Virus record (IMG/VR): IMGVR_UViG_3300031521_000033
Span: 1-64,000 of that record
From: a virus
DNA length: 64,000 nucleotides
Direction: 5' to 3' (one strand)
Shown: positions 1 through 64,000 of the stretch, one piece after another
Numbering within the stretch: position 1 is the stretch's first letter
Layout: each line of letters opens with the position of its first letter
Made by a program: the position numbers and the translations under genes
Notes under the pieces: model-generated
What the model saw: the letters and a program-made list of their open reading frames with translations, nothing else
Told to the model about the DNA's origin: nothing
The model's database searches: none

Positions 1-50
1 TCTTCAAATCCTTCATAATGTCGTTCAGTTTGCTTAAAATCCATTGTCAT
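1..50 (-). CDS. N-terminal fragment of next head gene (capsid candidate)
   Basis: Only the first 16 codons are inside the window (begins MTMDFKQTERHYEG); the gene continues past the left edge. A strong AAGGGGG ribosome binding site lies about 10 bases before the ATG at 50. It directly follows the scaffold gene in transcription order, which in many phages is where the major capsid gene lies, so capsid is a position-based guess only. Confidence 0.6.
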   Translation of the reverse strand, partial: MTMDFKQTERHYEGFE

Positions 51-68
51 TAATTATTTTCCCCCTTA

Positions 69-836
69 TTAATTAAAAAAATTCTTTAGAGCATCAGTAT
101 TACCTTTTGACGCTTTTTTACTGGCAACAATATCTGCTAGTAATTTATCTTCCATTGTTTTTTCTTTTGGTGCTTTTTCACTTCCTGCACCACTACCAGC
201 ACCCCCTTTTAGCTTTGCATCAACTAATTCCGGGCTTTCCTTTGCCCAATCAGCAATAAAATCAGAAACGGTTAATTCAGTACCATCTTTATCTGTAATG
301 AATAATTTTTCACCATTATCATCAAATTTAGCTTTATGTATAAATAAATCAACCATTTGATCTGATTTTATAACCCCTTCTTTTATAAGGGCTTTTTTAA
401 TTTCGGAACGTTTTAACTGATCCTGTCTTTTACCTTTTTCTGCGATGAGAGTTTTACTTGTTTCTTCGAATTTTTCTTTTAATTTCTTATTATCTCGAAG
501 TGTCTTAGTCAATTCTCTCTGCATCTCTTTAACTTCTTCTGGTGTTACGCTCCCACCAGTTTTACCAATTTCTTCCTTTGCATCTGCAACTGCTTTGTCA
601 ATATCTTCCGCATCCAAGTCAATATTAAATGCATCCGTTATAACTTCTACTTTTTCTTTAAATTCTTTAAGTTCTTTTGTACTGGCAACTACTTTACCCT
701 TTTCTATTTTTAAGTTGTCCTGTGACTGTTTAATTTTTGTTTGTACCGTATCATCATATTTTTTATATGTTTCTCTAAACTTTGCCGCTTGCGTTTCGTC
801 TAACCCAAGTAATTTTATTAAAGCCTCAATATCCAA
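69..836 (-). CDS. Phage scaffold protein (GP20-like)
   Basis: 255 aa, acidic and lysine/glutamate rich, with a long predicted coiled coil over roughly residues 25-150 and a short Gly-Ser linker near residue 215. This composition, and a position after portal and Mu F-like genes and before the next head gene, match the GP20-type capsid scaffolds that fill the procapsid and leave before DNA packaging. The start is a TTG, chosen because AGGAGG lies 9 bases upstream. Its own consensus promoter lies at 889-917, so it may be made in larger amounts than the terminase genes. The assignment rests on composition and context rather than a catalytic motif. Confidence 0.75.
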   Translation of the reverse strand: MDIEALIKLLGLDETQAAKFRETYKKYDDTVQTKIKQSQDNLKIEKGKVVASTKELKEFKEKVEVITDAFNIDLDAEDIDKAVADAKEEIGKTGGSVTPEEVKEMQRELTKTLRDNKKLKEKFEETSKTLIAEKGKRQDQLKRSEIKKALIKEGVIKSDQMVDLFIHKAKFDDNGEKLFITDKDGTELTVSDFIADWAKESPELVDAKLKGGAGSGAGSEKAPKEKTMEDKLLADIVASKKASKGNTDALKNFFN

Positions 837-888
837 TCTATATATCCTCCTATTAATTTTATATACAACTAAATTTTGTCCTTATCTT

Positions 889-917
889 ATTATACCATAC
901 TTTTGGTAATTTGTCAA
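889..917 (-). promoter_or_regulatory. Promoter for scaffold/capsid genes
   Basis: On the minus strand TTGACA (917-912) is separated by exactly 17 bases from TATAAT (894-889). It lies in the gap between the Mu F-like gene and the scaffold gene. Confidence 0.85.
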
Positions 918-942
918 TACTTTTTTAAAATATTTTTTTATT

Positions 943-2010
943 TTATCTTATTATTGGATCTTCGTAATAGTTCCAGTTGCTTAATGTTTTTTCCCAATCT
1001 CCTGTTTTTAAGTACTTGGATAAATTATCCATTGTAAACAACTTTGCTCTATCTGTCTCACTCAGTGAATTAATATAATTATTTACACCTTTTACATTTA
1101 ATTTTTTATTTGTATTTACATCTTCTTTAAGAACTTTTTCTAAACTACACATGCAATGTGGATGAGCCGGATATCTTGGTATTTTATTCTTTGGATAAAT
1201 ACCTTTTCCATATCCAATATCAGCCCCCGCATTTACATCGCAAATATCAAATGGAAATCTATTATGGATTGATGATAACTTCCATCTATATCCAAATATA
1301 TTATCATCATCTTTATCATTATATAACATACTCTCATAGGCTGCTCTTGCAACCTCGGTATTATTTAACGCCCTGTATTGGCTTCTTACGTTAATATCAA
1401 TAGCTTTATTTATAAGGTATGGCGTTATGGATGCTAATAAAATAGCCAACAAATCTTTTAACTTTGAATTGTCATCATCTGTAATTCTATTTTGCCTTAT
1501 TTTTATTTGCATATCCTGTAACTGATCAATTATATTATTATATGTTTTATCATTGGAAGTATCCATATCTTGATATAATAGTTTCATTTTACTGGATATC
1601 TCATTTACAACCGATAACGAATCTACATTTTTATTTGCGATTGTTATTATATTTGATACTAATAATTTACCCGCTAATACAACATCTTCTACTGTATTTG
1701 ATAAATTAGATTCAAGTATATTAACTCTTTTTTGTAAACTACTTGAACCTTTTACCCATGGCTTATTCAATATATCATTTCTAATAGTATCTGATTTTTT
1801 ATCGCGTATTTTATTTATAGCTGATAAAATACTATCTATCAGATCATCCGTAATAACTTTGTTGAAATTATAATCTTTTAGTGCCAACTTAATTGCACTT
1901 TTAATACTATTACCCTTAGACACCAATAAAATAATACTTTTAGTAAATTTTTTTGAATCTTTACTATAATCATTATTAAACTTCTGTATCAATTTTAAAA
2001 CATTTTCCAT
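943..2010 (-). CDS. Mu F-like / SPP1 gp7-like minor head protein
   Basis: About 355 aa. The C-terminal third carries the Mu F-like signature: an ALNNTEVARAAYE segment, then W-K-L-S, a D-x-C-D-x-N-A-G-A stretch and the histidine/cysteine motif YPAHPHCMCS near residues 290-300. Such proteins sit inside the head near the portal and help head assembly or early DNA entry. The N-terminal two thirds is helical and lacks a recognised domain. I prefer the ATG at 2010 to the in-frame GTG at 2019, because AAGG is 10 bases upstream of the ATG. It lies immediately downstream of the portal gene, the usual place. Confidence 0.85.
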   Translation of the reverse strand: MENVLKLIQKFNNDYSKDSKKFTKSIILLVSKGNSIKSAIKLALKDYNFNKVITDDLIDSILSAINKIRDKKSDTIRNDILNKPWVKGSSSLQKRVNILESNLSNTVEDVVLAGKLLVSNIITIANKNVDSLSVVNEISSKMKLLYQDMDTSNDKTYNNIIDQLQDMQIKIRQNRITDDDNSKLKDLLAILLASITPYLINKAIDINVRSQYRALNNTEVARAAYESMLYNDKDDDNIFGYRWKLSSIHNRFPFDICDVNAGADIGYGKGIYPKNKIPRYPAHPHCMCSLEKVLKEDVNTNKKLNVKGVNNYINSLSETDRAKLFTMDNLSKYLKTGDWEKTLSNWNYYEDPIIR

Positions 2011-2027
2011 AATAATCACACCTTATC

Positions 2028-3503
2028 TTAAGCTGATGTTGACAGCACCGTTGGCTTAGTTTCTATTGGATCTTGTGCCGTACTGTCGGCCATAAGATTT
2101 GCTATCGTTGCATTAATTACATTATCGTCTTGATCCTTTAATGTATCCCTAATTACTTTTTTCTTCAACTCAATATTGTATGAAGGGCATATGTTTAATG
2201 CCAATCCCTGTGTTGCAACGTTTAATGAATCAATCGAATCCACAATACCAAATTGACTGTTATATGTTACTGTTACATTTGTTGCATCTAAATTTTCGCT
2301 CACGTATAAACCAAATATATTTGCAACTATCTGTTCAACACTCTCAAGATTCTGTGCAAACTCTGCAATCGTTTGGAATAAATTTGCATTGTCCCATTCT
2401 TTTGCTATTCCACTTTCCTGTGTTTGAACGCCTGTAACCAACTGCAAACTTGCCATTCTGTATATTTCTTGTACCATCCAAGTTATCTCGTCTGACAACA
2501 TCTTTGACGGGGCCGCATCTGGTGATATAAATTCTGGTTTCTGTGTTCCAGCTTTATATGCTAACAGATCTGTTGTACCAACGGCGATACTTTTTGCAGA
2601 TGCAAAATCATCCTCTTCACTAACCGGATAGGTAAGTAAACTAAACGCCTGATTTCTATTACGTTCTCTAAGTTCGCTGCATGCGTTGTATATGGCGTAA
2701 TTTGTACGGGCTATTGCATATATGTCTGATTGTGGTATAAGCCCTTCTGAGTCGTTTAAAGCACCATATATTGGAATTACTGGTATAATACCAATCTCGT
2801 TTGTTCCTTTCGTACTATCCCCATCTGCATCAACCTGATATGTATCATTTGTCCAAGTCCATGTTTCTGTGTATAATACCTTTTCTCCATCAACTATTTT
2901 AGTACTTCTAATGAAGTATTTTATGTAAATTAATTTTCCAAATTTATCAATAGCCCAATCAGTAACATGATCCGGTCTAACTAAATACAAGTATGGATAT
3001 AATCTGTTATCTTTTGCCGTTTTCAACGATACAGGTTCGGACGTATCTAATTTATCCATATCAACTACAATAAATTGAACCCCATGTAACTTTGCTCTTA
3101 TGGCGGCCCTCTTCATAAACCTATTCATTGATGTTCCTTTTCCGTCAACATTCGATAAAAAATCACCATAAAACTTTGAACCTGTAAATTCCCTTCGTGG
3201 TGAAGTTTTAAATATAGGATTAACATGTGCATCAACAACTGGTTTAACATAATTACAGTAATATGATAAACCTCTACGTCTATTGTATTTGTCTGCTGGT
3301 TCTCTTGGATGGGCTATTAAATATGCACCATCTTCAAAACCGCCGCTGGCTCTATAGCAATCATCTAACAATTTATATTTATTTGGCATTCCATGAAATG
3401 GTACTGATGCTAATAATCGTAATAGTAATGTTTCCTCTTCACTGCACACGCCACTATCCGGTTCATTTGAATCATAAATCTTTTGGTCATGTTTATTTGA
3501 CAA
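2028..3503 (-). CDS. Portal protein
   Basis: 491 aa, within the usual range for phage portals. The sequence has the portal-like N-terminal crossover (YCNYVKPVVDAHVNPIF near residues 82-98), a central region with IYGALNDSEGLIPQSD, and a long helical C-terminus. It is the dodecameric ring through which DNA enters and leaves the head. The gene lies between the large terminase and the Mu F-like protein, the classical order. Translation starts at a TTG with AAGGAGG 7 bases upstream. Confidence 0.87.
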   Translation of the reverse strand: MSNKHDQKIYDSNEPDSGVCSEEETLLLRLLASVPFHGMPNKYKLLDDCYRASGGFEDGAYLIAHPREPADKYNRRRGLSYYCNYVKPVVDAHVNPIFKTSPRREFTGSKFYGDFLSNVDGKGTSMNRFMKRAAIRAKLHGVQFIVVDMDKLDTSEPVSLKTAKDNRLYPYLYLVRPDHVTDWAIDKFGKLIYIKYFIRSTKIVDGEKVLYTETWTWTNDTYQVDADGDSTKGTNEIGIIPVIPIYGALNDSEGLIPQSDIYAIARTNYAIYNACSELRERNRNQAFSLLTYPVSEEDDFASAKSIAVGTTDLLAYKAGTQKPEFISPDAAPSKMLSDEITWMVQEIYRMASLQLVTGVQTQESGIAKEWDNANLFQTIAEFAQNLESVEQIVANIFGLYVSENLDATNVTVTYNSQFGIVDSIDSLNVATQGLALNICPSYNIELKKKVIRDTLKDQDDNVINATIANLMADSTAQDPIETKPTVLSTSA

Positions 3504-3515
3504 TATATTACCTCC

Positions 3516-4838
3516 TTATATTCCAACCCTCATTGCCGCGTTTCTGATGTTATCTTTATCCCTATTTGTATATACTCCGTACCGAAACCCATCACAAGTA
3601 TGATCGTCAACTTCTTTTGGCGCATCAATTCCCTTTAATTGTGCTTTTTCATCCCATGAGTATGTTGATATTTGCTTGATGGTATTCTTGCACTCGTCAA
3701 CAACATAAAATCTGTCAGATCCAATCATTGTTGCAACTGTACGAATACCATCCAATACTGAATTTTGTGCATTTCTAACTTTCATTCTGAATCTTCTTAA
3801 CTGCAATCTAAAACTAGCTGCCGCCGGATCAATTAGTATCTCAATCTGTTTATAGTTTAATCCTGTTATTTTTGTATGTAGTGTTATAAACTCTTTCATA
3901 TCTTCTGAATAGTCTAAATCTGTTTTCTGAGATTCTTCTGTATGGCCATCATAATAATATTCTTTAACAGTGAAGAATTTTCCATCATATGTTTTGCACT
4001 GTAGCAGAAACACTGTTGCATTACCTGTACCATAATCGCATGCAACCCACCATTTTCTAACTTTATTAAATGGTACATCTTCTAATTTTATTACATGCCG
4101 TTCACTGACAAACATATCATATATAAGACCATCTGCAAGACACCACTGCCCTAAAATGAACCTCTTATAAAATACACCGCTGTAATTACGTTTATATCTG
4201 TCCTTAATTTTTGTTGATAATGAAGGGTTATCGTCCATATCAAAATGAAGATATATACCATTTTTTTCACTTAGTTTTTGTATAAGCTCTGTATAAACCC
4301 AATGGTATGGGCTTCCTGGATTACAGTTAATGAATATTTTACTATCTTCAACTGAGCATCTTCCTGTTGCTTGATTGTAAAATGATTCTGGCATTAAAAC
4401 TACTTCATCAAATAATACAGAACAGAATGTTGAACCCTGTACTAAATCCTGACTTGCCTCATCCTTGCCGCCGAAGATCCAAAACTTATTAACTACACTT
4501 CCCTTGAATATTTCTATGTAACTTAATGATATATTTTCCTGTATCTCATATCCAAGACTTATTAACATTTGCTTTAATGGTGAAAGGACATTACGTTTAA
4601 ACGCCCCAATTGTCTTACCACACATTCCAGCATCCATCTGGTTAAAATGACTCATTACATACAATATAAAAGATAATGTTAATATAATTGTCTTTCCACT
4701 ACGAATTGCGCCGTCTGCAATTATTATATCTTTATCTTTTACAGGGCTATTATCAGCCCAAAATGTTAATACTTTTAATTGCTTTTTTGAAAATGGTTTA
4801 AATTCAAATCCCTTTGTCTCATACTTCCTTAATGCCAT
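3516..4838 (-). CDS. terL: Terminase large subunit
   Basis: 440 aa packaging motor. The N-terminal ATPase has a Walker A-like motif DGAIRSGKT (residues 42-50) and a Walker B motif VLFDE (141-145), with FINCNPGSPYHW nearby as the coupling motif. The C-terminal RNase H-like nuclease domain begins at VACDYGTGNA and contains a second acidic strand ILIDPAA, which would bind the catalytic metals. This is the PBSX/Terminase_3 type. It overlaps the small terminase gene by 20 bases, consistent with translational coupling. Confidence 0.95.
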   Translation of the reverse strand: MALRKYETKGFEFKPFSKKQLKVLTFWADNSPVKDKDIIIADGAIRSGKTIILTLSFILYVMSHFNQMDAGMCGKTIGAFKRNVLSPLKQMLISLGYEIQENISLSYIEIFKGSVVNKFWIFGGKDEASQDLVQGSTFCSVLFDEVVLMPESFYNQATGRCSVEDSKIFINCNPGSPYHWVYTELIQKLSEKNGIYLHFDMDDNPSLSTKIKDRYKRNYSGVFYKRFILGQWCLADGLIYDMFVSERHVIKLEDVPFNKVRKWWVACDYGTGNATVFLLQCKTYDGKFFTVKEYYYDGHTEESQKTDLDYSEDMKEFITLHTKITGLNYKQIEILIDPAAASFRLQLRRFRMKVRNAQNSVLDGIRTVATMIGSDRFYVVDECKNTIKQISTYSWDEKAQLKGIDAPKEVDDHTCDGFRYGVYTNRDKDNIRNAAMRVGI

Positions 4839-5535
4839 CTAAATCATCATCCTTATCGTCCTTCCAAACTTCTAATGATTTAGAATTAATTGCTTCAAGA
4901 ATATTGCTACCAGCTTTTTCATCTTTAGCTTTTTCAGCTTGCCAACTAAAGAACTCTTTCAAACGGTCCCATGCCCATTTTTGATCTAATAGTTCAATTG
5001 ATACACCATCTCGGCCTTCTTTAATCTTGCTAATAAGGCTTGTATCCAAATATGCACTATCTTGTAATTCAACCTTATTAATCTTGCGAGTCATAACTTC
5101 TCCAGTGTCAGGATCTTTTACAACTCCACATAAATTAACAATTGGTATTACTTCTGATTTGAATTTAACAAAATCACCAATATTTGCATTTGCAACTTTC
5201 TGTAGAAAATTAACATACTGTGTTACATCTATTTCCATTGCATGTAGCATTATTTTCTTTACAGCTTTTAATTCTTTTTGTACCGATGGTTTTGCCATCA
5301 ATTTACAGCCTTCATATGTTGCCCTTGCTCTAGTTACTGTAGGATCGTTATCTCGATATGCCTTAAGATAAGCTGATGTTGCATTTCCGCTTTCAACTAC
5401 GTATAATACAAACTCTTTTTCCTTATCACTAATATTACTATCACATACATGTTCTATCATCTTATTTGTAATAGCTTTAGATTTTGATGGTTTAATATTT
5501 GCTTCAATGATATCATCTTTTTTCTTTCTCGCCAC
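4819..5535 (-). CDS. terS: Terminase small subunit (Terminase_2-like)
   Basis: About 238 aa. The middle has SDKEKEFVLYVVESGNATSAYLKAY, followed by YEGCKLMAKPSVQKELK: the helix-turn-helix and conserved region of the Terminase_2 family, which recognises the packaging site and assembles as a ring beside the large subunit. The N-terminus is lysine rich (ARKKKDD). I chose the GTG at 5535, because AAAGGAGG is 7 bases upstream; the in-frame ATG at 5556 overlaps that binding site and cannot use it. Confidence 0.88.
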   Translation of the reverse strand: MARKKKDDIIEANIKPSKSKAITNKMIEHVCDSNISDKEKEFVLYVVESGNATSAYLKAYRDNDPTVTRARATYEGCKLMAKPSVQKELKAVKKIMLHAMEIDVTQYVNFLQKVANANIGDFVKFKSEVIPIVNLCGVVKDPDTGEVMTRKINKVELQDSAYLDTSLISKIKEGRDGVSIELLDQKWAWDRLKEFFSWQAEKAKDEKAGSNILEAINSKSLEVWKDDKDDDLDGIKEV

Positions 5536-5564
5536 ATAATTACCTCCTTTATACACCTACATTA

Positions 5565-5593
5565 ATTATAACACATTTTTACTAATTTGTCAA
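5565..5593 (-). promoter_or_regulatory. Promoter for packaging/head operon
   Basis: Minus-strand TTGACA (5593-5588), 17-base spacer, TATAAT (5570-5565), with TGT directly before the -10 as an extended -10. It lies just upstream of the small terminase and just downstream of the tRNA transcript's end. Confidence 0.88.
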
Positions 5594-5607
5594 TACCTTT
5601 GCACAAA

Positions 5608-5660
5608 ATAATAGCCATAATTAAGTTAACGAATAATCGCAACCTGATCATGGCTATTAT
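5608..5660 (-). terminator. Inverted repeat ending the tRNA transcript
   Basis: Perfect 11-base arms (5650-5660 and 5608-5618) enclose a 31-base loop, followed on the minus strand by TATTTTG. It is placed between the tRNA-like RNA and the terminase promoter, so it probably ends or protects the RNA transcript. The long loop and short U-run make it an imperfect intrinsic terminator. Confidence 0.45.
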
Positions 5661-5689
5661 AAAAGGAGATAATAAAAATGAATAAGTCT

Positions 5690-5835
5690 GTTTTTGGGAA
5701 TTAATGGATTTGAACCATTTATATACGTGAATACAGCCACCAAGACTTTTCCCATATGGAGCACCACCACAGGATCTAACTGTGATTATGGCTTTACAAA
5801 AGCCACGTACTAACATTATACTAGTGGTGCAGTAA
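5690..5835 (-). ncRNA. Structured RNA with tRNA-like T-arm
   Basis: Directly after the tRNA on the minus strand. A 7-bp stem (5824-5830 with 5761-5767) closes a multiloop containing two hairpins: GGCTTT/AAAGCC arms at 5799-5804 and 5790-5795, and CACAG/CTGTG arms at 5780-5784 and 5768-5772. Next comes a perfect T-arm-like hairpin: 5-bp stem 5715-5719 with 5703-5707 and a 7-base loop TTCAAAT. It is flanked by GGGAA/TTCCC (5749-5753 with 5696-5700), as in a tRNA acceptor stem. The space between acceptor and T-arm is too short for both a D-arm and an anticodon arm, so a normal tRNA is excluded. An 84-codon reading frame covers this stretch but has no ribosome binding site. Confidence 0.5.
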
Positions 5836-5838
5836 TAT

Positions 5839-5915
5839 TGGTGGGACCTGATGGGAACGATCCATCGACCTGTCCGTTATGAGCGGAATGCTCTAACCAA
5901 CTGAGCTAAGGTCCC
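5839..5915 (-). tRNA. tRNA with anticodon CAT (Met or lysidine-type Ile)
   Basis: Complete cloverleaf on the minus strand. The 7-bp acceptor GGGACCT/AGGTCCC runs from 5915, with discriminator A at 5842 and a genomically encoded CCA at 5841-5839. The D-arm is GCTC/GAGC and the anticodon loop is CTCATAA. The T-stem is GATGG/CCATC with loop ATCGTTC. The anticodon stem lacks the three G-C pairs of initiator tRNA, so this is elongator Met or the Ile tRNA that needs lysidine; sequence alone does not decide. The T-loop has A54 and T58 instead of the normal T54 and A58. Confidence 0.93.
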
Positions 5916-5918
5916 ATT

Positions 5919-6011
5919 AATATAGGTAATATTAACCCCAACCATCGTTAATATACTTGATGACCAATCAGTCTCATACATAATGTCATCCCCGTTGTTT
6001 CATCCTATATT
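5919..6011 (-). ncRNA. Three-way-junction leader RNA ahead of the tRNA
   Basis: Starts a few bases after the -10 element at 6015-6020. An 8-bp closing stem (6004-6011 with 5919-5926) encloses two hairpins: a 6-bp stem (5985-5990 with 5959-5964, 20-base loop) and an 8-bp stem (5947-5954 with 5929-5936, 10-base loop). The tRNA 5' end follows 3 bases after the closing stem. It has no plausible start codon and ribosome site. It may be a stable small RNA released by RNase P cleavage of the tRNA 5' end. Confidence 0.55.
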
Positions 6012-6014
6012 TAT

Positions 6015-6043
6015 ATTATAACACATTTTTACTTACTTGTCAA
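6015..6043 (-). promoter_or_regulatory. Promoter for leader RNA and tRNA
   Basis: Minus-strand TTGACA (6043-6038), 17-base spacer, TATAAT (6020-6015), extended -10 TGT. A perfect consensus directly in front of the structured leader and tRNA. Confidence 0.9.
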
Positions 6044-6049
6044 TACTTT

Positions 6050-7243
6050 TTATAAAACTAATTTTGTTCTTGTTGTTCCAACTGTGAAATAGAAACCATC
6101 ACTTGCTTTTTCAATTGTTCCATCTAACGCTCCTGCTGCAACTGCTGCCGCCGGAAGTAATGTTGATGTTCTAATTCTTACAGGTGACATTGTAAGCGGT
6201 GATGCTCCTAGTCCGCCGTTTAAAGTAGCCGCACCGCCAACACCTGTTGATAGATACATTAATGCTACAAAAGCTATTCCACCTGTCCCTGCGACCGCTG
6301 GTGATGCTAATGTTGTAATAGGTACACTTGATAGTACAGACATACCACTTGATGTTGTAGTGAGTACTGGAGTATTTGTAGTTGTCATTGATACAAGTCC
6401 TGATACATATGCCGCTGTTCCTGCTACAACTACCTGACCAACTACTGAATCTGATGTATGTGTAAATGCTATTGCTCCACCAATTGCTAATGCAATATTA
6501 TCTGGTGCATCAACTTTAAATGATGCTCTATTAGCAATAAAACTACCTGTTGCTCCTGTAGTTGAATAAAAACAACGTGCCGATGCATTTGAATGTAGAA
6601 CACTTACATTACCATCTAATAATTGTATTTTACTTGCAGAATTTGTATTGGTCCATACAATTGCATCTCCCACGCCTGATGGGGAAACACTATTAACAAA
6701 ACTATTTATTAGTTGTAAATTAGCTGCTGCAGATCCACTAAATGATAATGTTGTTCCTGATCCTGCGGTTGCTGCATTTTGCAATACAATATTTTCACCA
6801 ATAACTGTACCTGAAAATGAAGATACATGATTACCAATAATATAAACACCATATTTAACAGGTGATGTTATATTTACTCCTGCCTTTAGTGTTATATTCT
6901 CTGTGTACATACCAGGATATACACCTATTGTATAACCACTTGAAGCAACGTCTATGGCCCTCTGTACTGTTAAATAAGGTGAACCTAAACTACCATCACC
7001 TGCCGTATCATTACCATTTTTAGAAACATATAGATAATTACTTGGTTTGATCAAACTATCAACAGCTCCTTTAAGCCACCAACCATTTCCTGTGGCCGGG
7101 TTTATATTTTTATTACTCCACACATATTCTGTTTTAGTATCTAATTCAGTAAAATTGGCCAATTCATATATCTTACCTGTAGGCTTATCATCTGAAAAAA
7201 GACCACTATAATTAAGTTTATTTATGTCATAATAAACTGCCAT
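6050..7243 (-). CDS. Beta-helix repeat structural protein (decoration or tail spike)
   Basis: About 397 aa. After a 70-residue head region comes YLYVSKNGNDTAGDGS followed by SPYLTVQRAID, the start of a right-handed parallel beta-helix of the DUF1565/pectate-lyase-like type. The remainder is a long Gly/Ala/Thr/Ser-rich repetitive beta region typical of phage fibres, spikes and capsid decorations. I chose the ATG at 7243 because AAAAGGATG precedes it; the frame opens earlier but inside the upstream terminator. The gene stands alone between RNA loci, far from any tail gene in view. It has no close promoter of its own apart from readthrough of the terminator at 7271-7301. No lyase residues can be assigned. 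Confidence 0.7.
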   Translation of the reverse strand: MAVYYDINKLNYSGLFSDDKPTGKIYELANFTELDTKTEYVWSNKNINPATGNGWWLKGAVDSLIKPSNYLYVSKNGNDTAGDGSLGSPYLTVQRAIDVASSGYTIGVYPGMYTENITLKAGVNITSPVKYGVYIIGNHVSSFSGTVIGENIVLQNAATAGSGTTLSFSGSAAANLQLINSFVNSVSPSGVGDAIVWTNTNSASKIQLLDGNVSVLHSNASARCFYSTTGATGSFIANRASFKVDAPDNIALAIGGAIAFTHTSDSVVGQVVVAGTAAYVSGLVSMTTTNTPVLTTTSSGMSVLSSVPITTLASPAVAGTGGIAFVALMYLSTGVGGAATLNGGLGASPLTMSPVRIRTSTLLPAAAVAAGALDGTIEKASDGFYFTVGTTRTKLVL

Positions 7244-7270
7244 TAACACACATCCTTTTAATTTTATATA

Positions 7271-7301
7271 AAACAAAAAGGACTAGTTTAAAAACCAGTC
7301 C
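7271..7301 (-). terminator. Intrinsic terminator of the 720-nt RNA
   Basis: On the minus strand a 9-bp stem, GGACTGGTT (7301-7293) with AACTAGTCC (7288-7280) including one G-T pair, and a 4-base loop, is followed by TTTTTGTTT. It lies 28 bases before the beta-helix start codon, so it either ends the RNA or acts as an attenuator for that gene. Confidence 0.85.
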
Positions 7302-7993
7302 AAAATATAATGATGCTTTTTCCAATCTCCACAACCATCCCCCAATATTACCATAGTAATCAAGTTTGAAAAGCATCTGAAAAATGGTTGCTTCCGTTTG
7401 CAAACGTTATTTTATTTAACATAAACCTAAATGGTTAAACCAACTGCTAATACAGCCTCACAAATGTTATAAAATGGACAATAGTTAACAGTATTTTTCT
7501 AATATGCTCAATTACATAACATTTTCTCTTCTCACATATTAAGGTGTTTCATGTTAATACGATTTTGGTAGGATTCGTAACCTCTAATACTAGTACTTGC
7601 TCACAAGTGAATGATATTCTAAATTAAAGCCCCGTCATTCCCGGAGGCTGATATTATTATTTGTTGTGGTGATCATCCACATTCATTCAATTCCTATTTT
7701 TACAGGTTGGAGTTCCTGACTTTGTTTATTCGCTTATGGCTGTTAGTTTTCAGTATTTTATTGGGTTCAACTAGTGAACTTCCCCTCATTTAACTGTACA
7801 TACAAGTATTACAGCACCACTCACTTATTTGCCTCGCTCTTTCGGGTGCGATATCCCAACTTCTTGGAAATGGGTTTAACGTCTCCATTCCGACCATGTA
7901 TGCATACAAGTTATAGGATAATCATTCTCAAAATATTTTAGCATTAAAACTTATCCCATAAAGTGGGAATCTTTTTTGTTTCTTTTATCCTAT
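7272..7993 (-). ncRNA. Large (~720-nt) structured non-coding RNA, own promoter and terminator
   Basis: There is no credible reading frame on either strand. A perfect promoter (8000-8028) places the 5' end near 7993 and the intrinsic terminator places the 3' end near 7272. The 5' end folds back: a 9-bp stem pairs 7985-7993 with 7913-7921 around a TCCCA/TGGGA hairpin (7964-7968 with 7954-7958). Further hairpins include GTTCA/TGAAC (7775-7779, 7765-7769) and the palindrome CGTTTGCAAACG (7395-7406). A 9-bp 3' stem (7369-7377 with 7312-7320) encloses ATTAC/GTAAT (7356-7360, 7347-7351). Size, phage origin and a nearby tRNA resemble GOLLD (~800 nt) or ROOL (~600 nt) RNAs, but I cannot match a consensus by eye. 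Confidence 0.75.
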
Positions 7994-7999
7994 ATTATT

Positions 8000-8028
8000 A
8001 TTATAACATACTTTTACCTTTTTGTCAA
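8000..8028 (-). promoter_or_regulatory. Promoter of the 720-nt RNA
   Basis: Minus-strand TTGACA (8028-8023), 17 bases, TATAAT (8005-8000), extended -10 TGT. Exact consensus, and no reading frame follows, which argues strongly that the product is RNA. Confidence 0.9.
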
Positions 8029-8059
8029 TAGATTTATATAATATATTTAATATAATATT

Positions 8060-8591
8060 TGCAAAGGTTATATCAACTTGGTTGCAAGCTGTTTAAGTAC
8101 TATTTTTTATATACTTTAGGGAATGTGAGTACTTGATATATAGAAAAATCCCTAGCATTTAGTAAAAATTAGTCCAATTTATAAATTAATAAAAATTGAA
8201 ATAGTTTAACTAAATGTTAGAGGATTTTTCTATATTGATAAATTTCTTTAGTGAAAAGCTCGCACCTATCAATAGTTCTGTTTTTACAGAGCCAGACTAT
8301 TACTTAAGAACACTCAATGCCCGTGTTCATAATAGCCATCCCACATATGCATAATAATACACATACGTCACTGACCACCCTTGCCGAATTATATTGCCGC
8401 AATCGCAATCATACTGTAAGTATTATAAATAATTAACAGGTCCGTTACATTAGGATCACTGTTTACATCTATAATATATATCTTATAGCAAAGCACATTT
8501 ACAGATTAAGGCTGTGCGGACCATGACCAATTTCTTGTATATCAGAAATTTAAGATCTTATTATATAACGGTTAATATTAAATTTTATCTT
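8060..8591 (-). ncRNA. Second structured non-coding RNA (~530 nt)
   Basis: Gene-free stretch starting 7 bases after a promoter -10 at 8598-8603. Supported pairings on the minus strand: an 8-bp stem (8330-8337 with 8295-8302) enclosing a 6-bp hairpin GAACAC/GTGTTC (8323-8328, 8308-8313); a tetraloop hairpin CTGT/ACAG at 8278-8289; a long-range GGTCC/GGACC stem (8518-8522 with 8439-8443) closing a region that includes a 5-bp GCACA/TGTGC hairpin; and a 20-bp imperfect stem (8210-8231 with 8142-8162). The 3' end is not defined; I set it before the next promoter. It resembles the neighbouring large RNA in setting but not obviously in sequence. Confidence 0.6.
8142..8231. repeat. Long inverted repeat, 21-22-base arms
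   Basis: Arms 8142-8162 and 8210-8231 pair with one bulge and one mismatch around a 47-base A+T-rich loop. Each arm contains a run of five A/T. It probably forms the 3' domain of the second structured RNA and may serve as its 3' boundary. Confidence 0.7.
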
Positions 8592-8597
8592 ATCTAC

Positions 8598-8626
8598 AGT
8601 ATACCACACTTTAACATATTTGTCAA
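8598..8626 (-). promoter_or_regulatory. Promoter of the second structured RNA
   Basis: Minus-strand TTGACA (8626-8621), 17 bases, TATACT (8603-8598). No reading frame with a ribosome site follows within 500 bases. Confidence 0.85.
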
Positions 8627-8710
8627 GTGTTTTTTATTATTTATTTTAAATTATTTTTAACTACCTTATTTATATTATAACACAACTAAAGTTAAAAGTA
8701 AATATTTTTA

Positions 8711-8739
8711 TTTACATATTACATAAAGTATGCTATAAT
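8711..8739 (+). promoter_or_regulatory. Promoter of the plus-strand gene module
   Basis: TTTACA (8711-8716), 17 bases, TATAAT (8734-8739). It diverges from the minus-strand promoter at 8598-8626 and leads into a long leader and the first plus-strand gene. Confidence 0.82.
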
Positions 8740-8765
8740 TAGTTTTAATAGTTTTTATTTTGTTT

Positions 8766-8836
8766 CCTATATAAGTATAAGGACTATGCAATAAAAACAG
8801 CACACAGGCAATACTACATAGCTTAAACTGTATTGC
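8766..8836 (+). promoter_or_regulatory. Structured 5' leader with recurring CCTATATAAGTATA element
   Basis: The leader carries CCTATATAAGTATA at 8766-8779, an element that recurs near 17957, 18547 and 20584. It is followed by a 7-bp hairpin GCAATAC/GTATTGC (8808-8814, 8830-8836). A competing pairing CTATG/CATAG (8784-8788, 8817-8821) is possible, so two folds exclude each other. It could control expression of the module. Confidence 0.4.
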
Positions 8837-8878
8837 AACACTAAAATATATGTATTATATAGAAAGGAAGTCCATAAC

Positions 8879-9034
8879 ATGTTAAAAAGTAATATTCATA
8901 AGAAGATAACCAGTGAGGATAAATTTGCAAGAAAGTATTATTGTGATCATGCAAGACTAAATTCAATTAGGTTTGACAAGAAGTATAACAAACGTAAATT
9001 AAGAAGATACTTAAAAAATAAAATGAATGACTGA
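8879..9034 (+). CDS. Small basic hypothetical protein
   Basis: 51 aa (begins MLKSNIHKKITSEDK), rich in Lys and Arg, ending KRKLRRYLKNKMND. A GAAAGGAAG ribosome site lies 10 bases upstream. It is the first gene of the plus-strand module. The positive charge fits a nucleic-acid-binding role, but no family is recognised. Confidence 0.65.
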   Translation: MLKSNIHKKITSEDKFARKYYCDHARLNSIRFDKKYNKRKLRRYLKNKMND

Positions 9035-9041
9035 AAAGTAC

Positions 9042-9070
9042 TTTACAAAAAGGTATAGTTGTGTTATACT
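9042..9070 (+). promoter_or_regulatory. Promoter of the ribbon-helix-helix regulator gene
   Basis: TTTACA (9042-9047), 17 bases, TATACT (9065-9070), extended -10 TGT. The -10 forms half of a perfect palindrome (operator at 9065-9084). Confidence 0.85.
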
Positions 9071-9084
9071 ATAAATATAGTATA
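9065..9084. promoter_or_regulatory. Palindromic operator over the -10 and start site
   Basis: Arms TATACTAT (9065-9072) and ATAGTATA (9077-9084) are perfectly symmetric around AAAT. The site covers the -10 box and probable transcription start of the regulator gene, an ideal position for autorepression by the ribbon-helix-helix protein encoded 20 bases downstream. Confidence 0.7.
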
Positions 9085-9104
9085 AATTAAAGGTGGTTTT
9101 TATA

Positions 9105-9272
9105 GTGGATAAAATTTATGGTAAGAAAACTAAACAAATGAACATTAAATTACCTATAGAACAAATGCACAAATTCCAAACAAAATGTGATGATGAGGGT
9201 ACTAATGTGTCAGCAAAGGTTAGATATTTTATTCTAAGATACTTGGAAGGTAGATTAATATGCAAGAATTAA
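9105..9272 (+). CDS. Ribbon-helix-helix (Arc/CopG-type) DNA-binding regulator
   Basis: 55 aa. The N-terminal strand KQMNIKLPIEQMHKFQ (residues 10-25), then helix, a turn at DEGTNVS and the second helix AKVRYFILRYLEG follow the ribbon-helix-helix layout, in which dimers insert a beta ribbon into the major groove. The start is GTG with AAAGGTGG upstream. The perfect palindrome over its promoter suggests it represses itself and perhaps the whole plus-strand module. Confidence 0.75.
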   Translation: MDKIYGKKTKQMNIKLPIEQMHKFQTKCDDEGTNVSAKVRYFILRYLEGRLICKN

Positions 9273-9418
9273 AGACAGATGATATTGAGTATATGATTGA
9301 ATTTGCATATCAAACAATGTATATTCCTGACTCAGCGGCTAGATGCTATGATGCTGCAATGAATCAATTAGAAAAAATTAAAGAATATATCAAGGTGAAT
9401 AAAAATAATGAACAATAA
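9260..9418 (+). CDS. Hypothetical protein
   Basis: 52 aa (begins MQELKTDDIEYM), acidic and helical. It starts inside the regulator gene (13-base overlap), so its translation is probably coupled. No family recognised. Confidence 0.6.
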   Translation: MQELKTDDIEYMIEFAYQTMYIPDSAARCYDAAMNQLEKIKEYIKVNKNNEQ

Positions 9419-9587
9419 TGAGTTAGATCTAAACCATGAAATAAACGAAAATGTAAATGCAACAGCATCAATAACCGAAGATAAGGTTGCTATTGGTGTT
9501 GATTACAAAATATCAGATGCAACAATATTATCAGTATCAAAAAATAACAAAGGTGAATCAGCCGCAAAATTAACAATTAATATATAG
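9408..9587 (+). CDS. Hypothetical protein
   Basis: 59 aa (begins MNNNELDLNHEINENV), Asn and acid rich. It overlaps the previous gene by 11 bases. No motif seen. Confidence 0.6.
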   Translation: MNNNELDLNHEINENVNATASITEDKVAIGVDYKISDATILSVSKNNKGESAAKLTINI

Positions 9588-9601
9588 GAGGAAACTAACT
9601 T

Positions 9602-9952
9602 ATGACAGGATTAGAAATTTCAATGCAATTACAGGAATTAGATGTAGATATTAATTCTATTTATGAAACAATGAATACATCAATTTCAAAAACAGCAAAA
9701 GATGAGTTAAAAAAGGTATTAGCAGTATTAGGTGATAGGTATAGTGAATTATCTACAACCTCGTATCGACCAGTTAGTGGTGTTATTAATTGTAAGGGAG
9801 AACATATGGATTACTTATCTCTTAATGGGATTATGTGTAAGTTTACAAAAGATGACACAGCAGAAAATCTAATTAAAGAATTTAAAAATTATAATTGGAA
9901 ACGCGAAGTACAGGGTAAATTTGCAGAAGATGATGGGAGCCATGGAAATTGA
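9602..9952 (+). CDS. Hypothetical protein
   Basis: 116 aa with a strong TAGGAGG ribosome site. The first 55 residues look like a helical hairpin; the end is charged and carries DDGSHGN. It overlaps the next gene by 4 bases. Function unknown. Confidence 0.7.
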   Translation: MTGLEISMQLQELDVDINSIYETMNTSISKTAKDELKKVLAVLGDRYSELSTTSYRPVSGVINCKGEHMDYLSLNGIMCKFTKDDTAENLIKEFKNYNWKREVQGKFAEDDGSHGN

Positions 9953-10149
9953 ACAATATTATGATAACATTAAAATTATCGGAAGAGCAGATTATTGCAC
10001 TTGGTGATAATGCAGAAAAAGAAGAATTTAAAAATGATAAAGAGTCTATGATTGGTTTATATAATTTGTTATTATATAAGAAAGTAAAAGAAATATTAGT
10101 ACCAGCGGATGCATTTATTGCAATTAGAAAGTGGGTTGGATTAGATTGA
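9949..10149 (+). CDS. Hypothetical protein
   Basis: 66 aa. The TTG at 9949 has GGGAG 9 bases upstream; the in-frame ATG at 9961 is the alternative. Sequence MITLKLSEEQIIALG onward is helical and acidic. No family recognised. Confidence 0.6.
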   Translation: MNNIMITLKLSEEQIIALGDNAEKEEFKNDKESMIGLYNLLLYKKVKEILVPADAFIAIRKWVGLD

Positions 10150-10310
10150 AAAAAGCAAGTGAAGAAAAATTCTTCGAATGGTTTTATTTTAACTGTGACT
10201 TTGGACCTAGTGATTCAGATTACCGGGATAGAAAAGTTAAAGAGTTTGAAGAAGCAACAGGATTAAAAGCACCAGATGGTTTTGGAGAGGAATGGGAAAA
10301 TGCAGAGTAA
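10146..10310 (+). CDS. Small acidic hypothetical protein
   Basis: 54 aa from a TTG that overlaps the preceding stop. The residues KKASEEKFFEWFYFN and a C-terminal GFGEEWENAE are coherent protein sequence. Its stop overlaps the start of the next gene by 11 bases. No function visible. Confidence 0.55.
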   Translation: MKKASEEKFFEWFYFNCDFGPSDSDYRDRKVKEFEEATGLKAPDGFGEEWENAE

Positions 10311-10803
10311 ATATAAAGTTGGGGATAAGGTTAGGATTAAAAGTTGGGAAGAACTTTTAAAAATTGGTAAAGAGTGTTATGCAGATCAGTCTATATACTT
10401 TGAAGAGATGCATGGTTATTTAGATAGGGATGATAGTTCTTTATGCGGTAATGTATTCAAAATCAGAAGTATAAGTACTCTTGGTAAGTTCTTTGTTGAT
10501 GCCCCAACTCATGCTATATTTTGTGATAATATGGTAACACCAGTTACAGAAGAAGATAAAAAACCTGACCTATACTTAAAATATGTAAAAGATGACGTGG
10601 TTGAACATCCAAGTCATTATACAACAGGTAATATTGAGGTTTGGGACTATATTAATGATCAAAACTTAGATTATTTTCTTGGAAACGCTGTAAAATACAT
10701 CAGCCGGGATGGAAAAAAGGATAAATCAAAGGAAATTGAAGATTTAGAGAAAGCGGTTGCATATTTAAATAAAAAAATAAGTATTTTAAAGGAGAATGTA
10801 TAA
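10300..10803 (+). CDS. SH3-like plus DUF3310 protein
   Basis: About 167 aa. The N-terminus has a KVGDKVRIKSWEEL segment typical of small SH3-like barrels in phage proteins. The C-terminus contains VEHPSHYTTGNIEVWDYI, then FLGNAVKYISRDGKKDKSKEIEDLEKA: the DUF3310 domain, a short helical unit found across phages of Bacillota whose role is unsettled (sometimes annotated as nucleotide-kinase related). Start chosen at ATG 10300 because GGAGAGG lies upstream; the earlier in-frame start at 10276 has none. Confidence 0.75.
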   Translation: MQSKYKVGDKVRIKSWEELLKIGKECYADQSIYFEEMHGYLDRDDSSLCGNVFKIRSISTLGKFFVDAPTHAIFCDNMVTPVTEEDKKPDLYLKYVKDDVVEHPSHYTTGNIEVWDYINDQNLDYFLGNAVKYISRDGKKDKSKEIEDLEKAVAYLNKKISILKENV

Positions 10804-10805
10804 TT

Positions 10806-10952
10806 ATGCCACTGTCAAAAGGTAAAAGTAATAAAAGTATTTCAAAAAATATAAAAACAGAAATGGCAAGCGGTAAATCACAGGCACAATCAGTGGCAAT
10901 TGCATTATCTGTTGCTAAAAAGGGTAAAAAATCAAAGAAAAAAGGTAAATAA
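10806..10952 (+). CDS. Small lysine-rich phage protein
   Basis: 48 aa, MPLSKGKSNKSISKN and then QAQSVAIALSVAKKGKK. This matches the layout of a small conserved phage protein: a basic head, an Ala-rich helix and a lysine tail. The chromatin-like composition suggests nucleic-acid contact, but the role is not known. It resembles the protein at 29096-29278 in layout. Confidence 0.65.
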   Translation: MPLSKGKSNKSISKNIKTEMASGKSQAQSVAIALSVAKKGKKSKKKGK

Positions 10953-10953
10953 T

Positions 10954-11136
10954 ATGTCAGATGAAGAAGTTTTTATACAAAACGCTAAAAATTACCATGA
11001 AAAGCATCCAGAGGTTGATATGGTTACTGCAAAGTATCAAGGTGCTTATAATAATTGGTGTTCTAAGATGTTTGATAAATATTCTGACTCTAATTATACA
11101 GTTGTATTCAGAACAGATGGAAAGGAGATTAATTAA
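10954..11136 (+). CDS. Hypothetical protein
   Basis: 60 aa (begins MSDEEVFIQNAKNYHEK). Start placed at the ATG directly after the preceding stop; the frame opens earlier inside the upstream gene. No motif recognised. Confidence 0.6.
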   Translation: MSDEEVFIQNAKNYHEKHPEVDMVTAKYQGAYNNWCSKMFDKYSDSNYTVVFRTDGKEIN

Positions 11137-11360
11137 TGTTCATGGAAAACACAAAATTATATGTAACAGTTGAATCAAGGTATAAAATTGGTCAGCGGGT
11201 TTCAGATACATTTTTAGGTCATCAAAATGGTATTGTAATTGATATGAAGTTAGATGAAATAGATGATGTGTATTACTTTGTATATAAAATAGAATTAGAA
11301 TCAAGTGGTGAAACTGTAGAAATAAATGAGAGCAATTTAAAGGTTATTGACATTATATAA
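11136..11360 (+). CDS. Hypothetical SH3-like barrel protein
   Basis: 74 aa. ESRYKIGQRVSDTFLGHQNG followed by alternating hydrophobic strands fits a small SH3/KOW-like barrel, a fold repeated in several genes here. It overlaps the previous stop by one base. Confidence 0.65.
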   Translation: MFMENTKLYVTVESRYKIGQRVSDTFLGHQNGIVIDMKLDEIDDVYYFVYKIELESSGETVEINESNLKVIDII

Positions 11361-11397
11361 TAAACGTGATATTATAGTGACAAAGGGGATAGTAAAT

Positions 11398-11727
11398 ATG
11401 AATAAATTTATTTGTAGTAAGTGTGGAACAGATATTAACTTAGAAAATGATAAATATGGGTATAGTCTGGATAGATGCCATGAGATTAGATTGGGAAGAG
11501 TTGGCTATGGTTCCATATTTGATGGATGTGATCTTAATTTTAATTTATGTGACGATTGTTTATATAAATTCATTCAATCATTTACAGAAAAAGGTAAAAA
11601 TAAAGTAATGCAATCAGGTTGTTGGCAAGAGTATAAACCGGACAATACAGTTGCGGAACAGTTGCGTGATTTTATAGGCAAGATCAAAGGAAATAAATAT
11701 TATATATTTGGAAGGAATAAAAAATGA
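11398..11727 (+). CDS. Zinc-ribbon-like protein
   Basis: 109 aa. The pairs CSKCGTD (residues 4-10) and CDDC, about 50 residues apart, can bind one zinc. Start chosen at ATG 11398 because AAAGGGG precedes it. Function unknown. Confidence 0.65.
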   Translation: MNKFICSKCGTDINLENDKYGYSLDRCHEIRLGRVGYGSIFDGCDLNFNLCDDCLYKFIQSFTEKGKNKVMQSGCWQEYKPDNTVAEQLRDFIGKIKGNKYYIFGRNKK

Positions 11728-12605
11728 AAATTATAAAATTAGTAAAAAATGGTCATGATAATTATTATGCAATGTTTGACAAAGAATTTCCAGTATTAAC
11801 ATATGAAAAGATTGGTTCAGATTATGTTGGATCAGTCAAAGATGACAATGGAAATGTTATATTAAGTAATGTATTAAAGTGGGAAAGTTGGCCCGGTGCA
11901 TTTGGTGGAAGAGAAATAACACTAAAAATGAAAGATGGTACTGATCAAGTAATTAAAGATTATTGGTATGATTGTGGGTATGATTCAAATGAAGGTGAAT
12001 TTATTTCGATTGGGGCCGGAACGTTAGAAGAACTACAAAAATGTTTTGTATATTATAGTCTAAACATTAAATTGTCCACATTTGAAGAAATGGTTAATGA
12101 ATATTTATCACGGGACAAATTATATGACTATAAAGAAGTAGAAGAATGGGCAAAGATTCAGTATAAATGGTATCCTCTTGTGGTTCACGGTAAAGTTCGT
12201 CCGTTTATGATGAATAAATTTGGTATGGTTGTAACAGCGGAAACCAAAGAACGTGTTTATACAGAACGATTTAATAGACGAAGAAAAGATGGTAAATTAT
12301 ATAATTATTTTAAAATGTCATATAATGATGGGACCAGATTAGTAAAATTAGAGGATACATATATTAATGTATGCCTAGAAACGCTCACAACGTACTGTAG
12401 AGACGAAATAATTACAAACTGTAAGCTAGATCCAGAAACAAATAAAGCACCACTTACAAAGGAACAACAGGATGAAATTAAACCAATTAAGAGTGATATT
12501 AAATTATTGAAGGATCTATTGAAACGGCACGATGCAGAAGATTTAATATCATTAACATTTTTGGAAGATCAATTACAAAAAAGAGTAGAGGAGTTTTTAA
12601 AATGA
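11724..12605 (+). CDS. Hypothetical protein, 293 aa
   Basis: Largest gene of unknown role in the plus-strand module. The N-terminal half is beta-rich (MKIIKLVKNGHDNYYAMFDK). The C-terminal half is helical, with a heptad-like KPIKSDIKLLKDLLKRHD segment. No catalytic motif seen. It overlaps both neighbours by 4 bases (ATGA junctions), consistent with a tightly coupled operon. Confidence 0.75.
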   Translation: MKIIKLVKNGHDNYYAMFDKEFPVLTYEKIGSDYVGSVKDDNGNVILSNVLKWESWPGAFGGREITLKMKDGTDQVIKDYWYDCGYDSNEGEFISIGAGTLEELQKCFVYYSLNIKLSTFEEMVNEYLSRDKLYDYKEVEEWAKIQYKWYPLVVHGKVRPFMMNKFGMVVTAETKERVYTERFNRRRKDGKLYNYFKMSYNDGTRLVKLEDTYINVCLETLTTYCRDEIITNCKLDPETNKAPLTKEQQDEIKPIKSDIKLLKDLLKRHDAEDLISLTFLEDQLQKRVEEFLK

Positions 12606-12856
12606 TAACATTATATAATAAAGTAAATAATACAACTGTTGGCATATTTAATTCAATGGATGAAGCTAATGAGATTAATGATAATACAGGAAGGTTTACA
12701 CCAATTGATACTAACGTTACAAATTATATTATAGAAGCACAGGGTGTAGTTAGGGTAACACCTAGTAGAGAATTAGCAATAAGATATTTTGATCTTGGCA
12801 TGGCTACAATTAAAAAACTACAACTAGAAGAACAATTTATTGTGGGGGCTTGGTAA
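12602..12856 (+). CDS. Hypothetical protein
   Basis: 84 aa (begins MITLYNKVNNTTVG). Mixed alpha/beta sequence without a recognised motif. ATGA overlap with the gene before it. Confidence 0.65.
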   Translation: MITLYNKVNNTTVGIFNSMDEANEINDNTGRFTPIDTNVTNYIIEAQGVVRVTPSRELAIRYFDLGMATIKKLQLEEQFIVGAW

Positions 12857-13161
12857 TGGGACTTATATGGTGGATGTTATATAAATTAAGGCATTTTTAT
12901 TTAAGTGATGAAGATAGTTGTAGACTAACGATAGGCGTAGTATATGCAAAAAAGGGAACAAACCCATTTGAAAAAGATTATGAAGAACAAGTGGCCCTTG
13001 GAGTAAAAAATGGATTTGTACGGTATAAGTTCAGACATCCACAGGATCGATACAAAGAATGGATTGGTTGTTCATGTACATGCAGTTCTTACATTCTTAC
13101 AATATTTACCGATGATATGGAAATAATTGATATTGATTATTATGGAGTGATGGGTAGATGA
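12856..13161 (+). CDS. Hypothetical protein
   Basis: 101 aa. Start at ATG 12856 (TAATG overlap with the previous stop, GGGGG 8 bases upstream). The N-terminal MGLIWWMLYKLRHFYLS is hydrophobic but short. CSCTCSSY near residue 75 is a cysteine cluster. Function unknown. Confidence 0.6.
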   Translation: MGLIWWMLYKLRHFYLSDEDSCRLTIGVVYAKKGTNPFEKDYEEQVALGVKNGFVRYKFRHPQDRYKEWIGCSCTCSSYILTIFTDDMEIIDIDYYGVMGR

Positions 13162-13913
13162 GTGATGCAGATACAACAGAATCGCTTAGAGTAGCGTTAC
13201 GCAGTCGATATCAAATGCCTGAGTGGATATTAATGGAGGAAGTTGGAAATGCAACTGGTTGCCGCTGTAGTCGTTATGCAGATGCATTAGCATACAATCT
13301 TTATCCATCTAAGAACTACCAAAAGATTGGCTTTGAAATTAAAGCCTCAAAAGGTGATCTTAGGAGAGAATTAAAGGATGGTTCAAAGTCTGATGCAATT
13401 GCCAAATACTGTGATGAATGGTATTTGGTAGTTCCAAAAGGTTTATGCGATAACGAAGAAATTCCTTTAACATGGGGAATTATGGAATTAAATAATGACA
13501 AACTCAGAATAAAAAAGAAACCAGAAAAACTTGTTAATAAAATTCCATTTGATAATGACATTATTTCAGGAATTTTACAGTCCGTCATTAGACTTGCAAG
13601 AAATCGTTATGATTGGAATGCTAGTATTATACAAAGAAAACTCGAGAAGGAAAATGAAAAACATATTGCAGATAGAATTGCACAAAGATTATCAGAAGTT
13701 GAAACTGATCTTGCTGCATTAAAGGATATAAAACAAAAATTAGGACTAAGTTCATATAGACCAATTGATTCAGATGAATTTGTTAAAAACTATAAACTTG
13801 CACAGAAAATATCAGATCAGTATGTTGAGTATAGAGCACAATCACTTGAAACAGTTGCAAAGAGATTAATTGAGGATGCAACAGAATTACGTAAAATAGA
13901 AAAAGGAGAATAA
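13158..13913 (+). CDS. Putative PD-(D/E)XK nuclease-like protein
   Basis: 251 aa. RYADALAYNLYPSKNYQKIG is followed by FEIKASKGDLRRELKDGSKS: an acidic residue, then a hydrophobic strand with the E-x-K pair of the PD-(D/E)XK fold, close to MmcB-like and related DNA-repair nucleases. KYCDEWYLVVPKGL resembles the fourth core strand. The C-terminal third (from about residue 155) is a long coiled coil. It probably acts on DNA, perhaps in repair or host DNA breakdown; the exact substrate cannot be read from sequence. Confidence 0.65.
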   Translation: MSDADTTESLRVALRSRYQMPEWILMEEVGNATGCRCSRYADALAYNLYPSKNYQKIGFEIKASKGDLRRELKDGSKSDAIAKYCDEWYLVVPKGLCDNEEIPLTWGIMELNNDKLRIKKKPEKLVNKIPFDNDIISGILQSVIRLARNRYDWNASIIQRKLEKENEKHIADRIAQRLSEVETDLAALKDIKQKLGLSSYRPIDSDEFVKNYKLAQKISDQYVEYRAQSLETVAKRLIEDATELRKIEKGE

Positions 13914-13915
13914 TA

Positions 13916-14221
13916 ATGAAAATTGTTAAAGTATGCGGTACATGCGATTGGCATGATGAGTTTACATGTGTATGCTGTAATGGTAGAAGTAAATTTAGGG
14001 CTGATGTTACAGAATTAATTGGAACATGCAGATTTTGGACGGATAAAAACAAAAACGTATTAGGTGAAATATTTGCAAGCAGTTGTGGTAATGATGGTAA
14101 GCCAACTTTAGACAAGATTGGTTCAGATAATGTTAATACAAGAATACTAGAACAGTCTGTATTAAGAAATATTGTTCCTAAAGAATTTGTAAGTCAGGTA
14201 CATTTGAAAGGAAGTCTATAA
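13916..14221 (+). CDS. Cysteine-rich hypothetical protein
   Basis: 101 aa. CGTCDWHDEFTCVCCNGRS and a further Cys at TCRFW give a likely metal site. Similar short Cys-rich starts (C-x-x-C ... C-x-C-C) occur in phage proteins of unknown role. ATG preceded by AAAAGGAG. Confidence 0.65.
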   Translation: MKIVKVCGTCDWHDEFTCVCCNGRSKFRADVTELIGTCRFWTDKNKNVLGEIFASSCGNDGKPTLDKIGSDNVNTRILEQSVLRNIVPKEFVSQVHLKGSL

Positions 14222-14222
14222 T

Positions 14223-14588
14223 ATGAAAACAGGTATCGACGCATTTGGAGAAGAAGTATTAATTGGGGATCAGGTAGTTTATAATACAGGATATTCCGCT
14301 TATTCTAAAATAAATGGAGTAAACTACAAGGCATTAAATAAGGGAATTGTAACAAAGATTACTCCAAAGGGAGTTACAATAGGTAAATTAATTAATAGAC
14401 CATCAAATAAAATTTATAAAACTAATTCACATAGGATTGAATTTTTAACTAAAATAATTATAAATATGCAAGACGCACTTATAGAGTTAGCATATCTTGG
14501 AGGAAATATAGGAAGCTATGGAAATAGTGAGGGTAATAAAATTGCAATTAATGCATTGGAAAGATTTTATAAGGAAATTGAAACATAA
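14223..14588 (+). CDS. Hypothetical SH3-like protein
   Basis: 121 aa. FGEEVLIGDQVVYNTGYSAY begins a small barrel-like domain; the C-terminal 50 residues are helical. One of several genes here with a V-G-D-x-V-type strand. Function unknown. Confidence 0.65.
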   Translation: MKTGIDAFGEEVLIGDQVVYNTGYSAYSKINGVNYKALNKGIVTKITPKGVTIGKLINRPSNKIYKTNSHRIEFLTKIIINMQDALIELAYLGGNIGSYGNSEGNKIAINALERFYKEIET

Positions 14589-14743
14589 TGTACAGTAGGA
14601 ATAAACAGTTTAAGAAAGCAGTTAGGATAATGGGATTATATGGAACCAATGTAAACAACAATATTTTTATACGCGCGTTGAATTATATCGATAAAATGTC
14701 TAAAGAAACTAAAATACTACTTGCAAATATGAAAAGGATATGA
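14588..14743 (+). CDS. Small basic hypothetical protein
   Basis: 51 aa (begins MYSRNKQFKKAVRIMG). Start overlaps the previous stop (TAATG). Basic and helical. Confidence 0.55.
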   Translation: MYSRNKQFKKAVRIMGLYGTNVNNNIFIRALNYIDKMSKETKILLANMKRI

Positions 14744-14747
14744 TATA

Positions 14748-14816
14748 ATGAGTAATAGAGAAATTGCAAAACAGTTATGTAAAGAATTTATCATAAGAAA
14801 AAAGGGGAATAAATGA
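14748..14816 (+). CDS. Very small possible protein
   Basis: 22 aa (MSNREIAKQLCKEFIIRKKG...). It fills the gap between two coupled genes and its last codons carry the AAAAGGGG ribosome site of the next gene. It may be only a translation relay. Confidence 0.35.
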   Translation: MSNREIAKQLCKEFIIRKKGNK

Positions 14817-14817
14817 A

Positions 14818-15627
14818 ATGGGATTTTTAGAAAATGTAAATTTGGAAAAGATACAAAGTAAAGATGATGATATTGTTGATGTATTATTTTATATTTCTGG
14901 TGGAAACTCCGAAGATAATAGAGTAATTAATATGCATAAATATGATATGTATAATAATGGAGTGTTTTTAAGATATCGTAATAGATTTGATGAACCAACA
15001 AGGCAAGAAATTTTAACCATGAAGTCAAAAGAAAGTTATCGTTATGCAGATAGTTATTTACGTGATAAAGTAAATAATGTTGTGAATGGTATACTAAATG
15101 GTTTATATAATGAATTAATTTGCCGTAGGCGGGAATGCATTGCTGAATTATTACAAACTGGAAAACTAGAATCAGTATTTGAATTTGACGGATCAAATAA
15201 GCCTAAATTATTTGAATATGAATTTGATATTAGTGAATCTACATTAGATGATTTAAAAGTTCCAGAAGGAAGTCGATGTGCAATTGTATCAATTAATACG
15301 TTTAAAAAAATAGTTGATTTAATAGGCGTAAAACTTGGTATTGGAGTTATTGCATCAAAATATTATAAAGATAATATAATTACATTTTTACCAACACTTC
15401 ATATTGGTGAGTTATTAATTGGTATTACACCAGAGGAAGCAGATAATTATAATAGGAATAATTATAAAACAAAAGTATTTGATAATACCGGAATCGCTGT
15501 ATCATGTTTTTGTCCTGAAACATCTCCGTCAAATTTAGAAATGATTATATCAACATTATTCTTACCGAAGTTGTCAAAGGGAATAGAAGATCAAATTAAA
15601 ATTGTAAAAATAAAGGATGATAAATAA
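14818..15627 (+). CDS. Hypothetical protein, 269 aa
   Basis: Well-formed gene (AAAAAGGGG upstream) of unknown family. N-terminal residues 1-110 are helical. From FEYEFDISESTLDDLKV to the end the sequence is mixed alpha/beta, with a CFCPETSPSNLE segment. No catalytic motif I can name. Confidence 0.72.
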   Translation: MGFLENVNLEKIQSKDDDIVDVLFYISGGNSEDNRVINMHKYDMYNNGVFLRYRNRFDEPTRQEILTMKSKESYRYADSYLRDKVNNVVNGILNGLYNELICRRRECIAELLQTGKLESVFEFDGSNKPKLFEYEFDISESTLDDLKVPEGSRCAIVSINTFKKIVDLIGVKLGIGVIASKYYKDNIITFLPTLHIGELLIGITPEEADNYNRNNYKTKVFDNTGIAVSCFCPETSPSNLEMIISTLFLPKLSKGIEDQIKIVKIKDDK

Positions 15628-15628
15628 T

Positions 15629-15829
15629 ATGCCAATAGAATTAGAAGAAAAACTACAAGAGGTAAATATTGGGCAAACAATAATTGACTTAAATGAAATG
15701 TTAGATTATTTTTGTACACAAAATAAATGTAACAATTGTAAATTAAATACAAAAAAAGGAAATTGTTTTAAAAATAAAGCACAAGAAAACATGGAAAAAA
15801 TAGTAAACAAATTTGAGGAAGAGGTTTAA
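15629..15829 (+). CDS. Short Cys-motif protein (paralogue family)
   Basis: 66 aa. Helix, then FCTQNKCNNCKLNTKKGNCF, then helix. The C-x5-C-x2-C-x8-C pattern recurs in many small genes on both strands of this window. ATG 15629 chosen because AAAGGATG precedes it. Confidence 0.65.
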   Translation: MPIELEEKLQEVNIGQTIIDLNEMLDYFCTQNKCNNCKLNTKKGNCFKNKAQENMEKIVNKFEEEV

Positions 15830-15830
15830 T

Positions 15831-16028
15831 ATGAAAACTGATAAAGAATTAGAAAAGATTATTTATAAATGTAAAGATGCTCTTGATGAATATTGTGAGA
15901 ATTGTGCCGTGTGTACCCCATGCAAATTACAGACAATATCAGGTAAATGTGTTAAGGTTAAGGCGAATAAAAACCTACGTAAACTATTAAAATTATTAGA
16001 ACTGAAAACAGTTGAGGTTTCACTATGA
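15831..16028 (+). CDS. Short Cys-motif protein (paralogue family)
   Basis: 65 aa. YCENCAVCTPCKLQTISGKC matches the cysteine pattern of the preceding gene with a similar helix before it, so the two are likely tandem duplicates. Probably one metal-binding site. Confidence 0.65.
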   Translation: MKTDKELEKIIYKCKDALDEYCENCAVCTPCKLQTISGKCVKVKANKNLRKLLKLLELKTVEVSL

Positions 16029-16237
16029 AAGTATATGCAGTTTTTACAAATGAGTATGCAGATGGATGGGGGTGTTCATACCACTGCCATGGTATATTTA
16101 GTACAGAAGAATTAGCATTAGCTGCAAAGTATAAAGACGAAGCAGGTAATATATGGCCGGTAGGGCCACAAGATATTTGCTACATAGAACTAGATTCTAA
16201 AAATGTTGATGAGTATATAGGAGGATATAGCGAATGA
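16025..16237 (+). CDS. Hypothetical protein
   Basis: 70 aa (begins MKVYAVFTNEYADGWG). The layout, a short strand followed by FSTEELALAAKYKDE, is like the small MKRFEVYAV and MYAIY genes at 22818 and 39357-39750. Function unknown. Confidence 0.62.
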   Translation: MKVYAVFTNEYADGWGCSYHCHGIFSTEELALAAKYKDEAGNIWPVGPQDICYIELDSKNVDEYIGGYSE

Positions 16238-16311
16238 ATAACAGATTACGCGCAAGATTACATCACCATAAAATAAGAATTAATGTAATCCGATATATGG
16301 TATATTCATGA
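16234..16311 (+). CDS. Very small basic protein (possible)
   Basis: 25 aa (MNNRLRARLHHHKIRIN...). GGAGGATA lies upstream and the start overlaps the previous stop, so it is probably translated. No function visible. Confidence 0.4.
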   Translation: MNNRLRARLHHHKIRINVIRYMVYS

Positions 16312-16315
16312 AGTT

Positions 16316-16441
16316 ATGTCAGCAAAGGATTATGATCCTTGGTATGAATCAGATTATGGAGATTATAGAATAAGCAATAGTAACATTAAAGCGGTTGCAT
16401 ATTATCCTGAATCTAATCATGTAGAAGTGTGGTACAGATGA
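16316..16441 (+). CDS. Small protein, possibly a truncated remnant
   Basis: 41 aa from ATG 16316. The same frame is open back to a stop at 16286 with protein-like codons (WYIHEV) but no better start, and the ATG has no ribosome site. This suggests a gene that lost its 5' part, or translation by frameshift from the preceding small gene. Confidence 0.35.
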   Translation: MSAKDYDPWYESDYGDYRISNSNIKAVAYYPESNHVEVWYR

Positions 16442-16629
16442 ATACAATTACAGTAAACGAAGATAGACTAATACAGATATTAGAAATATTTTCAGAACAT
16501 GTTCCATGCCATAATTGTCCATGCAATAATACAAATATATGTAAAAATAGTGCAGTATTAAGTGGTGATTATTGTGATGATGGTATTATGGAGTATTTAA
16601 AAGAAGGCGTTGATAAATATGAATTATAA
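16438..16629 (+). CDS. Short Cys-motif protein (paralogue family)
   Basis: 63 aa. HVPCHNCPCNNTNIC is another short cysteine cluster after a helix. ATG 16438 overlaps the previous stop. Confidence 0.6.
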   Translation: MNTITVNEDRLIQILEIFSEHVPCHNCPCNNTNICKNSAVLSGDYCDDGIMEYLKEGVDKYEL

Positions 16630-16819
16630 AATAGGGGATAAAATTGTAGTAGTAGATACAGAATTTACAGATTATGATAAATTAAAGGATAGAATATTTG
16701 TTATTTTACATATTACATCACTAGATTTTATGATATTTGAAGATGATTTATTGAAAGATATTATAAAAAATCAGAGTATTATAATTCAGTTATTAACAAT
16801 ACTAACAAAGAGGGTGTAG
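16619..16819 (+). CDS. Hypothetical SH3-like small protein
   Basis: 66 aa (begins MNYKIGDKIVVVDTEF). The KIGDKIVVVD strand again suggests a small barrel. It overlaps its neighbour by 11 bases. Confidence 0.6.
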   Translation: MNYKIGDKIVVVDTEFTDYDKLKDRIFVILHITSLDFMIFEDDLLKDIIKNQSIIIQLLTILTKRV

Positions 16820-16822
16820 TAT

Positions 16823-17137
16823 ATGAGTAGAGAACCGTTAGACGATTTAAAAGAATTAGCAATAGTAGGAAAGTATACATGGAATACTAATGTAAATAAG
16901 GAATTTATAAAAGCAATTGAAAATTTAGAATCAGCACATTTTGTGAATGATTTAATTTCATTCAAGGACAGACGGCCAAATATTTCAGATAGATTTGTAG
17001 TATATGTAAATGCAGCACATAGAATATTAACGTGCATAAATGAGATAACATATGAAGATGAAAATAGTAATAAGTATGCATCTTGTTGTTTTGATGATCA
17101 GTATTATATTAAGATTAAAAAGGAGAAATTGCAATGA
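16823..17137 (+). CDS. Hypothetical protein
   Basis: 104 aa (begins MSREPLDDLKELAIVG). Mixed alpha/beta; one CC pair near residue 91. No known family. Confidence 0.65.
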   Translation: MSREPLDDLKELAIVGKYTWNTNVNKEFIKAIENLESAHFVNDLISFKDRRPNISDRFVVYVNAAHRILTCINEITYEDENSNKYASCCFDDQYYIKIKKEKLQ

Positions 17138-17268
17138 CAGTAAAAGAATTAAAAGAAGAACTTGAAAAGTATGATGACAAGGATGAAGTATATTATTATA
17201 ATAATATTGAGGGTTATTTTATTGTTGAAGAGGTTGAAGAAGTATCAGATGGGGTGATATTGAAATGA
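17134..17268 (+). CDS. Small hypothetical protein
   Basis: 44 aa (MTVKELKEELEKYDDKDEV...). The opening resembles the common phage pattern of a short helix followed by D-x-E-V strands. AAAAGGAG upstream and ATGA overlap with the next gene. Confidence 0.6.
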   Translation: MTVKELKEELEKYDDKDEVYYYNNIEGYFIVEEVEEVSDGVILK

Positions 17269-17453
17269 CAAGACTGGATAAATTAAAACAGGAATTAACA
17301 TCTTGTAAAACAATTGAAGATATTTGCAAGAAGATAGATGATATTATATATGACTGTAATTTATGTATCTATAAAAATGACTGCATAAAGTATGGTAGAG
17401 TAGATAGTTGCTCAGATGGTAAGAATAAATACTTTGAGCAGGAGTGCAAATAA
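17265..17453 (+). CDS. Short Cys-motif protein (paralogue family)
   Basis: 62 aa. Helix followed by YDCNLCIYKNDCIKYGRVDSC, matching the cysteine spacing of the genes at 15629 and 15831. Confidence 0.62.
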   Translation: MTRLDKLKQELTSCKTIEDICKKIDDIIYDCNLCIYKNDCIKYGRVDSCSDGKNKYFEQECK

Positions 17454-17614
17454 TGTTAATAATACTGTCTGTATTATTATATTCAGTTATGATATTACTA
17501 GAATATAAATATGATCTCATAAGAACAAAAAACATATTTGTTAACCTGTATATCATAATATTGGATGTGGCAATGTTATTACTTTTAATTAATATGATAG
17601 GAAATAAACTATGA
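17453..17614 (+). CDS. Small membrane protein
   Basis: 53 aa with two hydrophobic segments (residues 2-15 and 30-48) separated by a basic turn (EYKYDLIRTKN). Probably inserts in the host membrane as a hairpin. Overlaps neighbours by 1 and 4 bases. Confidence 0.6.
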   Translation: MLIILSVLLYSVMILLEYKYDLIRTKNIFVNLYIIILDVAMLLLLINMIGNKL

Positions 17615-17820
17615 AATACTATGTTGCAGATTTAGATAAACGTTTTTGTGATATTGATCCAGATGATAACGGCATAGCCACATTAAGATGGTTTATTATG
17701 AACCGGGCAAAAGAATATGGAGATCCTGATCCTGAATCAATGGCCAGAAGACTTAAAACAATGACAGACGAAGAATTAACGGAAATAATAGAATTATATG
17801 ATTATTTGGATATGAAATAG
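17611..17820 (+). CDS. Hypothetical protein, last gene of the module
   Basis: 69 aa (begins MKYYVADLDKRFCDID). Acidic, helical. Followed 4 bases later by the module's terminator hairpin. Confidence 0.65.
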   Translation: MKYYVADLDKRFCDIDPDDNGIATLRWFIMNRAKEYGDPDPESMARRLKTMTDEELTEIIELYDYLDMK

Positions 17821-17824
17821 TATA

Positions 17825-17851
17825 AGCATCCTACGGGGTGCTTTTATTTTT
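17825..17851 (+). terminator. Intrinsic terminator of the plus-strand module
   Basis: 7-bp stem AGCATCC (17825-17831) with GGGTGCT (17836-17842), loop TACG, then TTTTATTTTT. Confidence 0.85.
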
Positions 17852-18070
17852 GCCCAAATGACATTCATGGTCCATTTAAAATTTATACAGAGATTATATT
17901 AAAATGGATTTTAGATTAATGCCCCTAGGACTCCACAGGTTGAGTTATAATATACAATGCATATACTTATATACCTTACCATACAAAGTATCAACACGGG
18001 TGATTGTGAAGGGTAAGTTGTTATAATATCATTTGCCCGGGAGTATTAATGTGGCAGTTTTATAATATGG

Positions 18071-18164
18071 TAACAAGGCTGCAAAGTTGGAAGGCATTAC
18101 AGTAAGACATTTGGGAATAAGATAACAAGTTTTAAAAGTTGGAACGGTACACAGTAAGACATTT
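18071..18164. repeat. Two imperfect 42-base direct repeats
   Basis: Units 18071-18112 and 18123-18164 both start TAACAAG, share AAAGTTGGAA in the middle and end ACAGTAAGACATTT, with divergent bases between. The period is 52 bases. The layout resembles initiator-protein iterons or a duplicated RNA element. Confidence 0.7.
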
Positions 18165-18319
18165 ATTGAAATTATAAAATTTTGTGATACACCCCGCATA
18201 CGTTTAAACTGAAAAAAGATTAAGGGTACGCCCCCCTACCATTATACCATGGACTGTTGCAGCCTGTCAAGAAGAATGTTTATACAGTTTGATGAATAAT
18301 AATGCACGTTGGCAAATAT

Positions 18320-18340
18320 CCGATAAATACTCATTATCGG
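18320..18340. repeat. Hairpin CCGATAA/TTATCGG
   Basis: 7-bp perfect arms with a 7-base loop. Neither strand has a U-run directly after it, so it is not a simple terminator. Confidence 0.55.
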
Positions 18341-18546
18341 AAAAAAGTACACCAATCCTTTTGAATATAGGGGTTTGAAGGTTTTAAAACTGCATTTGCC
18401 TACGCTTTGCCAACGCATTTGGATTACTGAATTTATGCATGCATATTTGGGGGGAAAAAGTTAGTCATGTTTTGATACCCTATAGAATTACTCTTGATTT
18501 TATACTGCATTTTCAATAGGACTGATACAGGCATACAATATATTAA

Positions 18547-18560
18547 CCTATATAAGTATA
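18547..18560. repeat. Recurring element CCTATATAAGTATA
   Basis: Identical to 8766-8779; inverted near-copies lie at 17955-17975 and 20584-20604, which share CAATGCATATACTT. All sit at module boundaries outside genes. Confidence 0.5.
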
Positions 18561-18885
18561 AAGGCATAGTAATAAAGTACGCTTAAAACACATTCTACGA
18601 GGTCATATTTACAGTTGATCCTAATATAATCTAATGAATTGCTGTTGCAGTCCTGTCGTTGTATACAACTCTTGCAATGTCCATCATACAAACACACAAC
18701 TGCATCAATATATTCCATATTATGTTAATTTAGTTGAATAATAGCTATTTTATAGGGTGCAATATATGCCTTTTACCTCATATCATAAACAATTCAGTCA
18801 ATTGTGTCCTATGCATACACACATTGCATGATCTAAATTGCTATTGGAGTGTTGCAAGTTGCCGTGTAGGCGTGTGTCAATCCCG

Positions 18886-18961
18886 CTTTTGCAATCATTT
18901 TTTGTAATTTGTGTATCTTTTAATACTATATTGACACCTTTTGCAATCATTTTTTTTGTAA
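18886..18961. repeat. Tandem repeat with T-runs
   Basis: CTTTTGCAATCATTTTTT followed by TGTAA occurs at 18886-18907 and, with two extra T, at 18938-18961. Possibly part of an unwinding region. Confidence 0.55.
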
Positions 18962-19481
18962 AATGTTTATACAATTGATAATATTATAATGCATTTGTAC
19001 TACAATCATGTAATTGTTGGTGTAATTACTCTGTAATGCAACATACTAACTCAATCTATCTATATAATCATACTAATATACCTATTATCCTTTACTTGTT
19101 ATATTCCTTATACTGTGATATAATTATAATGATAGTATTCTTATACTTAGTATTTATAAAGAACATTATACTTATTACAACTCTTATTCATACTCTTAAT
19201 ACAATGGGTTCTTATTCTCGCTCGGCTACCCTATATAAAGCCTTATATTCACTCTGCACGTCCATACTACAACTACCCTTATACTTATACCAATTCATAT
19301 ATTACTTTCTTTATATCAGCAGCCGGACTGTACAACATCAATACAATAGATAGTAATAATCTTATTTGCATATTTTACTTATTTGATTATATTCCTAATT
19401 AATAATATTCTTAATTAGTTTTATTATTATAAAGTTATATTATCAACTTGTTATATTATTATTATTATTTAAAAATGGGCA

Positions 19482-19512
19482 AAGAAAAAGCCTTACCATT
19501 TACTGATAAGAC
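19482..19512 (-). terminator. Terminator of the minus-strand gene set
   Basis: Minus-strand stem GTCTTA (19512-19507) with TAAGGC (19495-19490), then TTTTTCTTT. It lies just after the last minus-strand gene. Confidence 0.75.
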
Positions 19513-19522
19513 TTGATCTATT

Positions 19523-19807
19523 TTAATCATTTAGTTCTGTAAACCTTTGTTCGAGTAAATCCTGTATTTCAGCTGGAGTAACAAACCACTCTTTAGACTC
19601 TTTCAGATTTTTTGTGATAATAACAATATCATTTGAATTATAACTGTCATTTTGTCCTGCAATACACTCTATTTCTCCATCACAATCATATAAAACAATC
19701 ATCGCTTTTCCATCAAAGTCATTAAATTCATCACAAACATACTGTAAGTTCTTAATAGCTTCTTCTGTCATGTCTTCAATTGCAGTTGCGTGTCTTTCTA
19801 CACTCAT
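19523..19807 (-). CDS. Hypothetical protein
   Basis: 94 aa from ATG 19807 (AAGGAG 8 bases upstream; the GTG at 19816 overlaps that site). The region AMIVLYDCDGEIECIAG is beta-like, and it ends EIQDLLEQRFTELND. Own promoter and terminator make it a one-gene cassette. Unknown function. Confidence 0.68.
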   Translation of the reverse strand: MSVERHATAIEDMTEEAIKNLQYVCDEFNDFDGKAMIVLYDCDGEIECIAGQNDSYNSNDIVIITKNLKESKEWFVTPAEIQDLLEQRFTELND

Positions 19808-19839
19808 CTCAACCACTCCTTTAATTTATCTTATAATTC

Positions 19840-19868
19840 ATTATACATCTAATAAATAAGTCTGTCAA
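19840..19868 (-). promoter_or_regulatory. Promoter for the 19523 gene
   Basis: TTGACA (19868-19863), 17 bases, TATAAT (19845-19840) on the minus strand. Confidence 0.85.
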
Positions 19869-19906
19869 CACTATTATTTAAAATAAATAAAAAAAAGAGC
19901 CTATCA

Positions 19907-20068
19907 TTAGTTAATCACTTCCAATTCAATTATTTCAACTTTACAAGCCGTGTTACAAACAAATTTTGCAAACTTTTGGGCTTCTTCCTTTGTTGTAAAT
20001 ACTGCTTGAGAAGTTGATTCAACTCTGTCTGTAAAACGATTTAAATAAACTGGTTGATATAATTTCAT
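19907..20068 (-). CDS. Small hypothetical protein
   Basis: 53 aa (begins MKLYQPVYLNRFTDRV). The middle FTTKEEAQKFAKFV has the strand-then-TxEEA-helix layout of several small genes here. AAGGGAGATCG upstream. Confidence 0.6.
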   Translation of the reverse strand: MKLYQPVYLNRFTDRVESTSQAVFTTKEEAQKFAKFVCNTACKVEIIELEVIN

Positions 20069-20117
20069 GATTATCGATCTCCCTTATATTTTATTAGTCT
20101 ATTTCATAACCCTCTGA

Positions 20118-20146
20118 ATTATAACTCTGACTGATTAGTATGTCAA
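20118..20146 (-). promoter_or_regulatory. Promoter for the 19907 gene
   Basis: TTGACA (20146-20141), 17 bases, TATAAT (20123-20118) on the minus strand. Confidence 0.85.
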
Positions 20147-20153
20147 CAATTAT

Positions 20154-20453
20154 TTAACCTTTACTATAAATCCAATACGGCATTGGTGTATGCCACTTTT
20201 CATAGGCTCTTGAATCAACTACTTGATATAAACTATTTCCAAATGGTGTACTTTGTATTTCGTAATAAGTATCCGTTTCTTCATTATAAATTGCCCATGC
20301 AAATTCATCGGATAAGACTTTTGCTATTTCCACTGTACAACTATTAGTGTCCCAAAGTTCTAAATGTTCGTGAGTATATCCAATTAGCTGTAATTCTGGT
20401 TTGTTACCAAATTTTTGAATGTGATCTGCTAAGTAATTATCATATGCACTCAT
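20154..20453 (-). CDS. Hypothetical protein
   Basis: 99 aa (begins MSAYDNYLADHIQKFG). Mixed fold, many aromatics at the C-terminus (YEKWHTPMPYWIYSKG). AAAGGAG upstream and its own promoter. No family recognised. Confidence 0.68.
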   Translation of the reverse strand: MSAYDNYLADHIQKFGNKPELQLIGYTHEHLELWDTNSCTVEIAKVLSDEFAWAIYNEETDTYYEIQSTPFGNSLYQVVDSRAYEKWHTPMPYWIYSKG

Positions 20454-20486
20454 GCTAATTTCTCCTTTGTTTTATTTACTATAATC

Positions 20487-20515
20487 ATTATACTGCTGGA
20501 TAATTGTTATGTCAA
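20487..20515 (-). promoter_or_regulatory. Promoter for the 20154 gene
   Basis: TTGACA (20515-20510), 17 bases, TATAAT (20492-20487) on the minus strand. Confidence 0.85.
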
Positions 20516-20642
20516 TACTATTTTAAATATTAATTAAATATTATTTTGACCTCGTAGAATCGTTTCTAAGCGATTTAATTTAACAATGCATATACTTGTA
20601 TAGGCTTATAGTAAAACATTTGATTAGCATAGCAATGCATAA

Positions 20643-20675
20643 GCAAAAAGCCCTTACTATGTATTAAGTAAAGGC
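20643..20675 (-). terminator. Intrinsic terminator
   Basis: 11-bp stem (20665-20675 with 20646-20656) followed on the minus strand by TTTTTGC. Ends the 21436-20684 operon. Confidence 0.88.
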
Positions 20676-20683
20676 TTAATTTA

Positions 20684-20872
20684 TTAACTATACTCTAATT
20701 TTTCACAATTGGTAAACCACCACTCACAATTTACGCAACGTGTTAATGGTGGCATTTCTCTAATATTACAGTGCTTAGTTATCATATCACATCCTTCAAT
20801 ATCGCAGGATACAAAACATTTAGGGGGTTCATTATTAATTTGTCTCAAGATAGCAATCTCTTGTTTTGTCAA
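20684..20872 (-). CDS. Cys-rich small protein
   Basis: 62 aa from a TTG with AAAGGATGGAG upstream. CFVSCDIEGCDM and CVNCEWWFTNC form two cysteine clusters, probably one or two metal sites. It overlaps the preceding gene by 38 bases. Confidence 0.58.
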   Translation of the reverse strand: MTKQEIAILRQINNEPPKCFVSCDIEGCDMITKHCNIREMPPLTRCVNCEWWFTNCEKLEYS

Positions 20873-21188
20873 AGTACTCCATCCTTTCTGATTCTTCTAA
20901 CGCTAAATGACTTTTATATCTGTAATGCTTGTAATTATCCCCATGAAAAGCCTTAACTGCTCTTGTAAATCCATGATCTAAAGCCTTTTCAACAACATCA
21001 AGCAGGCATAAATCACGCATTGCATTATATAGAATAGTTATTTCAGTTTGAATAATATCCCCATTTTCAAGATAAGACTGCTTTTTATGTGGATCTGGTT
21101 CATTGGTATAATTCATATCATTGCATTTTCTAAGATAATACAATAATTCAAGTCGTGTATAAAAATACTGCTTTTCATTCTTTGTCAT
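20835..21188 (-). CDS. Hypothetical protein
   Basis: 117 aa from ATG 21188 (AAAGGAG upstream). Helical and charged (MTKNEKQYFYTRLELLYYL). Unknown function. Confidence 0.65.
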   Translation of the reverse strand: MTKNEKQYFYTRLELLYYLRKCNDMNYTNEPDPHKKQSYLENGDIIQTEITILYNAMRDLCLLDVVEKALDHGFTRAVKAFHGDNYKHYRYKSHLALEESERMEYFDKTRDCYLETN

Positions 21189-21211
21189 GATTAACATTCT
21201 CCTTTATATAA

Positions 21212-21436
21212 TTACATTAGCGAATGATAGAGATAATTTATTCCCCATTCAATAGATTCATTGTTAATACCTTCATTGGCATCATGCCCGTGTTCAAGCA
21301 ATGTTAGTACGCAGAAACATTGCTTGTCTGATAATTCTTTACCATCTTTAAACACTATTTCTCTTTCTTCAATAATGTTTCTTACATCTTCAATTCCCCA
21401 TACAATACTAATTGTCATTTCTTTTTCGTTAATCAT
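21212..21436 (-). CDS. Hypothetical protein
   Basis: 74 aa (begins MINEKEMTISIVWG). First gene of a short operon; AAGGAG upstream. Confidence 0.65.
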   Translation of the reverse strand: MINEKEMTISIVWGIEDVRNIIEEREIVFKDGKELSDKQCFCVLTLLEHGHDANEGINNESIEWGINYLYHSLM

Positions 21437-21468
21437 TTAAAACCACTCCTTAATTTTTTCTATAATTC

Positions 21469-21497
21469 ATTATAACACTAAACAAATTAATTGTAAA
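21469..21497 (-). promoter_or_regulatory. Promoter for the 21436-20684 operon
   Basis: TTTACA (21497-21492), 17 bases, TATAAT (21474-21469) on the minus strand. Confidence 0.83.
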
Positions 21498-21512
21498 GAC
21501 TTTTATTTAAAT

Positions 21513-21719
21513 TTAATTTCTTTTTTTATAGGTTTCGCCTGTTTTATATTTCCATTCAATAGTATAGATTGCTTTACTCCATCCGTCATAATATCATCGA
21601 AAGCAACCAATATGATCCATTTGTCTAAATTGCTCTATAGCTGATTTTAAACTGACAGCTTCAATCAAATAAATAAATCTATCTTTAAGGAATAATTTAA
21701 ATACATATCTATTTTTCAT
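21513..21719 (-). pseudogene. Small gene interrupted by an in-frame TGA
   Basis: Reading from ATG 21719, 41 codons (MKNRYVFKLFLKDRFIY...) end at TGA 21594-21596. The same frame then continues with coherent codons YYDGWSKAIYTIEWKY to TAA at 21513. Together they make a 68-codon product with one stop where Trp (TGG) would fit. Everywhere else TGA behaves as a stop, so this is most likely a point-mutated gene; readthrough is possible. Confidence 0.5.
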
Positions 21720-21735
21720 ATTATCAGCTATTTCA

Positions 21736-21885
21736 TTAAACTATTTTAAAATGTAATTCCATGCAAAACTGGACTGCTTCTTGATACTCAAAAAATTGTT
21801 CATAATCAAATATATCTTGTAAATACCCATTCAAATACTGCTTTATTTCGTATAGTCCATTACTTTCAACCAATTTAATACTCAT
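21736..21885 (-). CDS. Small hypothetical protein
   Basis: 49 aa (MSIKLVESNGLYEIKQYLN...). AGGAGGTA upstream. Acidic alpha/beta sequence. Function unknown. Confidence 0.6.
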   Translation of the reverse strand: MSIKLVESNGLYEIKQYLNGYLQDIFDYEQFFEYQEAVQFCMELHFKIV

Positions 21886-21912
21886 GTATAATACCTCCTC
21901 TTGATTAACCTA

Positions 21913-21942
21913 AGTATATCATACCTAAAATACACTTGTCAA
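21913..21942 (-). promoter_or_regulatory. Promoter for the 21885 gene
   Basis: TTGACA (21942-21937), 18 bases, TATACT (21918-21913). The spacer shares TGTATTTTAGGTATG with the promoter at 35639-35667. Confidence 0.75.
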
Positions 21943-21948
21943 GAAAAT

Positions 21949-21982
21949 AATAAAAAATAAGCCCTACAATTAAGTAGGACTT
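21949..21982 (-). terminator. Intrinsic terminator
   Basis: 9-bp stem AAGTCCTAC (21982-21974) with GTAGGGCTT (21967-21959), then ATTTTTTATT. It overlaps the end region of the 22422-21988 gene operon. Confidence 0.8.
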
Positions 21983-21987
21983 TAATA

Positions 21988-22422
21988 CTATTTCAATAGG
22001 TCTTTAATTCGTTGGTAATATAATACCCATTTTTCACAGTCAACGTCTGCATCATCACACGATGCGTAACAATTACCCATTTTATATAATAATAGGTATA
22101 ATTGATTGCTCTTGTCATAAAAACCTGCAATCTTTTCCCCTTTTACACCAATAAACCAAAATGATTCTCTGTCTTCTGGCTTAAATGGTGCTTTTATAAT
22201 TGGATTTGGGCAGTCAACAAAAAATCCAATATCGCCGGTGTCTTCAACCGTTGCCCATTGATCCTGTTCTTTGTTATAGCACTGTAAAATTGTTGTATCC
22301 GGTGGCTGTTTTATAAATCTAAATTCTTGAATACCTTCATTGTAATAATCACGCGTGAAATGCTCGGCAAATTTAACATTAAGTCCGGTTCTAATAATTT
22401 CCATAATATCAATATTTTTCAT
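21988..22422 (-). CDS. Hypothetical protein of the GNCF/GNCY family
   Basis: 144 aa. The C-terminal half has ESFWFIGVKGEKIAGFYD, then LYLLLYKMGNCYASCDD, then a final helix. Two other genes (30713 and 34310) share the layout F-W ... G-N-C-F/Y ... helix, so this is one of three divergent paralogues. Function unknown. Confidence 0.7.
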   Translation of the reverse strand: MKNIDIMEIIRTGLNVKFAEHFTRDYYNEGIQEFRFIKQPPDTTILQCYNKEQDQWATVEDTGDIGFFVDCPNPIIKAPFKPEDRESFWFIGVKGEKIAGFYDKSNQLYLLLYKMGNCYASCDDADVDCEKWVLYYQRIKDLLK

Positions 22423-22436
22423 ATTATTCCCACCTT

Positions 22437-22628
22437 TTAAAATTGTTTATCTAAATAAATTGTTGCATCATAAACTACTACATGCCCATTATAGGATCTG
22501 CTAAGTGTATAAGCGCAGCCATAGTCACCTAAAAAAGCATGCAATTCTTCAAATGATTTAAAGAAATGAGTTAAAGCGGAACGGCGCTTTTTACCATAAA
22601 AATGGATTGTTTTTACAAGCTCTATCAT
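22437..22628 (-). CDS. Hypothetical protein
   Basis: 63 aa, basic N-terminus (MIELVKTIHFYGKKRRS). ATGA overlap with the gene before it. Confidence 0.6.
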   Translation of the reverse strand: MIELVKTIHFYGKKRRSALTHFFKSFEELHAFLGDYGCAYTLSRSYNGHVVVYDATIYLDKQF

Positions 22629-22816
22629 TGTTCTACTTGACTTTCAGCCTCAGCCAGGCAAGCATCATTTAACATGTAGTACATATCCTCGTAGTATACA
22701 CCCTCATAAGATTCACCTTGCAGGGTAAAATCAGTATACAATACACTATCAATCATGTACTGAGATTGAATAATTAAAGTTACCGCAAAGACTAAAGATA
22801 ATAAATGTTTCATCAT
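22625..22816 (-). CDS. Small membrane-anchored or exported protein
   Basis: 63 aa from ATG 22816 (GGAAG upstream). MMKHLLSLVFAVTLIIQS is a signal-anchor; the rest is acidic and Tyr rich (YEGVYYEDMYYML) and would lie outside the membrane. Confidence 0.58.
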   Translation of the reverse strand: MMKHLLSLVFAVTLIIQSQYMIDSVLYTDFTLQGESYEGVYYEDMYYMLNDACLAEAESQVEQ

Positions 22817-22817
22817 T

Positions 22818-22976
22818 TTACAGTTCTTCCTTTCTATCATAAATTTCAAGAGAATTCAAAACATCTTCATTATCATCAATAAAACTTTGTGCTTCGCTAA
22901 ATGTATCAAATTCAGCTACTTGAACACCATCCCCAATTTCCCAATCTAAAACGGCATACACTTCAAACCTTTTCAT
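22818..22976 (-). CDS. Small hypothetical protein (strand plus EAQ-helix type)
   Basis: 52 aa (MKRFEVYAVLDWEIG...). FDTFSEAQSFIDDN follows a first strand, as in the MYAIY pair at 39357-39750. It would fit a two-strand, one-helix mini-fold. Unknown function. Confidence 0.6.
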   Translation of the reverse strand: MKRFEVYAVLDWEIGDGVQVAEFDTFSEAQSFIDDNEDVLNSLEIYDRKEEL

Positions 22977-22978
22977 AA

Positions 22979-23131
22979 TTATATAACCCCCATATCTATA
23001 ATCTTAAATTCTTTTTGATAATGTAGCCGACCTAAAGCCATCAAAGCATATATACGTCGCTGTACCTCAACAATGTCATCATCATCAATGAAATAATCCC
23101 CGGATCTTAAAATAACTTTAAATTTTTTCAA
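22979..23131 (-). CDS. Small hypothetical protein
   Basis: 50 aa from TTG 23131, with AAGGAG 9 bases upstream. An in-frame ATG at 23170 lies inside the promoter -10 and cannot be the start. Basic start, then IDDDDIVEVQRRIYALM. Confidence 0.58.
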   Translation of the reverse strand: MKKFKVILRSGDYFIDDDDIVEVQRRIYALMALGRLHYQKEFKIIDMGVI

Positions 23132-23160
23132 TTGCTTCAACTCCTTTATTAACTTCTTTA

Positions 23161-23189
23161 AGTATAACATCCCAATATTGCAATGTCAA
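23161..23189 (-). promoter_or_regulatory. Promoter for the 23131-22437 genes
   Basis: TTGACA (23189-23184), 17 bases, TATACT (23166-23161) on the minus strand. Confidence 0.83.
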
Positions 23190-23195
23190 CATAAA

Positions 23196-23342
23196 TTAAT
23201 TAAACTTTTGCACTAATTTTGTACCCCCATTTATTATTCGTATCAGACTCCCCACAAATAAATCAATAACAATATTTCCAATCATAAATAAAACACTAAA
23301 CATTGCGCCAAATATAACGCTAAAAATTATAATTATTTCCAT
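23196..23342 (-). CDS. Small membrane protein
   Basis: 48 aa. MEIIIIFSVIFGAMFSVLFM and the following IGNIVIDLFVG are strongly hydrophobic; the tail is basic (KLVQKFN). GGGGGAATGTT upstream. Likely one or two membrane passes. Confidence 0.58.
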   Translation of the reverse strand: MEIIIIFSVIFGAMFSVLFMIGNIVIDLFVGSLIRIINGGTKLVQKFN

Positions 23343-23354
23343 AACATTCCCCCA

Positions 23355-23450
23355 TTAATCATAAATATAATTATGTCCATCGGATCTAAGTACAAATCGC
23401 TGTGGTTTATAGGATACTAAGCGTAAAGCCCATTCAATAAATTTTGTCAT
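23355..23450 (-). CDS. Very small hypothetical protein
   Basis: 31 aa (MTKFIEWALRLVSYKPQR...). AAAGGAG upstream. The end RSDGHNYIYD resembles parts of the next gene (RGNNDWIVYD). Confidence 0.5.
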   Translation of the reverse strand: MTKFIEWALRLVSYKPQRFVLRSDGHNYIYD

Positions 23451-23471
23451 AATATACCAATCTCCTTTTTA

Positions 23472-23645
23472 TTAATGGAATATATCTAATTTGCACGAAA
23501 TCAATGCATCATGCAAATATTTATAATGTTTTTCATTGCTCATACAATCATGGTCATTGTCATACACAATCCAGTCATTATTACCACGTCTTACAATTAC
23601 ATTTAAATCTGACTTAATATATAAAACTTCATTATCAGTTGACAT
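23472..23645 (-). CDS. Small hypothetical protein
   Basis: 57 aa (MSTDNEVLYIKSDLNVIVR...). The central VRRGNNDWIVYDNDHD resembles the short proteins at 22979 and 23355 (RSGDYFIDDDD, RSDGHNYIYD), suggesting small duplications. Confidence 0.58.
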   Translation of the reverse strand: MSTDNEVLYIKSDLNVIVRRGNNDWIVYDNDHDCMSNEKHYKYLHDALISCKLDIFH

Positions 23646-23677
23646 TAAAGATTATCTCCTTTCTTGATTATACTATC

Positions 23678-23706
23678 AGTATAGGGCTATATTTCCATAA
23701 TGTCAA
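23678..23706 (-). promoter_or_regulatory. Promoter for the 23645-23196 genes
   Basis: TTGACA (23706-23701), 17 bases, TATACT (23683-23678) on the minus strand. Confidence 0.83.
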
Positions 23707-23716
23707 CATAATAATT

Positions 23717-23917
23717 TTATTTTGCTATTTTGTCATATTCTTGCAACACTCGAAACAATGCTTTAGGATTTGGTACTAGCTCACCGACAGTTCGAACAGT
23801 TCCAAATAAGTCAATGTAAATCTTACATGATTTGCGTAGTGAGGTAATTGTCGCAAATGCTTCACCTAATCTTAGCGTGCTAATTTCAATCCTATTATTA
23901 CCAAACATAATATTCAC
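23717..23917 (-). CDS. Hypothetical protein
   Basis: 66 aa from GTG 23917 (AGGA 8 bases upstream); alternatives are ATG 23908 and ATG 23941. Ends PNPKALFRVLQEYDKIAK. Unknown. Confidence 0.55.
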   Translation of the reverse strand: MNIMFGNNRIEISTLRLGEAFATITSLRKSCKIYIDLFGTVRTVGELVPNPKALFRVLQEYDKIAK

Positions 23918-23921
23918 TGTA

Positions 23922-24311
23922 TTAGTCCTCGCTTTCTTCATATCCGTATGAATCAATTAATTCTTGTAATTCATCCGGCAGGTCATAATTTTCGGGGCTT
24001 GCAATACATAAATCTGCAATTTTATCAATTGAATCTTCCATTTTGTTTTGAATATCATATTCGCTAAAACTTTCAAGGTTTTCATAGACGTTGAATTTGA
24101 AATAATCATCTGTCGGATTAAATGATCCAAAATGAATACTCCTTGCGATGTCCCAAGGTGTCTTTCCTTCCATATAATCATCAAAATCTTCCATATTAAT
24201 AAAATATAATTCGGATAAATTGTCGTCATAACTATTGATGTTTGAAACTAACTGCCGCAATTCGTCTGTGTTGTCTTTTAACCATTCAATTACTTTATTT
24301 CTTAATGTCAT
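23922..24311 (-). CDS. Acidic hypothetical protein
   Basis: 129 aa from ATG 24311 (AAGGAG upstream). LYFINMEDFDDYMEGKTPWDIARSI and FNPTDDYFKFN are distinctive; strongly acidic and Asp/Tyr rich, like a DNA-mimic, but no family can be named with confidence. Confidence 0.66.
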   Translation of the reverse strand: MTLRNKVIEWLKDNTDELRQLVSNINSYDDNLSELYFINMEDFDDYMEGKTPWDIARSIHFGSFNPTDDYFKFNVYENLESFSEYDIQNKMEDSIDKIADLCIASPENYDLPDELQELIDSYGYEESED

Positions 24312-24342
24312 TGTTAACAACTCCTTTTATCTATCTGTACTT

Positions 24343-24371
24343 ATATTATCATGCTATGAAAATGCTGTCAA
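24343..24371 (-). promoter_or_regulatory. Promoter for the 24311 gene
   Basis: TTGACA (24371-24366), 17 bases, TAATAT (24348-24343) on the minus strand. Confidence 0.75.
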
Positions 24372-24391
24372 TACTTTTTATAAAAATAATT

Positions 24392-24427
24392 AAAAATAAA
24401 AAGCACCTAATTTGTTTTAAGTGCTTT
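24392..24427 (-). terminator. Intrinsic terminator
   Basis: 9-bp stem (24419-24427 with 24400-24408) followed on the minus strand by TTTATTTTTA. It ends the operon whose last gene is the delta-like subunit. Confidence 0.83.
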
Positions 24428-24448
24428 AATAGAAGGGAGTTGCAATTT

Positions 24449-25174
24449 TCAACTGTAACAATCAACTATGAAGCTTGCTACTGCTACGTTTGCAGGTATA
24501 AATCCATCTTTGATATCGGATAGTATTTCAAGTATAATTCGCATATGCTCAATGTCTTGTTTATTTCTGTATAAACTGTATAATATTGACAATACCGCAA
24601 TTCCTTCATTTTCATCAACATTCAATAGGGCTTCTCTTGATCCTGCTCTATTTCCAACAAATCCCATGCAGGTATCAAATATTGGTGTTTTTGCTAATGC
24701 TGCTAATGTGTTGATAGCCTCTCTATTGTTATATTCTTTGAGGAGGCCCAAATTTTTCTCTATTGTTGCTATTGTTGCTGTGTCCTCATTTTTTATTGCC
24801 TTTAAAACTTCTGGCTTAATGTGAGTTGTTTTAGGGGGTATTTTTATGTCCGTGCATATAAAGTGTTGCTTAAACTGTTTATACCCCTTAGAACGCTTGT
24901 CAAGGCTATCAAGGCACATTATAAGGATTGACCTTGACTTTATTGCTGCGTGAATCATGTTATCAATAAATTTTGGATCTTTTACATATTCCGGGCAGCC
25001 TAAGAAGTATATAAGCTGCGGTTTTGAGAATAGATTATTGCCTATTGTTGCTATTGTCTTCTCTGGATCAATAGCATAATTTATTTTAGTCTCAGGGTTC
25101 TTTGCTATTGTTTCAATGTATCGTATCTGCTTGCCATGGTCATCACCATATAAGATATAAATGTCCATTGTCAT
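24449..25174 (-). CDS. DNA polymerase III delta-like clamp-loader subunit
   Basis: 241 aa. The start MDIYILYGDDHGKQIRYIET and the later LIMCLDSLDKRSKGYKQFKQ correspond to the N-terminal ATPase-like fold of bacterial HolA, where the DKRSK segment is diagnostic. The C-terminal half is helical, as expected for the collar. HolA opens the sliding clamp; here it would work with the DnaX-like ATPase at 29515-30525 and the phage clamp at 40637-41707. It is shorter than host HolA (about 340 aa). It starts with an ATGA overlap. Confidence 0.72.
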   Translation of the reverse strand: MTMDIYILYGDDHGKQIRYIETIAKNPETKINYAIDPEKTIATIGNNLFSKPQLIYFLGCPEYVKDPKFIDNMIHAAIKSRSILIMCLDSLDKRSKGYKQFKQHFICTDIKIPPKTTHIKPEVLKAIKNEDTATIATIEKNLGLLKEYNNREAINTLAALAKTPIFDTCMGFVGNRAGSREALLNVDENEGIAVLSILYSLYRNKQDIEHMRIILEILSDIKDGFIPANVAVASFIVDCYS

Positions 25175-25503
25175 TTATACCCATAATTTGAATGCAAAAA
25201 GTTTATTGATTGTTTAATATTATTCAATTCATATTTTAATTTGATGTTTTCGTCTGTCACTTCAATTAATCTATTTTCATAGTATTGTTCTTTGTCGGCG
25301 GCAAGTTCTTTTATTGGTTCTATTGTTCCATTCATCTCAAGATGCACTATTCCGAATGTTTGATCTGTATCGTCAACTATTTGCAATATATCTTCCCCAC
25401 CATACGATGAATGATTGCAACAATGACAGCCGACCGTTACTGCTGTTCCTCTGTCAAACTTTCTTAATTGATCTTCAATATACCCTATTGTTAAGTTTTT
25501 CAT
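25171..25503 (-). CDS. Hypothetical protein with coiled coil
   Basis: 110 aa. VGCHCCNHSSYGGEDILQIVDD forms a Cys/His-rich N-terminal part; residues 75-105 are a coiled coil (RLIEVTDENIKLKYELNN). Unknown role. Confidence 0.65.
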   Translation of the reverse strand: MKNLTIGYIEDQLRKFDRGTAVTVGCHCCNHSSYGGEDILQIVDDTDQTFGIVHLEMNGTIEPIKELAADKEQYYENRLIEVTDENIKLKYELNNIKQSINFLHSNYGYK

Positions 25504-25694
25504 GATGCCCGACCTTCCCTATCCATTTGCCAAAACATTAAAATTACTATTGGAACAAACGAAGCAGTTACTATTGATCCTGCATTTTCAAATACTGTTG
25601 AACTAATTGAAGTAACCCATATTCCAAGTTCTGCCCCTACTAAAACTGCCTGTATTGTTAATAGTATTAAAGAACCTGTTTTAATTTTAACCAT
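25500..25694 (-). CDS. Small membrane protein
   Basis: 64 aa with two hydrophobic segments (about residues 8-28 and 40-55), ending FWQMDREGRAS. Overlaps the next gene (ATGA). Confidence 0.62.
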   Translation of the reverse strand: MVKIKTGSLILLTIQAVLVGAELGIWVTSISSTVFENAGSIVTASFVPIVILMFWQMDREGRAS

Positions 25695-25703
25695 TATATT
25701 TGA

Positions 25704-25874
25704 TCACCTTTCTATTAAACGTTTTATTTCTTGCTTGCAACATATAGCACATATTACCTCTTCTGCAATTCCCTTACTTGGAAACCCACCAAAACTTTCT
25801 AAAAGCATGTTTAAACTGTAAATCCACCATAAATCATCTTCACGTTTCCGGGCACAGAGCCACGTATATGCCAT
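25704..25874 (-). CDS. Hypothetical protein
   Basis: 56 aa from ATG 25874 (GGAAGGGG upstream). The same frame is open to 26009, but two overlapping membrane-peptide genes occupy that stretch. Contains Trp-rich and VICAICCKQE segments. Confidence 0.58.
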   Translation of the reverse strand: MAYTWLCARKREDDLWWIYSLNMLLESFGGFPSKGIAEEVICAICCKQEIKRLIER

Positions 25875-25972
25875 TATTTTCCGTACCCCTTCCATGATAA
25901 GTATGCTATTGTTATAAATATTACACCTGCCAATATACAATCCATCCCGGCACTTACTACTATTTGGTTCAT
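25874..25972 (-). CDS. Very small membrane peptide
   Basis: 32 aa (MNQIVVSAGMDCILAGV...). One hydrophobic segment, tail SWKGYGK. Its stop overlaps the next start. Confidence 0.5.
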   Translation of the reverse strand: MNQIVVSAGMDCILAGVIFITIAYLSWKGYGK

Positions 25973-26049
25973 CTTGACACCAAGCTCCATATAAGTTCTT
26001 CGGTTGCAATTATGCCAATTACAATTATTAATAATATAATAAGTTTCAT
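25969..26049 (-). CDS. Very small membrane peptide
   Basis: 26 aa (MKLIILLIIVIGIIATEEL...). AAAGGATACTAT upstream and an ATGA overlap with the 32-aa gene; the pair looks like a small two-component membrane unit. Confidence 0.5.
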   Translation of the reverse strand: MKLIILLIIVIGIIATEELIWSLVSR

Positions 26050-26070
26050 ATATAGTATCCTTTCTATTGT

Positions 26071-26376
26071 TTATTTATGAAGTAGAACCCATGTATCAAT
26101 AGCCCACGTATCAAATATATGTTGTTTGGACTTTGATGTTTCAATCAAATCATTTAATGCAGTTGTTGTACTGTGGATTGTTCTTGGATTATATCTGTTT
26201 TTCATCCTATCATACTGCTCTTCAATGACTGCAATGAAGAATTGATCTAACTCTATTGTATTGATTGAATCTGTCTTTAATTTTAACCTATTTGCAAATG
26301 AAAGTAAATCTTTTTTATCACATTTGCTAATATGATCTAACACATATGTTACATATTCGTATATTTCTTGCCTCAT
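26071..26376 (-). CDS. Hypothetical helical protein
   Basis: 101 aa (begins MRQEIYEYVTYVLDHI). All-helical, no motif. ATGA overlap with its upstream gene. Confidence 0.65.
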   Translation of the reverse strand: MRQEIYEYVTYVLDHISKCDKKDLLSFANRLKLKTDSINTIELDQFFIAVIEEQYDRMKNRYNPRTIHSTTTALNDLIETSKSKQHIFDTWAIDTWVLLHK

Positions 26377-26657
26377 TCTTTAATTCCCCATTTCCTTTTA
26401 TAGTATTGTTCTAACTGAATATAACAATACTCTGTTACACATATATTATAAATAGGACAAGATAACTCACAAAAACCCTCTGTTGTGTCGGCTAGTCTAA
26501 TTACCACATCTGCCAATGCTTCATCATATTTTGACTCATTTTTAATTGCATCAATTGCTAATGCTATCGCGTGTTCAAAATGTTTATCTTTATCAAATAA
26601 ACGAGATTCAACTATTATAACATCATAAATGTATTGTAATCTTTCTATTGTTGTCAT
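26373..26657 (-). CDS. Hypothetical protein with terminal Cys cluster
   Basis: 94 aa. Helical, then CELSCPIYNICVTEYC, a variant of the repeated short cysteine motif of this phage. Confidence 0.63.
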   Translation of the reverse strand: MTTIERLQYIYDVIIVESRLFDKDKHFEHAIALAIDAIKNESKYDEALADVVIRLADTTEGFCELSCPIYNICVTEYCYIQLEQYYKRKWGIKE

Positions 26658-26662
26658 ATTAT

Positions 26663-26878
26663 TTACCCCACTATAAATTCTTGTTTCATTTTAGTACTTA
26701 GATTTTCATAATAATCATGCTGGCATTTTTCACAGTCATTAATGCATGCAAATATTACATTTTCATTTTGAGGGCAATTTCCATACCCTGCATTTGATTC
26801 AATATAGCTTATTAAATTCTCTATTAATGTTTCAATGTTGCTATTGGCTTTGTCTAATTTTTCTTCCAGTGTTGACAT
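26663..26878 (-). CDS. Short Cys-motif protein
   Basis: 71 aa. Coiled start (LEEKLDKANSNIETLIENL), then NCPQNENVIFACINDCEKCQHD. Confidence 0.62.
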   Translation of the reverse strand: MSTLEEKLDKANSNIETLIENLISYIESNAGYGNCPQNENVIFACINDCEKCQHDYYENLSTKMKQEFIVG

Positions 26879-26882
26879 TTAT

Positions 26883-27233
26883 TCAACCCCTAAACTTCAA
26901 AAGATACACCATTGTAGTATTTGTTAATTCTTTTCTAAATTCATGGCCAAAATCATCATCACATTCTAAATGTGCAATCATATCTTTTGCTAATATTTCT
27001 TGACCTAATACAATAAAATATCCATCCTCAACTCCAGAGTTAACTAATTCAAGCATACATTCTAATATTGTATCCTGATTAGCTTCATTAGATTGAAGCC
27101 TATCTAAAATATCATTGATAGCATCATTATACCCATCAGTATAATCTACTGTTAGAAATGTTCCTGTATTATCAACATCATAGTTATTTTTGTATTGAAT
27201 CAAGTGTGTTATTGCAATTCTTATACTATCCAT
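26883..27233 (-). CDS. Hypothetical protein
   Basis: 116 aa (begins MDSIRIAITHLIQYKNN). Acidic, helical; GLn/Asp rich. No family. Confidence 0.65.
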   Translation of the reverse strand: MDSIRIAITHLIQYKNNYDVDNTGTFLTVDYTDGYNDAINDILDRLQSNEANQDTILECMLELVNSGVEDGYFIVLGQEILAKDMIAHLECDDDFGHEFRKELTNTTMVYLLKFRG

Positions 27234-27234
27234 T

Positions 27235-27528
27235 TTATTTTCTCCATTTCCTCATAATGTGCTTTTTAACCTTGATTGCTGGTGTAAATGCAGGTGAAGA
27301 CGTTCTTCTCATACACGTTGGGCAATTGCAGAGGAAGTATTTACATAAAATACAACTTCTTCCTTTAATCATTCTGATGTTAAACTGTTTATTAAAATAT
27401 CTATTCCTATGCTTATTTGATTTGTCTGTTGCAAAATCTGTCTTTCTAAGACCAGCAGCCCCAATTATGAATACTTTACCTACACTGGTTTCAATTAAAC
27501 AAAGTTTTCTTGGGCTGTCACGATACAA
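27235..27528 (-). CDS. Basic hypothetical protein, start uncertain
   Basis: 97 codons from a TTG without a ribosome site. The frame contains CILCKYFLCNCPTCMRR and a basic tail. It may be the -1 frame continuation of the 27-codon gene at 27495-27578, which does have a strong ribosome site. An internal ATG begins MIKGRSCILCKYF. Confidence 0.42.
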   Translation of the reverse strand: MYRDSPRKLCLIETSVGKVFIIGAAGLRKTDFATDKSNKHRNRYFNKQFNIRMIKGRSCILCKYFLCNCPTCMRRTSSPAFTPAIKVKKHIMRKWRK

Positions 27529-27578
27529 AATCGATCCATTTGATCAATTACCTTTACCCTATCTCCTACTTTTAACAT
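27495..27578 (-). CDS. 27-aa SH3-like start, possible frameshift partner
   Basis: MLKVGDRVKVIDQMDRFCI... with AGGAGG ahead of the ATG. The barrel-like opening then stops after 27 codons, while the next frame stays open for 290 bases. Either a real mini-gene or a gene broken or recoded by a -1 shift. Confidence 0.45.
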   Translation of the reverse strand: MLKVGDRVKVIDQMDRFCIVTAQENFV

Positions 27579-27604
27579 TTAAAATTCCTCCTAATTAATT
27601 TTAT

Positions 27605-28099
27605 TTATCTTAATGCAAATTGACTTACAATAATTCGTTCTTCAATATATACTGGTTTTACATCTTTTGAGTCATTTGGATTTACTAATAGAATCCATGT
27701 TCCCTCTGCACTTGCAGGACTGTATAATCCATTAGGATCTGCTTGAGCAATTGCTACGGTGTGGTTATACCCTGCTACCTGTTGTGGGTTATTGTATTGT
27801 GTCGCTGCCGGAATGCCATACCCAATGCTTTTACCTAATAGTACAAGTTGTCCTGTCTGCTCTGCTACAATATAGGTATAAGTAGATAAATTTGCTTGAT
27901 CTCGTAGTTCAATAATTTCTTTCAAAATACGTTTTTCTTGAAAACTGGTTATTGCTGGAGTTCCAACTTGTGAGATGCTTTCACTTTGAGCTTGTTCTTG
28001 CTGCCGTGCTTCTTTGTCTTTACTCGTTTCATCAAGCCCACACCCAAATAAACCTAACGACATAACCCCAATTAACATAATTACAATAATCTTTTTCAT
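27605..28099 (-). CDS. Phage-encoded lipoprotein
   Basis: 164 aa. Signal peptide with lipobox LFGC (Cys20), an acidic linker, then a folded domain containing SIGYGIPAATQYNNPQ and LYSPASAEGTWILL. It should be lipid-anchored on the outer face of the host membrane. Proteins of this type are common in phages of Bacillota beside the small membrane protein found here at 28101; roles in superinfection exclusion or host envelope change are plausible but unproven. Confidence 0.75.
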   Translation of the reverse strand: MKKIIVIMLIGVMSLGLFGCGLDETSKDKEARQQEQAQSESISQVGTPAITSFQEKRILKEIIELRDQANLSTYTYIVAEQTGQLVLLGKSIGYGIPAATQYNNPQQVAGYNHTVAIAQADPNGLYSPASAEGTWILLVNPNDSKDVKPVYIEERIIVSQFALR

Positions 28100-28100
28100 A

Positions 28101-28439
28101 TTATCTTTCTCCTCTTCTTAATTTTTCTATGAATGCTCTTTGATATGGCTGAAAATCTAGTAAGTTATAATCGGCATATTCATGTAATATTAATGTTGCT
28201 AAAGAATCCTTATTTTCCGGGGTTGTTTGTTGATATTCCTGCATTTGTTTTGCTAAGTGCTGTGCCATGCCTTGAGTATATGCTTTTGATTGTTCAAATG
28301 TCTCTCTGCGTACCTGTTCATATTGTGGTGCGAATACTTTGTACAAAAAGAAATTGTTTCCTTGGATTAACCAAACTGGCAACAACAATAATACTACTGT
28401 AAATGCCCCGGCAATTGTCATTTTTAATAATGTTAACAT
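28101..28439 (-). CDS. Membrane-anchored protein paired with the lipoprotein
   Basis: 112 aa. One N-terminal membrane segment (residues 7-27), then a charged helical domain with YKVFAPQYEQVRRETFEQSK. It lies one base upstream of the lipoprotein gene; the two probably act together at the membrane. Confidence 0.7.
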   Translation of the reverse strand: MLTLLKMTIAGAFTVVLLLLPVWLIQGNNFFLYKVFAPQYEQVRRETFEQSKAYTQGMAQHLAKQMQEYQQTTPENKDSLATLILHEYADYNLLDFQPYQRAFIEKLRRGER

Positions 28440-28928
28440 TTAAAATTCCTCCCCATCTTCATTAAATTTGTTTGCTAATTCGGCTAATTTATCTTTACTT
28501 GGTGGTGCTATGATATCAATTTTGCTAAGGTCATACTTAAGTATAGCACTCATTTCATCAATGTCAAGTACTCTTAGCATATATTTTCTATCATCTTGTG
28601 ACTCGCTGCGCTGTTCAATTTTGTGTATCATTGATTTAGCTGTTTCTAACATTTTATTGCTTTTTATTGTTTGTCCAATACTTTGAAGTGCTCTTAAATC
28701 ACCCTTTACATTTTCTCTGTCAACACGGGCATTAACTAGCATACTGACTAATTTATTATTTACAGATGCTTTTAATTTTCCCTTGCCAAGTTGTAAAATA
28801 TGTTCATAATCACTTATGAGTTGATCTGCTTTTGATAGTGATGTCGAATTTTCCTCATTCATTGGACTTACCATTTTCAGTAATTCTACTAGTTCCTTTA
28901 ACTTGATTTCTATTTCATCTATTAACAT
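28440..28928 (-). CDS. Hypothetical helical protein
   Basis: 162 aa, almost entirely helical, with repeated Leu/Lys heptads. First gene after promoter 28958-28986, leading an operon that ends with the delta-like subunit. Confidence 0.68.
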   Translation of the reverse strand: MLIDEIEIKLKELVELLKMVSPMNEENSTSLSKADQLISDYEHILQLGKGKLKASVNNKLVSMLVNARVDRENVKGDLRALQSIGQTIKSNKMLETAKSMIHKIEQRSESQDDRKYMLRVLDIDEMSAILKYDLSKIDIIAPPSKDKLAELANKFNEDGEEF

Positions 28929-28957
28929 ATTTGTTATCCCCTTTCTTCTATAAACCT

Positions 28958-28986
28958 ATAATACCATACCATTTTAAGCTTGTCAA
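28958..28986 (-). promoter_or_regulatory. Promoter for the 28928-24449 operon
   Basis: TTGACA (28986-28981), 17 bases, TATTAT (28963-28958), with TGG before the -10. Confidence 0.8.
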
Positions 28987-28996
28987 GCATATAAAT

Positions 28997-29026
28997 AAAA
29001 AAAGAGCAAGAAATTAATCTCACTCT
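28997..29026 (-). terminator. Intrinsic terminator
   Basis: 8-bp stem GAGTGAGA (29025-29018) with TCTTGCTC (29011-29004), then TTTTTTTATT. It ends the operon that includes the clamp loader. Confidence 0.83.
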
Positions 29027-29095
29027 TTTTTGTATACTTATGTAATTGTATTCGGTAGAGTGTTGGTCTACCATAGAAGAGGATCACCGCCTTTC

Positions 29096-29278
29096 CTATT
29101 TTTTCTTTTTAGCTGTTACTTTCTTTAGTTTTGGATTTGATTTTTTCGCCGATTTTGAAGCCCCTCTGCTTGCACTTGCTACGATTGCACCTGCTTGCTG
29201 TTTTGTATATCCCTCTGATTCAACTTTCTTTTGTGCTCCCTCAAACCCGATATGTTTTACTTTTGCTGCCTTTGCCAT
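29096..29278 (-). CDS. Small lysine/alanine-rich protein
   Basis: 60 aa from ATG 29278 (AAAGGGGGTGAT upstream). FEGAQKKVESEGYTKQQAG then Ala-rich helix and a KKVTAKKKK tail, similar in layout to the protein at 10806. Possible nucleic-acid-binding or virion-associated protein; no proof. Confidence 0.65.
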   Translation of the reverse strand: MAKAAKVKHIGFEGAQKKVESEGYTKQQAGAIVASASRGASKSAKKSNPKLKKVTAKKKK

Positions 29279-29302
29279 TATATCACCCCCTTTCAAATCC
29301 AA

Positions 29303-29512
29303 TCAAATACGTTCTTCTGGATGCTTTTCAAAATATACAATGTTGCTGAAATAAAATATTGTAAATAAAATCAGTAATGCCATTGCCCACCATCCAGCAT
29401 TATAATATAGTAGATAACAACAATATCCAAAACCACCAACACAAAATGTTTGAATTATTGCTTTTAGTAGTGCAGACAGTTGTGTCGTCATATCTGGATC
29501 ATTTTTAATCAC
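29303..29512 (-). CDS. Small membrane protein
   Basis: 69 aa with two hydrophobic stretches (about residues 18-36 and 40-60) and a charged tail HPEERI. Confidence 0.62.
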   Translation of the reverse strand: MIKNDPDMTTQLSALLKAIIQTFCVGGFGYCCYLLYYNAGWWAMALLILFTIFYFSNIVYFEKHPEERI

Positions 29513-29514
29513 AA

Positions 29515-30525
29515 TTAATCATTCCTTTCTATTGTTAATAATTCAGCTACAAGTTCTTCTTTTGCGGTTGTTGATTGTTTAACCCTGTATTGTAATGTTT
29601 TCAGTGACTTCATTAGTACTGTAATATTAGTATAATCCTTTTCATCTAATTTGTCAAGTATTTCCTTTGCTGAGTTAGGCAGCATTGTTTTGCTAATGTC
29701 TTTGGTTATTCTGTAAATGCTAATATCAAGGGTTAATCTAAATAATTCAACCACGAATTGATTCATATTTCCCCCGGACAATTGCACCTTATTCGCAGTA
29801 TCAATAACTACTTCTCCACACTTGTCAAGCCATGCAAATAAAATATCAAACATTAATTGGTATGATCCACCTGTGACTGCCTGTGTTACTGCTGGTGATG
29901 TTATTTTACCATTTGCATGTACTAGGTCAACTATTTGAATTGCGTTGCGCATAGATCCTTTGACAAGCTTTGCAATATGTTCAATTGCTAATTCATCATA
30001 TTCAATATGTTCTTGATTGCAAATATAAATAAGTCTATTTTTAATTCCTTCATTTGTAATAGGTAAAATATTGAATCGCTGCACCCGGCTTAAAATAGGT
30101 AGTGGTAATTTCTCTGGATTTGTTGTTGTTAAAATAAAACATACATGAGACGGGGTAAATTCAAATATTCTAAGTAGTGTATCCCATGCTACCTTTGATG
30201 ATATCCCCTGACATTCTTCAATAATATATACTTTCTTTTTATAATTTAATGGTTTTGTCATTGCATCTTCCACTAATTCTCGCATTGCATCGGCTGATCC
30301 GTTATTGGTTGCATCTACAATAATGTATGAATTATCTGTTTGATTGATCTCTTTTGCAAGGATGAATCCTATTGTTGATTTTCCTTGTCCTGCCCCTCCA
30401 ACAAATAAATAACATCCGGCTACTTTGTCCTGTTCCAGTTGTGCTTTTAATATGGCTTTTGTCAAGTCCTGTTCAACCACATCATCTAAATTATTTGGTC
30501 TATATTTTTGAGCTAAACTAATCAT
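29515..30525 (-). CDS. DnaX-like clamp-loader ATPase
   Basis: 336 aa from ATG 30525 (GGAAGG upstream). QKYRPNNLDDVVEQ is the N-terminal signature of clamp-loader ATPases; the P-loop GGAGQGKS is at residues 43-50. The Walker B strand VYIIEECQG has Glu-Glu in place of Asp-Glu. LTTTNPEKLPLPILSRVQRF gives sensor 1 and the arginine-finger region, with SRV instead of the usual SRC. The host zinc module is absent. With the delta-like protein it would load the phage clamp at primed ends. Confidence 0.85.
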   Translation of the reverse strand: MISLAQKYRPNNLDDVVEQDLTKAILKAQLEQDKVAGCYLFVGGAGQGKSTIGFILAKEINQTDNSYIIVDATNNGSADAMRELVEDAMTKPLNYKKKVYIIEECQGISSKVAWDTLLRIFEFTPSHVCFILTTTNPEKLPLPILSRVQRFNILPITNEGIKNRLIYICNQEHIEYDELAIEHIAKLVKGSMRNAIQIVDLVHANGKITSPAVTQAVTGGSYQLMFDILFAWLDKCGEVVIDTANKVQLSGGNMNQFVVELFRLTLDISIYRITKDISKTMLPNSAKEILDKLDEKDYTNITVLMKSLKTLQYRVKQSTTAKEELVAELLTIERND

Positions 30526-30713
30526 AAAAATGCCTTCCAATCATCCCCGCTGTTAATATCCCAAGTATATGGCGTACTATCATTAAGCATACAATTACCC
30601 GAAGGTGTAGATATCGGGCAAGTTTTACACCCTATATGTTTAACAGAGCAATTCATACACTCATCTTTTATGACTTGGACTGCTTTAATAATTTCTTCGC
30701 TTGTATGAACCAT
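30522..30713 (-). CDS. Short Cys-motif protein
   Basis: 63 aa. CMNCSVKHIGCKTCPIST and GNCM after a helix: a member of the cysteine-motif set. Ends overlapping the clamp loader start. Confidence 0.62.
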   Translation of the reverse strand: MVHTSEEIIKAVQVIKDECMNCSVKHIGCKTCPISTPSGNCMLNDSTPYTWDINSGDDWKAFL

Positions 30714-31147
30714 TATACAATCACCCCATTGTTTACTTTTTTGATATATTCATCAATTTGTTCCTTTGTAATTCTGTCAGTTCTAAAGCAATTACCAAGT
30801 TTGCGTTTCATTAAATCAAAGTCACACTCTTTATCAAACTCGTCATCAAAAACACACCTATCATCTGTGTTGATAAAATAAAATTTATCCCCCTGCATTG
30901 CCCAAAATGGCTCTTGTAATTTTTTTACAATTTCATATTTACCTGACATGATGTCTGCAACACAAAACGTAGGACTATTTTTCCAAACATCTATCTCTTG
31001 GTTATCATCAGTTACCTGTATAATATTTCCGCTAATAACTCTACATTTTCCATACATCGTTGTATTATCTGATTTTTTCCTTAATTTAAACTCTTCATAA
31101 TATGAAATATCTAATTCACTTTGTGTATATACTATAACCTTATTCAT
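30713..31147 (-). CDS. Hypothetical protein of the GNCF family
   Basis: 144 aa. C-terminal domain EPFWAMQGDKFYFINTDDR ... KRKLGNCFRTDRITKEQID. Clear paralogue of 34310-34762 (KPFWAKEDEGYFYINMADR ... RRRLGNCFKTRQITPEQIG), with different N-termini. Unknown role. Confidence 0.7.
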   Translation of the reverse strand: MNKVIVYTQSELDISYYEEFKLRKKSDNTTMYGKCRVISGNIIQVTDDNQEIDVWKNSPTFCVADIMSGKYEIVKKLQEPFWAMQGDKFYFINTDDRCVFDDEFDKECDFDLMKRKLGNCFRTDRITKEQIDEYIKKVNNGVIV

Positions 31148-31169
31148 TTTTATTTACCCTCCAAATATA

Positions 31170-31283
31170 TTATAATTTTTTTGTGTGATGCTCTGTTTTT
31201 GGTAATGGTTGTGTAACCTCTGCTGTGATCTTACTTAAAAATATTAAAAACAAGATAATTACAATGGTTAAAATCCATATCAT
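31170..31283 (-). CDS. Very small membrane peptide
   Basis: 37 aa: one hydrophobic segment MIWILTIVIILFLIFLS followed by a polar tail. ATGA overlap with the gene before it. Confidence 0.55.
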   Translation of the reverse strand: MIWILTIVIILFLIFLSKITAEVTQPLPKTEHHTKKL

Positions 31284-31528
31284 AATACTACTTCAATTCC
31301 ACCAATAACATTACCTGATCTATCATATACTGTAAACTCTTCTTGGTTCCACGGTTGCAAGTCCGCATAATATCTTCTCATTTGTTTAATATTGTTGAAT
31401 GATACAATATAAAGCCAATCACTGCTATTGTATCTTAAATACACCACAAAATTAGGTTTATGTTTTGCTGTTTCGTTGTATGTTGTAACTCCACGATATA
31501 CCCCTATTCCCTTTTCCCACCAAGTCAT
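31280..31528 (-). CDS. Hypothetical protein
   Basis: 82 aa (begins MTWWEKGIGVYRGV). Beta-rich with many aromatics; AAAGGGG upstream. Unknown. Confidence 0.63.
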   Translation of the reverse strand: MTWWEKGIGVYRGVTTYNETAKHKPNFVVYLRYNSSDWLYIVSFNNIKQMRRYYADLQPWNQEEFTVYDRSGNVIGGIEVVL

Positions 31529-31563
31529 GTTAACAATCCCCTTTCTTCAATATATTCATTATA

Positions 31564-31752
31564 TTATTTATAACGAAGGAAGTCAAGGCTTTTATTTGCC
31601 TTTACCAATTCACCATGAATTTCATGTAATATGCACATAATAAAGCCGCTTGCACAAAATAAAAGTGGTAAATATGTTATTCCCGAATCTGTGCGATACC
31701 CCGTTACTAAATACACGATTGTCAGAAGTGTTAGTTCTACAAATAATTTCAT
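31564..31752 (-). CDS. Small membrane protein
   Basis: 62 aa with two membrane segments (residues 3-18 and 27-43) and a helical charged tail. Confidence 0.6.
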   Translation of the reverse strand: MKLFVELTLLTIVYLVTGYRTDSGITYLPLLFCASGFIMCILHEIHGELVKANKSLDFLRYK

Positions 31753-31922
31753 AATGTACCGTCCTCTACATATTTAATAAGATGTTTTACGAGTTTGCCC
31801 ATTTCATTTAATTGGCCTACTAGCATATCCAGATTGTGATTCATTGGAAATACATATTGAACAAAATTAGTTGTATTTGTGATGCCCTCCTGTAACTGAT
31901 CTAAATATTCTTTATTGTTCAT
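31749..31922 (-). CDS. Small hypothetical protein
   Basis: 57 aa from ATG 31922 (GGTGGAAG upstream). Helical: MNNKEYLDQLQEGITNTTNF. Confidence 0.55.
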   Translation of the reverse strand: MNNKEYLDQLQEGITNTTNFVQYVFPMNHNLDMLVGQLNEMGKLVKHLIKYVEDGTL

Positions 31923-32418
31923 TAGCTTCCACCAACTCATAGGTTACTTTCATTATCATTGGACTGCCCAACGTGTAGATATCAAGATTTTCAACCCTAT
32001 CAGGGAACTTTTTTAAATGCATAATAGCTTCCTGTTCCGTGAATACAAGTGAACTAGTTTCAGTATTACATTGATATGTTCCTTTAATTGTATTAATCAT
32101 CACATACTGCTTGTCGGTATTTATAGGCTCTTCCTTTTCTATAAAATCACACATACTAAGTTCTTCTACATCTGGTGAATTAATGATTCCATATGTTTGA
32201 TATGATAAGCTACCACCATCTTTTGCCCGGAAAATAGCATAATTAATTGTTCGGTCATCCCAAACATTGGCACTATCTCTCGGTATTCTCCACTTAATAC
32301 CCAAAGATGCATAATATGACATCAGTTTATAAAATACATCCGGTGTTGATACATGTAATGCAATTAATCCTTTTAATGCTCTATCTAATCTAGTTTTTGA
32401 AAATTCTCCTAGTGTCAT
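31912..32418 (-). CDS. Hypothetical protein
   Basis: 168 aa (begins MTLGEFSKTRLDRALKG). Mixed alpha/beta, no motif. It overlaps the nuclease-like gene before it by 4 bases, so the two may be functionally linked. Confidence 0.68.
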   Translation of the reverse strand: MTLGEFSKTRLDRALKGLIALHVSTPDVFYKLMSYYASLGIKWRIPRDSANVWDDRTINYAIFRAKDGGSLSYQTYGIINSPDVEELSMCDFIEKEEPINTDKQYVMINTIKGTYQCNTETSSLVFTEQEAIMHLKKFPDRVENLDIYTLGSPMIMKVTYELVEANEQ

Positions 32419-32762
32419 GGTTCTTCCTCCTCTAATTTATCAATTAATAATTTAAATAGTGTGCTATCAATAATATAATGAATAGGTTCTTTTGGCCCAA
32501 AATTAAATGCAATTGCGCTATAATATTTATTCATTCCTATCATTTCTTGATTCAACGTTGAAAACCATTCTTTTTTAATGCTGATTGAATTTGAACTTGT
32601 CATTTTTGTTTTGGCTTCAATGATAAATTTATCTGTTAAAATATCACCCTTTGAGAATGGTGTTGCACCTGAATTACTTGTACATTTTGCATTGGTTAAT
32701 GATTTTGCAATGCTGTTTTCTTGTTTCTTACTGAAAAATCGTGTTGTTCCAACTTTTGCCAT
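32415..32762 (-). CDS. Putative Holliday-junction-resolvase-like nuclease (PD-(D/E)XK)
   Basis: 115 aa. SGATPFSKGDILTDKFIIEAKTK carries the G-D ... E-x-K active-site spacing of the PD-(D/E)XK fold, next to a Ser-rich SISIKKEWFSTL stretch. Size and order resemble small phage resolvases of the archaeal Hjc type. It would resolve branched DNA before packaging. Confidence 0.7.
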   Translation of the reverse strand: MAKVGTTRFFSKKQENSIAKSLTNAKCTSNSGATPFSKGDILTDKFIIEAKTKMTSSNSISIKKEWFSTLNQEMIGMNKYYSAIAFNFGPKEPIHYIIDSTLFKLLIDKLEEEEP

Positions 32763-32977
32763 TATACCATTAACTCCCTTACAAGAATATCATTTTGACA
32801 ACTTGAGCAAAGTCCCCTTAATCTAAATCCACTATAATCACACTGTGTCATGTATAACACATTCCAACCGTTTGATTCAAAAAATTTGGTTGCTCTAGCT
32901 ACATCTACCATACCCTTTGTATTTGTGCATAGCAGATCACCACATTCAGTACATGTAATTGTATAATTATGAGTCAT
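32762..32977 (-). CDS. Zinc-ribbon-like protein
   Basis: 71 aa. CTECGDLLC near the start and CSSC near the end form a likely four-Cys zinc site. Unknown role. Confidence 0.62.
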   Translation of the reverse strand: MTHNYTITCTECGDLLCTNTKGMVDVARATKFFESNGWNVLYMTQCDYSGFRLRGLCSSCQNDILVRELMV

Positions 32978-33339
32978 TGCTCTGCCACGCTGTAGCTATC
33001 TGGATGGTATTGTAAGGCCATTTCAATTCTACCCCCAGTTAAGTTATTTCCTTCTTCATCTTCAATATAATGATAAAGTCGATATTCCCAACCACATGTA
33101 CAATATGCTGAACCATGCTGCAGTCCCCAACTGTAATCGTTCCCCCCACATAATAAACAAGTATGTGGCTTATCTAACTTCACAAATCTGTTCATGTACT
33201 TATCAATAATATTAATCTGTGCTGCTGTTGGATTGATTCTACGACTTTTAATTAATGGTTCAATATCATAATAAGACATTCTGGTAAATTCCTGTTTCTG
33301 TAGTTCCACCAATCTTTCAATAATTTCTTCTTTATTCAT
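32974..33339 (-). CDS. Zinc-binding hypothetical protein
   Basis: 121 aa. Helical N-terminal half, then CLLCGGNDYSW and YCTCGWEYR as a zinc site. ATGA overlap. Unknown. Confidence 0.65.
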   Translation of the reverse strand: MNKEEIIERLVELQKQEFTRMSYYDIEPLIKSRRINPTAAQINIIDKYMNRFVKLDKPHTCLLCGGNDYSWGLQHGSAYCTCGWEYRLYHYIEDEEGNNLTGGRIEMALQYHPDSYSVAEQ

Positions 33340-33353
33340 TTTTCATTATCCCC

Positions 33354-33512
33354 TTATAATATATTTGATAGTAAAATTAATATTCCTGTAACTGTGATTG
33401 TGTATGCAATCCCTGCTGCATTTCCTAAACTTACAAACACTTCTATAATACTGAATGCAATTATACCTGCGACAAATGATCCTAATACCATTAAAAATAA
33501 TCCTCCTGCCAT
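33354..33512 (-). CDS. Small membrane protein
   Basis: 52 aa. MAGGLFLMVLGSFVAGIIAF and a second segment TVTGILILLSNIL; two passes. AGAAGGTGG upstream. Confidence 0.6.
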   Translation of the reverse strand: MAGGLFLMVLGSFVAGIIAFSIIEVFVSLGNAAGIAYTITVTGILILLSNIL

Positions 33513-33543
33513 TACCACCTTCTTTCAGCTCCCTTCATTTATT

Positions 33544-33567
33544 TTATTGAATTAGAAAATATCTCAT
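33544..33567 (-). CDS. Seven-codon minigene with strong ribosome site
   Basis: AGGAGG sits 7 bases before ATG, then MRYFLIQ and a stop; eight further codons (33512-33538, MKGAERRW) lead to the membrane-protein gene. Possibly a leader peptide after promoter 33600-33628. Confidence 0.35.
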   Translation of the reverse strand: MRYFLIQ

Positions 33568-33599
33568 ATTGTTTCCTCCTAAATATTCCCTGTATAATT

Positions 33600-33628
33600 A
33601 CTATACTACTATTTTGATTAATTGTCAA
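33600..33628 (-). promoter_or_regulatory. Promoter for the 33512-29096 genes
   Basis: TTGACA (33628-33623), 17 bases, TATAGT (33605-33600). The -35 overlaps the last codons of the upstream gene. Confidence 0.75.
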
Positions 33629-33941
33629 GTGCTATTCCTAAATAATTACAAAGATGATATGCTTTACTTATCAGTGCATCGTCGTATTGCAAATTTGCAC
33701 CACTGTCACCTTTCCAATCTTTAAACATTTCATAAAACCTTACCGCCTTACTCTCATTTGGATAATCTATTTGCATTTTTGCCAATTCATGTGCTATTTC
33801 TGACCATCTTGCATCAGATATAATATTTACGTTCTTTTCGTAGTATAAATAACTGTGAAGTAAAATAGATAATCTCATTTGTTTAATCTTTGCCGCTATT
33901 GTTTCATCTAATGTTGAGGGCTTTTTTACTGAGAACAGCAT
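33618..33941 (-). CDS. Stand-alone LigA domain Ia-like protein
   Basis: 107 aa. Residues 18-65 (KIKQMRLSILLHSYLYYE, IISDARWSEIAHELAKMQ, YPNES) match the order of conserved features in the N-terminal domain Ia of bacterial NAD-dependent DNA ligase, the part that binds the NMN half of NAD. There is no adenylation domain and no KxDG motif in this gene or its neighbours. It may bind host ligase partners or nucleotides; function unknown. Confidence 0.6.
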   Translation of the reverse strand: MLFSVKKPSTLDETIAAKIKQMRLSILLHSYLYYEKNVNIISDARWSEIAHELAKMQIDYPNESKAVRFYEMFKDWKGDSGANLQYDDALISKAYHLCNYLGIALDN

Positions 33942-33942
33942 T

Positions 33943-34134
33943 TTAAAATACTTGCTTCCAATATAATACTACTGCACCCGGATTCCCGTCTTGAGCTAAT
34001 TTTTCCCTTATTTCCCTTAAGAATTTTTCCGGTTCTGTTACTGCACTATACTCAACTGTAGTTGCAATAAAATTACCAAATATGGCCCCTTGCAGATGAT
34101 CATAACATGTAAAACTTACAAAATATTTATTCAT
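33943..34134 (-). CDS. Small hypothetical protein
   Basis: 63 aa (begins MNKYFVSFTCYDHLQG). Beta-rich start, helix TEPEKFLREIREKLA. ATGA overlap. Confidence 0.6.
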   Translation of the reverse strand: MNKYFVSFTCYDHLQGAIFGNFIATTVEYSAVTEPEKFLREIREKLAQDGNPGAVVLYWKQVF

Positions 34135-34310
34135 TTTTTATCCTCCCATTGGTCTCTAGTTTTAATATAATCTATTACTACATCAATATCAGATTCAAAC
34201 CGTACTATTACGCACGTATTAGGTTCTTCAAATGGGCAGCTATCACATATCTTTGTTATGCAAAGTTCATGTACTGCCTGTTTTGCTCTTAATAAATCAT
34301 CTACTGTCAT
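34131..34310 (-). CDS. Short Cys-motif protein
   Basis: 59 aa. VHELCITKICDSCPFEEPNTC after a helix; the same cysteine order as the plus-strand members. Confidence 0.6.
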   Translation of the reverse strand: MTVDDLLRAKQAVHELCITKICDSCPFEEPNTCVIVRFESDIDVVIDYIKTRDQWEDKK

Positions 34311-34762
34311 TATACTGTATCCTCATGTTTCTTTGCTTCTTTTACTATATATAATGTATAATCTTCCCTGTTAACTGCTTCTATAAATTTACCAATTTGT
34401 TCTGGTGTGATTTGTCTTGTTTTAAAACAATTACCCAATCTTCGTCTTACAACATCCCCAAAAGTACCAGTCCATGTTGTACTGCATATTGTCCTATCTG
34501 CCATATTGATGTAAAAATAGCCCTCATCTTCTTTTGCCCAAAAGGGCTTCTGGTCAATTACAATATCCCATCCACCCGTAATAAATCTACTTGCATCCGC
34601 AATATCTGATAATGTCCAGCACCCGCTCCCATTCTGCTCAATTTCATTTTTATCATTGAATCGGTAATAATTATTTAACAAAACATTTAAATCTGTCTTA
34701 ATTCTAAATGTATCATATGGATTAATATTTTCCCACATTCTGCTCATTTCTAATTTAATCAT
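34310..34762 (-). CDS. Hypothetical protein of the GNCF family
   Basis: 150 aa. C-terminal FWAKEDEGYFYINMADR and RRRLGNCFKTRQITPEQIG match the protein at 30713. The N-terminus (MIKLEMSRMWENINPYD) differs. Unknown role. Confidence 0.7.
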   Translation of the reverse strand: MIKLEMSRMWENINPYDTFRIKTDLNVLLNNYYRFNDKNEIEQNGSGCWTLSDIADASRFITGGWDIVIDQKPFWAKEDEGYFYINMADRTICSTTWTGTFGDVVRRRLGNCFKTRQITPEQIGKFIEAVNREDYTLYIVKEAKKHEDTV

Positions 34763-35013
34763 TGTAATACTCCCTTTTTATAAATATTTGATTTACCATT
34801 TACAATTAATTCTAAATTATTGTGCTTTGCTATTTTTAATGCACCCGACCATAATTCTATAATATCAATTTCCCTTACTTCTGACAGGTGGTGCGTTTCT
34901 CCCTTATATCTATAATGTATTTCTGTTTCCCGGTAGTCTTTACCATTTTTACTGTAGTATGTGACTGCTGTTGTTGCGTTATTGTACGGTGTGATGCTGT
35001 AACCTAATATCAT
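34759..35013 (-). CDS. Hypothetical protein
   Basis: 84 aa from ATG 35013 (GGGAGGAAAC upstream). Beta-rich with YSKNGKDYRETEIHYR. Confidence 0.6.
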   Translation of the reverse strand: MILGYSITPYNNATTAVTYYSKNGKDYRETEIHYRYKGETHHLSEVREIDIIELWSGALKIAKHNNLELIVNGKSNIYKKGVLQ

Positions 35014-35255
35014 TCTGTTTCCTCCCAATTCATTGCAGATATTAGCAAATCATGCTGTGCGCTTGTTAAGGCTCCCATTTTTAATAGGTACTCATTTGGT
35101 GTGTGCATAAATTCCCATGTATTATCATTATTTATTACAATTACCATCATTGCTTTTGGAAATTCTTTTCCTTTTCTTACTGCATAATCCACAACTGCTT
35201 TTGTGGTTCCAGCTTTTCCAATATATGCTATTTTTTCTTGGTTATGTGCTCCCAT
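35010..35255 (-). CDS. Hypothetical protein
   Basis: 81 aa (begins MGAHNQEKIAYIGKAG). ATGA overlap with the next gene. Unknown. Confidence 0.63.
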   Translation of the reverse strand: MGAHNQEKIAYIGKAGTTKAVVDYAVRKGKEFPKAMMVIVINNDNTWEFMHTPNEYLLKMGALTSAQHDLLISAMNWEETE

Positions 35256-35617
35256 TATAGCCCCATCCCCACTCCGTCATAAACTTGTGCAGCGTGTGTA
35301 TCACTAAGTAAATTTAGTAAGATTAATAATTGTTCTTCATTCAGTGTATAAATATTGTCCCCAAATGTGTATTGGGCCGGTAAATCTCCTCCGTATGTTC
35401 GAAGCATTCCCCCATATAATAAATTATCATACACAAATGTCCAATATTTACTATGTGATACTTCCAGTGGATCTGTCTTATTAATTTCTTTGTATATTTC
35501 ATGTTTCAGTAGATCTTTATATGAGGTTGATTTTAATATTCGTAATTCGTTTGCATGCCGTGTGTTCAATTCACCATATAACATACTCATAAGTTCTCTT
35601 TCATCTTTTATCATCAT
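35255..35617 (-). CDS. Hypothetical protein
   Basis: 120 aa (begins MMIKDERELMSMLYGE); AGAGGAGG upstream; first gene after its promoter. Helical. Unknown. Confidence 0.66.
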   Translation of the reverse strand: MMIKDERELMSMLYGELNTRHANELRILKSTSYKDLLKHEIYKEINKTDPLEVSHSKYWTFVYDNLLYGGMLRTYGGDLPAQYTFGDNIYTLNEEQLLILLNLLSDTHAAQVYDGVGMGL

Positions 35618-35638
35618 TATTTCCTCCTCTTTATATTT

Positions 35639-35667
35639 ATAATAGCATACCTAAAATACATTGTCAA
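35639..35667 (-). promoter_or_regulatory. Promoter for the 35617-33618 genes
   Basis: TTGACA (35667-35662), 17 bases, TATTAT (35644-35639) on the minus strand. Confidence 0.8.
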
Positions 35668-35678
35668 CATTTTTGTAC

Positions 35679-35710
35679 AAAAAAAAAGAGAAAGACTTTT
35701 AATCTTCCTC
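35679..35710 (-). terminator. Terminator after the recombinase operon
   Basis: 8-bp stem GAGGAAGA (35710-35703) with TCTTTCTC (35695-35688), then nine T. It touches the stop codon of the RecA-like gene. Confidence 0.88.
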
Positions 35711-36830
35711 ATTTGATGATTATTTCATTAAGTCCCTCATATAAATCGTTGAAAAATTCAGGATTATCTTTGAAATATTGGACTACATTTGCCTTACCTT
35801 GAATTTTAAGTGGTTTATCCGTTTCATCCTTATATGTTTCACCATTGAAAACAAAGGTATAATATCCTTGCCCTTCTATAAGCCCCATTAATAGCCCTTG
35901 TGTAAATGTGTCATCATACACATCAATACCCGTTTTATATTTTAAGGTATATTTGGCAAGTCTTCTATCTGGCATTGTAACTTTATTCTTAATTACGCTA
36001 ACCTCTACCATATTACCTGCTACATTTTCGGCTGCGTTTGTTAATTCTTTACCAACTTCATCAATAAATCTTCCTTTGTTAAACCTAATACGATATGAGC
36101 ATAAGAATTTCCACGCCTTACCACCAACTGTTTTCTTTGCCCCACATGGACTATTCATCACATCACGTTCCTGATTAATTCCAATAAACAGCACATTATT
36201 TTTGGCAATTTTCTGTGTCATATCTTTTCCAAATCTAGTTAAAGCACTTGAAATTCCAGCCATTGTTTTCTCTTCAACTGTTTTATCCATTTCCTGTTGG
36301 CTCAATAGTACTCCAATTGAATCTAATACCGCAAGACCAATTCCACCTGAATCTGTAATATCTTCAATCATATGAAATATTTCTTCCGCAGATTGGTTAT
36401 CAGGTTGTATGATAATTAATTCATCAACATTGACACCAAGTTTTTTTGCCCACTTAATATCTAATGTCCACTCAGCATCAACGAATAATACTTTTTGTGG
36501 GCCATCTGCCTGTAAGTCATTTAATCTCGCATCTTGGGTTTTATTTCGTTTTTCCATAGCTTCTAATTCTGCAATTTCATCTAACCACTCTTGCTTAAAT
36601 AGTTTTTGTGCATTCCCCACAATATCAAGTGTGGTGCTTGTTTTTCCACCCGACTCAATTCCGTAAAATTCTACCAATCTTCCTCTTGGCAGTCCACCGC
36701 GTGTTAAATAATTCATACAAGGTGAGCTAAATGGTATCTTTTTGTATGTATGCTCTATCATACCTGTATTTGCAATTTTACTCTTGAACTTTGTATTGAT
36801 ACTTTTTAATACTAAATCCAAATTTCCCAT
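35709..36830 (-). CDS. RecA/UvsX-like recombinase
   Basis: 373 aa. P-loop GIESGGKTS at residues 57-65; Walker B strand GLAVLDSIGVL; later NQERDVMNSPCGAKKTVGG, which corresponds to the L2 DNA-binding loop. It lacks the long host RecA C-terminus and resembles phage RecA forms. It would pair homologous DNA for recombination-dependent replication and repair, together with SSB, the RecU-like nuclease and the metallophosphoesterase nearby. AGGAGGAATTAA upstream; last gene before a strong terminator. Confidence 0.9.
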   Translation of the reverse strand: MGNLDLVLKSINTKFKSKIANTGMIEHTYKKIPFSSPCMNYLTRGGLPRGRLVEFYGIESGGKTSTTLDIVGNAQKLFKQEWLDEIAELEAMEKRNKTQDARLNDLQADGPQKVLFVDAEWTLDIKWAKKLGVNVDELIIIQPDNQSAEEIFHMIEDITDSGGIGLAVLDSIGVLLSQQEMDKTVEEKTMAGISSALTRFGKDMTQKIAKNNVLFIGINQERDVMNSPCGAKKTVGGKAWKFLCSYRIRFNKGRFIDEVGKELTNAAENVAGNMVEVSVIKNKVTMPDRRLAKYTLKYKTGIDVYDDTFTQGLLMGLIEGQGYYTFVFNGETYKDETDKPLKIQGKANVVQYFKDNPEFFNDLYEGLNEIIIK

Positions 36831-36892
36831 TTAATTCCTCCTACCCCAATAATCAAACCAGTACTCAATTCAAAAATTTGTAACCAGTCCAT
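36812..36892 (-). CDS. Possible coupled peptide ahead of the recombinase
   Basis: 26 codons (MDWLQIFELSTGLIIG...) with GGGAGG before the ATG. The last codons overlap the recombinase start, including its ribosome site, so it may serve translational coupling. Confidence 0.45.
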   Translation of the reverse strand: MDWLQIFELSTGLIIGVGGIKWEIWI

Positions 36893-36893
36893 A

Positions 36894-37382
36894 TTATTTC
36901 CTCCCGTCTTTCATGCTTAACACCATTTGCTGTATTCTCCCTGTTAACACCTTACGGCAGCTGTCATTGATGCGCTCCGCGTTTGCAATCTTACTTTTGA
37001 TAATCTTATATGCCCGGCTGTAAATAGCCTCTACAATCTGCTCCTGCTGCGTTTCACTACGTGCTTGTGAAGTCTTAGCCGCTACTGTTCCTTCAATCCG
37101 ATTAAATATATCATCATACTTATTTTGCTTTACTGAGTCGGCAATATCTTCCCTGATACCAACCCTTTCAAGTTCGGCTGATACGAAGTATAATAATGTT
37201 GCAACTGACAAGGTTACATCTTCCAATTCCCTGTCCGATATTGGCTGAGTTTCATATTGATCAAGGATGGTCTTAACATAATGAATATAGGTATCAAGTT
37301 CACTGGCAACTTTGTTTACTTCTATTGTTACTAATTCATCTATGATTTGCGATTGCTTTTCAACTTCTGTTTGCATTTTCAT
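36894..37382 (-). CDS. Hypothetical helical protein
   Basis: 162 aa from ATG 37382 (AAGGGAAG upstream). All-helical; acidic first half, basic end (RIQQMVLSMKDGRK). Upstream of recA in the same operon; may assist recombination but no family is recognised. Confidence 0.66.
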   Translation of the reverse strand: MKMQTEVEKQSQIIDELVTIEVNKVASELDTYIHYVKTILDQYETQPISDRELEDVTLSVATLLYFVSAELERVGIREDIADSVKQNKYDDIFNRIEGTVAAKTSQARSETQQEQIVEAIYSRAYKIIKSKIANAERINDSCRKVLTGRIQQMVLSMKDGRK

Positions 37383-37620
37383 ACACCACTTCCCTTGCTT
37401 CTGCAATTACACGAATCAAACCACAATATACTGAACAAGCACCTTTATAATCACCTGCATAAACTACTGTCATAAGAGGTTCATAATGATCTACTTTTAC
37501 TCTAAATAATTTGTCATCTATTCCATCCTGTCCTATGGATACTCTTAAAATATCATCCGTAAATATGCTCACAGGGTAGACACCTGAATCATCCGATCCA
37601 AAATCAATTAATCTATTCAT
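37360..37620 (-). CDS. Hypothetical protein
   Basis: 86 aa (begins MNRLIDFGSDDSGVYP). Beta-rich; ends overlapping the next start by 23 bases. Confidence 0.63.
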   Translation of the reverse strand: MNRLIDFGSDDSGVYPVSIFTDDILRVSIGQDGIDDKLFRVKVDHYEPLMTVVYAGDYKGACSVYCGLIRVIAEAREVVYENANRS

Positions 37621-37816
37621 TGAAATTACCTACCATTTCTTCAATATTGCAACCAAGTACTTCTTCATCACAACACGGGCAGATATAAAAACAATCAATA
37701 CCATTTTCCTCAATTGGGTAGTATTCTTCCACAAACCATCTACTTGTAGTATCGTTCCATTCTTCTCTTGTGCTTATAACACCACATTCTGGACATTTAT
37801 ACATTGTAACTTCCAT
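37613..37816 (-). CDS. Zinc-ribbon protein
   Basis: 67 aa from ATG 37816 (GAGGAGGA upstream). CPECGVIST and CPCCDEEVLGC give a classical two-knuckle zinc ribbon. Confidence 0.65.
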   Translation of the reverse strand: MEVTMYKCPECGVISTREEWNDTTSRWFVEEYYPIEENGIDCFYICPCCDEEVLGCNIEEMVGNFNE

Positions 37817-37817
37817 T

Positions 37818-38075
37818 TTATTTTTCCTCCTCTTTCTTATTATATGAAAGTTGGTATGAACCGCCTGTAAAATAAAGTAATGCATTTCCTTTGTCATCTG
37901 TACATACAAAATTAGTCCCATACTCATCTGAGGTATCCCGTATTTCTGCTATAACTCCACCTATGTCACCATGTCCCATAATAACATTTTCGCCAACTTC
38001 CCAACTCACAGAACCACCTTCATCTCCATTTAACACTAATATACTAGCAATTTCACCATACTGTATGTTTTTCAT
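37818..38075 (-). CDS. Hypothetical SH3-like protein
   Basis: 85 aa. WEVGENVIMGHGDIGGVIAE is a barrel-like segment; ends with an acidic/basic tail. AAAGGAG upstream. Confidence 0.63.
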   Translation of the reverse strand: MKNIQYGEIASILVLNGDEGGSVSWEVGENVIMGHGDIGGVIAEIRDTSDEYGTNFVCTDDKGNALLYFTGGSYQLSYNKKEEEK

Positions 38076-38093
38076 TTTTATATCTCCTTTATA

Positions 38094-38897
38094 TTATACT
38101 TTGTACCCATTTTTAACTATATCATAAAAATCATTATCTGTAAAGACTTTCATTCCCCATTTTTCTTTTACCCCACTTAATTCAACAAAATGTGTTCCCG
38201 GGATTAGTGGTCTGTAGCCGCTTGACTTGCCATAATCAGGGTAGATTTGATAACTTCCTGCAAATATATCATATACAGTTTTTACAATTGGTTTTTTATT
38301 CGTTCTGTTGTGATCAATTATAATTTTTGGAATTACTTTGTTTAAATGGAAATGTTCTCTAAATACTAAATCTGCATGAAGATATTCAAAATAGTTTTCT
38401 TGTTTGCTGCCTTTGTGAATAACCCCACCAACATAGCAGTTTTTATTTACATTGATATAAAATAAGCACATACTTCCCATATACAATTTGGGATTACCAA
38501 GAAGTGTTGCAATAATCATTTCGGTATTGATGAATGTTTCATCTTGTACCCGTTTTGGATGGTTACCTGAGCATATGCCAATTAATCTTCCGGCTTCATA
38601 CAGAGGTTTCATATCCTCAACAATTGCATATAACTGCTTATCGCCAGATAACTTTTCCTCTAATACATTACCTTTGGAATTTCGCGTAATTGTGTTTGTT
38701 GAGTCCCCGCCTAGGATAACATATACATTTGGTACTGTTAATATAAATTCAACGGTTTTCTGCAAACTGGTACGATCATTTAATCCCGTATGTACATCAC
38801 TAAGCACGACTAGATATGCTTTATCAGCCTCAACTCTATGCCGGATAATATGACCCATTAATTCCTTTTCAAGTAATTTCTCTTTTTCAATAAGCAT
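38094..38897 (-). CDS. Metallophosphoesterase
   Basis: 267 aa. LSDVHTG, LGGDSTN and CSGNHPK are the D-x-H, G-D and G-N-H motifs of calcineurin-like phosphoesterases, in order and spacing; REHFHLNK and FAGSYQIYP complete the core. Phage enzymes of this fold act as nucleases or phosphatases; the position between RecA and a RecU-like nuclease favours a DNA role like SbcD or Mre11, though the GHxH motif is not obvious. Confidence 0.8.
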   Translation of the reverse strand: MLIEKEKLLEKELMGHIIRHRVEADKAYLVVLSDVHTGLNDRTSLQKTVEFILTVPNVYVILGGDSTNTITRNSKGNVLEEKLSGDKQLYAIVEDMKPLYEAGRLIGICSGNHPKRVQDETFINTEMIIATLLGNPKLYMGSMCLFYINVNKNCYVGGVIHKGSKQENYFEYLHADLVFREHFHLNKVIPKIIIDHNRTNKKPIVKTVYDIFAGSYQIYPDYGKSSGYRPLIPGTHFVELSGVKEKWGMKVFTDNDFYDIVKNGYKV

Positions 38898-39353
38898 TTA
38901 TACACCCCTTAACAATTCCGTAAAATCATAATCATAATATATCCGTTTCTTTTTTCCTTTAATTACCAATCCAAATTTTATTGCATCCTGTGATGATAAT
39001 GATTTTTTACCCGAGTCTCTTAATTTAACCAATTCCTGTATTGTTATGAATGCTGTAATGTCTTTTTCAACAAACCATACCATTACACCTGCCACAATTC
39101 CATTTACTTTAGATGCTATTTCCAAACCTTCCCATTGATTTTCTCTAATCCCTGATGTAAAATTTAATGTGTTACTATGTATTGTTTTTAATTCTAATAG
39201 AAACATATGTGGATGATTATATACTACAAAATCTGCTGGCGAGTTAATACCCTTGAAACCTGCTGTCTGATCATAGATACGAAAAACCCATGTATGCTTA
39301 TACTTAGATAGTTGCTCTTTTACATTATCCTCAAAATTCTTTGCAAGACTCAT
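38898..39353 (-). CDS. RecU-like Holliday junction nuclease
   Basis: 151 aa. FEDNVKEQLSKY, RIYDQTAGFKGINSPADFVVY, LLELKTI and IRENQWEGL follow the conserved RecU order: first helix, the N/S-x-x-D-F active-site strand, E-L-K and the IRxNQ motif. It is shorter than host RecU (about 200 aa). It would cut four-way junctions formed by the RecA-like recombinase. Stop and start touch its neighbour. Confidence 0.8.
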   Translation of the reverse strand: MSLAKNFEDNVKEQLSKYKHTWVFRIYDQTAGFKGINSPADFVVYNHPHMFLLELKTIHSNTLNFTSGIRENQWEGLEIASKVNGIVAGVMVWFVEKDITAFITIQELVKLRDSGKKSLSSQDAIKFGLVIKGKKKRIYYDYDFTELLRGV

Positions 39354-39356
39354 AAG

Positions 39357-39557
39357 CTATTCACATCCTCCCGTTGCTTTATTATCAACTGTCCAATAAG
39401 CACCATTCATAATAATCAATTCCACAACACAAAACGTATTTTTACGCATGAAATGTCCTAACTGTTTCAATGCATTTGCTTTTGTTTTATACACCTTTAT
39501 TTGGGTATCTTTCGATCCATAATATGACCGATCAATCATATTGTAAATTGCATACAT
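39357..39557 (-). CDS. MYAIY-type small protein, copy 1
   Basis: 66 aa (MYAIYNMIDRSYYGSKDTQIKV...). Tandem paralogue of the next gene: strand, G-x-x-D-T/S-x-I-K-V, then a Lys-rich helix. Unknown. Confidence 0.62.
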   Translation of the reverse strand: MYAIYNMIDRSYYGSKDTQIKVYKTKANALKQLGHFMRKNTFCVVELIIMNGAYWTVDNKATGGCE

Positions 39558-39561
39558 TTTA

Positions 39562-39750
39562 TCAACCCCTTAATTCATTCGTACCAATTGTTTCATCTAA
39601 TACAATTTTAATCTTAACAACTTTAGCTTCATCAGGTCTATAATATCTATCTATTCTTGCCTGTGCCCATTTATAGGTTTTGAATACTTTAATTTCACTG
39701 TCTTTTCCCGCTAGATAAAAACCCATATTTGAAAAATATATTGCATACAT
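39562..39750 (-). CDS. MYAIY-type small protein, copy 2
   Basis: 62 aa (MYAIYFSNMGFYLAGKDSEI...). Shares the layout of copy 1 and ends in a strand VVKIKIVLDE. Confidence 0.62.
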   Translation of the reverse strand: MYAIYFSNMGFYLAGKDSEIKVFKTYKWAQARIDRYYRPDEAKVVKIKIVLDETIGTNELRG

Positions 39751-39761
39751 ATTTATTCCTC

Positions 39762-40640
39762 CTATTTTGTTAATCTGATATCAAAATTATCTAATTTACC
39801 CTTTGATTTTAATATTTCCATTATTGTATTATAGCATACTTCTGGTGAATTTGCTTCATGTGAAATATGTGCTAAAAATATGATTCGTTTTTTAGTGTTG
39901 TCTAGTTCTGTTAATATATTTCCAGCTACCTTATTGCATAAATGCCCGGTATTGCTAACAATTCTATCTTTCAACTCTTGTGCATATGAACATTCATCTA
40001 ACACCACTGGATCATAATTTGATTCTAATACAATTACTTCCGACATATTTAACGACTCTTGAATTTCTTTTGTAATAAATCCTAAATCTGTAAATACGGA
40101 CACTGAAACATAATGTGAGCCACTTTCAATAAAATACCCACACGGACTTTCAGCATCGTGGGATGTTGATACCCCATAAAATGTAAGATCTCCTGCAAAT
40201 CCTACACATATCTGTTTTGAACTATCCTTCATTGATTTTAATTGGCCATATAATGATTCATCAATTTTTTCCTTTACTGCTTCTATTGTTCCCTCTTTTG
40301 ACCATACGGGCATTTTATATTTTTTCATTAACACAGGTAATGCTCTAATATGATCAATGTGTTCATGTGTAATTAAAATAGCTTCAATATCTTCAATGTT
40401 TACACCGAGTTCAGCTAATTTCTTTTTAACCTGAATTGTTGTAATCCCAACATCAACAAGGATCTTTGTACCTTCTATTTCGATATATGTGCAATTACCC
40501 TTGCTGCCACTTGCAAGTACTGCCACCCTTCCCCATTCTGCCTCATACAACTGACTATACGGTGGAACTTCATAATTTAATTTTGGTTTAATTTTTGCTA
40601 ATCTTTGCTTTTCACAAATTAACTGTAATAATTTTCTCAT
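39762..40640 (-). CDS. Metallo-beta-lactamase-fold hydrolase (YycJ/WalJ-like)
   Basis: 292 aa. After a 30-residue N-terminal extension: VLASGSKGNCTYIEIEG and the zinc motif THEHIDH (about residue 112), then STSHDAESPCGY and ESNYD. Close in layout to YycJ/WalJ-type phosphohydrolases, which include DNA 5' exonucleases linked to repair. Overlaps the clamp gene by 4 bases, so a DNA end-processing role beside the clamp is likely. Confidence 0.82.
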   Translation of the reverse strand: MRKLLQLICEKQRLAKIKPKLNYEVPPYSQLYEAEWGRVAVLASGSKGNCTYIEIEGTKILVDVGITTIQVKKKLAELGVNIEDIEAILITHEHIDHIRALPVLMKKYKMPVWSKEGTIEAVKEKIDESLYGQLKSMKDSSKQICVGFAGDLTFYGVSTSHDAESPCGYFIESGSHYVSVSVFTDLGFITKEIQESLNMSEVIVLESNYDPVVLDECSYAQELKDRIVSNTGHLCNKVAGNILTELDNTKKRIIFLAHISHEANSPEVCYNTIMEILKSKGKLDNFDIRLTK

Positions 40641-41707
40641 GCTGAATATTCTCCTGTGATAATTTTTACCTCATCATTGCAAAACACAATACTTCCTTTA
40701 AGTCCATATTCTACAATAACAGTATCAGAAACAATAGTAGAAAGAATTTGCTTAAGCTTATCAATAATGCCGACAAACTTAAAATCGACAGGGTTATTAG
40801 ACTCAATATAATTAATTTTTTCCTCACTCTTACCTTTACCATCTTCTATAACAACTCCACTACAATTAAATTTTAATGTTGCTGTGTTAATATCAAACTT
40901 TGACTTAAGGATCTGCATTCTTCTGATTGCCCCTGACAACTCACTCCTGCTTACTTTGCACATTGATGGGTAACTTATATCCAATACTGGTTTTACATCG
41001 TCAAATGGGAAGTCAGGTGCATACCCTTTGATATATACCATAAATGTATCTGTTGAATATAACAGACTATGGTCTTTTCCATATGCTAATGTGATATCAT
41101 CCTCTTTAAATCCTGTAACCAATCTAACTGTATCAGGTGTTAATGATAATTTGTTATCACATAAATGACTATAGCTAAGTGCAATATTACCACCATCACC
41201 TGTTACAACAGATCCATACCCTTGATAGTATGAATGTAATTTTCCTTCCCCAATTTGAGGACTTCCGACTGCAATTCCATTATACTTTAACGTCTTATCA
41301 TACTCAACTCTTTTAACAACTTCCTTTGATAAAAATCCTTCTTCATACTTAAACATAGGGTATTTAATTGGCTTGCCTGTTTCATCCGGTGGTAATTCAA
41401 TATTATATTTACCATTTGCCTTAACTGTTAGTACTAAATTTTCCGCTGTCAGCGTTACTTCATCTGTTGTAACTGTATTGATTAGTTTTTGAATTGTTTC
41501 AGTCTGTACAACACATTCCAGGCCGTCTTCAATTAATTCTTCCGTCTTTGAAATTACATAATTTGCACCGTCTGATCCCATAATTGATAACTTACCATTG
41601 CTTGCCTCCATTGCAATTAAAGCTGTTAATGGGTAAAGTTTATCCTGCTTGATTGATTTTGCCACTTGGTTTAACATGTTTCTTAAAATAGATGTCTTAA
41701 TTTTCAT
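40637..41707 (-). CDS. DNA polymerase sliding clamp (beta-like)
   Basis: 356 aa from ATG 41707 (AAAGGAG upstream). MKIKTSILRNMLNQVAKSI and LYPLTALIAMEASNGKLSIMGSDG-type text follow the start of the first clamp domain; three similar beta-alpha-beta-beta-beta domains can be traced, the last ending VKIITGEYSA. Length equals bacterial DnaN (about 365). The ring would tether the intein-containing family A polymerase and be loaded by the two phage loader subunits. Sequence identity to DnaN is low, so the call rests on length, fold pattern and context. Confidence 0.72.
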   Translation of the reverse strand: MKIKTSILRNMLNQVAKSIKQDKLYPLTALIAMEASNGKLSIMGSDGANYVISKTEELIEDGLECVVQTETIQKLINTVTTDEVTLTAENLVLTVKANGKYNIELPPDETGKPIKYPMFKYEEGFLSKEVVKRVEYDKTLKYNGIAVGSPQIGEGKLHSYYQGYGSVVTGDGGNIALSYSHLCDNKLSLTPDTVRLVTGFKEDDITLAYGKDHSLLYSTDTFMVYIKGYAPDFPFDDVKPVLDISYPSMCKVSRSELSGAIRRMQILKSKFDINTATLKFNCSGVVIEDGKGKSEEKINYIESNNPVDFKFVGIIDKLKQILSTIVSDTVIVEYGLKGSIVFCNDEVKIITGEYSA

Positions 41708-41966
41708 TTTTATTATCTCCTTTATCATATAATACACAATCTTTTGCTAAAAACTCATACGCATCTTTGAATCCATGCAATTGCGCATGTTGATGTAATA
41801 CCACATCGATGTGTTCCCCACATAATTTACAAATACAATTTTTTGGTAAAAATCTATCATCAAAAGTATACTCAGACTTATCACTATTGTTCGTTTTAAT
41901 ACCCATAAGACATTTCTCCCACTCCATTTCTTTTGCCAACTTGGCAGACTCTATTCCTCCACGCAT
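41697..41966 (-). CDS. Zinc-finger-like protein
   Basis: 89 aa. CICKLCGEHIDVVLHQHAQLHG provides two Cys and two His in a C2H2-like arrangement, similar to single-finger phage proteins of the Ros type. Lies between polymerase and clamp. Confidence 0.65.
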   Translation of the reverse strand: MRGGIESAKLAKEMEWEKCLMGIKTNNSDKSEYTFDDRFLPKNCICKLCGEHIDVVLHQHAQLHGFKDAYEFLAKDCVLYDKGDNKNEN

Positions 41967-41970
41967 AATT

Positions 41971-44900
41971 TTAATCCTCTTTTTTCAACTCTATTAATTT
42001 TCCACCTTCATCAAAAGTGTATTCTTGACCATACCATACGAAGCTATATACTGCATCACAGATCAATTGAGCTTTTAAATCATTACCAGCACTTACCATG
42101 CATTCCTCTAATATCTTACCAACTTCTTGTGCATGCTCAACTGGGCATTCCATAATAATTTCATCATAAATCTGTAATAACATATGTGCATCTAATTCTT
42201 TTAACCGCCGATCTCCAGCTATTGTCCTATTGTATACTGCAATCATAGCCTTTTTTGTTAAATCTGCTGCTGTACCCTGAATCGGCGAGTTGAAACTTTG
42301 ACGTGTTGCCTGTGCAATAAACCCACCATTTTGTCTAATATTAACATGCTTTGTTCTTGCTTGCCTAATAATTTCATCTTTTTCTTTGTATGATCTTGTT
42401 TGGCTTAATGCTGTTAAATATGATGCTTTAATCTCATCTGATACATTTTCACCAAATTCAAAATCAGGTAATTGAATATCAGGAAGTCTACGTTTTCTTC
42501 CAAAAAATGTTTCTACATATCCGTTTAGTTTTGCACTAATTACAACATTTTCTAAATATCTTGAAAGTTCAGGATAAGCTCTTAAAACTGCATCTTGTAT
42601 TTCTTGTGCCTTTTTATTATCAACATGTAATTCTTCTGCAATTGCCGGTATTCCTTTTCCATAGATGATGCCAAGGCAAACTTTTTTGGCTTTGTTTCTT
42701 CTGTCCTTGCCTTCTTTATATGTTGTCCCATCTGCATTCTTTTCAACACATTCTTCATACTTAAATCCAAATGCAATACTTGCTACTGCTGAATAAATGT
42801 CCTTCTTATCTGCAAATGCCTTTAACATTTTATGATCATCTGCAATTGATGCAACTGCCATCATTTCCTGTTGCGAAAAATCACACCCTACAAATATCAT
42901 TCCATCTGTTGCTTTAAACATTGTTCTAATTTCTTCATTGTGACTTGGAATATTACTCAGATTTGGTTTTTTACATGTAAACCTTCCTGTATTATGACAT
43001 ATAACAGAATTAGCTATAAAGCTGTGCGTATTTGGCACATGAAAATCATATACATCATTTGTTCCAGTCTCAATTTTTGTAACTGGTAAATAAATATAGT
43101 TACAATACTGTAATGGTTTATCCATTTTATTAGTTGACATTGCACATGCCTTTTTTGTTTCAATCACCCCTACTTCCGTTATAAATGTATTGTAGCTAAA
43201 CCTTGATATTGTTATTCTATTATATTTATATTCGTGATATTTACTGTCAGTTCTGTTTATAGCAGATAGTATACCATAATTTAGTAAAGACCCCTGTATA
43301 AATTTAGCCGTTACATCATCTGTTATACTTAATTTTAATCTGTTCCCACATAAAGAGCTATCAAGTGTACACCCCTTAATAAATGCCTTTATAACACTCC
43401 ATGGGGACATTCTAATTTCTTTACATACTTTTTTATTCCTTGCCCCATGTTTAATATAATCATCAAACCATGAAATACCTTTGCTAGATACATATGTTTC
43501 CATTGTTGTATTTGCCTTTATAGTTTTACCATTTATACCGAATACACTGTTAAATAAGTATTTAACCCTGTTAATTACATCAGGATCATCATTTGATATT
43601 CTTATAGTATATGATCCATTTGATGTTCTTATACTACCATCTGCATTGTACACACCAAGTAATTCTGCTAATTCTTCTGTCATCACACCTGGTTTACTTT
43701 TTGGTATTACTTTACTTCGTGTGGTGGGAATATATGATGATTTTGAAAGGTTTACATAGTTAGCTGGGAACTTTTTAAACCCAAATGGTATTTCAACCAA
43801 ATCACCAATTGTTAGATCCTTTAGTAGTCTGAACTTTCCGGTTGTATACAACTTCTTGTCATAATTTATTCCTCGGTTAGTATGTCTATTAGCTAGTGTA
43901 TACCCCGACACTCTAATAGGATGATGGGGCGTTCCCTCAATTGTAATTCCCATTCTTGTAGTTATTTTAATCGTATCTATACTACTAAATTTTATAACCT
44001 TTGATGCTACTTCATACTCACAATCCTTATTCACAATTATAGTGTCCGTTGATTTAAAGGTATTATCCTCCACATTGCCAACTATATCCGATATTTCCTC
44101 ATACCCCTTAGAGGTAATTACTAGACTTTCCCCCGTAATGCAGTCAGCACCTACCGTATTGTAATTACCATGTATTCGTCCGTCACCTGCTTTAGCATTT
44201 TCAATTAGTGGATCTATATATGTTCCAATTAATTTGCTAATTCCTCTAATATTTAAAATAGCCTTTGCAATTGGTATTTCTGGTATTGTTTCTAATACTT
44301 CCACACCCGTTGGTCTTGTCATTTTCTTTGTCTTTTTATCCCGGACTGGCTTTAATACTTTAAGAACATCATAAAACATTGTAGCCAATTGCTGTGGGCT
44401 TGCTGGATTTGGTGGATATTCAATATTGTTGTGCTTTGTCTGGCATTGATACATTTTAATTTCTGGTTCTAATTCCGCGCAGCATCTTAAATATTCTTCA
44501 TGGTATTTCTTACCAATATTATCATATTTAATCTTTAATTCATATGCCCTTGCTAAGTCTAATTCTATCCCTCTGTCCATCATTTCTGCTGTTGGTGTTA
44601 ATACTGGTATTTCAATATTATAGAATATATCACAAACCCTGTCCAGCTTTTGTTTAATACATTCTGGTGTTCCCTTTGTAAGATATGGAAGTTGAAATCC
44701 AAATAATTCAAATGTCATTTCAGCATCATGTGCCGCGTATGGATAGCCTGTTTCAATTGGTAACATTGGAAATGGGATACCATCAAATAATTCGCCAAAC
44801 TTGAATATGTCTGCTTTACCATTTAATATATATTTGTTATGTAAAAATTTTAACCCATGTTCATCTTCATTTTCATTTAACAATCTCGATGCAATATATG

Positions 44901-45438
44901 TATCCCAATAACATGGTAAAATAACTCCTACTTGATGTTTAATTACTCTTCTATCAAACATGTAATTATGCCAAATAATTTTAATATTTAAATCAACAAT
45001 CATTTGCATAGCCTTTTTTATATCTTTAATAGATATTTGATTATCTACTTTTGCTCCTGTAATATATGATACATGATTTATTGGAATATAGCAAGCAACT
45101 TGTGAAGGTGAATATAAACTTATTCCTGCAATAACATCTTTGAATACATCTAATCCGCTTGTTTCTGTATCCATTGCGATTATTTCATCTTTTGTCGCTC
45201 TATCTATATATTCAAATAATTCATTTGCATCTCTAATTACATAATACTTTGCTTTATACTCCGCAAGACTGCTTTCTACCATAGCTTTAATTCCGGCTAT
45301 CTTATCAATTAGTGAATTTCCACCCTTTAGTCTTACCTTTGCACCCATACTCTCAATATCTGACGTCTTGCTTAATAGTAAAGAATCCCTACTCGAACTA
45401 TTGGCTCTTGTAGGGATCTTAACACTAAATAGACTCAA
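41971..45438 (-). CDS. Family A DNA polymerase with 3'-5' exonuclease and an intein
   Basis: 1155 aa precursor; 771 aa after removal of the intein (residues 433-816). The exonuclease has MDTET at 89-93, WHNYMFDRR and YAAHDAEMTFELF. The polymerase has TGRFTCKKPNLSNIP directly after the intein, motif A VGCDFSQQEM, motif B KVCLGIIYGKGI and motif C QIYDEIIMECP. The usual motif A and C residues are slightly changed (Q-Q-E-M; Y-D-E), but the catalytic Asp residues remain. It is the main replicative polymerase candidate. The TTG start has only a weak ribosome site; a later start would shorten the N-terminus only. Confidence 0.93.
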   Translation of the reverse strand: MSLFSVKIPTRANSSSRDSLLLSKTSDIESMGAKVRLKGGNSLIDKIAGIKAMVESSLAEYKAKYYVIRDANELFEYIDRATKDEIIAMDTETSGLDVFKDVIAGISLYSPSQVACYIPINHVSYITGAKVDNQISIKDIKKAMQMIVDLNIKIIWHNYMFDRRVIKHQVGVILPCYWDTYIASRLLNENEDEHGLKFLHNKYILNGKADIFKFGELFDGIPFPMLPIETGYPYAAHDAEMTFELFGFQLPYLTKGTPECIKQKLDRVCDIFYNIEIPVLTPTAEMMDRGIELDLARAYELKIKYDNIGKKYHEEYLRCCAELEPEIKMYQCQTKHNNIEYPPNPASPQQLATMFYDVLKVLKPVRDKKTKKMTRPTGVEVLETIPEIPIAKAILNIRGISKLIGTYIDPLIENAKAGDGRIHGNYNTVGADCITGESLVITSKGYEEISDIVGNVEDNTFKSTDTIIVNKDCEYEVASKVIKFSSIDTIKITTRMGITIEGTPHHPIRVSGYTLANRHTNRGINYDKKLYTTGKFRLLKDLTIGDLVEIPFGFKKFPANYVNLSKSSYIPTTRSKVIPKSKPGVMTEELAELLGVYNADGSIRTSNGSYTIRISNDDPDVINRVKYLFNSVFGINGKTIKANTTMETYVSSKGISWFDDYIKHGARNKKVCKEIRMSPWSVIKAFIKGCTLDSSLCGNRLKLSITDDVTAKFIQGSLLNYGILSAINRTDSKYHEYKYNRITISRFSYNTFITEVGVIETKKACAMSTNKMDKPLQYCNYIYLPVTKIETGTNDVYDFHVPNTHSFIANSVICHNTGRFTCKKPNLSNIPSHNEEIRTMFKATDGMIFVGCDFSQQEMMAVASIADDHKMLKAFADKKDIYSAVASIAFGFKYEECVEKNADGTTYKEGKDRRNKAKKVCLGIIYGKGIPAIAEELHVDNKKAQEIQDAVLRAYPELSRYLENVVISAKLNGYVETFFGRKRRLPDIQLPDFEFGENVSDEIKASYLTALSQTRSYKEKDEIIRQARTKHVNIRQNGGFIAQATRQSFNSPIQGTAADLTKKAMIAVYNRTIAGDRRLKELDAHMLLQIYDEIIMECPVEHAQEVGKILEECMVSAGNDLKAQLICDAVYSFVWYGQEYTFDEGGKLIELKKED
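42991..44142 (-). other. Intein in DNA polymerase with DOD homing endonuclease
   Basis: 384 residues from Cys433 (CITGESLVI) to Asn816 (SVICHN), followed by Thr. Block B is GTPHHP; block F/G is VYDFHVPNTHSFIANSVICHN-like with the His-Asn end. LLGVYNADGS and FIKGCTLDSS are the two LAGLIDADG motifs. Insertion is exactly before the conserved TGR motif of the polymerase, so splicing is needed for activity. Confidence 0.92.
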
Positions 45439-45441
45439 ACT

Positions 45442-46302
45442 TTAAAAGTCTACCTTTGGAGTTGGTCTGTGTCTTGGTTGTACTTTTGTTTGTACAGGCG
45501 GTTGTTCAGGTGCTTTAGATGGAGGTTCAACTGCCGTTGCTGGTGGTGTTGCTGCAATTGGTTGTTTGGTCGGTTCTGATTTAACTTCTGTACTCGGTGC
45601 TACTGTTGCAGACGGAATTGAATTAAATGGCAAAAATCCCTGCTCGATATAACAATTCATTTGGTCTGCACTTGCATCCATCAATGTTGTTCCTAAAATT
45701 TCAGGTACTTCATATTGTACTAAAAGTGCTTCAATATCTTCTTTTGTTACCGGTGGGTAAGGTGTTCCATTTTCATCTGAATCACATGCATATAATTTGT
45801 ATGTAGTCTGCAAATCAGATCCAATACGTTCAATTTCAATTACTTTACCATATAAAGGTAAATTACGTTTTGCATATGGACTTAATTCATCTTTTACCCA
45901 ACCCATACCGCGTTCAAAATACTCATACTGATTGGTATTAATATTAACTAATTTTAAGAATACCTTTGCGTGTCTATGTCGACTATCCGATTTTCCATCT
46001 TCGCCTTTAAGGTGATTATATTCTTTACAAAATGGGCAATCATCGACGTGTCTGCCGTCCTCATTTAGACAATTTACTTCTTTCCAATATTTAACACCTT
46101 TTTTGTTCTCACATGGCACTTTATGAATGAAATATGCATCAACATCATCCACTGTAGCAGATAATAATCTAACTCGTGCGGTTTCATTTGATTTTTTTAG
46201 TGAAAAATATGGATAAAACTTAACTGGTGTACGTTCTGCACCGTCGTTTGCTTCTCTTGCTTCTTGATATGCCTGATATTGTCCAATATTAATTCTAGCC
46301 AT
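45442..46302 (-). CDS. Single-stranded DNA-binding protein (gp32-like)
   Basis: 286 aa. Core from TPVKFYPYFSLKKSNETARVRLL; CLNEDGRHVDDCPFC and a further His give a zinc-binding insert as in T4 gp32-type SSBs. The last 70 residues are Pro/Thr/Ala-rich and flexible; unlike classical SSBs the tail is not acidic. Located directly upstream of the polymerase. Confidence 0.75.
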   Translation of the reverse strand: MARINIGQYQAYQEAREANDGAERTPVKFYPYFSLKKSNETARVRLLSATVDDVDAYFIHKVPCENKKGVKYWKEVNCLNEDGRHVDDCPFCKEYNHLKGEDGKSDSRHRHAKVFLKLVNINTNQYEYFERGMGWVKDELSPYAKRNLPLYGKVIEIERIGSDLQTTYKLYACDSDENGTPYPPVTKEDIEALLVQYEVPEILGTTLMDASADQMNCYIEQGFLPFNSIPSATVAPSTEVKSEPTKQPIAATPPATAVEPPSKAPEQPPVQTKVQPRHRPTPKVDF

Positions 46303-46304
46303 TA

Positions 46305-46421
46305 TTATTTATCCCCTTTTCTGTGCGCTGGTGCTTTCAGCCGTTTCATTCTGTTTTCTTTTGCCATTTTTGCGAATACCTGTTTGATCATTACGTATGG
46401 TTTATTTACCATTGTTTTCAT
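46305..46421 (-). CDS. Small basic protein
   Basis: 38 aa (MKTMVNKPYVMIKQVFAKM...). AAAGG lies 9 bases upstream. Basic tail KRLKAPAHRKGDK. Unknown. Confidence 0.5.
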   Translation of the reverse strand: MKTMVNKPYVMIKQVFAKMAKENRMKRLKAPAHRKGDK

Positions 46422-46494
46422 TTTCATCATCCTTTTTCTTTTTATCATATGAGTTAATTAATGATTTCTTAATGTAGTTAATGCAATTGCTCAT
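46402..46494 (-). CDS. Very small charged protein (possible)
   Basis: 30 aa ending KKKKDDENENNGK. Overlaps the next gene by 20 bases in another frame; weak ribosome site. Confidence 0.38.
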   Translation of the reverse strand: MSNCINYIKKSLINSYDKKKKDDENENNGK

Positions 46495-46500
46495 CGCATC

Positions 46501-46644
46501 TTAATATCCGGCCCTATATGCTTTGCGATTTTTAAGATTTGGCTGATTAAAAATTTTAATCTGATGTTCTTCTAAGTCCTTAATCTGCGATTCTGCAACT
46601 AGATTTAATGTCTTTTGTAGCTCTAATGCTTCTGCTTCTTTCAT
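46501..46644 (-). CDS. Small hypothetical protein
   Basis: 47 aa (MKEAEALELQKTLNLVAES...). Helical, basic C-terminus. GAAGAGGTAAAATAACAT upstream. Confidence 0.52.
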   Translation of the reverse strand: MKEAEALELQKTLNLVAESQIKDLEEHQIKIFNQPNLKNRKAYRAGY

Positions 46645-46647
46645 ATG

Positions 46648-46824
46648 TTATTTTACCTCTTCCACTTCATCTATGCTAAATTCTGTAACAACACCTGCTC
46701 TGTCCATGATATCATCTGCACACATACTATTAAACTTATCTTCTGCATCATCTTCTGACTCTGCATCAATTTCAACACTTTCCCATGAACTTTCCATTTC
46801 AAAATAAACTTTAAATGTTTTCAA
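46648..46824 (-). CDS. Small acidic hypothetical protein
   Basis: 58 aa from a TTG (AAAGGTGG 7 bases upstream). FKVYFEMESSWESVEIDAES and AESEDDAEDKFNS: strand-strand-helix mini-protein like other phage proteins of this kind. Start overlaps previous stop. Confidence 0.6.
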   Translation of the reverse strand: MKTFKVYFEMESSWESVEIDAESEDDAEDKFNSMCADDIMDRAGVVTEFSIDEVEEVK

Positions 46825-47114
46825 TGTTTTACCACCTTTTCATATTTTTCTTTGAATTTTTCCGCTGGTACTACTGAAATATTTCCTTCATTATCTTTTA
46901 CAATATAATCATTCACTGCCACATGATATAATCCGTTACTATTTTCAAAAAATAGCTCACATGGTTCTCTTCCATCTGTACCTTTATCATAATATAATTG
47001 TCCTAATTCATGCAGTTGAACTGCCCAATCAGGTACATAATACCCATTCTTACCACGTAGATCACCATCATACTGGAATGTACTTACAAGTTCCTCTTTA
47101 CGTTTATAGATCAT
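46821..47114 (-). CDS. Conserved phage protein (VPDWAVQ type)
   Basis: 97 aa. STFQYDGDL, YVPDWAVQLHELGQLYYD, ELFF, HVAVNDYIVKDNEGNISVVP and FKEKYEKV match the order of a widely seen phage protein of unknown function. Confidence 0.72.
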   Translation of the reverse strand: MIYKRKEELVSTFQYDGDLRGKNGYYVPDWAVQLHELGQLYYDKGTDGREPCELFFENSNGLYHVAVNDYIVKDNEGNISVVPAEKFKEKYEKVVKH

Positions 47115-47142
47115 TTTATTTCCTCCTTTTCTCTACTCTTAT

Positions 47143-47171
47143 ATAATACCATTTTAAAACTACTTTGTCAA
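47143..47171 (-). promoter_or_regulatory. Promoter for the 47114-35709 operon
   Basis: TTGACA (47171-47166), 17 bases, TATTAT (47148-47143), TGG before the -10. No terminator is evident until after recA, so polymerase, clamp and recombinase may share this transcript. Confidence 0.8.
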
Positions 47172-47177
47172 CTGTTT

Positions 47178-48191
47178 TTATGAATCTTTATATTTTAATA
47201 AAAACTCAGGATTGATTGCCTTGAAACTGATTCGATCATACCGATTATTAGCACAGGTGTAGGTAATAGGTCTAATTACAAGTCCTTCACGTTGAATATC
47301 ACGTAATGCTGATTTTCCTGTTGCCATTTTCACAATACTGTCAATATCATTTGATAGTAAATACTGATCCTCTAAAATAGGCACTGTCCTTAATCTAAGT
47401 TTATCCATAAGTGATACAAATTGTTGATACTGCAGGTATTCTTGTGTGTCAATATTAAATACGTTGAAGAATCTGATGCTATACCCTTTAACATCATATT
47501 TATTTTTTTGAATGCCCTCCCCAATTAATTCCCCCTGCAGCATAATATTTGGTAATACATCATGTACACTCCATAATTTATCTTCGAAATCAAGTAATCT
47601 CGCGATATTCCAGTATAAATTATTTTCTGTTTCTTTTAAATCAATATTTCTACTGCATACTCCAAATACACCATCTTTAAGATAACATGTAAAACTTGTT
47701 CCATCTAATTTTTCGGTAACATAACATCTTACACCCTTGTTATCATTTAATAGTCGCTGCAAATTTTGTACTCGGGTTTCATCACTTTTTGGAATCCATT
47801 CTGGAAATAACCCTTTTGCTTCGCCTCTTAAATTAGCAGGTAATTTTGGTTCATATTTTGTTGCACCAATTATTTCAGTTACATCTTGATCTTCCATATA
47901 TTCCCCCGGCGGTAGAATACTGTCTGGAAACACAATCCCTTGACTAATTTGTTTCCGAAGTCTAATTGTTCTAATCCTTTGCATATTGCCTTGGCTGTTC
48001 TTTAAAAACTCAAACTCTGGTTTGTCTGGCATAATTGTATCTACTTCTGCATATACAACATCATCACCCACTTTGAATTGATCTTTTAATACAACTACAT
48101 GCCAACCAAGAATTGTTGCCACTTCAATTTTATCTGCCCCTTCAATTGGCTGAATATCTAGTACTCTTTGAATGCTCACTAAATTTCTCAT
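47178..48191 (-). CDS. RNA ligase (DraRnl/Rnl5-like)
   Basis: 337 aa. N-terminal OB-like part (LVSIQRVLDIQPIEGADKIEVATILGW), then a nucleotidyltransferase with motif I EKLDGTS (catalytic Lys161), later VCSRNIDL, LQGELIGEGIQ and REGLVIRP as motifs Ia, IIIa and IV-V. The N-terminal module before the ligase fold is typical of the Deinococcus RNA ligase group, which seals nicked RNA ends. In phages such enzymes counter host tRNA cleavage; here a phage tRNA is present. Confidence 0.85.
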   Translation of the reverse strand: MRNLVSIQRVLDIQPIEGADKIEVATILGWHVVVLKDQFKVGDDVVYAEVDTIMPDKPEFEFLKNSQGNMQRIRTIRLRKQISQGIVFPDSILPPGEYMEDQDVTEIIGATKYEPKLPANLRGEAKGLFPEWIPKSDETRVQNLQRLLNDNKGVRCYVTEKLDGTSFTCYLKDGVFGVCSRNIDLKETENNLYWNIARLLDFEDKLWSVHDVLPNIMLQGELIGEGIQKNKYDVKGYSIRFFNVFNIDTQEYLQYQQFVSLMDKLRLRTVPILEDQYLLSNDIDSIVKMATGKSALRDIQREGLVIRPITYTCANNRYDRISFKAINPEFLLKYKDS

Positions 48192-48650
48192 TTATTCATC
48201 CTCCCATTCCACGTCTGGATACTTGTTTTTAAGAAATTCAATATTGCTTCGCATATTTTTATACCACTGAATATCATAATCTTTCTGTTTTAATTCCTTA
48301 TTACTACGTACTTTTTCTAATTCTTCACGTACTAAAATTTTGTACTCATCTTCACAAAAACCTGTAATTGCCATAAATGCCTTTTTTGCATCCCTGTTAG
48401 TCAAAGACTGTAGAAATTCATCTCTATCAACTGGTTCATTTTCTATGTCGTTATCATCTTCTGAATGGTCTATTGTAATGTACATTGGATAAATACATAC
48501 ATTTTTTTCATTGTCCTCTACCACAATATATGAAATTGAATTTCCTTCCGGCAATCCAGAATATGTATCATAAATATGTGGAAAATGTACACCAATAAGC
48601 GTTTTTCCCTTTAGAGAACAATCACTACTCAATATAATAAGTTCTTTCAT
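48192..48650 (-). CDS. Hypothetical protein
   Basis: 152 aa (begins MKELIILSSDCSLKGK). Beta-rich first half, helical end. Adjacent to RNA ligase with no gap. Unknown. Confidence 0.65.
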   Translation of the reverse strand: MKELIILSSDCSLKGKTLIGVHFPHIYDTYSGLPEGNSISYIVVEDNEKNVCIYPMYITIDHSEDDNDIENEPVDRDEFLQSLTNRDAKKAFMAITGFCEDEYKILVREELEKVRSNKELKQKDYDIQWYKNMRSNIEFLKNKYPDVEWEDE

Positions 48651-48904
48651 TAATATCTACCTCCAATTTTAAAATGTTGTTGTATGCTATCCCTAATTAG
48701 CCTTTTAATTTCATCCTCGTTATCGTCAACGTATTCTTCAATATATACTGATAGCGGACCAAAATCAATTGCATTCCTAACTTGTTCTCTAAGTTCATCT
48801 TTAATTATTGATCTTATTGTATCATCATCAATCTCATTTGCAATCTTACTAAATCTTTCTGCAAGTGGTTTTAAAACAATATATTTTTCTGTTTGATTAT
48901 TCAT
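48650..48904 (-). CDS. Hypothetical acidic protein
   Basis: 84 aa, helical and acidic (begins MNNQTEKYIVLKPLAE). One-base overlap with the next gene. Confidence 0.63.
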   Translation of the reverse strand: MNNQTEKYIVLKPLAERFSKIANEIDDDTIRSIIKDELREQVRNAIDFGPLSVYIEEYVDDNEDEIKRLIRDSIQQHFKIGGRY

Positions 48905-49272
48905 TTTCTAATCTCCTTATACGTATTAATTGAAAGTGCAACACACGATTTCCATGGATATTTACAAATAATCTGTTCACATCTTGTTATTTCTTTGGCT
49001 TGTTCATCTTCATCAAGCTTATCAAAATTATCAATATCCCATATAAGACTATCTAATAATTCATCCCAATCATCGTGCCTAAAATAAATTGTCCCATCCT
49101 TTGTAAAATACTTATCTATATATACTGCTGCTATTTCTCCTCTGAGTTCCCCATGGGAGTCTTGTTCACTTGGAAACATTGGTATTACTTCAAGTTCTGG
49201 ATACTCTTTATTTAATTGTGCTAACTTTTCAATTAACACCTTCTGGTCCATAAGTTTATTCAATTTATTCAT
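48901..49272 (-). CDS. Hypothetical protein
   Basis: 123 aa from ATG 49272 (AAGGAAGGAGATAA upstream). LIEKLAQLNKEYPELEVIPMF, then a metal-poor alpha/beta fold with FRHDDWDELLDSLIWD. Resembles common phage proteins of unknown role. Confidence 0.65.
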   Translation of the reverse strand: MNKLNKLMDQKVLIEKLAQLNKEYPELEVIPMFPSEQDSHGELRGEIAAVYIDKYFTKDGTIYFRHDDWDELLDSLIWDIDNFDKLDEDEQAKEITRCEQIICKYPWKSCVALSINTYKEIRK

Positions 49273-49298
49273 TTTTATTATCTCCTTCCTTTTGTTAT

Positions 49299-49327
49299 AT
49301 AATATCACGATACACAACAAAAGTCAA
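49299..49327 (-). promoter_or_regulatory. Promoter for the 49272-47178 genes
   Basis: TTGACT (49327-49322), 17 bases, TATTAT (49304-49299) on the minus strand. Confidence 0.7.
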
Positions 49328-50337
49328 CAAAAATATTTAATTAATTTTTCAAACTCTTCTTTTTCTAAATCATTTATATCTCTACCTTCGGGAACACTAA
49401 CATAATTTATCAACTTACAGTTTATCAATGCTTTTGTAATTCTGTCTTTTCCTTTATGTCCTGCTGTGTCATTATCTAATGCTATAATATATTTCCTTAC
49501 AGGTAGTTGTTTTAATTGTTCACACTGTGCTTTATTGCCTGTTCCATTTAATGCTACTGCATATTTACCATAACTCCAAATTGTCAATGCATTTATAATA
49601 CTTTCACAAATATAAACCTCATTTGGATATTCCTCTAATTGACTCAATTCATAAATTCCATATAATGGTTTTTCTACCCCAACTGGATAATTAAACATCT
49701 TTTTATCAATTGCTCTTCTTGCAATAAATAATACCTTTCCAGTTTTATCTCGGACAGGAAATGTTATGCATTCAATTTCGTTCCCATCTTCAACTAATTT
49801 GAATGATTTATCATACCCAACATCAAATCTTTCAATGGTTTCATCATTTAACCTTCTTTCATACATATATGGATGTGTAAAACGGTATGAATCCAATTCT
49901 ACCTCACTCACGCTGTCTGTACTAGTTTTTTCTACATTGCGTGATAGATTGCATAAGTCTATAGGCTTTCTATCGTCTACGGCAATTGTGAGGAACGTTT
50001 CTAAAAGCCACTTCTTACCAAACATTCCCATATCGTCATAGCCAAAACAATTGGATACTAATTCTTCAAAACTCTTTGTTGTCTTACATGTTTGACAATT
50101 AAATGTTCCAGCTAATACGGGTTCATTACTTCTCATGATATCCCTTGTTAAAATTCCCGCACTTGGATGACGCTCTTGACCATTTTTGTGGTAAGGGCAA
50201 GTTACCATGATGTTATCCCCACTTGATTTTATATCTCTAAATAATAGTAAGGGGTTATCCATATTAACTTGCCGCTTCAACTCTTTTATAATTGTCATTT
50301 CTGATTCAAGCAATGGATGGTTTGATACCTTGATCAT
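49324..50337 (-). CDS. DnaG-type primase
   Basis: 337 aa. N-terminal zinc ribbon CPYHKNGQERHPS ... FNCQTCKT; middle RNA polymerase region with VRDKTGKVLFIARR; TOPRIM motifs EVYICESIINALT (the catalytic Glu) and IIALDNDTAGHKG (D-x-D). It lacks the C-terminal helicase-binding domain of host DnaG. It makes primers together with the DnaB-like helicase at 51797. Confidence 0.9.
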   Translation of the reverse strand: MIKVSNHPLLESEMTIIKELKRQVNMDNPLLLFRDIKSSGDNIMVTCPYHKNGQERHPSAGILTRDIMRSNEPVLAGTFNCQTCKTTKSFEELVSNCFGYDDMGMFGKKWLLETFLTIAVDDRKPIDLCNLSRNVEKTSTDSVSEVELDSYRFTHPYMYERRLNDETIERFDVGYDKSFKLVEDGNEIECITFPVRDKTGKVLFIARRAIDKKMFNYPVGVEKPLYGIYELSQLEEYPNEVYICESIINALTIWSYGKYAVALNGTGNKAQCEQLKQLPVRKYIIALDNDTAGHKGKDRITKALINCKLINYVSVPEGRDINDLEKEEFEKLIKYFC

Positions 50338-50498
50338 TTAATCTCTTCCCATTTAATTTTAACCATTCCCAATACTGCTTCCTCTGCACTCATTTGGACA
50401 GCATGGTCAAAATACCCTCTGCCCTGATTCTCTAATTCCGGTACGTTCATTTCAAATTCAATTGGTTCATTTAATGATATGATTACTTTAACTAGCAT
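50334..50498 (-). CDS. Small hypothetical protein
   Basis: 54 aa (MLVKVIISLNEPIEFEMNV...). AAGGAGATG upstream. ATGA overlap with primase. Confidence 0.58.
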   Translation of the reverse strand: MLVKVIISLNEPIEFEMNVPELENQGRGYFDHAVQMSAEEAVLGMVKIKWEEIK

Positions 50499-50719
50499 TA
50501 AAACATCTCCTTGTATGGTATAAATTTTCTAAAATTTGCTACCAATCCACTACGAGGTAATTCAATATAATCATTTCCATTTTGCAATCGCAGTAATCCT
50601 GATATATCTTCCTTACCGGTGTACCCACAATATTCCCAAATTGAACCTCTTAAGATGGTGTACCACATATATTCTTCATACCTTGGCATCCTAAACTGTC
50701 TTATACATTTGTAAAACAT
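50498..50719 (-). CDS. Hypothetical protein
   Basis: 73 aa from ATG 50719 (AAAGGGGG upstream). Many aromatics (YEEYMWYTILRGSIWEY). Ends overlapping the next start by one base. Confidence 0.6.
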   Translation of the reverse strand: MFYKCIRQFRMPRYEEYMWYTILRGSIWEYCGYTGKEDISGLLRLQNGNDYIELPRSGLVANFRKFIPYKEMF

Positions 50720-50721
50720 AT

Positions 50722-51051
50722 CTAATCCCCCTTTATATGTACGTTTGTATACCCACAATCATCACATCTTGTTACAATTATATCCTCAATTTTACCTCTG
50801 TACACATCTTCCTTGCCATAAAAGGCTACCGCATCACAGCAACCCTCAATGATATTTTCCGATTTGCAGAATGGGCATTTTATGAATCTTGTATCGCTTA
50901 CACCTTCTAAAAATTCCTTTAATTGCTTAAACTTTGCAACTTCTTCAATCTCTTCATCAAATACTGCGACTTCATTTTTAGTGTTGTAGCTTTTAACTGC
51001 AAATTCTAACATCCTTCTTCTCCGTGTTAACCATGGTTTATGTTTTCCCAT
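50722..51051 (-). CDS. Zinc-ribbon protein
   Basis: 109 aa. FIKCPFCKSENI and TRCDDCGYTNV form a TFIIB/Lar-like zinc ribbon. The next gene carries a related ribbon (RCPICNGEM, SYCKSCEYV). Confidence 0.66.
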   Translation of the reverse strand: MGKHKPWLTRRRRMLEFAVKSYNTKNEVAVFDEEIEEVAKFKQLKEFLEGVSDTRFIKCPFCKSENIIEGCCDAVAFYGKEDVYRGKIEDIIVTRCDDCGYTNVHIKGD

Positions 51052-51061
51052 TTACTCACCC

Positions 51062-51310
51062 TTAAAAATGTGCCTTTACATATTCACAACTTTTGCAATA
51101 ACTAAAATATATATTGTCTACAATGCTTCCATAGTTTGCACTCCACTCTGCTGACATCTCACCATTACATATCGGGCATCTTTCTACATCATACACCAAT
51201 GAATTCAATAATGCAATAGCTAATGTTAAACTCTTTACTTCTTCACTGTTTGTACACCTTTTCATGGCTGCATATAAATCATGAGATGCTTTTGTTACAT
51301 CTGTTGTCAT
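51062..51310 (-). CDS. Zinc-ribbon protein (relative of 50722)
   Basis: 82 aa; helical N-terminus then two C-x-x-C knuckles. Like Lar-type restriction-alleviation proteins in layout, but this is only a resemblance. Confidence 0.63.
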   Translation of the reverse strand: MTTDVTKASHDLYAAMKRCTNSEEVKSLTLAIALLNSLVYDVERCPICNGEMSAEWSANYGSIVDNIYFSYCKSCEYVKAHF

Positions 51311-51782
51311 TAATTTTCCCCCTCATCATATCTGTTACTATGTTACTTTTAATCCTTTCTGGATGTAAAATATACTTATTTGAATGAATAAATTTTATTT
51401 TTTCCTCTACCGTTAGACATATTTTACTATATTTAAATAGTTTATACATATCAACCCTTCCTAAATAAATAAATTTAGTTGGAGTAATAAACCAATGTTC
51501 ACTATTTTCTCGAAAATCCGAACAGTTTGGAGGTATATATGGAACTTCCTCTGTAAAATACAAATAAGGGTTTTCGTGAAAATACTTCTTAAAATCATCC
51601 ATTGCTGGTTTTTCTATTCCCATAATACCTCTCAAGCAATTAAGTACTGTATCCGACACACATATTCTAGGAATATCACCCTCTTCTGATCTACACCAAT
51701 TATACTCTTCGGCCGCCTTTGGTATTGATGGTTTTATAGTTGGTTTCTTACCTGTAAACTCTCTTCTGACGTGATACCACAT
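51279..51782 (-). CDS. Hypothetical protein
   Basis: 167 aa (begins MWYHVRREFTGKKPTI). GGGGAGGAAATAGGG upstream. Ends IKSNIVTDMMRG... with a basic tail. Overlaps the next gene by 32 bases. Unknown. Confidence 0.65.
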   Translation of the reverse strand: MWYHVRREFTGKKPTIKPSIPKAAEEYNWCRSEEGDIPRICVSDTVLNCLRGIMGIEKPAMDDFKKYFHENPYLYFTEEVPYIPPNCSDFRENSEHWFITPTKFIYLGRVDMYKLFKYSKICLTVEEKIKFIHSNKYILHPERIKSNIVTDMMRGKINDNRCNKSIS

Positions 51783-51796
51783 CCCTATTTCCTCCC

Positions 51797-53068
51797 CTAA
51801 AATACACTTCCAAAGTTTTCTTTTTGAATTTCCTTTACTTCCTGATCCGGTATTTCTTCAATTGTTGGTATCCATGTAAAAATAGCATGATCAATATCCC
51901 ATGTATATAATACTTTTGATCCTGATTTACCGTATCTGTTTTTCTGTAGTCCTAATTCTAATGCCGGACCACACTGACGAATTGAAATAACCCTTGTTGC
52001 ACTATATGCAATACCATCTGAATCTCTGATATTTTCAAGTGTTACTTCCCCAACTACTCCATCTTTCTGCTTTGTTCCATTACGATTTGACTGCACAACT
52101 GTCAATATAGGAATTTTAAATTCTAACGACAGATTAAATAAATCTCTACTGATATTTGCTAGTGTTGTTGATTTATTATCTCCTCTTGCATATCTTTCAT
52201 CTTCCAAATATGAAATACCATCAATACATAAAAATGTCAAATGGTGAGTTATTATATACTGCCTCAATTTGCTTACTGTTATGGTATCGCCAAAATCATT
52301 TGGTATTGCTACATTAAATTCCTTTTCACTAATCTTTGTTACATTTTTAAGGTAATCTTCATACCCCTCTACCTCTGTACCTGTAATTAAAGCTGTATTT
52401 GAAAAACTTCCAACAACTGTATCAAATCTATACCCAATTGAATTAGCTGACATTTCTGGACTAATAAATCCAACGGTTTCCCCATTCTGCCATGCGGTTA
52501 CAGCTGTTTTTACTAATATTTGAGATTTACCTACGCCACTTCTAGCAAGCAGCACAATTAGTTCTTCACCTTTTAACCAACCATATGTCAATTTATCTAA
52601 TTCAGGAAACCCACTTGCAACTGACCAAATTTCACCATTATGTTTTGCTTTCCATGAATCAAGCCTAGATTGGTTGTGGTGAGCAATATCTATTCCTGTA
52701 ATAGAATATGCAGGTGTTAATGTTTTAGCAGTTTGTAGAAGGTATGACACAGCCTCATTTGCATTTGTAGTCAACAGATTTGCTGATTGCTGAATGACCT
52801 GTACTGTTTCTGTGTATAAATGTTCCTCTCGTAGCCTATCAATTAATGCGACATCTGGTTCTCTCACATCAATAAACTTCCAATTTGGAAACTTATCAAT
52901 GAATGTTTCTTTATCCATTACAACTTTATACTGCTTATAATGACTTATAATACTGTTAAACTCAGTTTCGTACCCAATCATATATTCTGACGTAATTGCA
53001 TTGTCAATAATCATATTGATATTTTTTGATAATAGTACTTTATTTATAAACTGTACTGATGAGATCAC
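51797..53068 (-). CDS. DnaB-like replicative helicase
   Basis: 423 aa. RecA-fold domain with P-loop LLARSGVGKSQ, Walker B FLCIDGISYLE, and VVQSNRNG plus the C-terminal ALELGLQKNRYGKSG arginine-finger region. The N-terminal third is helical, as in hexameric DnaB. It starts at a GTG overlapping the stop of the loader gene (GTGA), implying coupled synthesis of helicase and loader. Confidence 0.9.
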   Translation of the reverse strand: MISSVQFINKVLLSKNINMIIDNAITSEYMIGYETEFNSIISHYKQYKVVMDKETFIDKFPNWKFIDVREPDVALIDRLREEHLYTETVQVIQQSANLLTTNANEAVSYLLQTAKTLTPAYSITGIDIAHHNQSRLDSWKAKHNGEIWSVASGFPELDKLTYGWLKGEELIVLLARSGVGKSQILVKTAVTAWQNGETVGFISPEMSANSIGYRFDTVVGSFSNTALITGTEVEGYEDYLKNVTKISEKEFNVAIPNDFGDTITVSKLRQYIITHHLTFLCIDGISYLEDERYARGDNKSTTLANISRDLFNLSLEFKIPILTVVQSNRNGTKQKDGVVGEVTLENIRDSDGIAYSATRVISIRQCGPALELGLQKNRYGKSGSKVLYTWDIDHAIFTWIPTIEEIPDQEVKEIQKENFGSVF

Positions 53069-53763
53069 GTTGCACCACCTGCCTTATAAACTGATCCCTT
53101 GCCACGCATGCCAACACCCTTTAATTCTAATACATAACCACTTTGTACACGATCGCTTACCCTGACATCTATTTTACTATCTAATATATCTGGTGGCAGA
53201 TTTCCTGTAAAGATTGTACTTAAACCATTTGAATATCTGTGATCCACAATACTTGATATTCCTGTATCATCATATTTTGACTGCTCACACGCACCAATAT
53301 CATCTAACACAACAAGTTCTCTTTCTCTTAAATTTGTCATGATCTCTTGTTTCTTTTCTACATTATAAAAATCCTTTAATGATAATAGTAATGTTGGTAC
53401 ATATTCAAACCACGCCCTTGACTTAAATCCATTTCCATAATGACAACATGCCAAATATGCTTGCATTAACTTTATACTCCAAACCGACTTCCCCGAACCA
53501 ACGTTCTCCCCATATAAATATAAAAAGTTACCATTTGATACAAAATTTACAATATCTTTTTTTATATTGGCGAGTTGCACAAATGCATCATAATCACAAT
53601 CCATTGGTGTTAACTTATTTACACCTTGTCGTGCTTTAGGTATATTTGATGTCTTCATAAGATAATCTATCTCCATATATCTTGTGCATGTAAATGTGCA
53701 GTTATCTTTGCAATTTCCATAAAATGGACAACCCTTATCTATATACTTAAATTCATATTCCAA
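53065..53763 (-). CDS. DnaC/IstB-like helicase loader
   Basis: 232 aa AAA+ protein. Cys-rich start CPFYGNCKDNCTFTC, then P-loop LYGENVGSGKS, Walker B LVVLDDIGA, and STIFTGNLPPDILDSKID as sensor 1. Loads the neighbouring hexameric helicase onto ssDNA. Confidence 0.87.
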   Translation of the reverse strand: MEYEFKYIDKGCPFYGNCKDNCTFTCTRYMEIDYLMKTSNIPKARQGVNKLTPMDCDYDAFVQLANIKKDIVNFVSNGNFLYLYGENVGSGKSVWSIKLMQAYLACCHYGNGFKSRAWFEYVPTLLLSLKDFYNVEKKQEIMTNLRERELVVLDDIGACEQSKYDDTGISSIVDHRYSNGLSTIFTGNLPPDILDSKIDVRVSDRVQSGYVLELKGVGMRGKGSVYKAGGAT

Positions 53764-53775
53764 TTCATCACCTGC

Positions 53776-54054
53776 TCATAACTGTTTTAACTGTTCTTCA
53801 ACATTCTGCAATCTTCTTTTAAATATTTCTAATAATATGGGACGAATAGCTTCGTTGCATTCTTCATCAAGTTCTACAGTTGTGTGTATTTCATTAAATA
53901 CGGCATGCTTATACTTGTCTACTTTAAACTCATCATATAAAACCTGACATTTTATTACATTTTTTATCTCATTACTAAGTGGTTTAATAATATCTTTCCA
54001 CGCGTTAAATTGCCTAGTCAATTCTTCTACTTTATCTACATTATTAATATCCAT
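53776..54054 (-). CDS. Hypothetical helical protein
   Basis: 92 aa from ATG 54054 (AGGTGAG upstream). Helical, with heptads at the end (RLQNVEEQLKQL). Between helicase loader and ThyX. Confidence 0.63.
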   Translation of the reverse strand: MDINNVDKVEELTRQFNAWKDIIKPLSNEIKNVIKCQVLYDEFKVDKYKHAVFNEIHTTVELDEECNEAIRPILLEIFKRRLQNVEEQLKQL

Positions 54055-54058
54055 TTTC

Positions 54059-55687
54059 TCACCTAAAATCGTCAAATAATATTGGAATACTTTCTTGGCA
54101 TTGCCCTAACAGATCCTTTGCAATAATCTGCATATCTGGATGTGCATGCGAATCGGTTCTTAGTTTAAAGAAATGTTGCCACTCTCTTACATTGCCTGTT
54201 ACAAATATTTCCGTTGCTAAACATGTTGGTAATACTGATCTTGCAATATCTGTACTCATTCCGCTTTCCAATAATTCCATATATGCATTTTCTGACTGTC
54301 TCATTGCAAATTCCCATGCTTTATTTGCAAGATACAAGTTTAAATCCTGTGCTACATCTGAATCTTCTGGTGACTTTAATCCTGATGGTTTAATAACTGT
54401 AATCTCACTTCCAAATTTACCTTTTGAATAATTACAATATCTTGTGCTGCTCTGTGCAAATGAGAATAGTCTGTGCCTTACAATTTCATGTGAAATGCCA
54501 CGATCACACACAATATCTGCTGAAAATACGGCATGTTCAATCATTGCACAATTTCCGCATAAAGATGGTATTTTGTTTTTACCCCTAACAATAATTATAC
54601 CAGTGGATACTTGTACACAATAAACTGGCAGGTTATCTACATTAATTATTACTACTTTACTATCTGGTTTCCGCGTGTCATTTACAATTATAGAATTATT
54701 GGCTTTTATTCTTACTCTATAAAGTGGTTTCCAATGAATATTGTCTAGTTTAGTCACATCCCCTATATATAAAGTATATCCTGCTAAACTACCATGATTA
54801 ACTAACCACTCAGCAACATAAGAAGAAGTTGTTCCTATATTTTTGCTCCAATTAGACTTGTTACCATCAGCATTGAATAATCCCTTAATGATCGATTTAA
54901 TTTTAATTGGGTCCTCCATATGTGGTAAGAATTTCTCTTTATCCCTTACATACCTACTATTAAATTCATTACCAATATTTTTCATAGTCAAAGTTATTCT
55001 GTTACCTTTTTTAATGCTATAGATAATTCCTAAATTGGTGGCTAAATTAATCAGATAATCTATTTTACGTTTCTTTTTTAAATGAAATTCTAATCTATTC
55101 CCATTCAGACGACTACCGTCTCCTATCCAAAATCCCACTAATTCCCACCAACAATCTATATCTTCCGGTATTCTACAGGCTGTAGGTGTATAGAACTTTC
55201 GTTCACCATTCGTTAATTTATTCCCATTATCTTGTTTATATTCAATCTCATCATTTTTAAATAATTTGTAGTTATAATTTGTTGCGTCACTAGAGATACT
55301 TCTAACTGTTCCAAACATATTATGACCTGCTGTTGTCATATAACCCAATGAACCAGAATAGTCATACATCTTACCAGTATAATTGTAACCTATCAGATTA
55401 TTTGGCATTTCAAACCCATTAAATGACCCATTTTGATTAACTGTTGCAACCTTATACTGTCCTTTATAGTCACTAAATTTAATAAATCCCTGCTCAGTCA
55501 GTATCTCTGTATCTCCATCATAACAGTGTCCGCTTTTAATTAATCCTCTGACCATCTTTTCAGCACTGCCCTCTTGAATCTTATCTTCTGATTTATAACA
55601 AAGTCTTGCTGCACGTTCAATCTTTTCTAACATTTCCTTACCACTCATATCCAGTAATAACTTTGCTGACGGTTCAATAATATTCAT
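54059..55687 (-). CDS. thyX: Flavin-dependent thymidylate synthase ThyX with an intein
   Basis: 542 aa precursor; 217 aa after removal of residues 55-379, the normal ThyX size. The ThyX signature RHRLFSFAQSSTRY follows GISHEIV; N-terminal AARLCYKSEDKI and C-terminal ECRxWxHFF-like REWQHFFKLR, then LRTDSHAHPD, complete the enzyme. It makes dTMP from dUMP with FAD and methylenetetrahydrofolate. It works with the NrdD/NrdG genes next to it in dNTP supply. Confidence 0.95.
   Translation of the reverse strand: MNIIEPSAKLLLDMSGKEMLEKIERAARLCYKSEDKIQEGSAEKMVRGLIKSGHCYDGDTEILTEQGFIKFSDYKGQYKVATVNQNGSFNGFEMPNNLIGYNYTGKMYDYSGSLGYMTTAGHNMFGTVRSISSDATNYNYKLFKNDEIEYKQDNGNKLTNGERKFYTPTACRIPEDIDCWWELVGFWIGDGSRLNGNRLEFHLKKKRKIDYLINLATNLGIIYSIKKGNRITLTMKNIGNEFNSRYVRDKEKFLPHMEDPIKIKSIIKGLFNADGNKSNWSKNIGTTSSYVAEWLVNHGSLAGYTLYIGDVTKLDNIHWKPLYRVRIKANNSIIVNDTRKPDSKVVIINVDNLPVYCVQVSTGIIIVRGKNKIPSLCGNCAMIEHAVFSADIVCDRGISHEIVRHRLFSFAQSSTRYCNYSKGKFGSEITVIKPSGLKSPEDSDVAQDLNLYLANKAWEFAMRQSENAYMELLESGMSTDIARSVLPTCLATEIFVTGNVREWQHFFKLRTDSHAHPDMQIIAKDLLGQCQESIPILFDDFR
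54551..55525 (-). other. Intein in ThyX with DOD homing endonuclease
   Basis: 325 residues from Cys55 (CYDGDTEILT) to Asn379 (SLCGN), followed by Cys. Block B TTAGHN; endonuclease motifs LVGFWIGDGS and IIKGLFNADGN. The penultimate residue is Gly, not the usual His, and block F (VYCVQVSTGIII) is unusual. Insertion is in the N-terminal third of ThyX after IKSGH. Confidence 0.9.
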
Positions 55688-55773
55688 TAATCGATACTCC
55701 CTACTAATCTATATTTTAATCTTGCATAATTATGGATGATAAAAGAATTATACATTATCATTTCTATCGACAT
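55687..55773 (-). CDS. Very small coupled protein
   Basis: 28 aa (MSIEMIMYNSFIIHNYARL...). It exactly bridges two genes: its ATG overlaps the upstream stop and its stop overlaps the ThyX start. The GTAGGGAG ahead of ThyX lies within it. Confidence 0.48.
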   Translation of the reverse strand: MSIEMIMYNSFIIHNYARLKYRLVGSID

Positions 55774-56135
55774 TATTTTGCCACCTCTAAATATTTAATT
55801 CCTATATTCTTTCCTCTTTTTATATACATCCATACACCTGTAATTGATCCCTCATCTATTACTGCCCTTTTTAGCATATGTTGTAGATCTGGTAAAGCCA
55901 TGCTATATTCTAGGTTATTAGTATCAGTTAGTAAAGCAGTTTCTGGTGTACACCCCCTTGCGATCCATTTAATCTTCATTGTGTCTTCCCATAGTTTATT
56001 TTCTTTATACACAGGTAATACTTGATAATCACATTCTGTATAATCTTCAAAACACTTATTGCCCCATTTACCATCTGTTGCTCTTATATACCATAATACC
56101 TTTTTATCTGCTGTCAGTGTTTGGTTTAATACCAT
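55773..56135 (-). CDS. Hypothetical protein
   Basis: 120 aa from ATG 56135 (GAGGGGGG upstream). The frame is open further, but that part covers the promoter at 56163-56191. Contains WYIRATDGKWGNKCFEDYTE. Unknown. Confidence 0.64.
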   Translation of the reverse strand: MVLNQTLTADKKVLWYIRATDGKWGNKCFEDYTECDYQVLPVYKENKLWEDTMKIKWIARGCTPETALLTDTNNLEYSMALPDLQHMLKRAVIDEGSITGVWMYIKRGKNIGIKYLEVAK

Positions 56136-56162
56136 TTTCGTTCCCCCCTCATCTATAATATC

Positions 56163-56191
56163 AGTATACCACCGTCTGCAATATATGTCAA
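56163..56191 (-). promoter_or_regulatory. Promoter for the 56135-49324 operon
   Basis: TTGACA (56191-56186), 17 bases, TATACT (56168-56163), TGG before the -10. Drives ThyX, helicase loader, helicase and primase. Confidence 0.82.
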
Positions 56192-56201
56192 TATATAAAA
56201 A

Positions 56202-56234
56202 TAAAAAGATGAAGAAATTAATCCCCATCTTTTA
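56202..56234 (-). terminator. Intrinsic terminator after the nrd genes
   Basis: Extended stem GATGGGGA (56229-56222) with TCTTCATC (56215-56208), then TTTTTATTTT on the minus strand. Confidence 0.8.
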
Positions 56235-56237
56235 AAT

Positions 56238-56435
56238 TTATCTTACATATAATCCGCATCTGCATGCTTGCAATTCCCTCATATATCTACAAGGGCAAAT
56301 AGTATCTTCATTCCTATTTGGCAAGCAGGGACAAAATCCATCATTCTTATTTAATTTGTCAATGATCACTTGCACATGATTAATATCTGGATTTGTTTTC
56401 ATATTATATTTAGTTGCAATTGTTTCTAACGTCAA
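56238..56435 (-). CDS. Ferredoxin-thioredoxin-reductase-like Cys protein
   Basis: 65 aa. FCPCLPNRNEDTICPCRYM and ACRCGLY give C-x-C ... C-x-C ... C-x-C in the order of the catalytic chain of ferredoxin:thioredoxin reductase, which holds a 4Fe-4S cluster and a redox disulfide. It overlaps nrdD by 4 bases, so it may supply electrons to the anaerobic reductase or repair it. It is shorter than plant-type FTR beta (about 110 aa). Confidence 0.72.
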   Translation of the reverse strand: MTLETIATKYNMKTNPDINHVQVIIDKLNKNDGFCPCLPNRNEDTICPCRYMRELQACRCGLYVR

Positions 56436-58228
56436 ATATAAAACCTTCTCTCAGCCTCACGCTGTCTCGCTTCACTGAAATTCTTGATTCGTTTCAAATA
56501 CCCAATTACACGTGTTGCATAATCAATATCATCACTACCACATTTTATGCAGTATTTTTCAGTATTTGAATCAATATAACCACATTTGTTACATACACTA
56601 AATTTAACATTTATGGTCCAATATGGTACGCCATTAACTCGGCATAGTTCAAATAGATCTTTTGCTTGCTTATATGAAATTGTCTGACCTAATGCTAAAT
56701 GTAATGCTGATCCACCATCCAAGTATTGTGTAATCTCATTACCATGTAATTTAATCTTATCTAATATACTGGTATTTTCATCCTCTGATAAATAGAAGTA
56801 TGAATTATAACAATCTCTATTTACCTTTAATCCATCTGCTTTATCCCAATTTGCATTTTTAACCCCTAATGCTTCTGCCGGAACTTGTTCACAATTGAAT
56901 CTACACCCCGTTTCTTCCAGTGCTTTCTTATTATTCATTGACAATTGGTTTAAAACCTTACCTGCCCAAGTTTTGTATGTATCATTGTTTGATATTGTCA
57001 TTCCTAAGTATTCAGCCGCCTCAACAAATCCATTAATACCAATTGTCAAAAACTGCTTGTCAATATCCATAAATCCTGCCGTAAATGATGGTAACAATCC
57101 ATTTTTAATATATTCTACATATAATGCTTTATGTGCTAATAAATACTTATGCACACGGCTCTGAATTTCATCTAAGTCAACATTTGTCTGAACAATCCTA
57201 TTCATATTTAATGTAATTACCTGTGCTGAACCCGTTACAACACCACCTGCACCTAATGTATAACTAAACGTATTATCTGCTAATTTGTTCTGTAATCGGC
57301 AGCATGAACTCAAGCTATCAACACTATCTGACATATATACAAAGAATGAATTTCCTAGGCTCATTTCACTACTGCAAAATTCCATAAACTTTGTATCAAC
57401 AAATCCTGAATCACTAGTTAACATACTAGCTGTAACTACTGGAAATGTCAATAGTTCTTTTTCGCGCTCATGCCTAAACCAGCTCATGAATACCTCTTGT
57501 AGGTCTCTTGTACTTTCTAAATTTACGGTTGTTCCATCTGGATAAAAGAATCCTTTAAACATTTCTGCCATATATGGTTTATCAAATATTGATATGTTCC
57601 AGAAGCAAGATTGATTACCTCTTGCACTTGCGGGCTGATTTAACGCGTACACCACGCCCTGTAACTCTTGAATTACTTCGCTACGGTGCTCTGTTAGATA
57701 CCGTTCCCCATATTCCTTACGTGCAAAATAATCAAAGTAATGTAAAAATTCTACTGTTGCAATTGCTCCGGCATAATCTGATGTTACTTGATAAATAAGA
57801 TTTACAAATGATCCGCAAAAACTTTGTAAATTTTTTGGTGCTTTTGATACTCCACCAAGACATTTTGTTCCTTCTAATAAAAATGGATATAATGTAATTG
57901 AGGCACAATATGGTCTTAATGAACTTGCATCATGCGCATAAATTACATGTGATTCTAAATCTTTTATATACTGATTTGCCAATTCAGTCCCATACATTTC
58001 TGATATCTTATCACACACAAGTCTCATATTAACCTGTGTCATATCAACTTTATACAATTCTGATTCAATTGTTGCAATGGTCTTATTAATTATATTAGAA
58101 TTAGCATCAATCTCACTACCTGTTGCAGCATTTGTAGCCTTAATATAGCTTGAAATGAATTGACACTTTTCATTAATTTGCTTATCTGTTAATTTATACA
58201 ATTTATCCCCTAACCCCTCTGTAAACAC
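56432..58228 (-). CDS. nrdD: Anaerobic ribonucleoside-triphosphate reductase
   Basis: 598 aa, shorter than many host enzymes (about 700) because the N-terminal ATP-cone looks reduced or absent. The C-terminal CNKC ... CIKC zinc site and the glycyl-radical loop RVIGYL (Gly about 576) are intact. It reduces ribonucleotides to deoxyribonucleotides under anoxic conditions after activation by NrdG. Reducing the cone would remove dATP feedback control, useful to a phage. Confidence 0.95.
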   Translation of the reverse strand: MFTEGLGDKLYKLTDKQINEKCQFISSYIKATNAATGSEIDANSNIINKTIATIESELYKVDMTQVNMRLVCDKISEMYGTELANQYIKDLESHVIYAHDASSLRPYCASITLYPFLLEGTKCLGGVSKAPKNLQSFCGSFVNLIYQVTSDYAGAIATVEFLHYFDYFARKEYGERYLTEHRSEVIQELQGVVYALNQPASARGNQSCFWNISIFDKPYMAEMFKGFFYPDGTTVNLESTRDLQEVFMSWFRHEREKELLTFPVVTASMLTSDSGFVDTKFMEFCSSEMSLGNSFFVYMSDSVDSLSSCCRLQNKLADNTFSYTLGAGGVVTGSAQVITLNMNRIVQTNVDLDEIQSRVHKYLLAHKALYVEYIKNGLLPSFTAGFMDIDKQFLTIGINGFVEAAEYLGMTISNNDTYKTWAGKVLNQLSMNNKKALEETGCRFNCEQVPAEALGVKNANWDKADGLKVNRDCYNSYFYLSEDENTSILDKIKLHGNEITQYLDGGSALHLALGQTISYKQAKDLFELCRVNGVPYWTINVKFSVCNKCGYIDSNTEKYCIKCGSDDIDYATRVIGYLKRIKNFSEARQREAERRFYI

Positions 58229-58698
58229 CCTGTAATATCTTCAAGTTTACCTTCTGTAATTTTATATAGTATCTGATTTGTACCTTTTGTTGCAAGACCA
58301 CCTATATCCTCTTTATAACTTCCAATTTTCAGATAATCTAAGTATGGTATATACATTTTGTGATCTTCTAATTTGTCTAATCCACTGTATAGCCCAACAC
58401 AACAACATGTTTCTTTTACACTTTTTAATAACGCAACTAAAGTTGTTTCTGTAATTCCACCATTATTTGTACCACCCATAATAATAACTGCATTAGCACC
58501 TTTATATATTTCGTTATGGACCGTATATACTATGCTTTGTAAACTTGTTTTATCCGCCACACCACACCTTAAATGGTCTGAATGACATCCTTTACAGTTA
58601 TTATAACATTGTCCCATCTCAATAAATAGTGAAATTTTGTCCGGTAATTCTGTCAGTGTTACTCCCGTTGTCACAACCGGATATGTATAATTAATCAT
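58210..58698 (-). CDS. nrdG: Anaerobic ribonucleotide reductase activase
   Basis: 162 aa radical-SAM protein. CYNNCKGC (Cys31, 35, 38) binds the 4Fe-4S cluster, and IMGGTNNGG is the SAM-binding GGE-like stretch. Makes the glycyl radical on NrdD. Overlaps nrdD by 19 bases. Confidence 0.93.
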   Translation of the reverse strand: MINYTYPVVTTGVTLTELPDKISLFIEMGQCYNNCKGCHSDHLRCGVADKTSLQSIVYTVHNEIYKGANAVIIMGGTNNGGITETTLVALLKSVKETCCCVGLYSGLDKLEDHKMYIPYLDYLKIGSYKEDIGGLATKGTNQILYKITEGKLEDITGCLQRG

Positions 58699-59057
58699 AC
58701 CCTTAATATCTTTCCATAATCTTTACATAATGCACATTGACTTATATTCTTATGAAATTCTTTCTTGCACGGTAATGAATCCAATAAGCATTCTCTACTT
58801 TTGCATTCTCTAATATACTCATAGCTAAACTTCAAACTTTCTTTATCAATTTTATACGATTCCGCTTTTGCATTATTTTTCATTTCAATACAAATATAAT
58901 TTGACTTTGGATTATTGCCTTTAATAATCTCATTTACTGAATTATCTACATCAATTAATTCTAATTCAACTAATTTTGTAAATACTTTTGGTACTTCTTT
59001 TTCATAACTGAATACATAACACATTTTACCTGTGTTTATATTTTTATATATTTCCAT
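58695..59057 (-). CDS. Hypothetical protein with Cys-rich tail
   Basis: 120 aa from ATG 59057 (AAGGAATAAC upstream). Tail CKSRECLLDSLPC and CALCKDYGK is another cysteine cluster. ATGA overlap with nrdG. Confidence 0.63.
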   Translation of the reverse strand: MEIYKNINTGKMCYVFSYEKEVPKVFTKLVELELIDVDNSVNEIIKGNNPKSNYICIEMKNNAKAESYKIDKESLKFSYEYIRECKSRECLLDSLPCKKEFHKNISQCALCKDYGKILRV

Positions 59058-59058
59058 G

Positions 59059-59370
59059 TTATTCCTTTCTGTTAATGCTTGCTTCTTCACTAAATCCATC
59101 TGGGTAACGTTTTTTTAATTTATCAATATTTATCTGAGCAATCTCATTAAAGTCAATCCCTAATATTTCACATGTTAGTGCGGCATACCAGCAACAATCA
59201 CCAATTTCTTTCTTGATTGCATCTACATCTAATTTATGTCCGTGATATAAATGCTTTTTAATTATATCTGCAACTTCTCCTGCTTCCCCCGTTAAGCCTA
59301 AACCTGCGCATGCAAGATCTGCTTTACCTGCTGTTCTCATTGCTAATTTTTGATATTCGTTAAAATCCAT
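59059..59370 (-). CDS. MazG-like nucleotide pyrophosphohydrolase
   Basis: 103 aa. LGLTGEAGEVADIIKKHLYHG and IKKEIGDCCWYAALTCE give the E-x-x-E ... E-x-x-D metal motif of the all-alpha NTP pyrophosphatases. Such phage enzymes hydrolyse (d)NTPs or alter ppGpp signalling; here it lies beside the dNTP synthesis genes. Confidence 0.85.
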   Translation of the reverse strand: MDFNEYQKLAMRTAGKADLACAGLGLTGEAGEVADIIKKHLYHGHKLDVDAIKKEIGDCCWYAALTCEILGIDFNEIAQINIDKLKKRYPDGFSEEASINRKE

Positions 59371-59373
59371 ATA

Positions 59374-59586
59374 CTATTTTACCACCCTCGCTGAGTCCAT
59401 TTTGTTTGCATACTGTTTCAATATTTCTTTTGCATTATCTCCGGCAGTCAACCCCATAATCTTAATTCTGCCAGTCTGTCTATTTTCTCTAATATATGGG
59501 TTTGTAAAGTATACTGTCCGGTCTGAAATAAACACCCTGTTGTTTGTTTCACTGTCAAATACTTCATCTTCACCAATAATAACCAT
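59374..59586 (-). CDS. Hypothetical protein
   Basis: 70 aa (begins MVIIGEDEVFDSETNN). Beta-rich then helical. One-base overlap with the upstream gene. Confidence 0.63.
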   Translation of the reverse strand: MVIIGEDEVFDSETNNRVFISDRTVYFTNPYIRENRQTGRIKIMGLTAGDNAKEILKQYANKMDSARVVK

Positions 59587-59951
59587 TAAAATTCCTCATT
59601 TCTTTTCATTTCTGATAATGCAACTTCTTTGGACTTCTTTGTTGATCTCTTTACTACATTATTATCAATTTTCATATCCTCAAATGCAACTGCTCTCCAA
59701 CCATGTAATATTGCCTTATTTACTTGTAATACCATTTGTTCCTCTGTTGGTAACTTCTTTAATAGATCTAAATTCTTCTGCCATGATATCTTACTTGGCA
59801 TGTTACGTTGTTCTTTTCTGTTTTTCAAATATTCATCTAATGCTGATTGAAGAGCTAAACTTTCTGGAAATGCTACTTGATTCATATCATATAATGATAA
59901 AACCTTATAATACTTTTTTATATTGGCTTCCTTACCAAATAGTGCCATATA
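59586..59951 (-). CDS. Conserved hypothetical phage protein
   Basis: 121 aa from ATG 59951 (AGGAGG upstream). PSKISWQKNLDLLKKLPTEEQ and ALHGWRAVAFED-like text resemble a common phage replication-region protein of unknown function. Confidence 0.65.
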   Translation of the reverse strand, partial: YMALFGKEANIKKYYKVLSLYDMNQVAFPESLALQSALDEYLKNRKEQRNMPSKISWQKNLDLLKKLPTEEQMVLQVNKAILHGWRAVAFEDMKIDNNVVKRSTKKSKEVALSEMKRNEEF

Positions 59952-59976
59952 TTGTTGTACCTCCTCTGTATATATA

Positions 59977-60005
59977 ATTATACCACAATATCTTGTATTT
60001 GTCAA
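59977..60005 (-). promoter_or_regulatory. Promoter for the nrd/MazG operon
   Basis: TTGACA (60005-60000), 17 bases, TATAAT (59982-59977), TGG before the -10. Confidence 0.86.
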
Positions 60006-60430
60006 GATAAAATTTTATACGATTTACTCCTAATTCCATCTAATTCCAAATTAATATTATTTAATTCTGATTGTAGAGTTTGAATTTTATCCATTACTGC
60101 CATTTGGTTTGATTTTACACAATCATAATTGCTTAATATATCCTTTAGATAAAGTATTTCAATATCTTCTTTTGGTTTAAGTGGAACTACTACAACCCAC
60201 TCAGCACAAAAAGTATATGAATCCACCGACAAAAACCTATCCGTTGCTTTCAAACTAAATCTTTTCAGACCATTTGTGTGCCAAACTTCATCTATTTTAA
60301 AGGTATGTCCGCAATATTCAAACATTTCATCTATCCATTTTAAGGCCAATGGATCATCATCATTGTCTTCCACTATTTCTGCCATTAACGATCTTGATTT
60401 AACAATTACATAATCTCCCACTTCATACAT
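60002..60430 (-). CDS. Hypothetical SH3-plus-coiled-coil protein
   Basis: 142 aa. MYEVGDYVIVKSRSLMA barrel-like start and a C-terminal coiled coil (MDKIQTLQSELNNINLELDG). The -35 of the next promoter overlaps its stop. Confidence 0.65.
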   Translation of the reverse strand: MYEVGDYVIVKSRSLMAEIVEDNDDDPLALKWIDEMFEYCGHTFKIDEVWHTNGLKRFSLKATDRFLSVDSYTFCAEWVVVVPLKPKEDIEILYLKDILSNYDCVKSNQMAVMDKIQTLQSELNNINLELDGIRSKSYKILS

Positions 60431-60738
60431 TATTTTTCATCCCCAATTGGTACATAATCAATCACGGTAATTGTTTTCTTAGTTTCAACTTTTTTAATTT
60501 CAATCGGCTGATCACAATAAAATGATTCACATTGTTCTGTTAATCCTTGACTCCATATCAAACTAAATAATCTTCCATCACATTCAATAATTGATTCCAC
60601 ATCTTGTGTCCATCTGTGTTGCTCACCATCAATATCCTCCATTGAATAACTTTGAAAATCCTCTAGTTCATTATCTGTTAAATCAACTCCACTGTCTATT
60701 TTTTTAATATAACCATCTAATTCTTTAAAATCACTCAC
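60430..60738 (-). CDS. Hypothetical acidic protein
   Basis: 102 aa (begins MSDFKELDGYIKKID). HRWTQDVESIIECDGRLFSL and a beta-rich end. Start overlaps the next gene's stop. Unknown. Confidence 0.64.
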   Translation of the reverse strand: MSDFKELDGYIKKIDSGVDLTDNELEDFQSYSMEDIDGEQHRWTQDVESIIECDGRLFSLIWSQGLTEQCESFYCDQPIEIKKVETKKTITVIDYVPIGDEK

Positions 60739-60959
60739 TTTTCTGCCTCTCCTTCTGGTGGATTATTTACCATTTCAACTGCATCATTCACCTGTTCATC
60801 AACTGTAAGATTTGTTCTTTCCCACAGTTTTGCTTTTTCCTCTTCTACATTATCCTTTGCGGTGAGGCTTATTTCTTCCTGTGCTTCAAATGTAAACCAT
60901 TTCTTGCCAATTTCTAAACTCATACGGCTGCATGCTCGTAATAATGTTGTTTTTGCCAT
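60735..60959 (-). CDS. Hypothetical protein
   Basis: 74 aa (begins MAKTTLLRACSRMSLE). Contains FTFEAQEEISLTAKDNVEEE; a small phage protein of unknown role. Confidence 0.64.
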   Translation of the reverse strand: MAKTTLLRACSRMSLEIGKKWFTFEAQEEISLTAKDNVEEEKAKLWERTNLTVDEQVNDAVEMVNNPPEGEAEK

Positions 60960-60960
60960 T

Positions 60961-61164
60961 TTAATATTCCCCCTCTCTTTCTATTAATTCAAACTGATTT
61001 AATGATTCCTGAAAATAATATTCTTCATTTTCAACTAAAAGTTCTAAATTGCCGCCGGGATAACTTTTAATATCAACTACTGTAAGAACTTCATCCTTTA
61101 AATCATCATATTCATAATCATCTTTATCAATAAATTTTACTTTATCTCCTGTACTAAATTCCAT
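60961..61164 (-). CDS. Hypothetical SH3/KOW-like protein
   Basis: 67 aa. MEFSTGDKVKFIDKDDYEYD and VLTVVDI, with a LNQFELIE end: the small barrel repeated in this genome. Confidence 0.64.
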   Translation of the reverse strand: MEFSTGDKVKFIDKDDYEYDDLKDEVLTVVDIKSYPGGNLELLVENEEYYFQESLNQFELIEREGEY

Positions 61165-61166
61165 AT

Positions 61167-61790
61167 TTATTCCCCTCTTCTTATAATTGCTTTTGTTGTA
61201 TGATTAACTTTTCTGAATAAATTTGGGGGCAAATCCCCCCTCCTAATTCTTGCATGTAGCACATTCACAGCTATTCCCAAATATCTTGCCCATTCCGCGA
61301 TAGTTAAATGTAATCCATTAAAATCAATATATATGTTAGTTCTTCGGTTATTTGCCTGTTCTTTTGGGGTTGCCCACTTGCAATTTTCCGGTGAATAATC
61401 ACCATTTACATCTATTCTATCAATAGAATATTTTTTTGACGGTTTACTCCCTAAATCAGTATAGAAGTTCTCAAATGAATGTAGCCACCTGTCACATACT
61501 TTTATTCCTCTACCCCCATAGCTATTATACGATGGGTTATTTTTGTTACTGCACCTATCCTTTAATCCCTGCCATGTTTTATATTCTGGTGTTTTCCGCA
61601 TACCATGCTTATACCCTGTCATTCTCCCTAGGCAACCACATGACTTTGTGTGCTTCGATATTAAACTAGTTCCACGCACACTCTTAATACTTCCACATGA
61701 GCACCTACATACCCAATGGTATAGTCTATCATTATCAATATGCTGTACGGTTAATTCACCAAAAACCATATTACTTAAATCTTGTCCCAA
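61167..61790 (-). CDS. HNH/AP2-type homing endonuclease
   Basis: 207 aa from TTG 61790 (AGGGGG 6 bases upstream). First part VFGELTVQHID, CRCSCGSIKSVRG and SCGCLG is a small Cys-rich DNA-binding module; YKTWQGLKDRCSNKNNPSY then YGGRGIKVCDRW and SIDRIDVNGDYSPENCKWAT are the HNH/AP2-like core found in many phage free-standing endonucleases; C-terminal helix-turn-helix (IAEWARYLGIAVNVLHARI). A mobile gene inserted among small genes. Confidence 0.88.
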   Translation of the reverse strand: MGQDLSNMVFGELTVQHIDNDRLYHWVCRCSCGSIKSVRGTSLISKHTKSCGCLGRMTGYKHGMRKTPEYKTWQGLKDRCSNKNNPSYNSYGGRGIKVCDRWLHSFENFYTDLGSKPSKKYSIDRIDVNGDYSPENCKWATPKEQANNRRTNIYIDFNGLHLTIAEWARYLGIAVNVLHARIRRGDLPPNLFRKVNHTTKAIIRRGE

Positions 61791-61800
61791 TATTATCCCC

Positions 61801-62358
61801 CTATTGTAAAATATACACTGTCTTATGCTGAATACCCCGTGAAAATGCCTCCTCGGTTGTTCCAACTAATACATCAATTTTATCATCATTTATATAATTA
61901 CCCCTATCCTGAACAATAAAAATATGCCCATCAATCCTAACTTTAGTCCCGAATGGAATGTTATTGCCCATTGCTACCGTTGTCCCGACAGTAGCAATTT
62001 CTCCACTTGCGGTAACCCCCCTGCTGTTCCCACATTCTTCTGTGGATGCGGTATAGTATGATACCAACATTTCCCTTCTATCCCACGTTTGATTACTATC
62101 CATTTCCAATTTTCCTCTGCTGACTTCATCCAATCTTTCCTTTGTTGTAATAATTTCATTATTTAATTCCATATATTTATTATAAACTTCTTTACCATTA
62201 TTGTCAAGTTCTTTTTGGTCCTTATATATGCACTCAATCGTCTCAGATTGCGTTTTAAGCACTATTTCTACATGTAACATATAAGTAACCATACCAGTCA
62301 ATAAAATACCCACTACAAGCGTTGTGATAAATAAATATAATCTATTCATCTGTGTCAT
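61801..62358 (-). CDS. 3D-domain (MltA-like barrel) envelope protein
   Basis: 185 aa. N-terminal membrane anchor (residues 7-28), coiled linker, then YYTAS, GVTASGEIATVGTTVAMG and FIVQDRGNYINDDKIDVLV: the 3D domain with its Asp residues, related to lytic transglycosylase barrels and spore/peptidoglycan enzymes. It would face the cell wall. Odd to find among replication genes; may aid lysis or remodel the wall. Confidence 0.82.
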   Translation of the reverse strand: MTQMNRLYLFITTLVVGILLTGMVTYMLHVEIVLKTQSETIECIYKDQKELDNNGKEVYNKYMELNNEIITTKERLDEVSRGKLEMDSNQTWDRREMLVSYYTASTEECGNSRGVTASGEIATVGTTVAMGNNIPFGTKVRIDGHIFIVQDRGNYINDDKIDVLVGTTEEAFSRGIQHKTVYILQ

Positions 62359-62386
62359 TCACATTCCTCATTTCTTTTAATATTAA

Positions 62387-62575
62387 TTATTTATACTTCG
62401 TAAGCATATATTCCGGGTAAAGTGGTGGTCTATAGTTTGCAATACCGTACATAAAAAGCTGTGAATCTTCATCATAATATACATCTGTAACTGTTGCACC
62501 AATTATTTCACCTGTAATATCTTTGACATTTACATGGCTCCCAATATCAAACTTTGATTCTTTTACAATTTTCAT
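62387..62575 (-). CDS. Small SH3-like protein
   Basis: 62 aa. FDIGSHVNVKDITGEIIGATV is barrel-like. ATGA overlap with the HAD-type gene. Confidence 0.62.
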   Translation of the reverse strand: MKIVKESKFDIGSHVNVKDITGEIIGATVTDVYYDEDSQLFMYGIANYRPPLYPEYMLTKYK

Positions 62576-62934
62576 TTTAACAACTCCTTCCTAATTTTCG
62601 TCCAGTTTAATTCTGTGTTTCCCTTATCGTCAATGTACATATCTGCATATGGTTTTGGACTAGTTGATGAATCTGGATGGGCCTTTAACCACTCTTTTAA
62701 ATGATCGGGATCATTTCTATTCACAGCATCAAATTGTAGGCCGTGTTCATAACAAAAGTTTATTGCATCTAGTAAATATTGGTCTGTTCTGCAAGTCCAT
62801 AATATAACCTTACCGCCGTTCTTCCTAAATTTTATCATGGTGTATAATGCTACATAATTCGGTGTTCCAATTTCCGGGAATGTCTCTTCACATAAAGTGC
62901 CATCAAAGTCTACTGCTACAATCTTATATTTCAT
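62572..62934 (-). CDS. HAD-fold phosphatase-like protein
   Basis: 120 aa. AVDFDGTLCEE is HAD motif I; LWTCRTDQYL is motif II (Thr); PYADMYIDDKG is motif IV. No cap domain. Small HAD hydrolases like this are frequent in phages; substrate unknown, perhaps a nucleotide or polynucleotide end. Confidence 0.83.
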   Translation of the reverse strand: MKYKIVAVDFDGTLCEETFPEIGTPNYVALYTMIKFRKNGGKVILWTCRTDQYLLDAINFCYEHGLQFDAVNRNDPDHLKEWLKAHPDSSTSPKPYADMYIDDKGNTELNWTKIRKELLK

Positions 62935-62950
62935 TTTTATTATTCTCCTT

Positions 62951-63124
62951 TTATTTGTCTATAACTTCTTTAAATATTTTAAGATCCTCTATTTTTAGGC
63001 GCGTCCGAGATTTCCGTCTTGATTCTTTCTTTGTTTTGCTATCATAAGCCTCAAGAAAGCATGTACAATTTCTTACCCCACATTTTACATAGTCATAACT
63101 ATTATATCTATGAAATAAATCCAT
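62951..63124 (-). CDS. Small basic protein
   Basis: 57 aa (MDLFHRYNSYDYVKCGVRN...). KCGVRNCTC cysteine cluster then Lys/Arg-rich helix. AAAGGAG upstream. Confidence 0.6.
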   Translation of the reverse strand: MDLFHRYNSYDYVKCGVRNCTCFLEAYDSKTKKESRRKSRTRLKIEDLKIFKEVIDK

Positions 63125-63140
63125 ATTATTACTCCTTTAC

Positions 63141-63422
63141 TTATCTTAATGTTGGATTTGGATAATTATTAAAATATTTAATCCCCTTTGCAAGACCTTT
63201 ATCGACCATTTTTATTAGCAATTCCTCTGGAATACCTAAATTGTACATTGCCTCCTGTAATATATGATATTTTGATTGACTGTCAAGCATCTGATTCTTA
63301 TAATAAATCTCTTTTGAGTCATTAATTCCCTTAAAGTTGTATCTTACCAACTGGTATAATTTAAATTTTGCCGTCTCTTGTATAAGCATATTTTCTAATA
63401 TTTTCCTATCTGACCTATTCAT
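63141..63422 (-). CDS. Hypothetical helical protein
   Basis: 93 aa (begins MNRSDRKILENMLIQE). All helical; next to the helicase gene. Unknown. Confidence 0.63.
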   Translation of the reverse strand: MNRSDRKILENMLIQETAKFKLYQLVRYNFKGINDSKEIYYKNQMLDSQSKYHILQEAMYNLGIPEELLIKMVDKGLAKGIKYFNNYPNPTLR

Positions 63423-63434
63423 TATTTTATCCCC

Positions 63435-64000
63435 CTAACTTAATAAATATTTTAATACTTCTTTACTGTTTATATCATGTTCTTTATCAACTATTGTATC
63501 TGACATATATTTCTTCTTTAATACTAATTCTTGTATTCTCTCATCAATTGAATTTCTGCATACTAGTGAAATAATATAACAAGTTGATTTAGTTCCTATT
63601 CTATGTATTCTATCCGCTGCTTGACTATAACTTGCATATGTATATGGTAAATCTAAAAATATTATGGTGCTTGCTGCTGTCAATGTTAACCCAACTCCCA
63701 TACAATCGGTAGTTCCAATTAATACCTTACATTTTGAATCAGTCATAAACCGATTTTTTTGCTCCATTCTGTTTTTTACTTTACCCGTAATTACTGCGGG
63801 GTTCCATCTTTTAAATCGTCTTTCTGCAATATCTGTAATTGTGGTCCAGTTTGAAACAATAATTACTTTTTCACCATTTGCAACCAATTCTTCTATTATT
63901 TCCTCTGCTCTATCAAACTTTGGTGCTTCCTTAATTGTTGATGATAATATTGATGTATCTGCTGTAACCTGTCTTAATCTAATTAGCATTGTAAGTGGAT
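63435..64000 (-). CDS. SNF2-family helicase, C-terminal part (runs off the window)
   Basis: The frame is open to the window edge, so the gene continues upstream; 188 codons are visible. KVIIVSNWTTITD, VLIGTTDCMGVGLTLTAAST, DLPYTYASYSQAADRIHRIG are motifs IV, V and VI of SF2 SNF2-like enzymes, with the arginine finger in DRIHRIG. Phage members of this family remodel or unwind DNA in replication. The ATP-binding half is outside the window. Confidence 0.9.
   Translation of the reverse strand, partial: PLTMLIRLRQVTADTSILSSTIKEAPKFDRAEEIIEELVANGEKVIIVSNWTTITDIAERRFKRWNPAVITGKVKNRMEQKNRFMTDSKCKVLIGTTDCMGVGLTLTAASTIIFLDLPYTYASYSQAADRIHRIGTKSTCYIISLVCRNSIDERIQELVLKKKYMSDTIVDKEHDINSKEVLKYLLS

Follow-up and report, generated by a model that had tools for sequence, protein, structure and literature searches.

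A tRNA-like element of 59 nt, too short to hold normal D and anticodon arms, lies directly downstream of two ordinary tRNA genes in a Bacillota-type phage of 94 kb. The reading that we favor, at a probability of roughly 0.4, is that this element is a compact tRNA mimic serving as a processing handle for RNase P and RNase Z at the end of a tRNA operon. It is predicted to have no usable decoding arm and would be unable to decode.

The RNA operon and its terminal element

The virus record comprises 94,209 bases with a G+C content of 33%, and the window, the whole stretch of DNA that was analysed (64,000 nucleotides), corresponds to its bases 1-64000. Because the record ends overlap by 124 bp and a contig of another sample spans both ends at 100% identity, the genome is probably complete and either circular or terminally redundant. 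Relatives of its terminase, portal and capsid proteins are found mostly in Bacillota phages, with best hits of 44-51% protein identity, and the nearest named relatives are distant (TerL 51%, capsid 44%); the collections searched contain no close one. The DNA polymerase of family A (41971-45438, minus strand) carries an intein-like insert with a LAGLIDADG domain, for which the Intein_splicing model scores below its curated cut-off.

The RNA unit, encoded on the minus strand, has a tail-like gene (end at 6050) on one side and the terminase small-subunit gene (5556-4819) on the other. In order, it consists of a consensus promoter, tRNA-Met, tRNA-Thr, the spacer UAU, the 59-nt element and a strong hairpin with a T-rich tail:

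6015..6043, minus: promoter of the RNA operon, TTGACA-17 nt-TATAAT with TG before the -10; 12/12 consensus matches, activity predicted from consensus alone
5839..5915, minus: tRNA-Met (CAT), CCA encoded; ARAGORN, Rfam RF00005 61 bits
5757..5830, minus: tRNA-Thr (TGT; anticodon UGU), CCA encoded; ARAGORN, Rfam RF00005 54.9 bits, fold z -3.9
5754..5756, minus: 3-nt spacer UAU between the tRNA-Thr CCA and the element; from sequence
5695..5753, minus: mini tRNA-like element, 59 nt, no encoded CCA; from sequence, folds and T-arm uniqueness
5753-5747, minus: 5′ acceptor strand; from sequence and fold
5746-5736, minus: D-like hairpin with loop UUGGU; predicted fold
5735-5720, minus: second hairpin; predicted fold
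5719-5703, minus: T-arm AATGG TTCAAAT CCATT, five Watson-Crick pairs; from sequence
5702-5696, minus: 3′ acceptor strand AATTCCC, directly 3′ of the T-arm; from sequence
5695, minus: discriminator-like A; from sequence
5608..5660, minus: strong hairpin, then T-rich stretch; fold -25.1 kcal/mol, z -6.5, 0/200 shuffles
5565..5593, minus: second perfect promoter, for the downstream terminase small-subunit gene; 12/12 consensus matches

The hairpin at 5608..5660, which is absent from the output of a short-loop terminator scan, is together with its T-rich stretch the probable end of the RNA operon, and the promoter at 5565..5593 would set this operon apart from the terminase small-subunit gene. The two promoters (6043-6015 and 5593-5565, minus strand) are nearly identical, both perfect, and share their flanks. 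A structured RNA in the leader (5916-6018) is unsupported by its folding energy (z -1.15; -0.44 for a shorter piece). An 84-aa open reading frame (5562-5816) that overlaps the element is taken as spurious; it has no family match and runs across tRNA-Thr. Both tRNAs carry unusual elbow residues. In tRNA-Thr (5757-5830, minus strand), the standard elbow pair G19-C56 is exchanged for U19 (D-loop) and A56 (T-loop, TTAGATC), a compensatory swap in a numbering made by inspection. The T-loop of tRNA-Met (5839-5915, minus strand) reads ATCGTTC, with A54 and U58 replacing T54-A58, by inspection a swapped reverse-Hoogsteen pair.

The element itself reads GGGAAAA-GTCTTGGTGGC-TGTATTCACGTATATA-AATGGTTCAAATCCATT-AATTCCC-A (minus strand, 5753-5695). 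The first-pass annotation had noticed a perfect T-arm with the loop TTCAAAT and a GGGAA/TTCCC acceptor-like stem, and both are present: the T-arm at 5719-5703 has five Watson-Crick pairs, and the last five bases of AATTCCC pair with GGGAA at 5753-5749 in exact tRNA register. The acceptor comprises these 5 bp and two A.A mismatches, at positions 6-53 and 7-52. Between the 7-nt acceptor strand and the T-stem we counted 27 nt, in agreement with the earlier estimate that ~30 bases are too few for a normal tRNA, where this spacing is ~41 nt (the mean over 271 tRNA middles). The element thus has a canonical T-arm, with 5 bp, a TTCRANY loop and an acceptor strand immediately after it. It lacks the canonical 7-bp acceptor and the 7-nt anticodon loop on a 5-bp stem, its second hairpin having 4-5 bp and a 6-nt loop.

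The pairing of T-arm and closing stem is a real feature of this genome. When both strands were scanned, the element held the sole Watson-Crick T-arm of the form TTCRANY. In 60 genomes simulated with a first-order Markov model, 0.4 such T-arms were found per genome, and a matching closing stem accompanied one in 0/60. The closing stem alone is weaker evidence, as 7% of shuffled versions of the 37 nt upstream contain one somewhere. Moreover, the folding energy of the element is ordinary for its composition (z -1.25 and -1.59; 16/200 and 25/200 shuffles fold as well in two runs), as would be expected if a T-arm-like hairpin had been assembled by chance. We nevertheless reject this explanation in view of the simulated genomes and of the location 3 nt past a tRNA; the case is carried by the T-arm, its exact register and that location in combination. 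By inspection, AAGUCU at the start of the element (5748-5743) can pair with AGACUU downstream (5689-5684, minus strand), an alternative fold that is possibly due to chance.

Class assignment and predicted fold

Scans with ARAGORN and Rfam, which the first-pass annotation had suggested, called tRNA-Thr and tRNA-Met upstream and nothing in the element. No canonical tRNA was called there by ARAGORN or by Rfam RF00005 at gathering, and no RF00005 line appeared up to E 10. A "closed multiloop with two hairpins" that had been described just upstream proved to be a misreading of the ordinary tRNA-Thr(TGT) at 5830-5757, which both programs find. The tRNA-like domain of tmRNA combines an acceptor, a T-arm and a D-loop with no standard anticodon arm, and a degenerate tmRNA-like element had been suggested. 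We reject this assignment on the grounds that neither the tmRNA mode of ARAGORN nor Rfam gives a tmRNA match, and that 59 nt are far too few to accommodate a tag frame and pseudoknots.

The bacterial Y RNA YrlA is bound by Rsr/Ro60. A YrlA/Y RNA was rejected as well: the PF05731 (TROVE/Rsr) model, which fires in 1/14 controls, has 0 matches in the phage genome, Rfam gives no Y-RNA match, and the element has no long end stem as found in YrlA. YrlA is itself a bacterial tRNA mimic that has been proposed in phages as well (PMC12282133). In phage csAssE-Sib (L201 5806-7775), a Ro60-related (Rsr) gene lies directly downstream of tRNA-Tyr and tRNA-Lys, and this setting might be a place to look for a tRNA-mimic Y RNA.

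The minimum free energy (MFE) fold of the 59-mer is a linker-less mini-cloverleaf composed of the 5-bp acceptor, the hairpin AGUC-UUGGU-GGCU, the hairpin GUAU-UCACGU-AUAU and the T-arm, with pair probabilities of 1.0-0.74 for the acceptor, ~0.83 for the D-like hairpin, ~0.45 for the second hairpin and ~0.9 for the T-arm. The earlier statement that there is no space for a D-arm and an anticodon arm therefore stands for arms of normal size, which do not fit, but not for reduced ones, since in this fold the 27 nt accommodate two shrunken hairpins, one D-like and one in second position. In the numbering of the element, the predicted layout is acceptor 1-7/52-58, D-like arm 8-18, second arm 19-34 and T-arm 35-51, with an acceptor/T stack of 12 layers. 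The GG of the D-like loop may dock on the T-loop in such a fold.

As a control, we generated 3000 shuffled versions of the 27-nt middle between unchanged ends. The ends were kept together with two hairpins in 5.4% of these shuffled middles and together with GG in the first loop in 7.3%, while the ends, two hairpins and GG in the first loop coincided in 0.33%, a combination that was picked after the fold had been seen. Equal stability was reached by 64% of the shuffled middles.

The proposal in the first-pass annotation that the element is a tRNA mimic is supported by the acceptor, T-arm and GG-bearing D-like hairpin in tRNA register. It also gains from the lack of any tRNA or tmRNA call, and from a predicted layout like that of mascRNA and menRNA, the tRNA-like RNAs of mammalian MALAT1 and MEN-beta. 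Rfam contains a mascRNA/menRNA family, and no match to it was found up to E 10 in 5500-6050. The layout of these RNAs, four helices with no linkers, an acceptor at 1-7/52-58 and a T-arm at 35-51, is present in the predicted fold of the element with acceptor pairs 6 and 7 unformed. The size class is shared, and the predicted helix register is nearly that of menRNA (1-7/52-58, D 8-17, second arm 18-34, T-arm 35-51; PMC11693755), its 3′ side being one base off mascRNA. Both mammalian RNAs lack tRNA linker residues and are L-shaped in crystal structures, where two D-loop guanosines form the elbow (PMC11693755); the GG in the predicted D-like loop UUGGU may be their counterpart. Their maturation by RNase P and RNase Z is followed by the addition of a CCA that is not encoded (PMC11693755). 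The element differs in that it belongs to a bacterial virus, has 5 acceptor pairs versus 7 and a weaker second arm, and is known here by its predicted fold; no homology is claimed. Judging from the structures and cutting described for mascRNA and menRNA, an RNA of this size can form a physically sound cloverleaf with no linkers, and processing substrates of that kind are already known from another domain of life.

An unusual working tRNA, with arms reduced as in some mitochondrial tRNAs, is hardly credible. Although four helices can be drawn, and by inspection the loop UCACGU offers the anticodon CAC and the 7-nt reading CTGTATT offers GTA, the second loop has 6 nt, the 7-nt reading lacks a 5-bp stem, and there is no CCA. 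In addition, mascRNA is not aminoacylated, and mascRNA-type geometry is said to impede charging (PMC11693755).

Processing, decay and other explanations

The main rival to a processing handle, and one nearly as likely, is a tRNA pseudogene. On this view the element descends from a third tRNA gene in the array, has been stripped of the D and anticodon arms, and decays with no function to preserve it. Phage tRNA arrays differ in content, the A.A mismatches in the acceptor and the absence of CCA and of a tRNA call would suit such a remnant, and tRNAs with single deletions do occur among our viral hits (L037, L221 and L258, see below). To place the middle of the element on this scale, it was scored against position profiles of 271 tRNA middles with one deletion allowed. 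It scores -8.2, with its own shuffles at -5.9 +/- 5.2, whereas control tRNAs reduced to 27 nt by one random deletion have a mean of 13.7 and a 1st percentile of -5.4. A single clean deletion of a normal tRNA is therefore rejected. Nor is the element a fresh truncation, because its middle has lost every trace of tRNA positional signal while the T-arm and closing stem are intact. Indeed, the middle is scrambled, yet the entire 17-nt T-arm and the five closing pairs match the consensus, and a mini-cloverleaf with a GG loop is rare by chance. Loss of signal in the middle beside perfect ends would favor selection on the ends. It is also possible that recombination brought in a 3′ tRNA fragment and that the GGGAA is there by luck.

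Diverged homologues were sought in viral_contigs with DNA patterns and with TerS, TerL and DNA polymerase searches, which returned only 100% identical contigs and one 38% TerL relative. A 17-mer from the middle of the element occurs in 8 stretches, of which two are known copies and the other six are taken as chance, and blastn of the element against phages gave no convincing match. The finding of identical copies only weakens the case for a handle, since they offer no covariation and selection cannot be shown from them.

A fragment of a host tRNA gene, carried by the phage as an attachment site for integration, is very unlikely. Phages that integrate into tRNA genes do usually share with the host a core that includes the T-arm and 3′ acceptor strand, and integration commonly leaves fragments of tRNA genes behind (PMC9897764). 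However, the 94-kb genome, which is probably complete, has no tyrosine or serine recombinase domain (0 matches to PF00589 and PF00239), and an exact search of genome_contigs for the 24-nt core gave 0 matches. Nor would an attachment site account for the closing strand at the 5′ end or for the tandem setting.

For a processing handle, we envisage that the last unit of the phage tRNA transcript folds into the 59-nt linker-less mini-cloverleaf, in which a short hairpin replaces the anticodon arm. Host RNase P would cut at the 5′ end of the element, three bases past the tRNA-Thr CCA. After this cut, tRNA-Thr would carry a tail of 3 nt and be parted from the strong 3′ hairpin, which would otherwise block trimming from the end. 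Once freed, tRNA-Thr would be open to 3′ trimming. RNase Z may cut after the 3′ A of the element.

Several observations argue for the handle: the unique perfect T-arm and closing stem in exact register, the tandem place 3 nt past a CCA-bearing tRNA within a promoter-to-hairpin unit, and an MFE mini-cloverleaf with a GG loop that is rare among shuffles. The register shared with menRNA, which like mascRNA is cut by both enzymes, points the same way, as does the occurrence in viral contigs of tRNA-like elements too short for a decoding arm, some of them tightly tandem with tRNAs. The likely substrate requirements are also in its favor. RNase P correctly cuts a hairpin made of nothing but an acceptor and a T stem-loop, one of its classical substrates (PMC11143913), and a 12-bp acceptor/T stack acts as a ruler for the enzyme, for which the D-loop appears dispensable (PMC4919913). 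The element keeps the acceptor/T-arm part that RNase P reads in these minimal substrates and lacks the CCA. A 3-nt spacer is also found in a dimeric pre-tRNA of phage T4 (PMC11143913), and natural non-tRNA substrates for comparison include tmRNA, 4.5S RNA, phage M3 RNA and C4 RNA (PMC11143913, PMC4919913).

Other observations weaken the handle. The second hairpin has a pair probability of only ~0.45, in a fold whose stability most shuffled middles equal, and the survey set described below is mixed, including single-deletion tRNAs and a longer degenerate tRNA (L058). Bacterial RNase P favors CCA, which is encoded in both true tRNAs of the operon and not in the element. The missing CCA and the two A.A mismatches argue against efficient cutting.

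A decoy or bait RNA, an elbow-and-acceptor mimic that would occupy modifying enzymes, the CCA-adding enzyme or host defences that cut tRNAs, is possible but improbable. Many tRNA enzymes read the T-arm and acceptor, some host defences cut tRNAs, as Septu cuts tRNA-Tyr during T6 infection (PMC13096335), and an RNA ligase encoded by the phage (47178-48191, minus strand; PF09414/phrog_968) would fit tRNA repair. Against this, the phage has a single copy, whose transcript would equal the tRNAs in number (1:1); a defence aimed at the anticodon or the variable loop would miss the element, and no defence target is known.

The processing handle has partial precedents, as tRNA mimics cut by RNase P and extra stable RNAs that end the T4 tRNA operon are already known. 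The latter are species 1 RNA (rnaC, 139 nt) and species 2 RNA (rnaD, 119 nt), which lie at the 3′ end of their operon as the element does in its own. Species 1 RNA ends in a perfect T-arm, CCGGG-TTCGAAT-CCCGG. Both RNAs are twice the length of the element and have large extra hairpins, in a comparison of sequences made by inspection alone, and no role for them was found in the literature searched. The same literature held no description of phage mini-tRNAs without a decoding arm or of a 59-nt linker-less mimic in a bacterial virus.

Short tRNA-like elements in other sequences

Viral and cellular contigs were surveyed with two gapped patterns that required a T-arm loop and a closing 5-mer with room too small for a normal tRNA; two T-stem pairs were required. 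ARAGORN tRNAs and near-duplicates were removed before distinct elements were counted. The pattern GGGAA..TTCCC matched 53 stretches in viral_contigs, of which 52 loci were scored (the second window copy, L003, was left out); 49 of its 53 hits lie outside ARAGORN tRNAs and represent 36 distinct elements, 25 of them with all five T-stem pairs. GGGGA..TCCCC matched 64 stretches with 65 hits, 54 outside tRNAs and 39 distinct, with a 5/5 T-stem in 32/39. In genome_contigs (cellular sequences), GGGAA..TTCCC matched at least 118 stretches, and 118 were scored. Among the matches listed there were 122 hits, 47 in ARAGORN tRNAs and 75 outside, giving 59 distinct elements outside tRNAs with a 5/5 T-stem in 21/59. 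A fully paired T-stem is thus commoner in the viral than in the cellular set (25/36 versus 21/59 among the matches listed; Fisher p 0.0016), although viral and cellular rates per base are not comparable, the cellular count being a lower bound. Several cellular hits are prophage copies or coding-like sequence.

The D-loop-like motif [AT]GG[TC] was not part of the search patterns. It is enriched in the second viral set (19/32 versus 9.2 expected, 0/1000 shuffles; 7/7 versus 1.3 expected for gaps up to 16, the shortest elements, where the excess is clearest), where it is weakest as evidence because it was first noticed there. The first viral set has it in 16/25 (10.6 expected, 24/1000 shuffles), and a weaker tendency in this direction is seen in the cellular set, with 10/21 among the matches listed (5.9 expected, 34/1000 shuffles). 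The viral loci hold 20 further distinct elements of other sequence, versus 2 in reversed sequence, although fewer than 20 are independent, since some repeat counted elements as near-copies or in shifted register; among the first 80 cellular loci there are 2, versus 0 reversed. Several viral contigs carry two or more elements.

Four of 53 examined elements lie within 6 nt of a tRNA (the window copy L002, L030, L036 and L217), and 7/61 viral minis are predicted to fold, like the window element, with two hairpins between the ends. A gene start follows 5-80 nt downstream of 20/52 minis, compared to 7/52 in the mirror direction, 66/288 tRNAs and 522/2000 random positions, a weak association. The set is mixed: L037, L221 and L258 score 17-23 on the tRNA-middle profile and are plainly single-deletion tRNAs, the L058 hit sits inside a longer degenerate tRNA, and others are elements between genes. 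In six named tRNA-rich phage clusters (L199-L204), every relaxed hit falls within annotated tRNAs except one, a 43-nt element of the cultured Alishewanella phage Slicko01 (OQ508956.1 18988-19030; L202 5383-5425), located 17 nt past tRNA-Pro and before tRNA-Tyr, where no tRNA is annotated or called.

We tentatively raise a broader possibility, to which we give about one chance in three: the element, as a natural convergence on the mascRNA/menRNA shape, may belong to a widespread, unannotated phage class of miniature tRNA mimics that punctuate phage transcripts for RNase P/RNase Z or act as tRNA decoys. Its members would measure about 39-65 nt, have an acceptor, a T-arm and a D-loop-like GG with no decoding arm, and occur in tRNA arrays and between genes. 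If so, phages would use stripped-down tRNAs as processing signals, as mammals use mascRNA and menRNA and mitochondria use whole tRNAs, and the tRNA-like scraps that tRNA finders skip in phage genomes would be explained. Such a class would also offer a test for the purpose of extra stable RNAs in phage tRNA operons, such as T4 species 1 and 2, and would supply RNase P and RNase Z with minimal substrates of natural origin.

Other tRNA-like sequences emerged from the survey. Five loci (L018 4329, L019 1701, L025 677, L026 2962 on the minus strand and L057 6532) share a conserved upstream domain of ~120 nt and a tRNA-like 3′ domain of 48-58 nt ending CTTTCCCCTAT, with a start codon ~30 nt beyond it. 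The four of these that were scanned have no Rfam match and no tRNA, and from its sequence the group looks like a new phage RNA family. On L259 (minus strand, 2152-4795) there is a tRNA-like series in which some members have a D-arm-like start and a T-arm, with inserts of varied length replacing the anticodon arm; several are followed by ACGTAA. Tandem pairs of mini tRNA-like elements ~100 nt apart occur on L263 (2216-2254 and 2334-2373), where hairpin-like sequence precedes each, and on L045 (minus strand, 1074-1118 and 1178-1228).

A phage tRNA-like gene within a tRNA cluster (L022 1195-1257) has a normal acceptor, an anticodon-like arm and a T-arm, with hardly any D-arm. Related tRNA-like sequences of 52-65 nt with GGGAACACAGC-like starts and a T-arm are found in Pelotomaculum and relatives (L094, L104, L122, L142, L147, L151 and L153). 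Finally, six viral contigs (L209, L220, L227, L234, L252 and L253) carry a 63-nt tRNA-like family whose members have an AU hairpin resembling an anticodon arm but lack a clear D-arm.

What the first reader, a model, noticed from the sequence alone, without database searches (positions are those of the whole stretch)
7272..7993. Promoter-driven ~720-nt structured non-coding RNA in a phage RNA locus
A perfect TTGACA-17-TATAAT promoter leads into 720 bases with no credible gene and many nested inverted repeats, and the transcript ends at a strong intrinsic terminator. The 5' end folds back by a 9-bp stem (7985-7993 with 7913-7921) and the 3' end forms a 9-bp stem (7369-7377 with 7312-7320) around a hairpin. 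From established knowledge, phages carry GOLLD and ROOL RNAs of this size next to tRNAs; a tRNA lies 1.4 kb away. Whether this is one of those or a new class is inference only.
Basis: partly seen in the sequence, partly recalled or inferred. Interest (0 to 1): 0.92.

Follow-up and report, generated by a model that had tools for sequence, protein, structure and literature searches.

The report
Phage RNA carrying stolen antitoxin pseudoknot
A bacterial virus carries, between a strong promoter and a terminator, a roughly 720-letter non-coding RNA that contains an intact copy of the RNA antidote to a bacterial suicide toxin without the toxin gene, so it probably disarms that defence during infection.

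Summary
The locus is real: a perfect sigma-70-type promoter (8028-8000, minus strand), about 722 nt with no credible gene, and a strong terminator (7301-7272). It is not recognisable as GOLLD or ROOL; Rfam finds neither, although the same search finds ROOL in a related kind of phage locus. Overall folding is no better than shuffled sequence. The informative part is modular.

Bases 7649-7601 (-) form an H-type pseudoknot homologous to the RNA antitoxin of a TenpIN/CptIN-like type III toxin-antitoxin family. A model built only from toxin-linked antitoxins scores it 62.4 bits. Covariation across 30 copies is decisive. In 399 bacterial genomes the element occurs in five, each time upstream of the toxin. 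The window's 94-kb phage record has no detectable toxin, and about 17 other viral loci also carry toxin-less copies, including Enterococcus phages whose host species carries the toxin on plasmids.

A second pseudoknot (7897-7861) recurs in about 45 viral contigs and sits beside the first in two other phages. A third segment (7598-7556) is shared with one 181-kb phage.

Best reading: an antitoxin decoy, like phage PhiTE's pseudo-ToxI, inside a longer RNA that may carry several such modules. Decoy function is inferred, not shown.

The parts
8000..8028 (-). Perfect sigma-70-type promoter TTGACA-N17-TATAAT with extended -10 TG; start of RNA expected near 7993
   Evidence: 10 perfect sites in the window vs 0.28 expected
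7272..7993 (-). RNA1: predicted ~722-nt non-coding transcript
   Evidence: promoter and terminator, no SD-led ORF; no Rfam family
7861..7897 (-). Module B: H-type pseudoknot, stem 1 GUC/GAC, stem 2 GGAAUGG/CCAU(U)UCC with a bulge
   Evidence: 46 IMG/VR stretches match the motif, including the window's own two contigs, one probable coding match and some near-identical contigs; covariation 29 double-change cells vs 10.4 shuffled, 0/500; model R3 52.4 bits, window included in the build
7834..7859 (-). Predicted pseudoknot UUGGG|AUA|UCGC|A|CCCGA|AAGA|GCGA, no homologue found
   Evidence: geometry only; pattern search gave no structural match
7601..7649 (-). Module A: TenpI/CptI-like type III antitoxin pseudoknot AGCCUC|CGG|GAAUGA|C|GGGGCU|UUAAUUUAGAAUA|UCAUUC
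   Evidence: 62.4 bits with model R2 built only from toxin-linked antitoxins; pseudoknot covariation; specificity in bacterial genomes
7556..7598 (-). Module E: segment shared with a 181-kb phage (L229:2501-2543, 84% over 43 nt); possible pseudoknot AGG/CCU + UACGA/UCGUA
   Evidence: 0 of 300 shuffles reach its score, highest shuffle 45.7 vs 47.3 bits
7312..7377 (-). 3' hairpin domain closed by the 9-bp stem GAUGCUUUU/AAAAGCAUC
   Evidence: predicted fold; no homologue
7272..7301 (-). Intrinsic terminator
6050..7243 (-). Gene directly behind the terminator: phage tail protein (PHROG 4577), not a toxin

Best explanation
RNA1 is a phage non-coding RNA that delivers an orphan type III antitoxin. 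It is transcribed from a strong host-type promoter and stops at an intrinsic terminator. Its module A folds into the same H-type pseudoknot as the antitoxin repeats of a TenpIN/CptIN-like toxin family. In those systems the toxin, an RNA-cutting enzyme, is held inactive by the pseudoknot and is freed when the antitoxin runs out during infection, stopping phage production. By supplying the pseudoknot itself the phage would keep the toxin bound, as escape mutants of phage PhiTE do with pseudo-ToxI. Module B, which recurs in many phages and lies beside A in two other phages, and module E may be decoys for other RNA-controlled toxins. Shown here: homology and structure of A, absence of a detectable toxin gene, recurrence of B. 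Inferred: transcription, toxin binding, benefit to the phage, and the function of B and E.
For: (1) blastn hit to E. faecalis conjugative plasmids and Vipetofemvirus phages outside annotated genes. In the plasmid, three tandem copies precede a terminator and a 158-aa gene that matches the TenpIN toxin model, E 1.3e-11, the layout of type III systems (PMC5086642). (2) Nine further neighbour proteins of the element all match TenpIN, E 4e-7 to 1e-13; the only plausible PDB relative is CptN (4rmo), weak at E 0.02. (3) Covariation: 95% of cells paired, 75 double-change cells vs 23.6 shuffled, 0/500. (4) Model R2, without window or orphan copies, scores the window 62.4 bits. (5) In 399 bacterial genomes the RNA model hits five, all among the seven with the toxin. 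(6) No TenpN in the window's 94-kb record, five other orphan-bearing phage records, a 14-kb fragment, or Vipetofem. About 17 other viral loci are toxin-less near the element. (7) The Enterococcus phage copy is 91% identical over 58 nt to the plasmid antitoxin of the same host species. (8) A single CptI repeat is fully antitoxic (PMC4627078); PhiTE sets the precedent (PMC3475682). (9) Toxin-less loci also hold abiF RNA, an RNA antitoxin of AbiF, with no Abi_2 protein in that phage (PMC12373285), or a DUF3800-VIII RNA.
Against: No transcript or infection data. The host is unknown, so a matching toxin in it is not shown. The nine toxins and the 158-aa protein score below NCBIfam's curated TenpIN cut-off of 90 bits; a single-sequence AlphaFold model of one toxin was too poor to use. 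Only one full copy of A is present, whereas PhiTE needed several repeats. Apart from A, B and E, the RNA has no homologue and no excess structure. B has no known partner protein.
Confidence: 0.7

Rival explanations
1. Decayed toxin-antitoxin locus: the phage once carried a whole type III system and lost the toxin; the pseudoknot is a remnant without present function.
For: Some phages do carry complete systems with the same element (L011, L017, L022, L027, L185), and one has a toxin reading frame broken by a stop (L018/L092).
Against: The window copy is intact in both stems and in the conserved loop and 3' tail. Toxin-less copies occur in many different phages, often as one copy in gene-free stretches with tRNAs or other RNA families. 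No toxin remnant lies behind the terminator, where a tail gene sits.
Confidence: 0.15
2. A large ornate RNA of ROOL/GOLLD kind, or a new class of it, in which the pseudoknots are structural parts of an RNA machine.
For: Right size, gene-free, near tRNAs, 5' and 3' closing stems. A ROOL RNA and module B occur in one phage contig (L216).
Against: No ROOL/GOLLD match. Folding energy like shuffled sequence. Modules A and B occur separately in other contexts, A as free antitoxin repeats beside toxins.
Confidence: 0.08
3. Leader or attenuator of the late operon: a long untranslated leader whose terminator gates the tail and packaging genes behind it.
For: The terminator lies about 30 nt before the tail gene start on the same strand, and no perfect promoter lies between.
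Against: tRNAs and the small terminase gene have their own perfect promoters further down (6043, 5593). Explains neither the antitoxin homology nor module B. Not exclusive with the decoy role: type III operons themselves read through such a terminator.
Confidence: 0.1

Closest known systems
TenpIN / CptIN type III toxin-antitoxin systems
   Same: Module A is homologous to their antitoxin pseudoknot as found here next to TenpIN-model toxins; promoter, RNA, terminator order
   Different: No toxin gene in the 94-kb record, a single full copy instead of tandem repeats, embedded in a ~720-nt RNA, terminator followed by a tail gene
Pseudo-ToxI of Pectobacterium phage PhiTE (PMC3475682)
   Same: Phage RNA that resembles a type III antitoxin; proposed mechanism identical
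   Different: PhiTE mimics ToxI of the ToxIN family and becomes active only after repeat expansion in escape mutants; here the family is TenpIN/CptIN-like, the copy is intact in the natural phage, and it lies in a longer multi-module RNA
RNA anti-CRISPRs (Racr, PMC10651486)
   Same: Solitary virus-borne copy of a defence system's own RNA element acting as decoy
   Different: Different defence system; resemblance of principle only
GOLLD and ROOL RNAs (Rfam RF01998, RF03087; PMC12286853)
   Same: Size class, phage location, tRNA neighbourhood
   Different: No covariance-model match, no shared sequence or structure found
abiF RNA (Rfam RF03085; RCd22, PMC12373285)
   Same: RNA antitoxin that occurs toxin-less in another phage (L023) next to module A
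   Different: Not found in RNA1

Membership tests
Type III antitoxin RNA element (TenpI/CptI-like, as defined by the toxin-linked copies found here) | H-type pseudoknot with conserved core and both stems | tested here: met
Type III antitoxin RNA element (TenpI/CptI-like, as defined by the toxin-linked copies found here) | Binds and inactivates a cognate endoribonuclease toxin | not testable with these tools
   needs a toxicity rescue assay
Complete type III toxin-antitoxin locus | Toxin gene (TenpN/CptN/ToxN) directly behind the terminator | tested here: not met
   TenpIN and ToxN searches of the 94-kb record negative (the ToxN search had no positive control; CptIN was not searched separately); gene behind the terminator is a tail protein
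Complete type III toxin-antitoxin locus | Tandem antitoxin repeats | tested here: not met
   one copy only in window and record
Phage antitoxin mimic (PhiTE pseudo-ToxI kind) | Antitoxin-like RNA in a phage without the toxin | tested here: met
Phage antitoxin mimic (PhiTE pseudo-ToxI kind) | Cognate toxin present in hosts of the phage | tested here: inconclusive
   host of this phage unknown; met at species level for the Enterococcus Vipetofemvirus copy
Phage antitoxin mimic (PhiTE pseudo-ToxI kind) | Expressed in infection and suppresses the defence | not testable with these tools
   no transcript or infection data
ROOL RNA (RF03087) | Match to the family covariance model | tested here: not met
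   positive control L216 at 255.8 bits
GOLLD RNA (RF01998) | Match to the family covariance model | tested here: not met

The most novel reading that the evidence does not exclude
RNA1 belongs to a widespread, undescribed class of phage RNA loci built from interchangeable decoy modules: each pseudoknot copies the RNA part of a different RNA-controlled defence or toxin-antitoxin system, so one non-coding transcript blocks several defences at once. Module B would then point to an unrecognised type III-like system.
Probability: 0.35. Interest if true: 0.92.

Novelty: new variant of a known kind. Interest (0 to 1): 0.76.

Why it matters
Phage RNA that mimics a type III antitoxin was known to me only from PhiTE, as a laboratory escape trait. 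Here an intact antitoxin pseudoknot of another toxin family sits toxin-less in a natural phage, and similar copies recur in many large phages beside tRNAs and other RNA families linked to toxins (abiF, DUF3800). If the decoy function holds, unexplained gene-free regions of large phages become a place to look for RNA counter-defence, and the matched pairs (phage element, host plasmid toxin) make it directly testable. It also gives module B, a covarying phage pseudoknot without a name in Rfam, as a lead to an unknown target.

Tried and rejected
GOLLD/ROOL or any Rfam family in RNA1: none. Global RNA fold stability: no excess. RNA1 as a continuous array of eight or nine pseudoknots: a scan with settings tried after reading the sequence gave 1 of 100 shuffles as high, but with settings fixed from antitoxin geometry the flanks of module A are ordinary (516 of 1000 shuffles as high; 5' half alone 16 of 1000), so the claim is dropped. 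RNA2 (promoter 8626-8598) as a pseudoknot array: not above shuffles. Homologues of the 7859-7834 pseudoknot: pattern hits lack the second stem; the 23-nt exact match in L070 lies in a 258-codon stop-free frame. Window segment 7681-7649 as relative of the skipping-rope element: the shared module in L014/L019 is skipping-rope and not clearly in the window. Bacterial partner of module B: of the hits inspected in 399 genomes only L235, a tandem B pair with promoter and terminator, looks genuine, and no intact gene of at least 70 codons follows on its strand. Whole-RNA homologues: only identical contigs in IMG/VR. AlphaFold of a toxin from one sequence: pLDDT 39.8, not used.

Full report
What is there. 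On the minus strand a perfect TTGACA-17-TATAAT promoter (8028-8000) is followed by about 722 nt without a credible gene and a 9-bp intrinsic terminator (7301-7272). Ten perfect promoters occur in the window, all on the minus strand, against 0.28 expected, so this is a real promoter class of the phage. The tRNA pair 1.4 kb away has its own copy (6043) and the small terminase gene another (5593). The RNA as a whole does not fold better than shuffled sequence.

Not ROOL or GOLLD. Neither the gathering-level scan of the window nor a relaxed scan of 7100-8720 gives either family. The models work on this kind of material: phage contig L216 has a 255.8-bit ROOL.

The first lead. The only sequence relatives of the whole RNA are identical contigs. 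A sensitive blastn found a 47-nt stretch, 83% identical, in conjugative plasmids of Enterococcus faecalis and in Vipetofemvirus phages. In the plasmid (L007) three tandem copies are followed by a terminator and a 158-aa gene. That protein matches the TenpIN type III toxin model (E 1.3e-11) and, more weakly, CptIN. This is the operon order of type III systems (PMC5086642).

Module A is that antitoxin. A motif scan of IMG/VR found 21 stretches, 20 of which carry the full pseudoknot. Thirty aligned copies give stem 1 at 90% and stem 2 at 100% paired cells, with 75 double-change cells against 23.6 in shuffles. Copies were collected partly by stem-2 pairing, so stem 2's 100% is partly by selection; stem 1 was not used for selection. 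A model made only from 17 toxin-linked copies scores the window copy 62.4 bits, second highest of the toxin-less copies. A separate search of 399 bacterial genomes found the toxin in seven and the RNA in five, all five among those seven; the five had contributed to the RNA model, so this shows specificity rather than an independent recovery. Nine further neighbour proteins all match TenpIN, all below its curated cut-off, so they are a related subfamily rather than textbook TenpN. Against the PDB their profile finds CptN only weakly, E 0.02.

Module A is an orphan here. The 94-kb record of the window has no TenpN or ToxN match, nor have five other phage records with the element (36 to 162 kb), a 14-kb fragment, or phage vipetofem; the ToxN search had no positive control and CptIN was not searched separately. 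Among viral contigs six carry element and toxin together, and about 17 loci besides the window carry the element with no toxin in the DNA held, though some are fragments. In vipetofem, a phage of E. faecalis, the element is 91% identical over 58 nt to the antitoxin on E. faecalis plasmids: the toxin and the toxin-less antitoxin occur in the same host species.

Company of the orphans. Toxin-less loci often sit with tRNAs and with other RNA families: abiF RNA in L023, itself an RNA antitoxin (PMC12373285), with no Abi_2 protein in that phage; DUF3800-VIII in L119 and drum in L174; skipping-rope in L019.

Module B. Reading those loci showed that window 7897-7861 recurs in L119 and L137/L135 beside module A. 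A pattern scan found it in 46 IMG/VR stretches, nearly all intergenic and several in tandem; the count includes the window's own contigs (L002, L005), a probable coding match (L218) and some near-identical contigs. In 399 bacterial genomes the exact pattern hit once, inside a coding repeat; the covariance model gave one genuine-looking locus, L235, where two copies lie between a promoter and a terminator without an intact gene behind them. It forms an H-type pseudoknot with covariation (29 double-change cells against 10.4). Several B loci hold DUF3800-XI RNA (L208, L232), a sub-threshold abiF RNA (L217) or ROOL (L216). Its target is unknown.

Module E. Window 7598-7556 matches L229, a 181-kb phage, over 43 nt at 84%; no shuffle of RNA1's remaining segments reached that score in 300, the best being close (45.7 against 47.3 bits). 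L229 holds B and E in the same order, about 370 nt apart, in a 1.5-kb gene-free stretch with a tRNA. One relative only, so this module is tentative.

How it most likely works. Shown by sequence: promoter, terminator, intact antitoxin pseudoknot, no detectable toxin, shared module B. Known for relatives: type III toxins are endoribonucleases held by such pseudoknots and act against phages (PMC5086642); one CptI repeat suffices for antitoxicity (PMC4627078); PhiTE escape mutants expressing pseudo-ToxI defeat ToxIN (PMC3475682). Inferred: RNA1 is made early from a host-type promoter, its module A occupies TenpN-like toxin and prevents abortive infection, and B and E may do the same against other systems.

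Novelty. The principle is known from PhiTE; nothing in nine literature searches described toxin-less TenpI/CptI-type antitoxins in natural phages or multi-module loci of this kind, though most subscription papers are not in the library. I rate it a new variant of a known kind, with the multi-decoy reading as an open, more novel case.

Noticed in passing
8598-8137, minus strand: Second candidate non-coding RNA: near-perfect promoter TTGACA-17-TATACT at 8626-8598 and a long inverted repeat at 8138-8235; no Rfam match and no pseudoknot excess.
   Followed up: partly
17821-19522: 1.7-kb stretch between convergent gene blocks with no convincing gene and one perfect promoter at 18270 (18-nt spacer, minus strand); possible further RNA locus. 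Models of modules A and B find nothing there.
   Followed up: partly
whole window, minus strand: Ten perfect TTGACA-16..18-TATAAT promoters, all on the minus strand, against 0.28 expected in both strands of shuffled sequence.
   Followed up: yes
41971-45438 and 54059-55687, minus strand: DNA polymerase A-like and ThyX-like genes each appear, from the reading frame, to contain an intein-like insertion (C-x-x-G-D/E-S/T...HN or GN junctions). Not tested with models.
   Followed up: no
L216:75-721: ROOL RNA (255.8 bits) in a 129.5-kb phage contig that also has module B and many tRNAs.
   Followed up: partly
L023:699-747 and 977-1013: Toxin-less TenpI-like element and abiF RNA 230 nt apart in a 162-kb phage without an Abi_2 protein.
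   Followed up: partly
L235 (G001, Clostridia MAG): Tandem module B pair with promoter and terminator in a bacterial contig, stem 1 swapped to GAC/GUC in the first copy, followed by no intact gene of 70 codons or more on that strand; possible trace of the cognate system of module B.
   Followed up: partly
L018/L092, G407 (141-kb phage): Phage with three antitoxin copies, a TenpN-like toxin frame broken by a stop codon, and a second toxin match over the TenpIN cut-off about 1.5 kb further on.
   Followed up: no
L013 and L028: Another shared element (AUCGG...CCGAUUAAUAAA, 76% over 50 nt) in toxin-less loci of two phages, possibly a further pseudoknot module.
   Followed up: no

Follow-up and report, generated by a model that had tools for sequence, protein, structure and literature searches.

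The window, which spans positions 1–64,000 of a virus record 94,209 bases long, derives from a tailed phage encoding a terminase, a portal protein, a DNA polymerase of its own, a ribonucleotide reductase of the anaerobic type, a thymidylate synthase and an RNA ligase. The DNA polymerase I gene (41971–45438) is interrupted by an intein containing a LAGLIDADG domain (approximately residues 440–816). Leftward late genes and rightward genes flank a 1.6-kb gap that contains two gene-free segments on the minus strand, named R2 (8060–8591) and R1 (7272–7993).

The consensus promoter that the original prediction had placed before R2, at 8598–8626 on the minus strand, proves real as a member of a phage family: extended -10 sites of the type TTGACA-14-TGNTATAAT occur 15 times in the window against 0.22 expected, and the leftward members near R2 and R1 have an A-rich spacer in common. 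The family TTGACA-n-TAAAA-n-TGNTATAAT extends over 889–8739 of the window and precedes several leftward operons. The rightward promoter of the divergent pair is located at 8711–8739; in the untranslated leader of approximately 130 nt that opens the rightward operon (8740–8878), inspection by eye shows a GCAATAC/GTATTGC hairpin and, possibly, pairing at long range between GGAC and GTCC. The approximately 530 bases following the R2 promoter are gene-free, as had been proposed; on the transcribed strand all open frames are of at most 35 aa, none of them preceded, in our own reading, by a recognisable Shine-Dalgarno sequence, and a coding region is ruled out by the lack of any convincing frame.

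R2 is probably transcribed. Past either promoter, the only intrinsic terminator found ahead of the next gene is the one listed in Table 1, and none lies between 8591 and the R1 promoter at 8028–8000. Since R2 has no terminator of its own, its 3' end at 8060 is arbitrary; two large RNAs in tandem, each with its own promoter, had been proposed, and both promoters stand but the separateness of the two RNAs is not established. R2 probably reads through into R1.

Table 1. Features of the R2/R1 region, in positions of the window.
Feature	Positions	Strand	Description
R2 promoter	8598–8626	-	TTGACA-17-TGGTATACT, extended -10
R2 proper	8240–8591	-	Non-coding; z about -2 for the minus strand and about 0 for the plus strand; no homologue found
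Long-range stem GGUCCG/CGGACC	8439–8522	-	8522–8517 pairs with 8444–8439
Nested hairpin	8295–8337	-	8-bp stem 8337–8330/8302–8295 around 6-bp hairpin 8328–8323/8313–8308
AT-rich near-palindrome, 100 bp	8137–8236	Both, same hairpin	80% matched, 14-bp perfect core
R1 promoter	8000–8028	-	TTGACA-17-TGTTATAAT, 12/12
R1	7272–7993	-	722-nt downstream non-coding RNA; TenpI unit and excess of type III-like pseudoknots
Two ToxI-geometry pseudoknots (candidates)	7834–7894 (7894–7869 and 7857–7834)	-	Geometry
TenpI-type (type III) RNA antitoxin unit	7600–7649	-	H-type pseudoknot, complete unit
Further ToxI-geometry pseudoknot (candidate)	7558–7583	-	Geometry
Intrinsic terminator	7280–7301	-	Sole one found between either promoter and the next gene

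The helices named for R2 in the original prediction were all located, at the exact positions given in the text and in Table 1. The 8-bp stem enclosing a 6-bp hairpin occurs in both the minimum-energy fold and the centroid, and has no equivalent in 300 shuffled sequences. The 20-bp imperfect stem also exists, and its 14-bp perfect core (8235–8222/8151–8138), reproduced in one of 300 shuffles, lies within the near-palindrome. The GGTCC/GGACC long-range pairing can form, but it is absent from the minimum-energy fold, where CCGUUA/UAACGG competes for the same bases, and a GC-rich 6-bp stem at such a range appears in 5 of 300 shuffles. Two multi-branched domains are predicted in R2 proper, at approximately 8571–8443 and 8442–8262. 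The stability of the whole region (8060–8591) corresponds to a z of -4.9, that of the near-palindrome alone to -10 for one strand and -13 for the other, and that of 8240–8591 alone to -2.2 or -2.0 on the minus strand, in two computations, and 0.1 on the plus strand; the excess stability of the whole stretch comes mostly from the near-palindrome, and no structure other than this long hairpin and the nested one clearly exceeds chance. The large structured RNA that had been described is thus retained as a promoter-driven, gene-free segment with its named helices, but its stability is mainly that of the palindrome and the remaining 352 nt, with a z of about -2, are just a little more stable than shuffled sequences.

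The search for relatives of R2 was carried out by sequence and by structure. Rfam covariance models, the search recommended with the original prediction, returned no family near threshold for R2 even at E values up to 10, and neither ROOL (RF03087) nor GOLLD (RF01998) was matched at this limit, which rules out these and other Rfam families; ROOL had no match in the whole record, and control genomes were likewise silent. No tRNA or tmRNA was detected in R1 or R2. Homologues of R2 were not found in phage or plasmid records by blastn and nhmmer, near related TerL and DNA polymerase genes, in 28 phage sources by means of a structure model, or in 388 Bacillota genomes, where three short matches correspond to AT-rich stretches; two sequence patterns of 15 and 16 bases gave no homologue in viral contigs either. 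The only copies are contigs of the same phage from two IMG/VR samples, with 100% identity. The view of R2 as unrelated to the RNA at 7272–7993 is borne out in sequence, the best E value between the two being 0.05. R2 is also ruled out as a type III antitoxin array, because tandem H-type pseudoknots of 34–54 nt are at background (one match against 1.15 expected), direct repeats are absent and no similarity to ToxI, CptI or TenpI units is detected, and as an abiF RNA, because it shows neither a match to RF03085 nor a likeness to abiF motifs.

These results bear on three readings of R2 taken by itself. That R2 is a large, structured and independent RNA, of a class not yet described but similar to ROOL and GOLLD and with its own function, would agree with the separate promoter, with the nested hairpin missing from all shuffles, with the strand-specific folding and with a location in a phage approximately 2 kb from tRNAs, as is reported for ROOL and GOLLD (PMC12286853); like these RNAs, R2 is a candidate for a long phage RNA free of genes, preceded by a promoter and with tRNAs in its region, but it differs from them, as R1 does, in having no covariance-model match or evidence of conservation. 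With no relative in any of the collections searched, a modest stability outside the palindrome and no terminator of its own, this reading is rather unlikely, and in the strict ROOL/GOLLD sense the claim of a large structured RNA is not supported, given that no Rfam family comes near threshold, that the searches yielded no homologue in which conservation of the structure might be seen, and that the excess over chance is clear for two hairpins only. It is also unlikely that R2 merely forms an intergenic, AT-rich leader separating two promoters, in which all structure but one palindrome is due to chance: the z of about -2 over most of its length, the missing homologues and the background number of pseudoknots are those of such a leader, but 530 non-coding nucleotides are costly for a compact phage genome, the GC content is above that of the flanking spacers and the nested hairpin exceeds what shuffling produces. 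A replication origin or regulatory hub acting as DNA and centred on the palindrome, whose hairpin is symmetric on both strands in an intergenic region between divergent gene blocks, is very improbable, since the divergent promoters are approximately 470 bp away from the palindrome, which lies within the leftward transcript, no GC skew turn occurs there and no iterated sites or direct repeats were found.

The reading that we prefer, in which R2 belongs to a counter-defence locus, takes its main evidence from R1. The lead was a weak plasmid match of R1, corresponding to a tandem repeat in a conjugative plasmid of E. faecalis located upstream of a 158-residue TenpN relative (NF047358, E 1.3e-11, below the cut-off of the model). 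The consensus CCUCCGNGRRYGACGGGG...UAGAAUAUCRYYCACUUGUA is common to R1 7600–7649, to the plasmid repeat and to units upstream of other TenpN relatives; the R1 unit reaches a z of 13 against shuffles, and its score is 62 bits under a model that itself comprises this unit. An alignment of 25 units, again comprising that of R1, strongly supports the pseudoknot: 94.5% of its cells are paired, two-sided changes number 51 against 16.4 in shuffles, covariation is 0.52 against 0.23, and there is a sharp drop when the pairing is slid. Judged by its sequence, R1 7600–7649 is therefore a TenpI-type unit, with both the consensus and the covarying pseudoknot. It differs from a TenpIN system in its viral context, in being the only TenpI unit in the window, with no tandem partner, and in lacking the toxin gene: no TenpN match was obtained in the 94-kb phage record, so that the unit is an orphan.

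The overall stability of R1 is unremarkable (z -0.9). Pseudoknots with the geometry of ToxI/CptI number six in R1, where 1.0 is expected, and none of 100 shuffles reaches this number. Their support is a count alone, obtained with a descriptor that was tightened after inspection of R1; alignment of sequences did not single them out and was not significant. For these reasons the ToxI-like pseudoknots are kept as candidates. A second gene-free region of 1.6 kb, between convergent genes at 17850–19480, has two 49-nt direct repeats with 78% identity (18064–18112 and 18116–18164) and, on the plus strand, seven type III-like pseudoknots against 3.45 in shuffles (equalled in 2 of 100); it is possibly another RNA locus.

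Orphan TenpI-type units occur at no fewer than 15 other phage loci. A pattern that left the second helix free separated the matches in viral contigs into two clear groups: in true units all 6 of 6 pairs form, whereas chance matches do not exceed 4 of 6. Unit and toxin are found together at four viral loci (L157, L169, L170 and L189), and L169 (1785–2252) is a complete TenpIN locus on a 160-kb viral contig, with the toxin and approximately three antitoxin units. TenpN was not detected in the whole records of L158–L163, L165 and L166 (the sequence of L164 equals that of L161), nor in the fetched stretches of L173, L174, L177, L180, L182–L184, L186 and L188, some of them close to the end of a contig. 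The units of L180 and L184 are each located in a gene-free stretch adjoining tRNAs, and that of L184 stands beside an abiF RNA above the Rfam threshold (977–1013), with no protein gene visible between the two RNAs or immediately behind them; in L182 the adjacent abiF RNA (41–77) falls just under the threshold. A ToxI-like unit near the TenpI unit was recognised by eye and geometry in L166 and L180. Skipping-rope and drum RNAs are present in stretches with orphan TenpI units at L180 (2422–2508) and L188 (2077–2188). A related 118-kb phage (L069, 1700–9200) has a tRNA cluster in which a tmRNA is matched at 51 bits (2393–2708). The same stretch has a repeated element 'stem-AACAGCAATTATTTT-...-stem-CTTGTA', and in one of its copies (approximately 1805–1875) there is an anticodon hairpin resembling that of tRNA-Lys; L184 has a similar start near 1755. 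Orphan TenpI units in phages were not found described in the open-access literature searched, which leaves aside many journals and all preprints, and this is not a proof of novelty.

In type III systems an endoribonuclease toxin is kept inactive by pseudoknotted RNA units, and in the case of ToxI of Pectobacterium approximately 2.5 repeats are needed for inhibition (PMC5086642). The phage PhiTE escapes ToxIN by expanding a pseudo-ToxI of 1.5 units (PMC3475682), which, like R1 and not R2, is a toxin-less type III antitoxin copy carried by a phage in a gene-free stretch. In contrast to this tandem array of identical repeats obtained by laboratory selection, R1 comes from a natural phage record, has a unit of the TenpI family rather than of ToxI and is 722 nt long, with pseudoknots that differ from one another; PhiTE has nothing that corresponds to R2. 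In C. difficile, AbiF is neutralised by an abiF-type RNA, the RCd22 antitoxin (PMC12373285); RNAs of this family (RF03085) adjoin orphan TenpI units in L184 and L182 and are absent from both R2 and R1.

On this basis we tentatively regard R2, at somewhat less than even confidence, as the promoter-proximal segment of a tandem non-coding counter-defence locus of the phage, which would act as an antitoxin-RNA mimic at least through R1. R2 and then R1 would be read leftward from two strong promoters of host type to one terminator; the TenpI pseudoknot of R1, and probably its ToxI-like pseudoknots, would be bound by host endoribonucleases of the TenpN/ToxN type, sparing the phage RNA; R2 would be the second RNA of the locus or a leader with a long AU-rich hairpin at the R2/R1 junction. 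By analogy with the type III systems, R1 would bind TenpN-type RNases, although one TenpI unit may not suffice on its own. R2 is placed in the locus of R1, as leader or second RNA, because it shares the strand, the promoter type and probably the transcript, and this assignment is made with moderate confidence, an independent RNA class and a plain spacer being kept as live alternatives; against the reading as a whole, nothing in R2 resembles a type III antitoxin or an abiF RNA. A broader proposal, rather doubtful at present, is that R2 and R1 form a single multi-target decoy transcript, in which R1 would oppose TenpN/ToxN-type RNases and R2 an undescribed RNA-inhibited or RNA-guided defence enzyme, as one example of widespread phage 'antidote islands' where orphan TenpI, ToxI and abiF RNAs are located next to tRNAs.

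For R2 alone the outcome is a sober one, that is, a probably transcribed segment without a recognisable relative. The only precedent found in the literature is the pseudo-ToxI expanded under laboratory selection, and the idea of mimicry offers a way to interpret otherwise unexplained non-coding regions of phages such as R2. If it is right, natural phages would hold ready RNA antidotes to several toxin-antitoxin defences, gathered in non-coding islands that are invisible to protein-based annotation.
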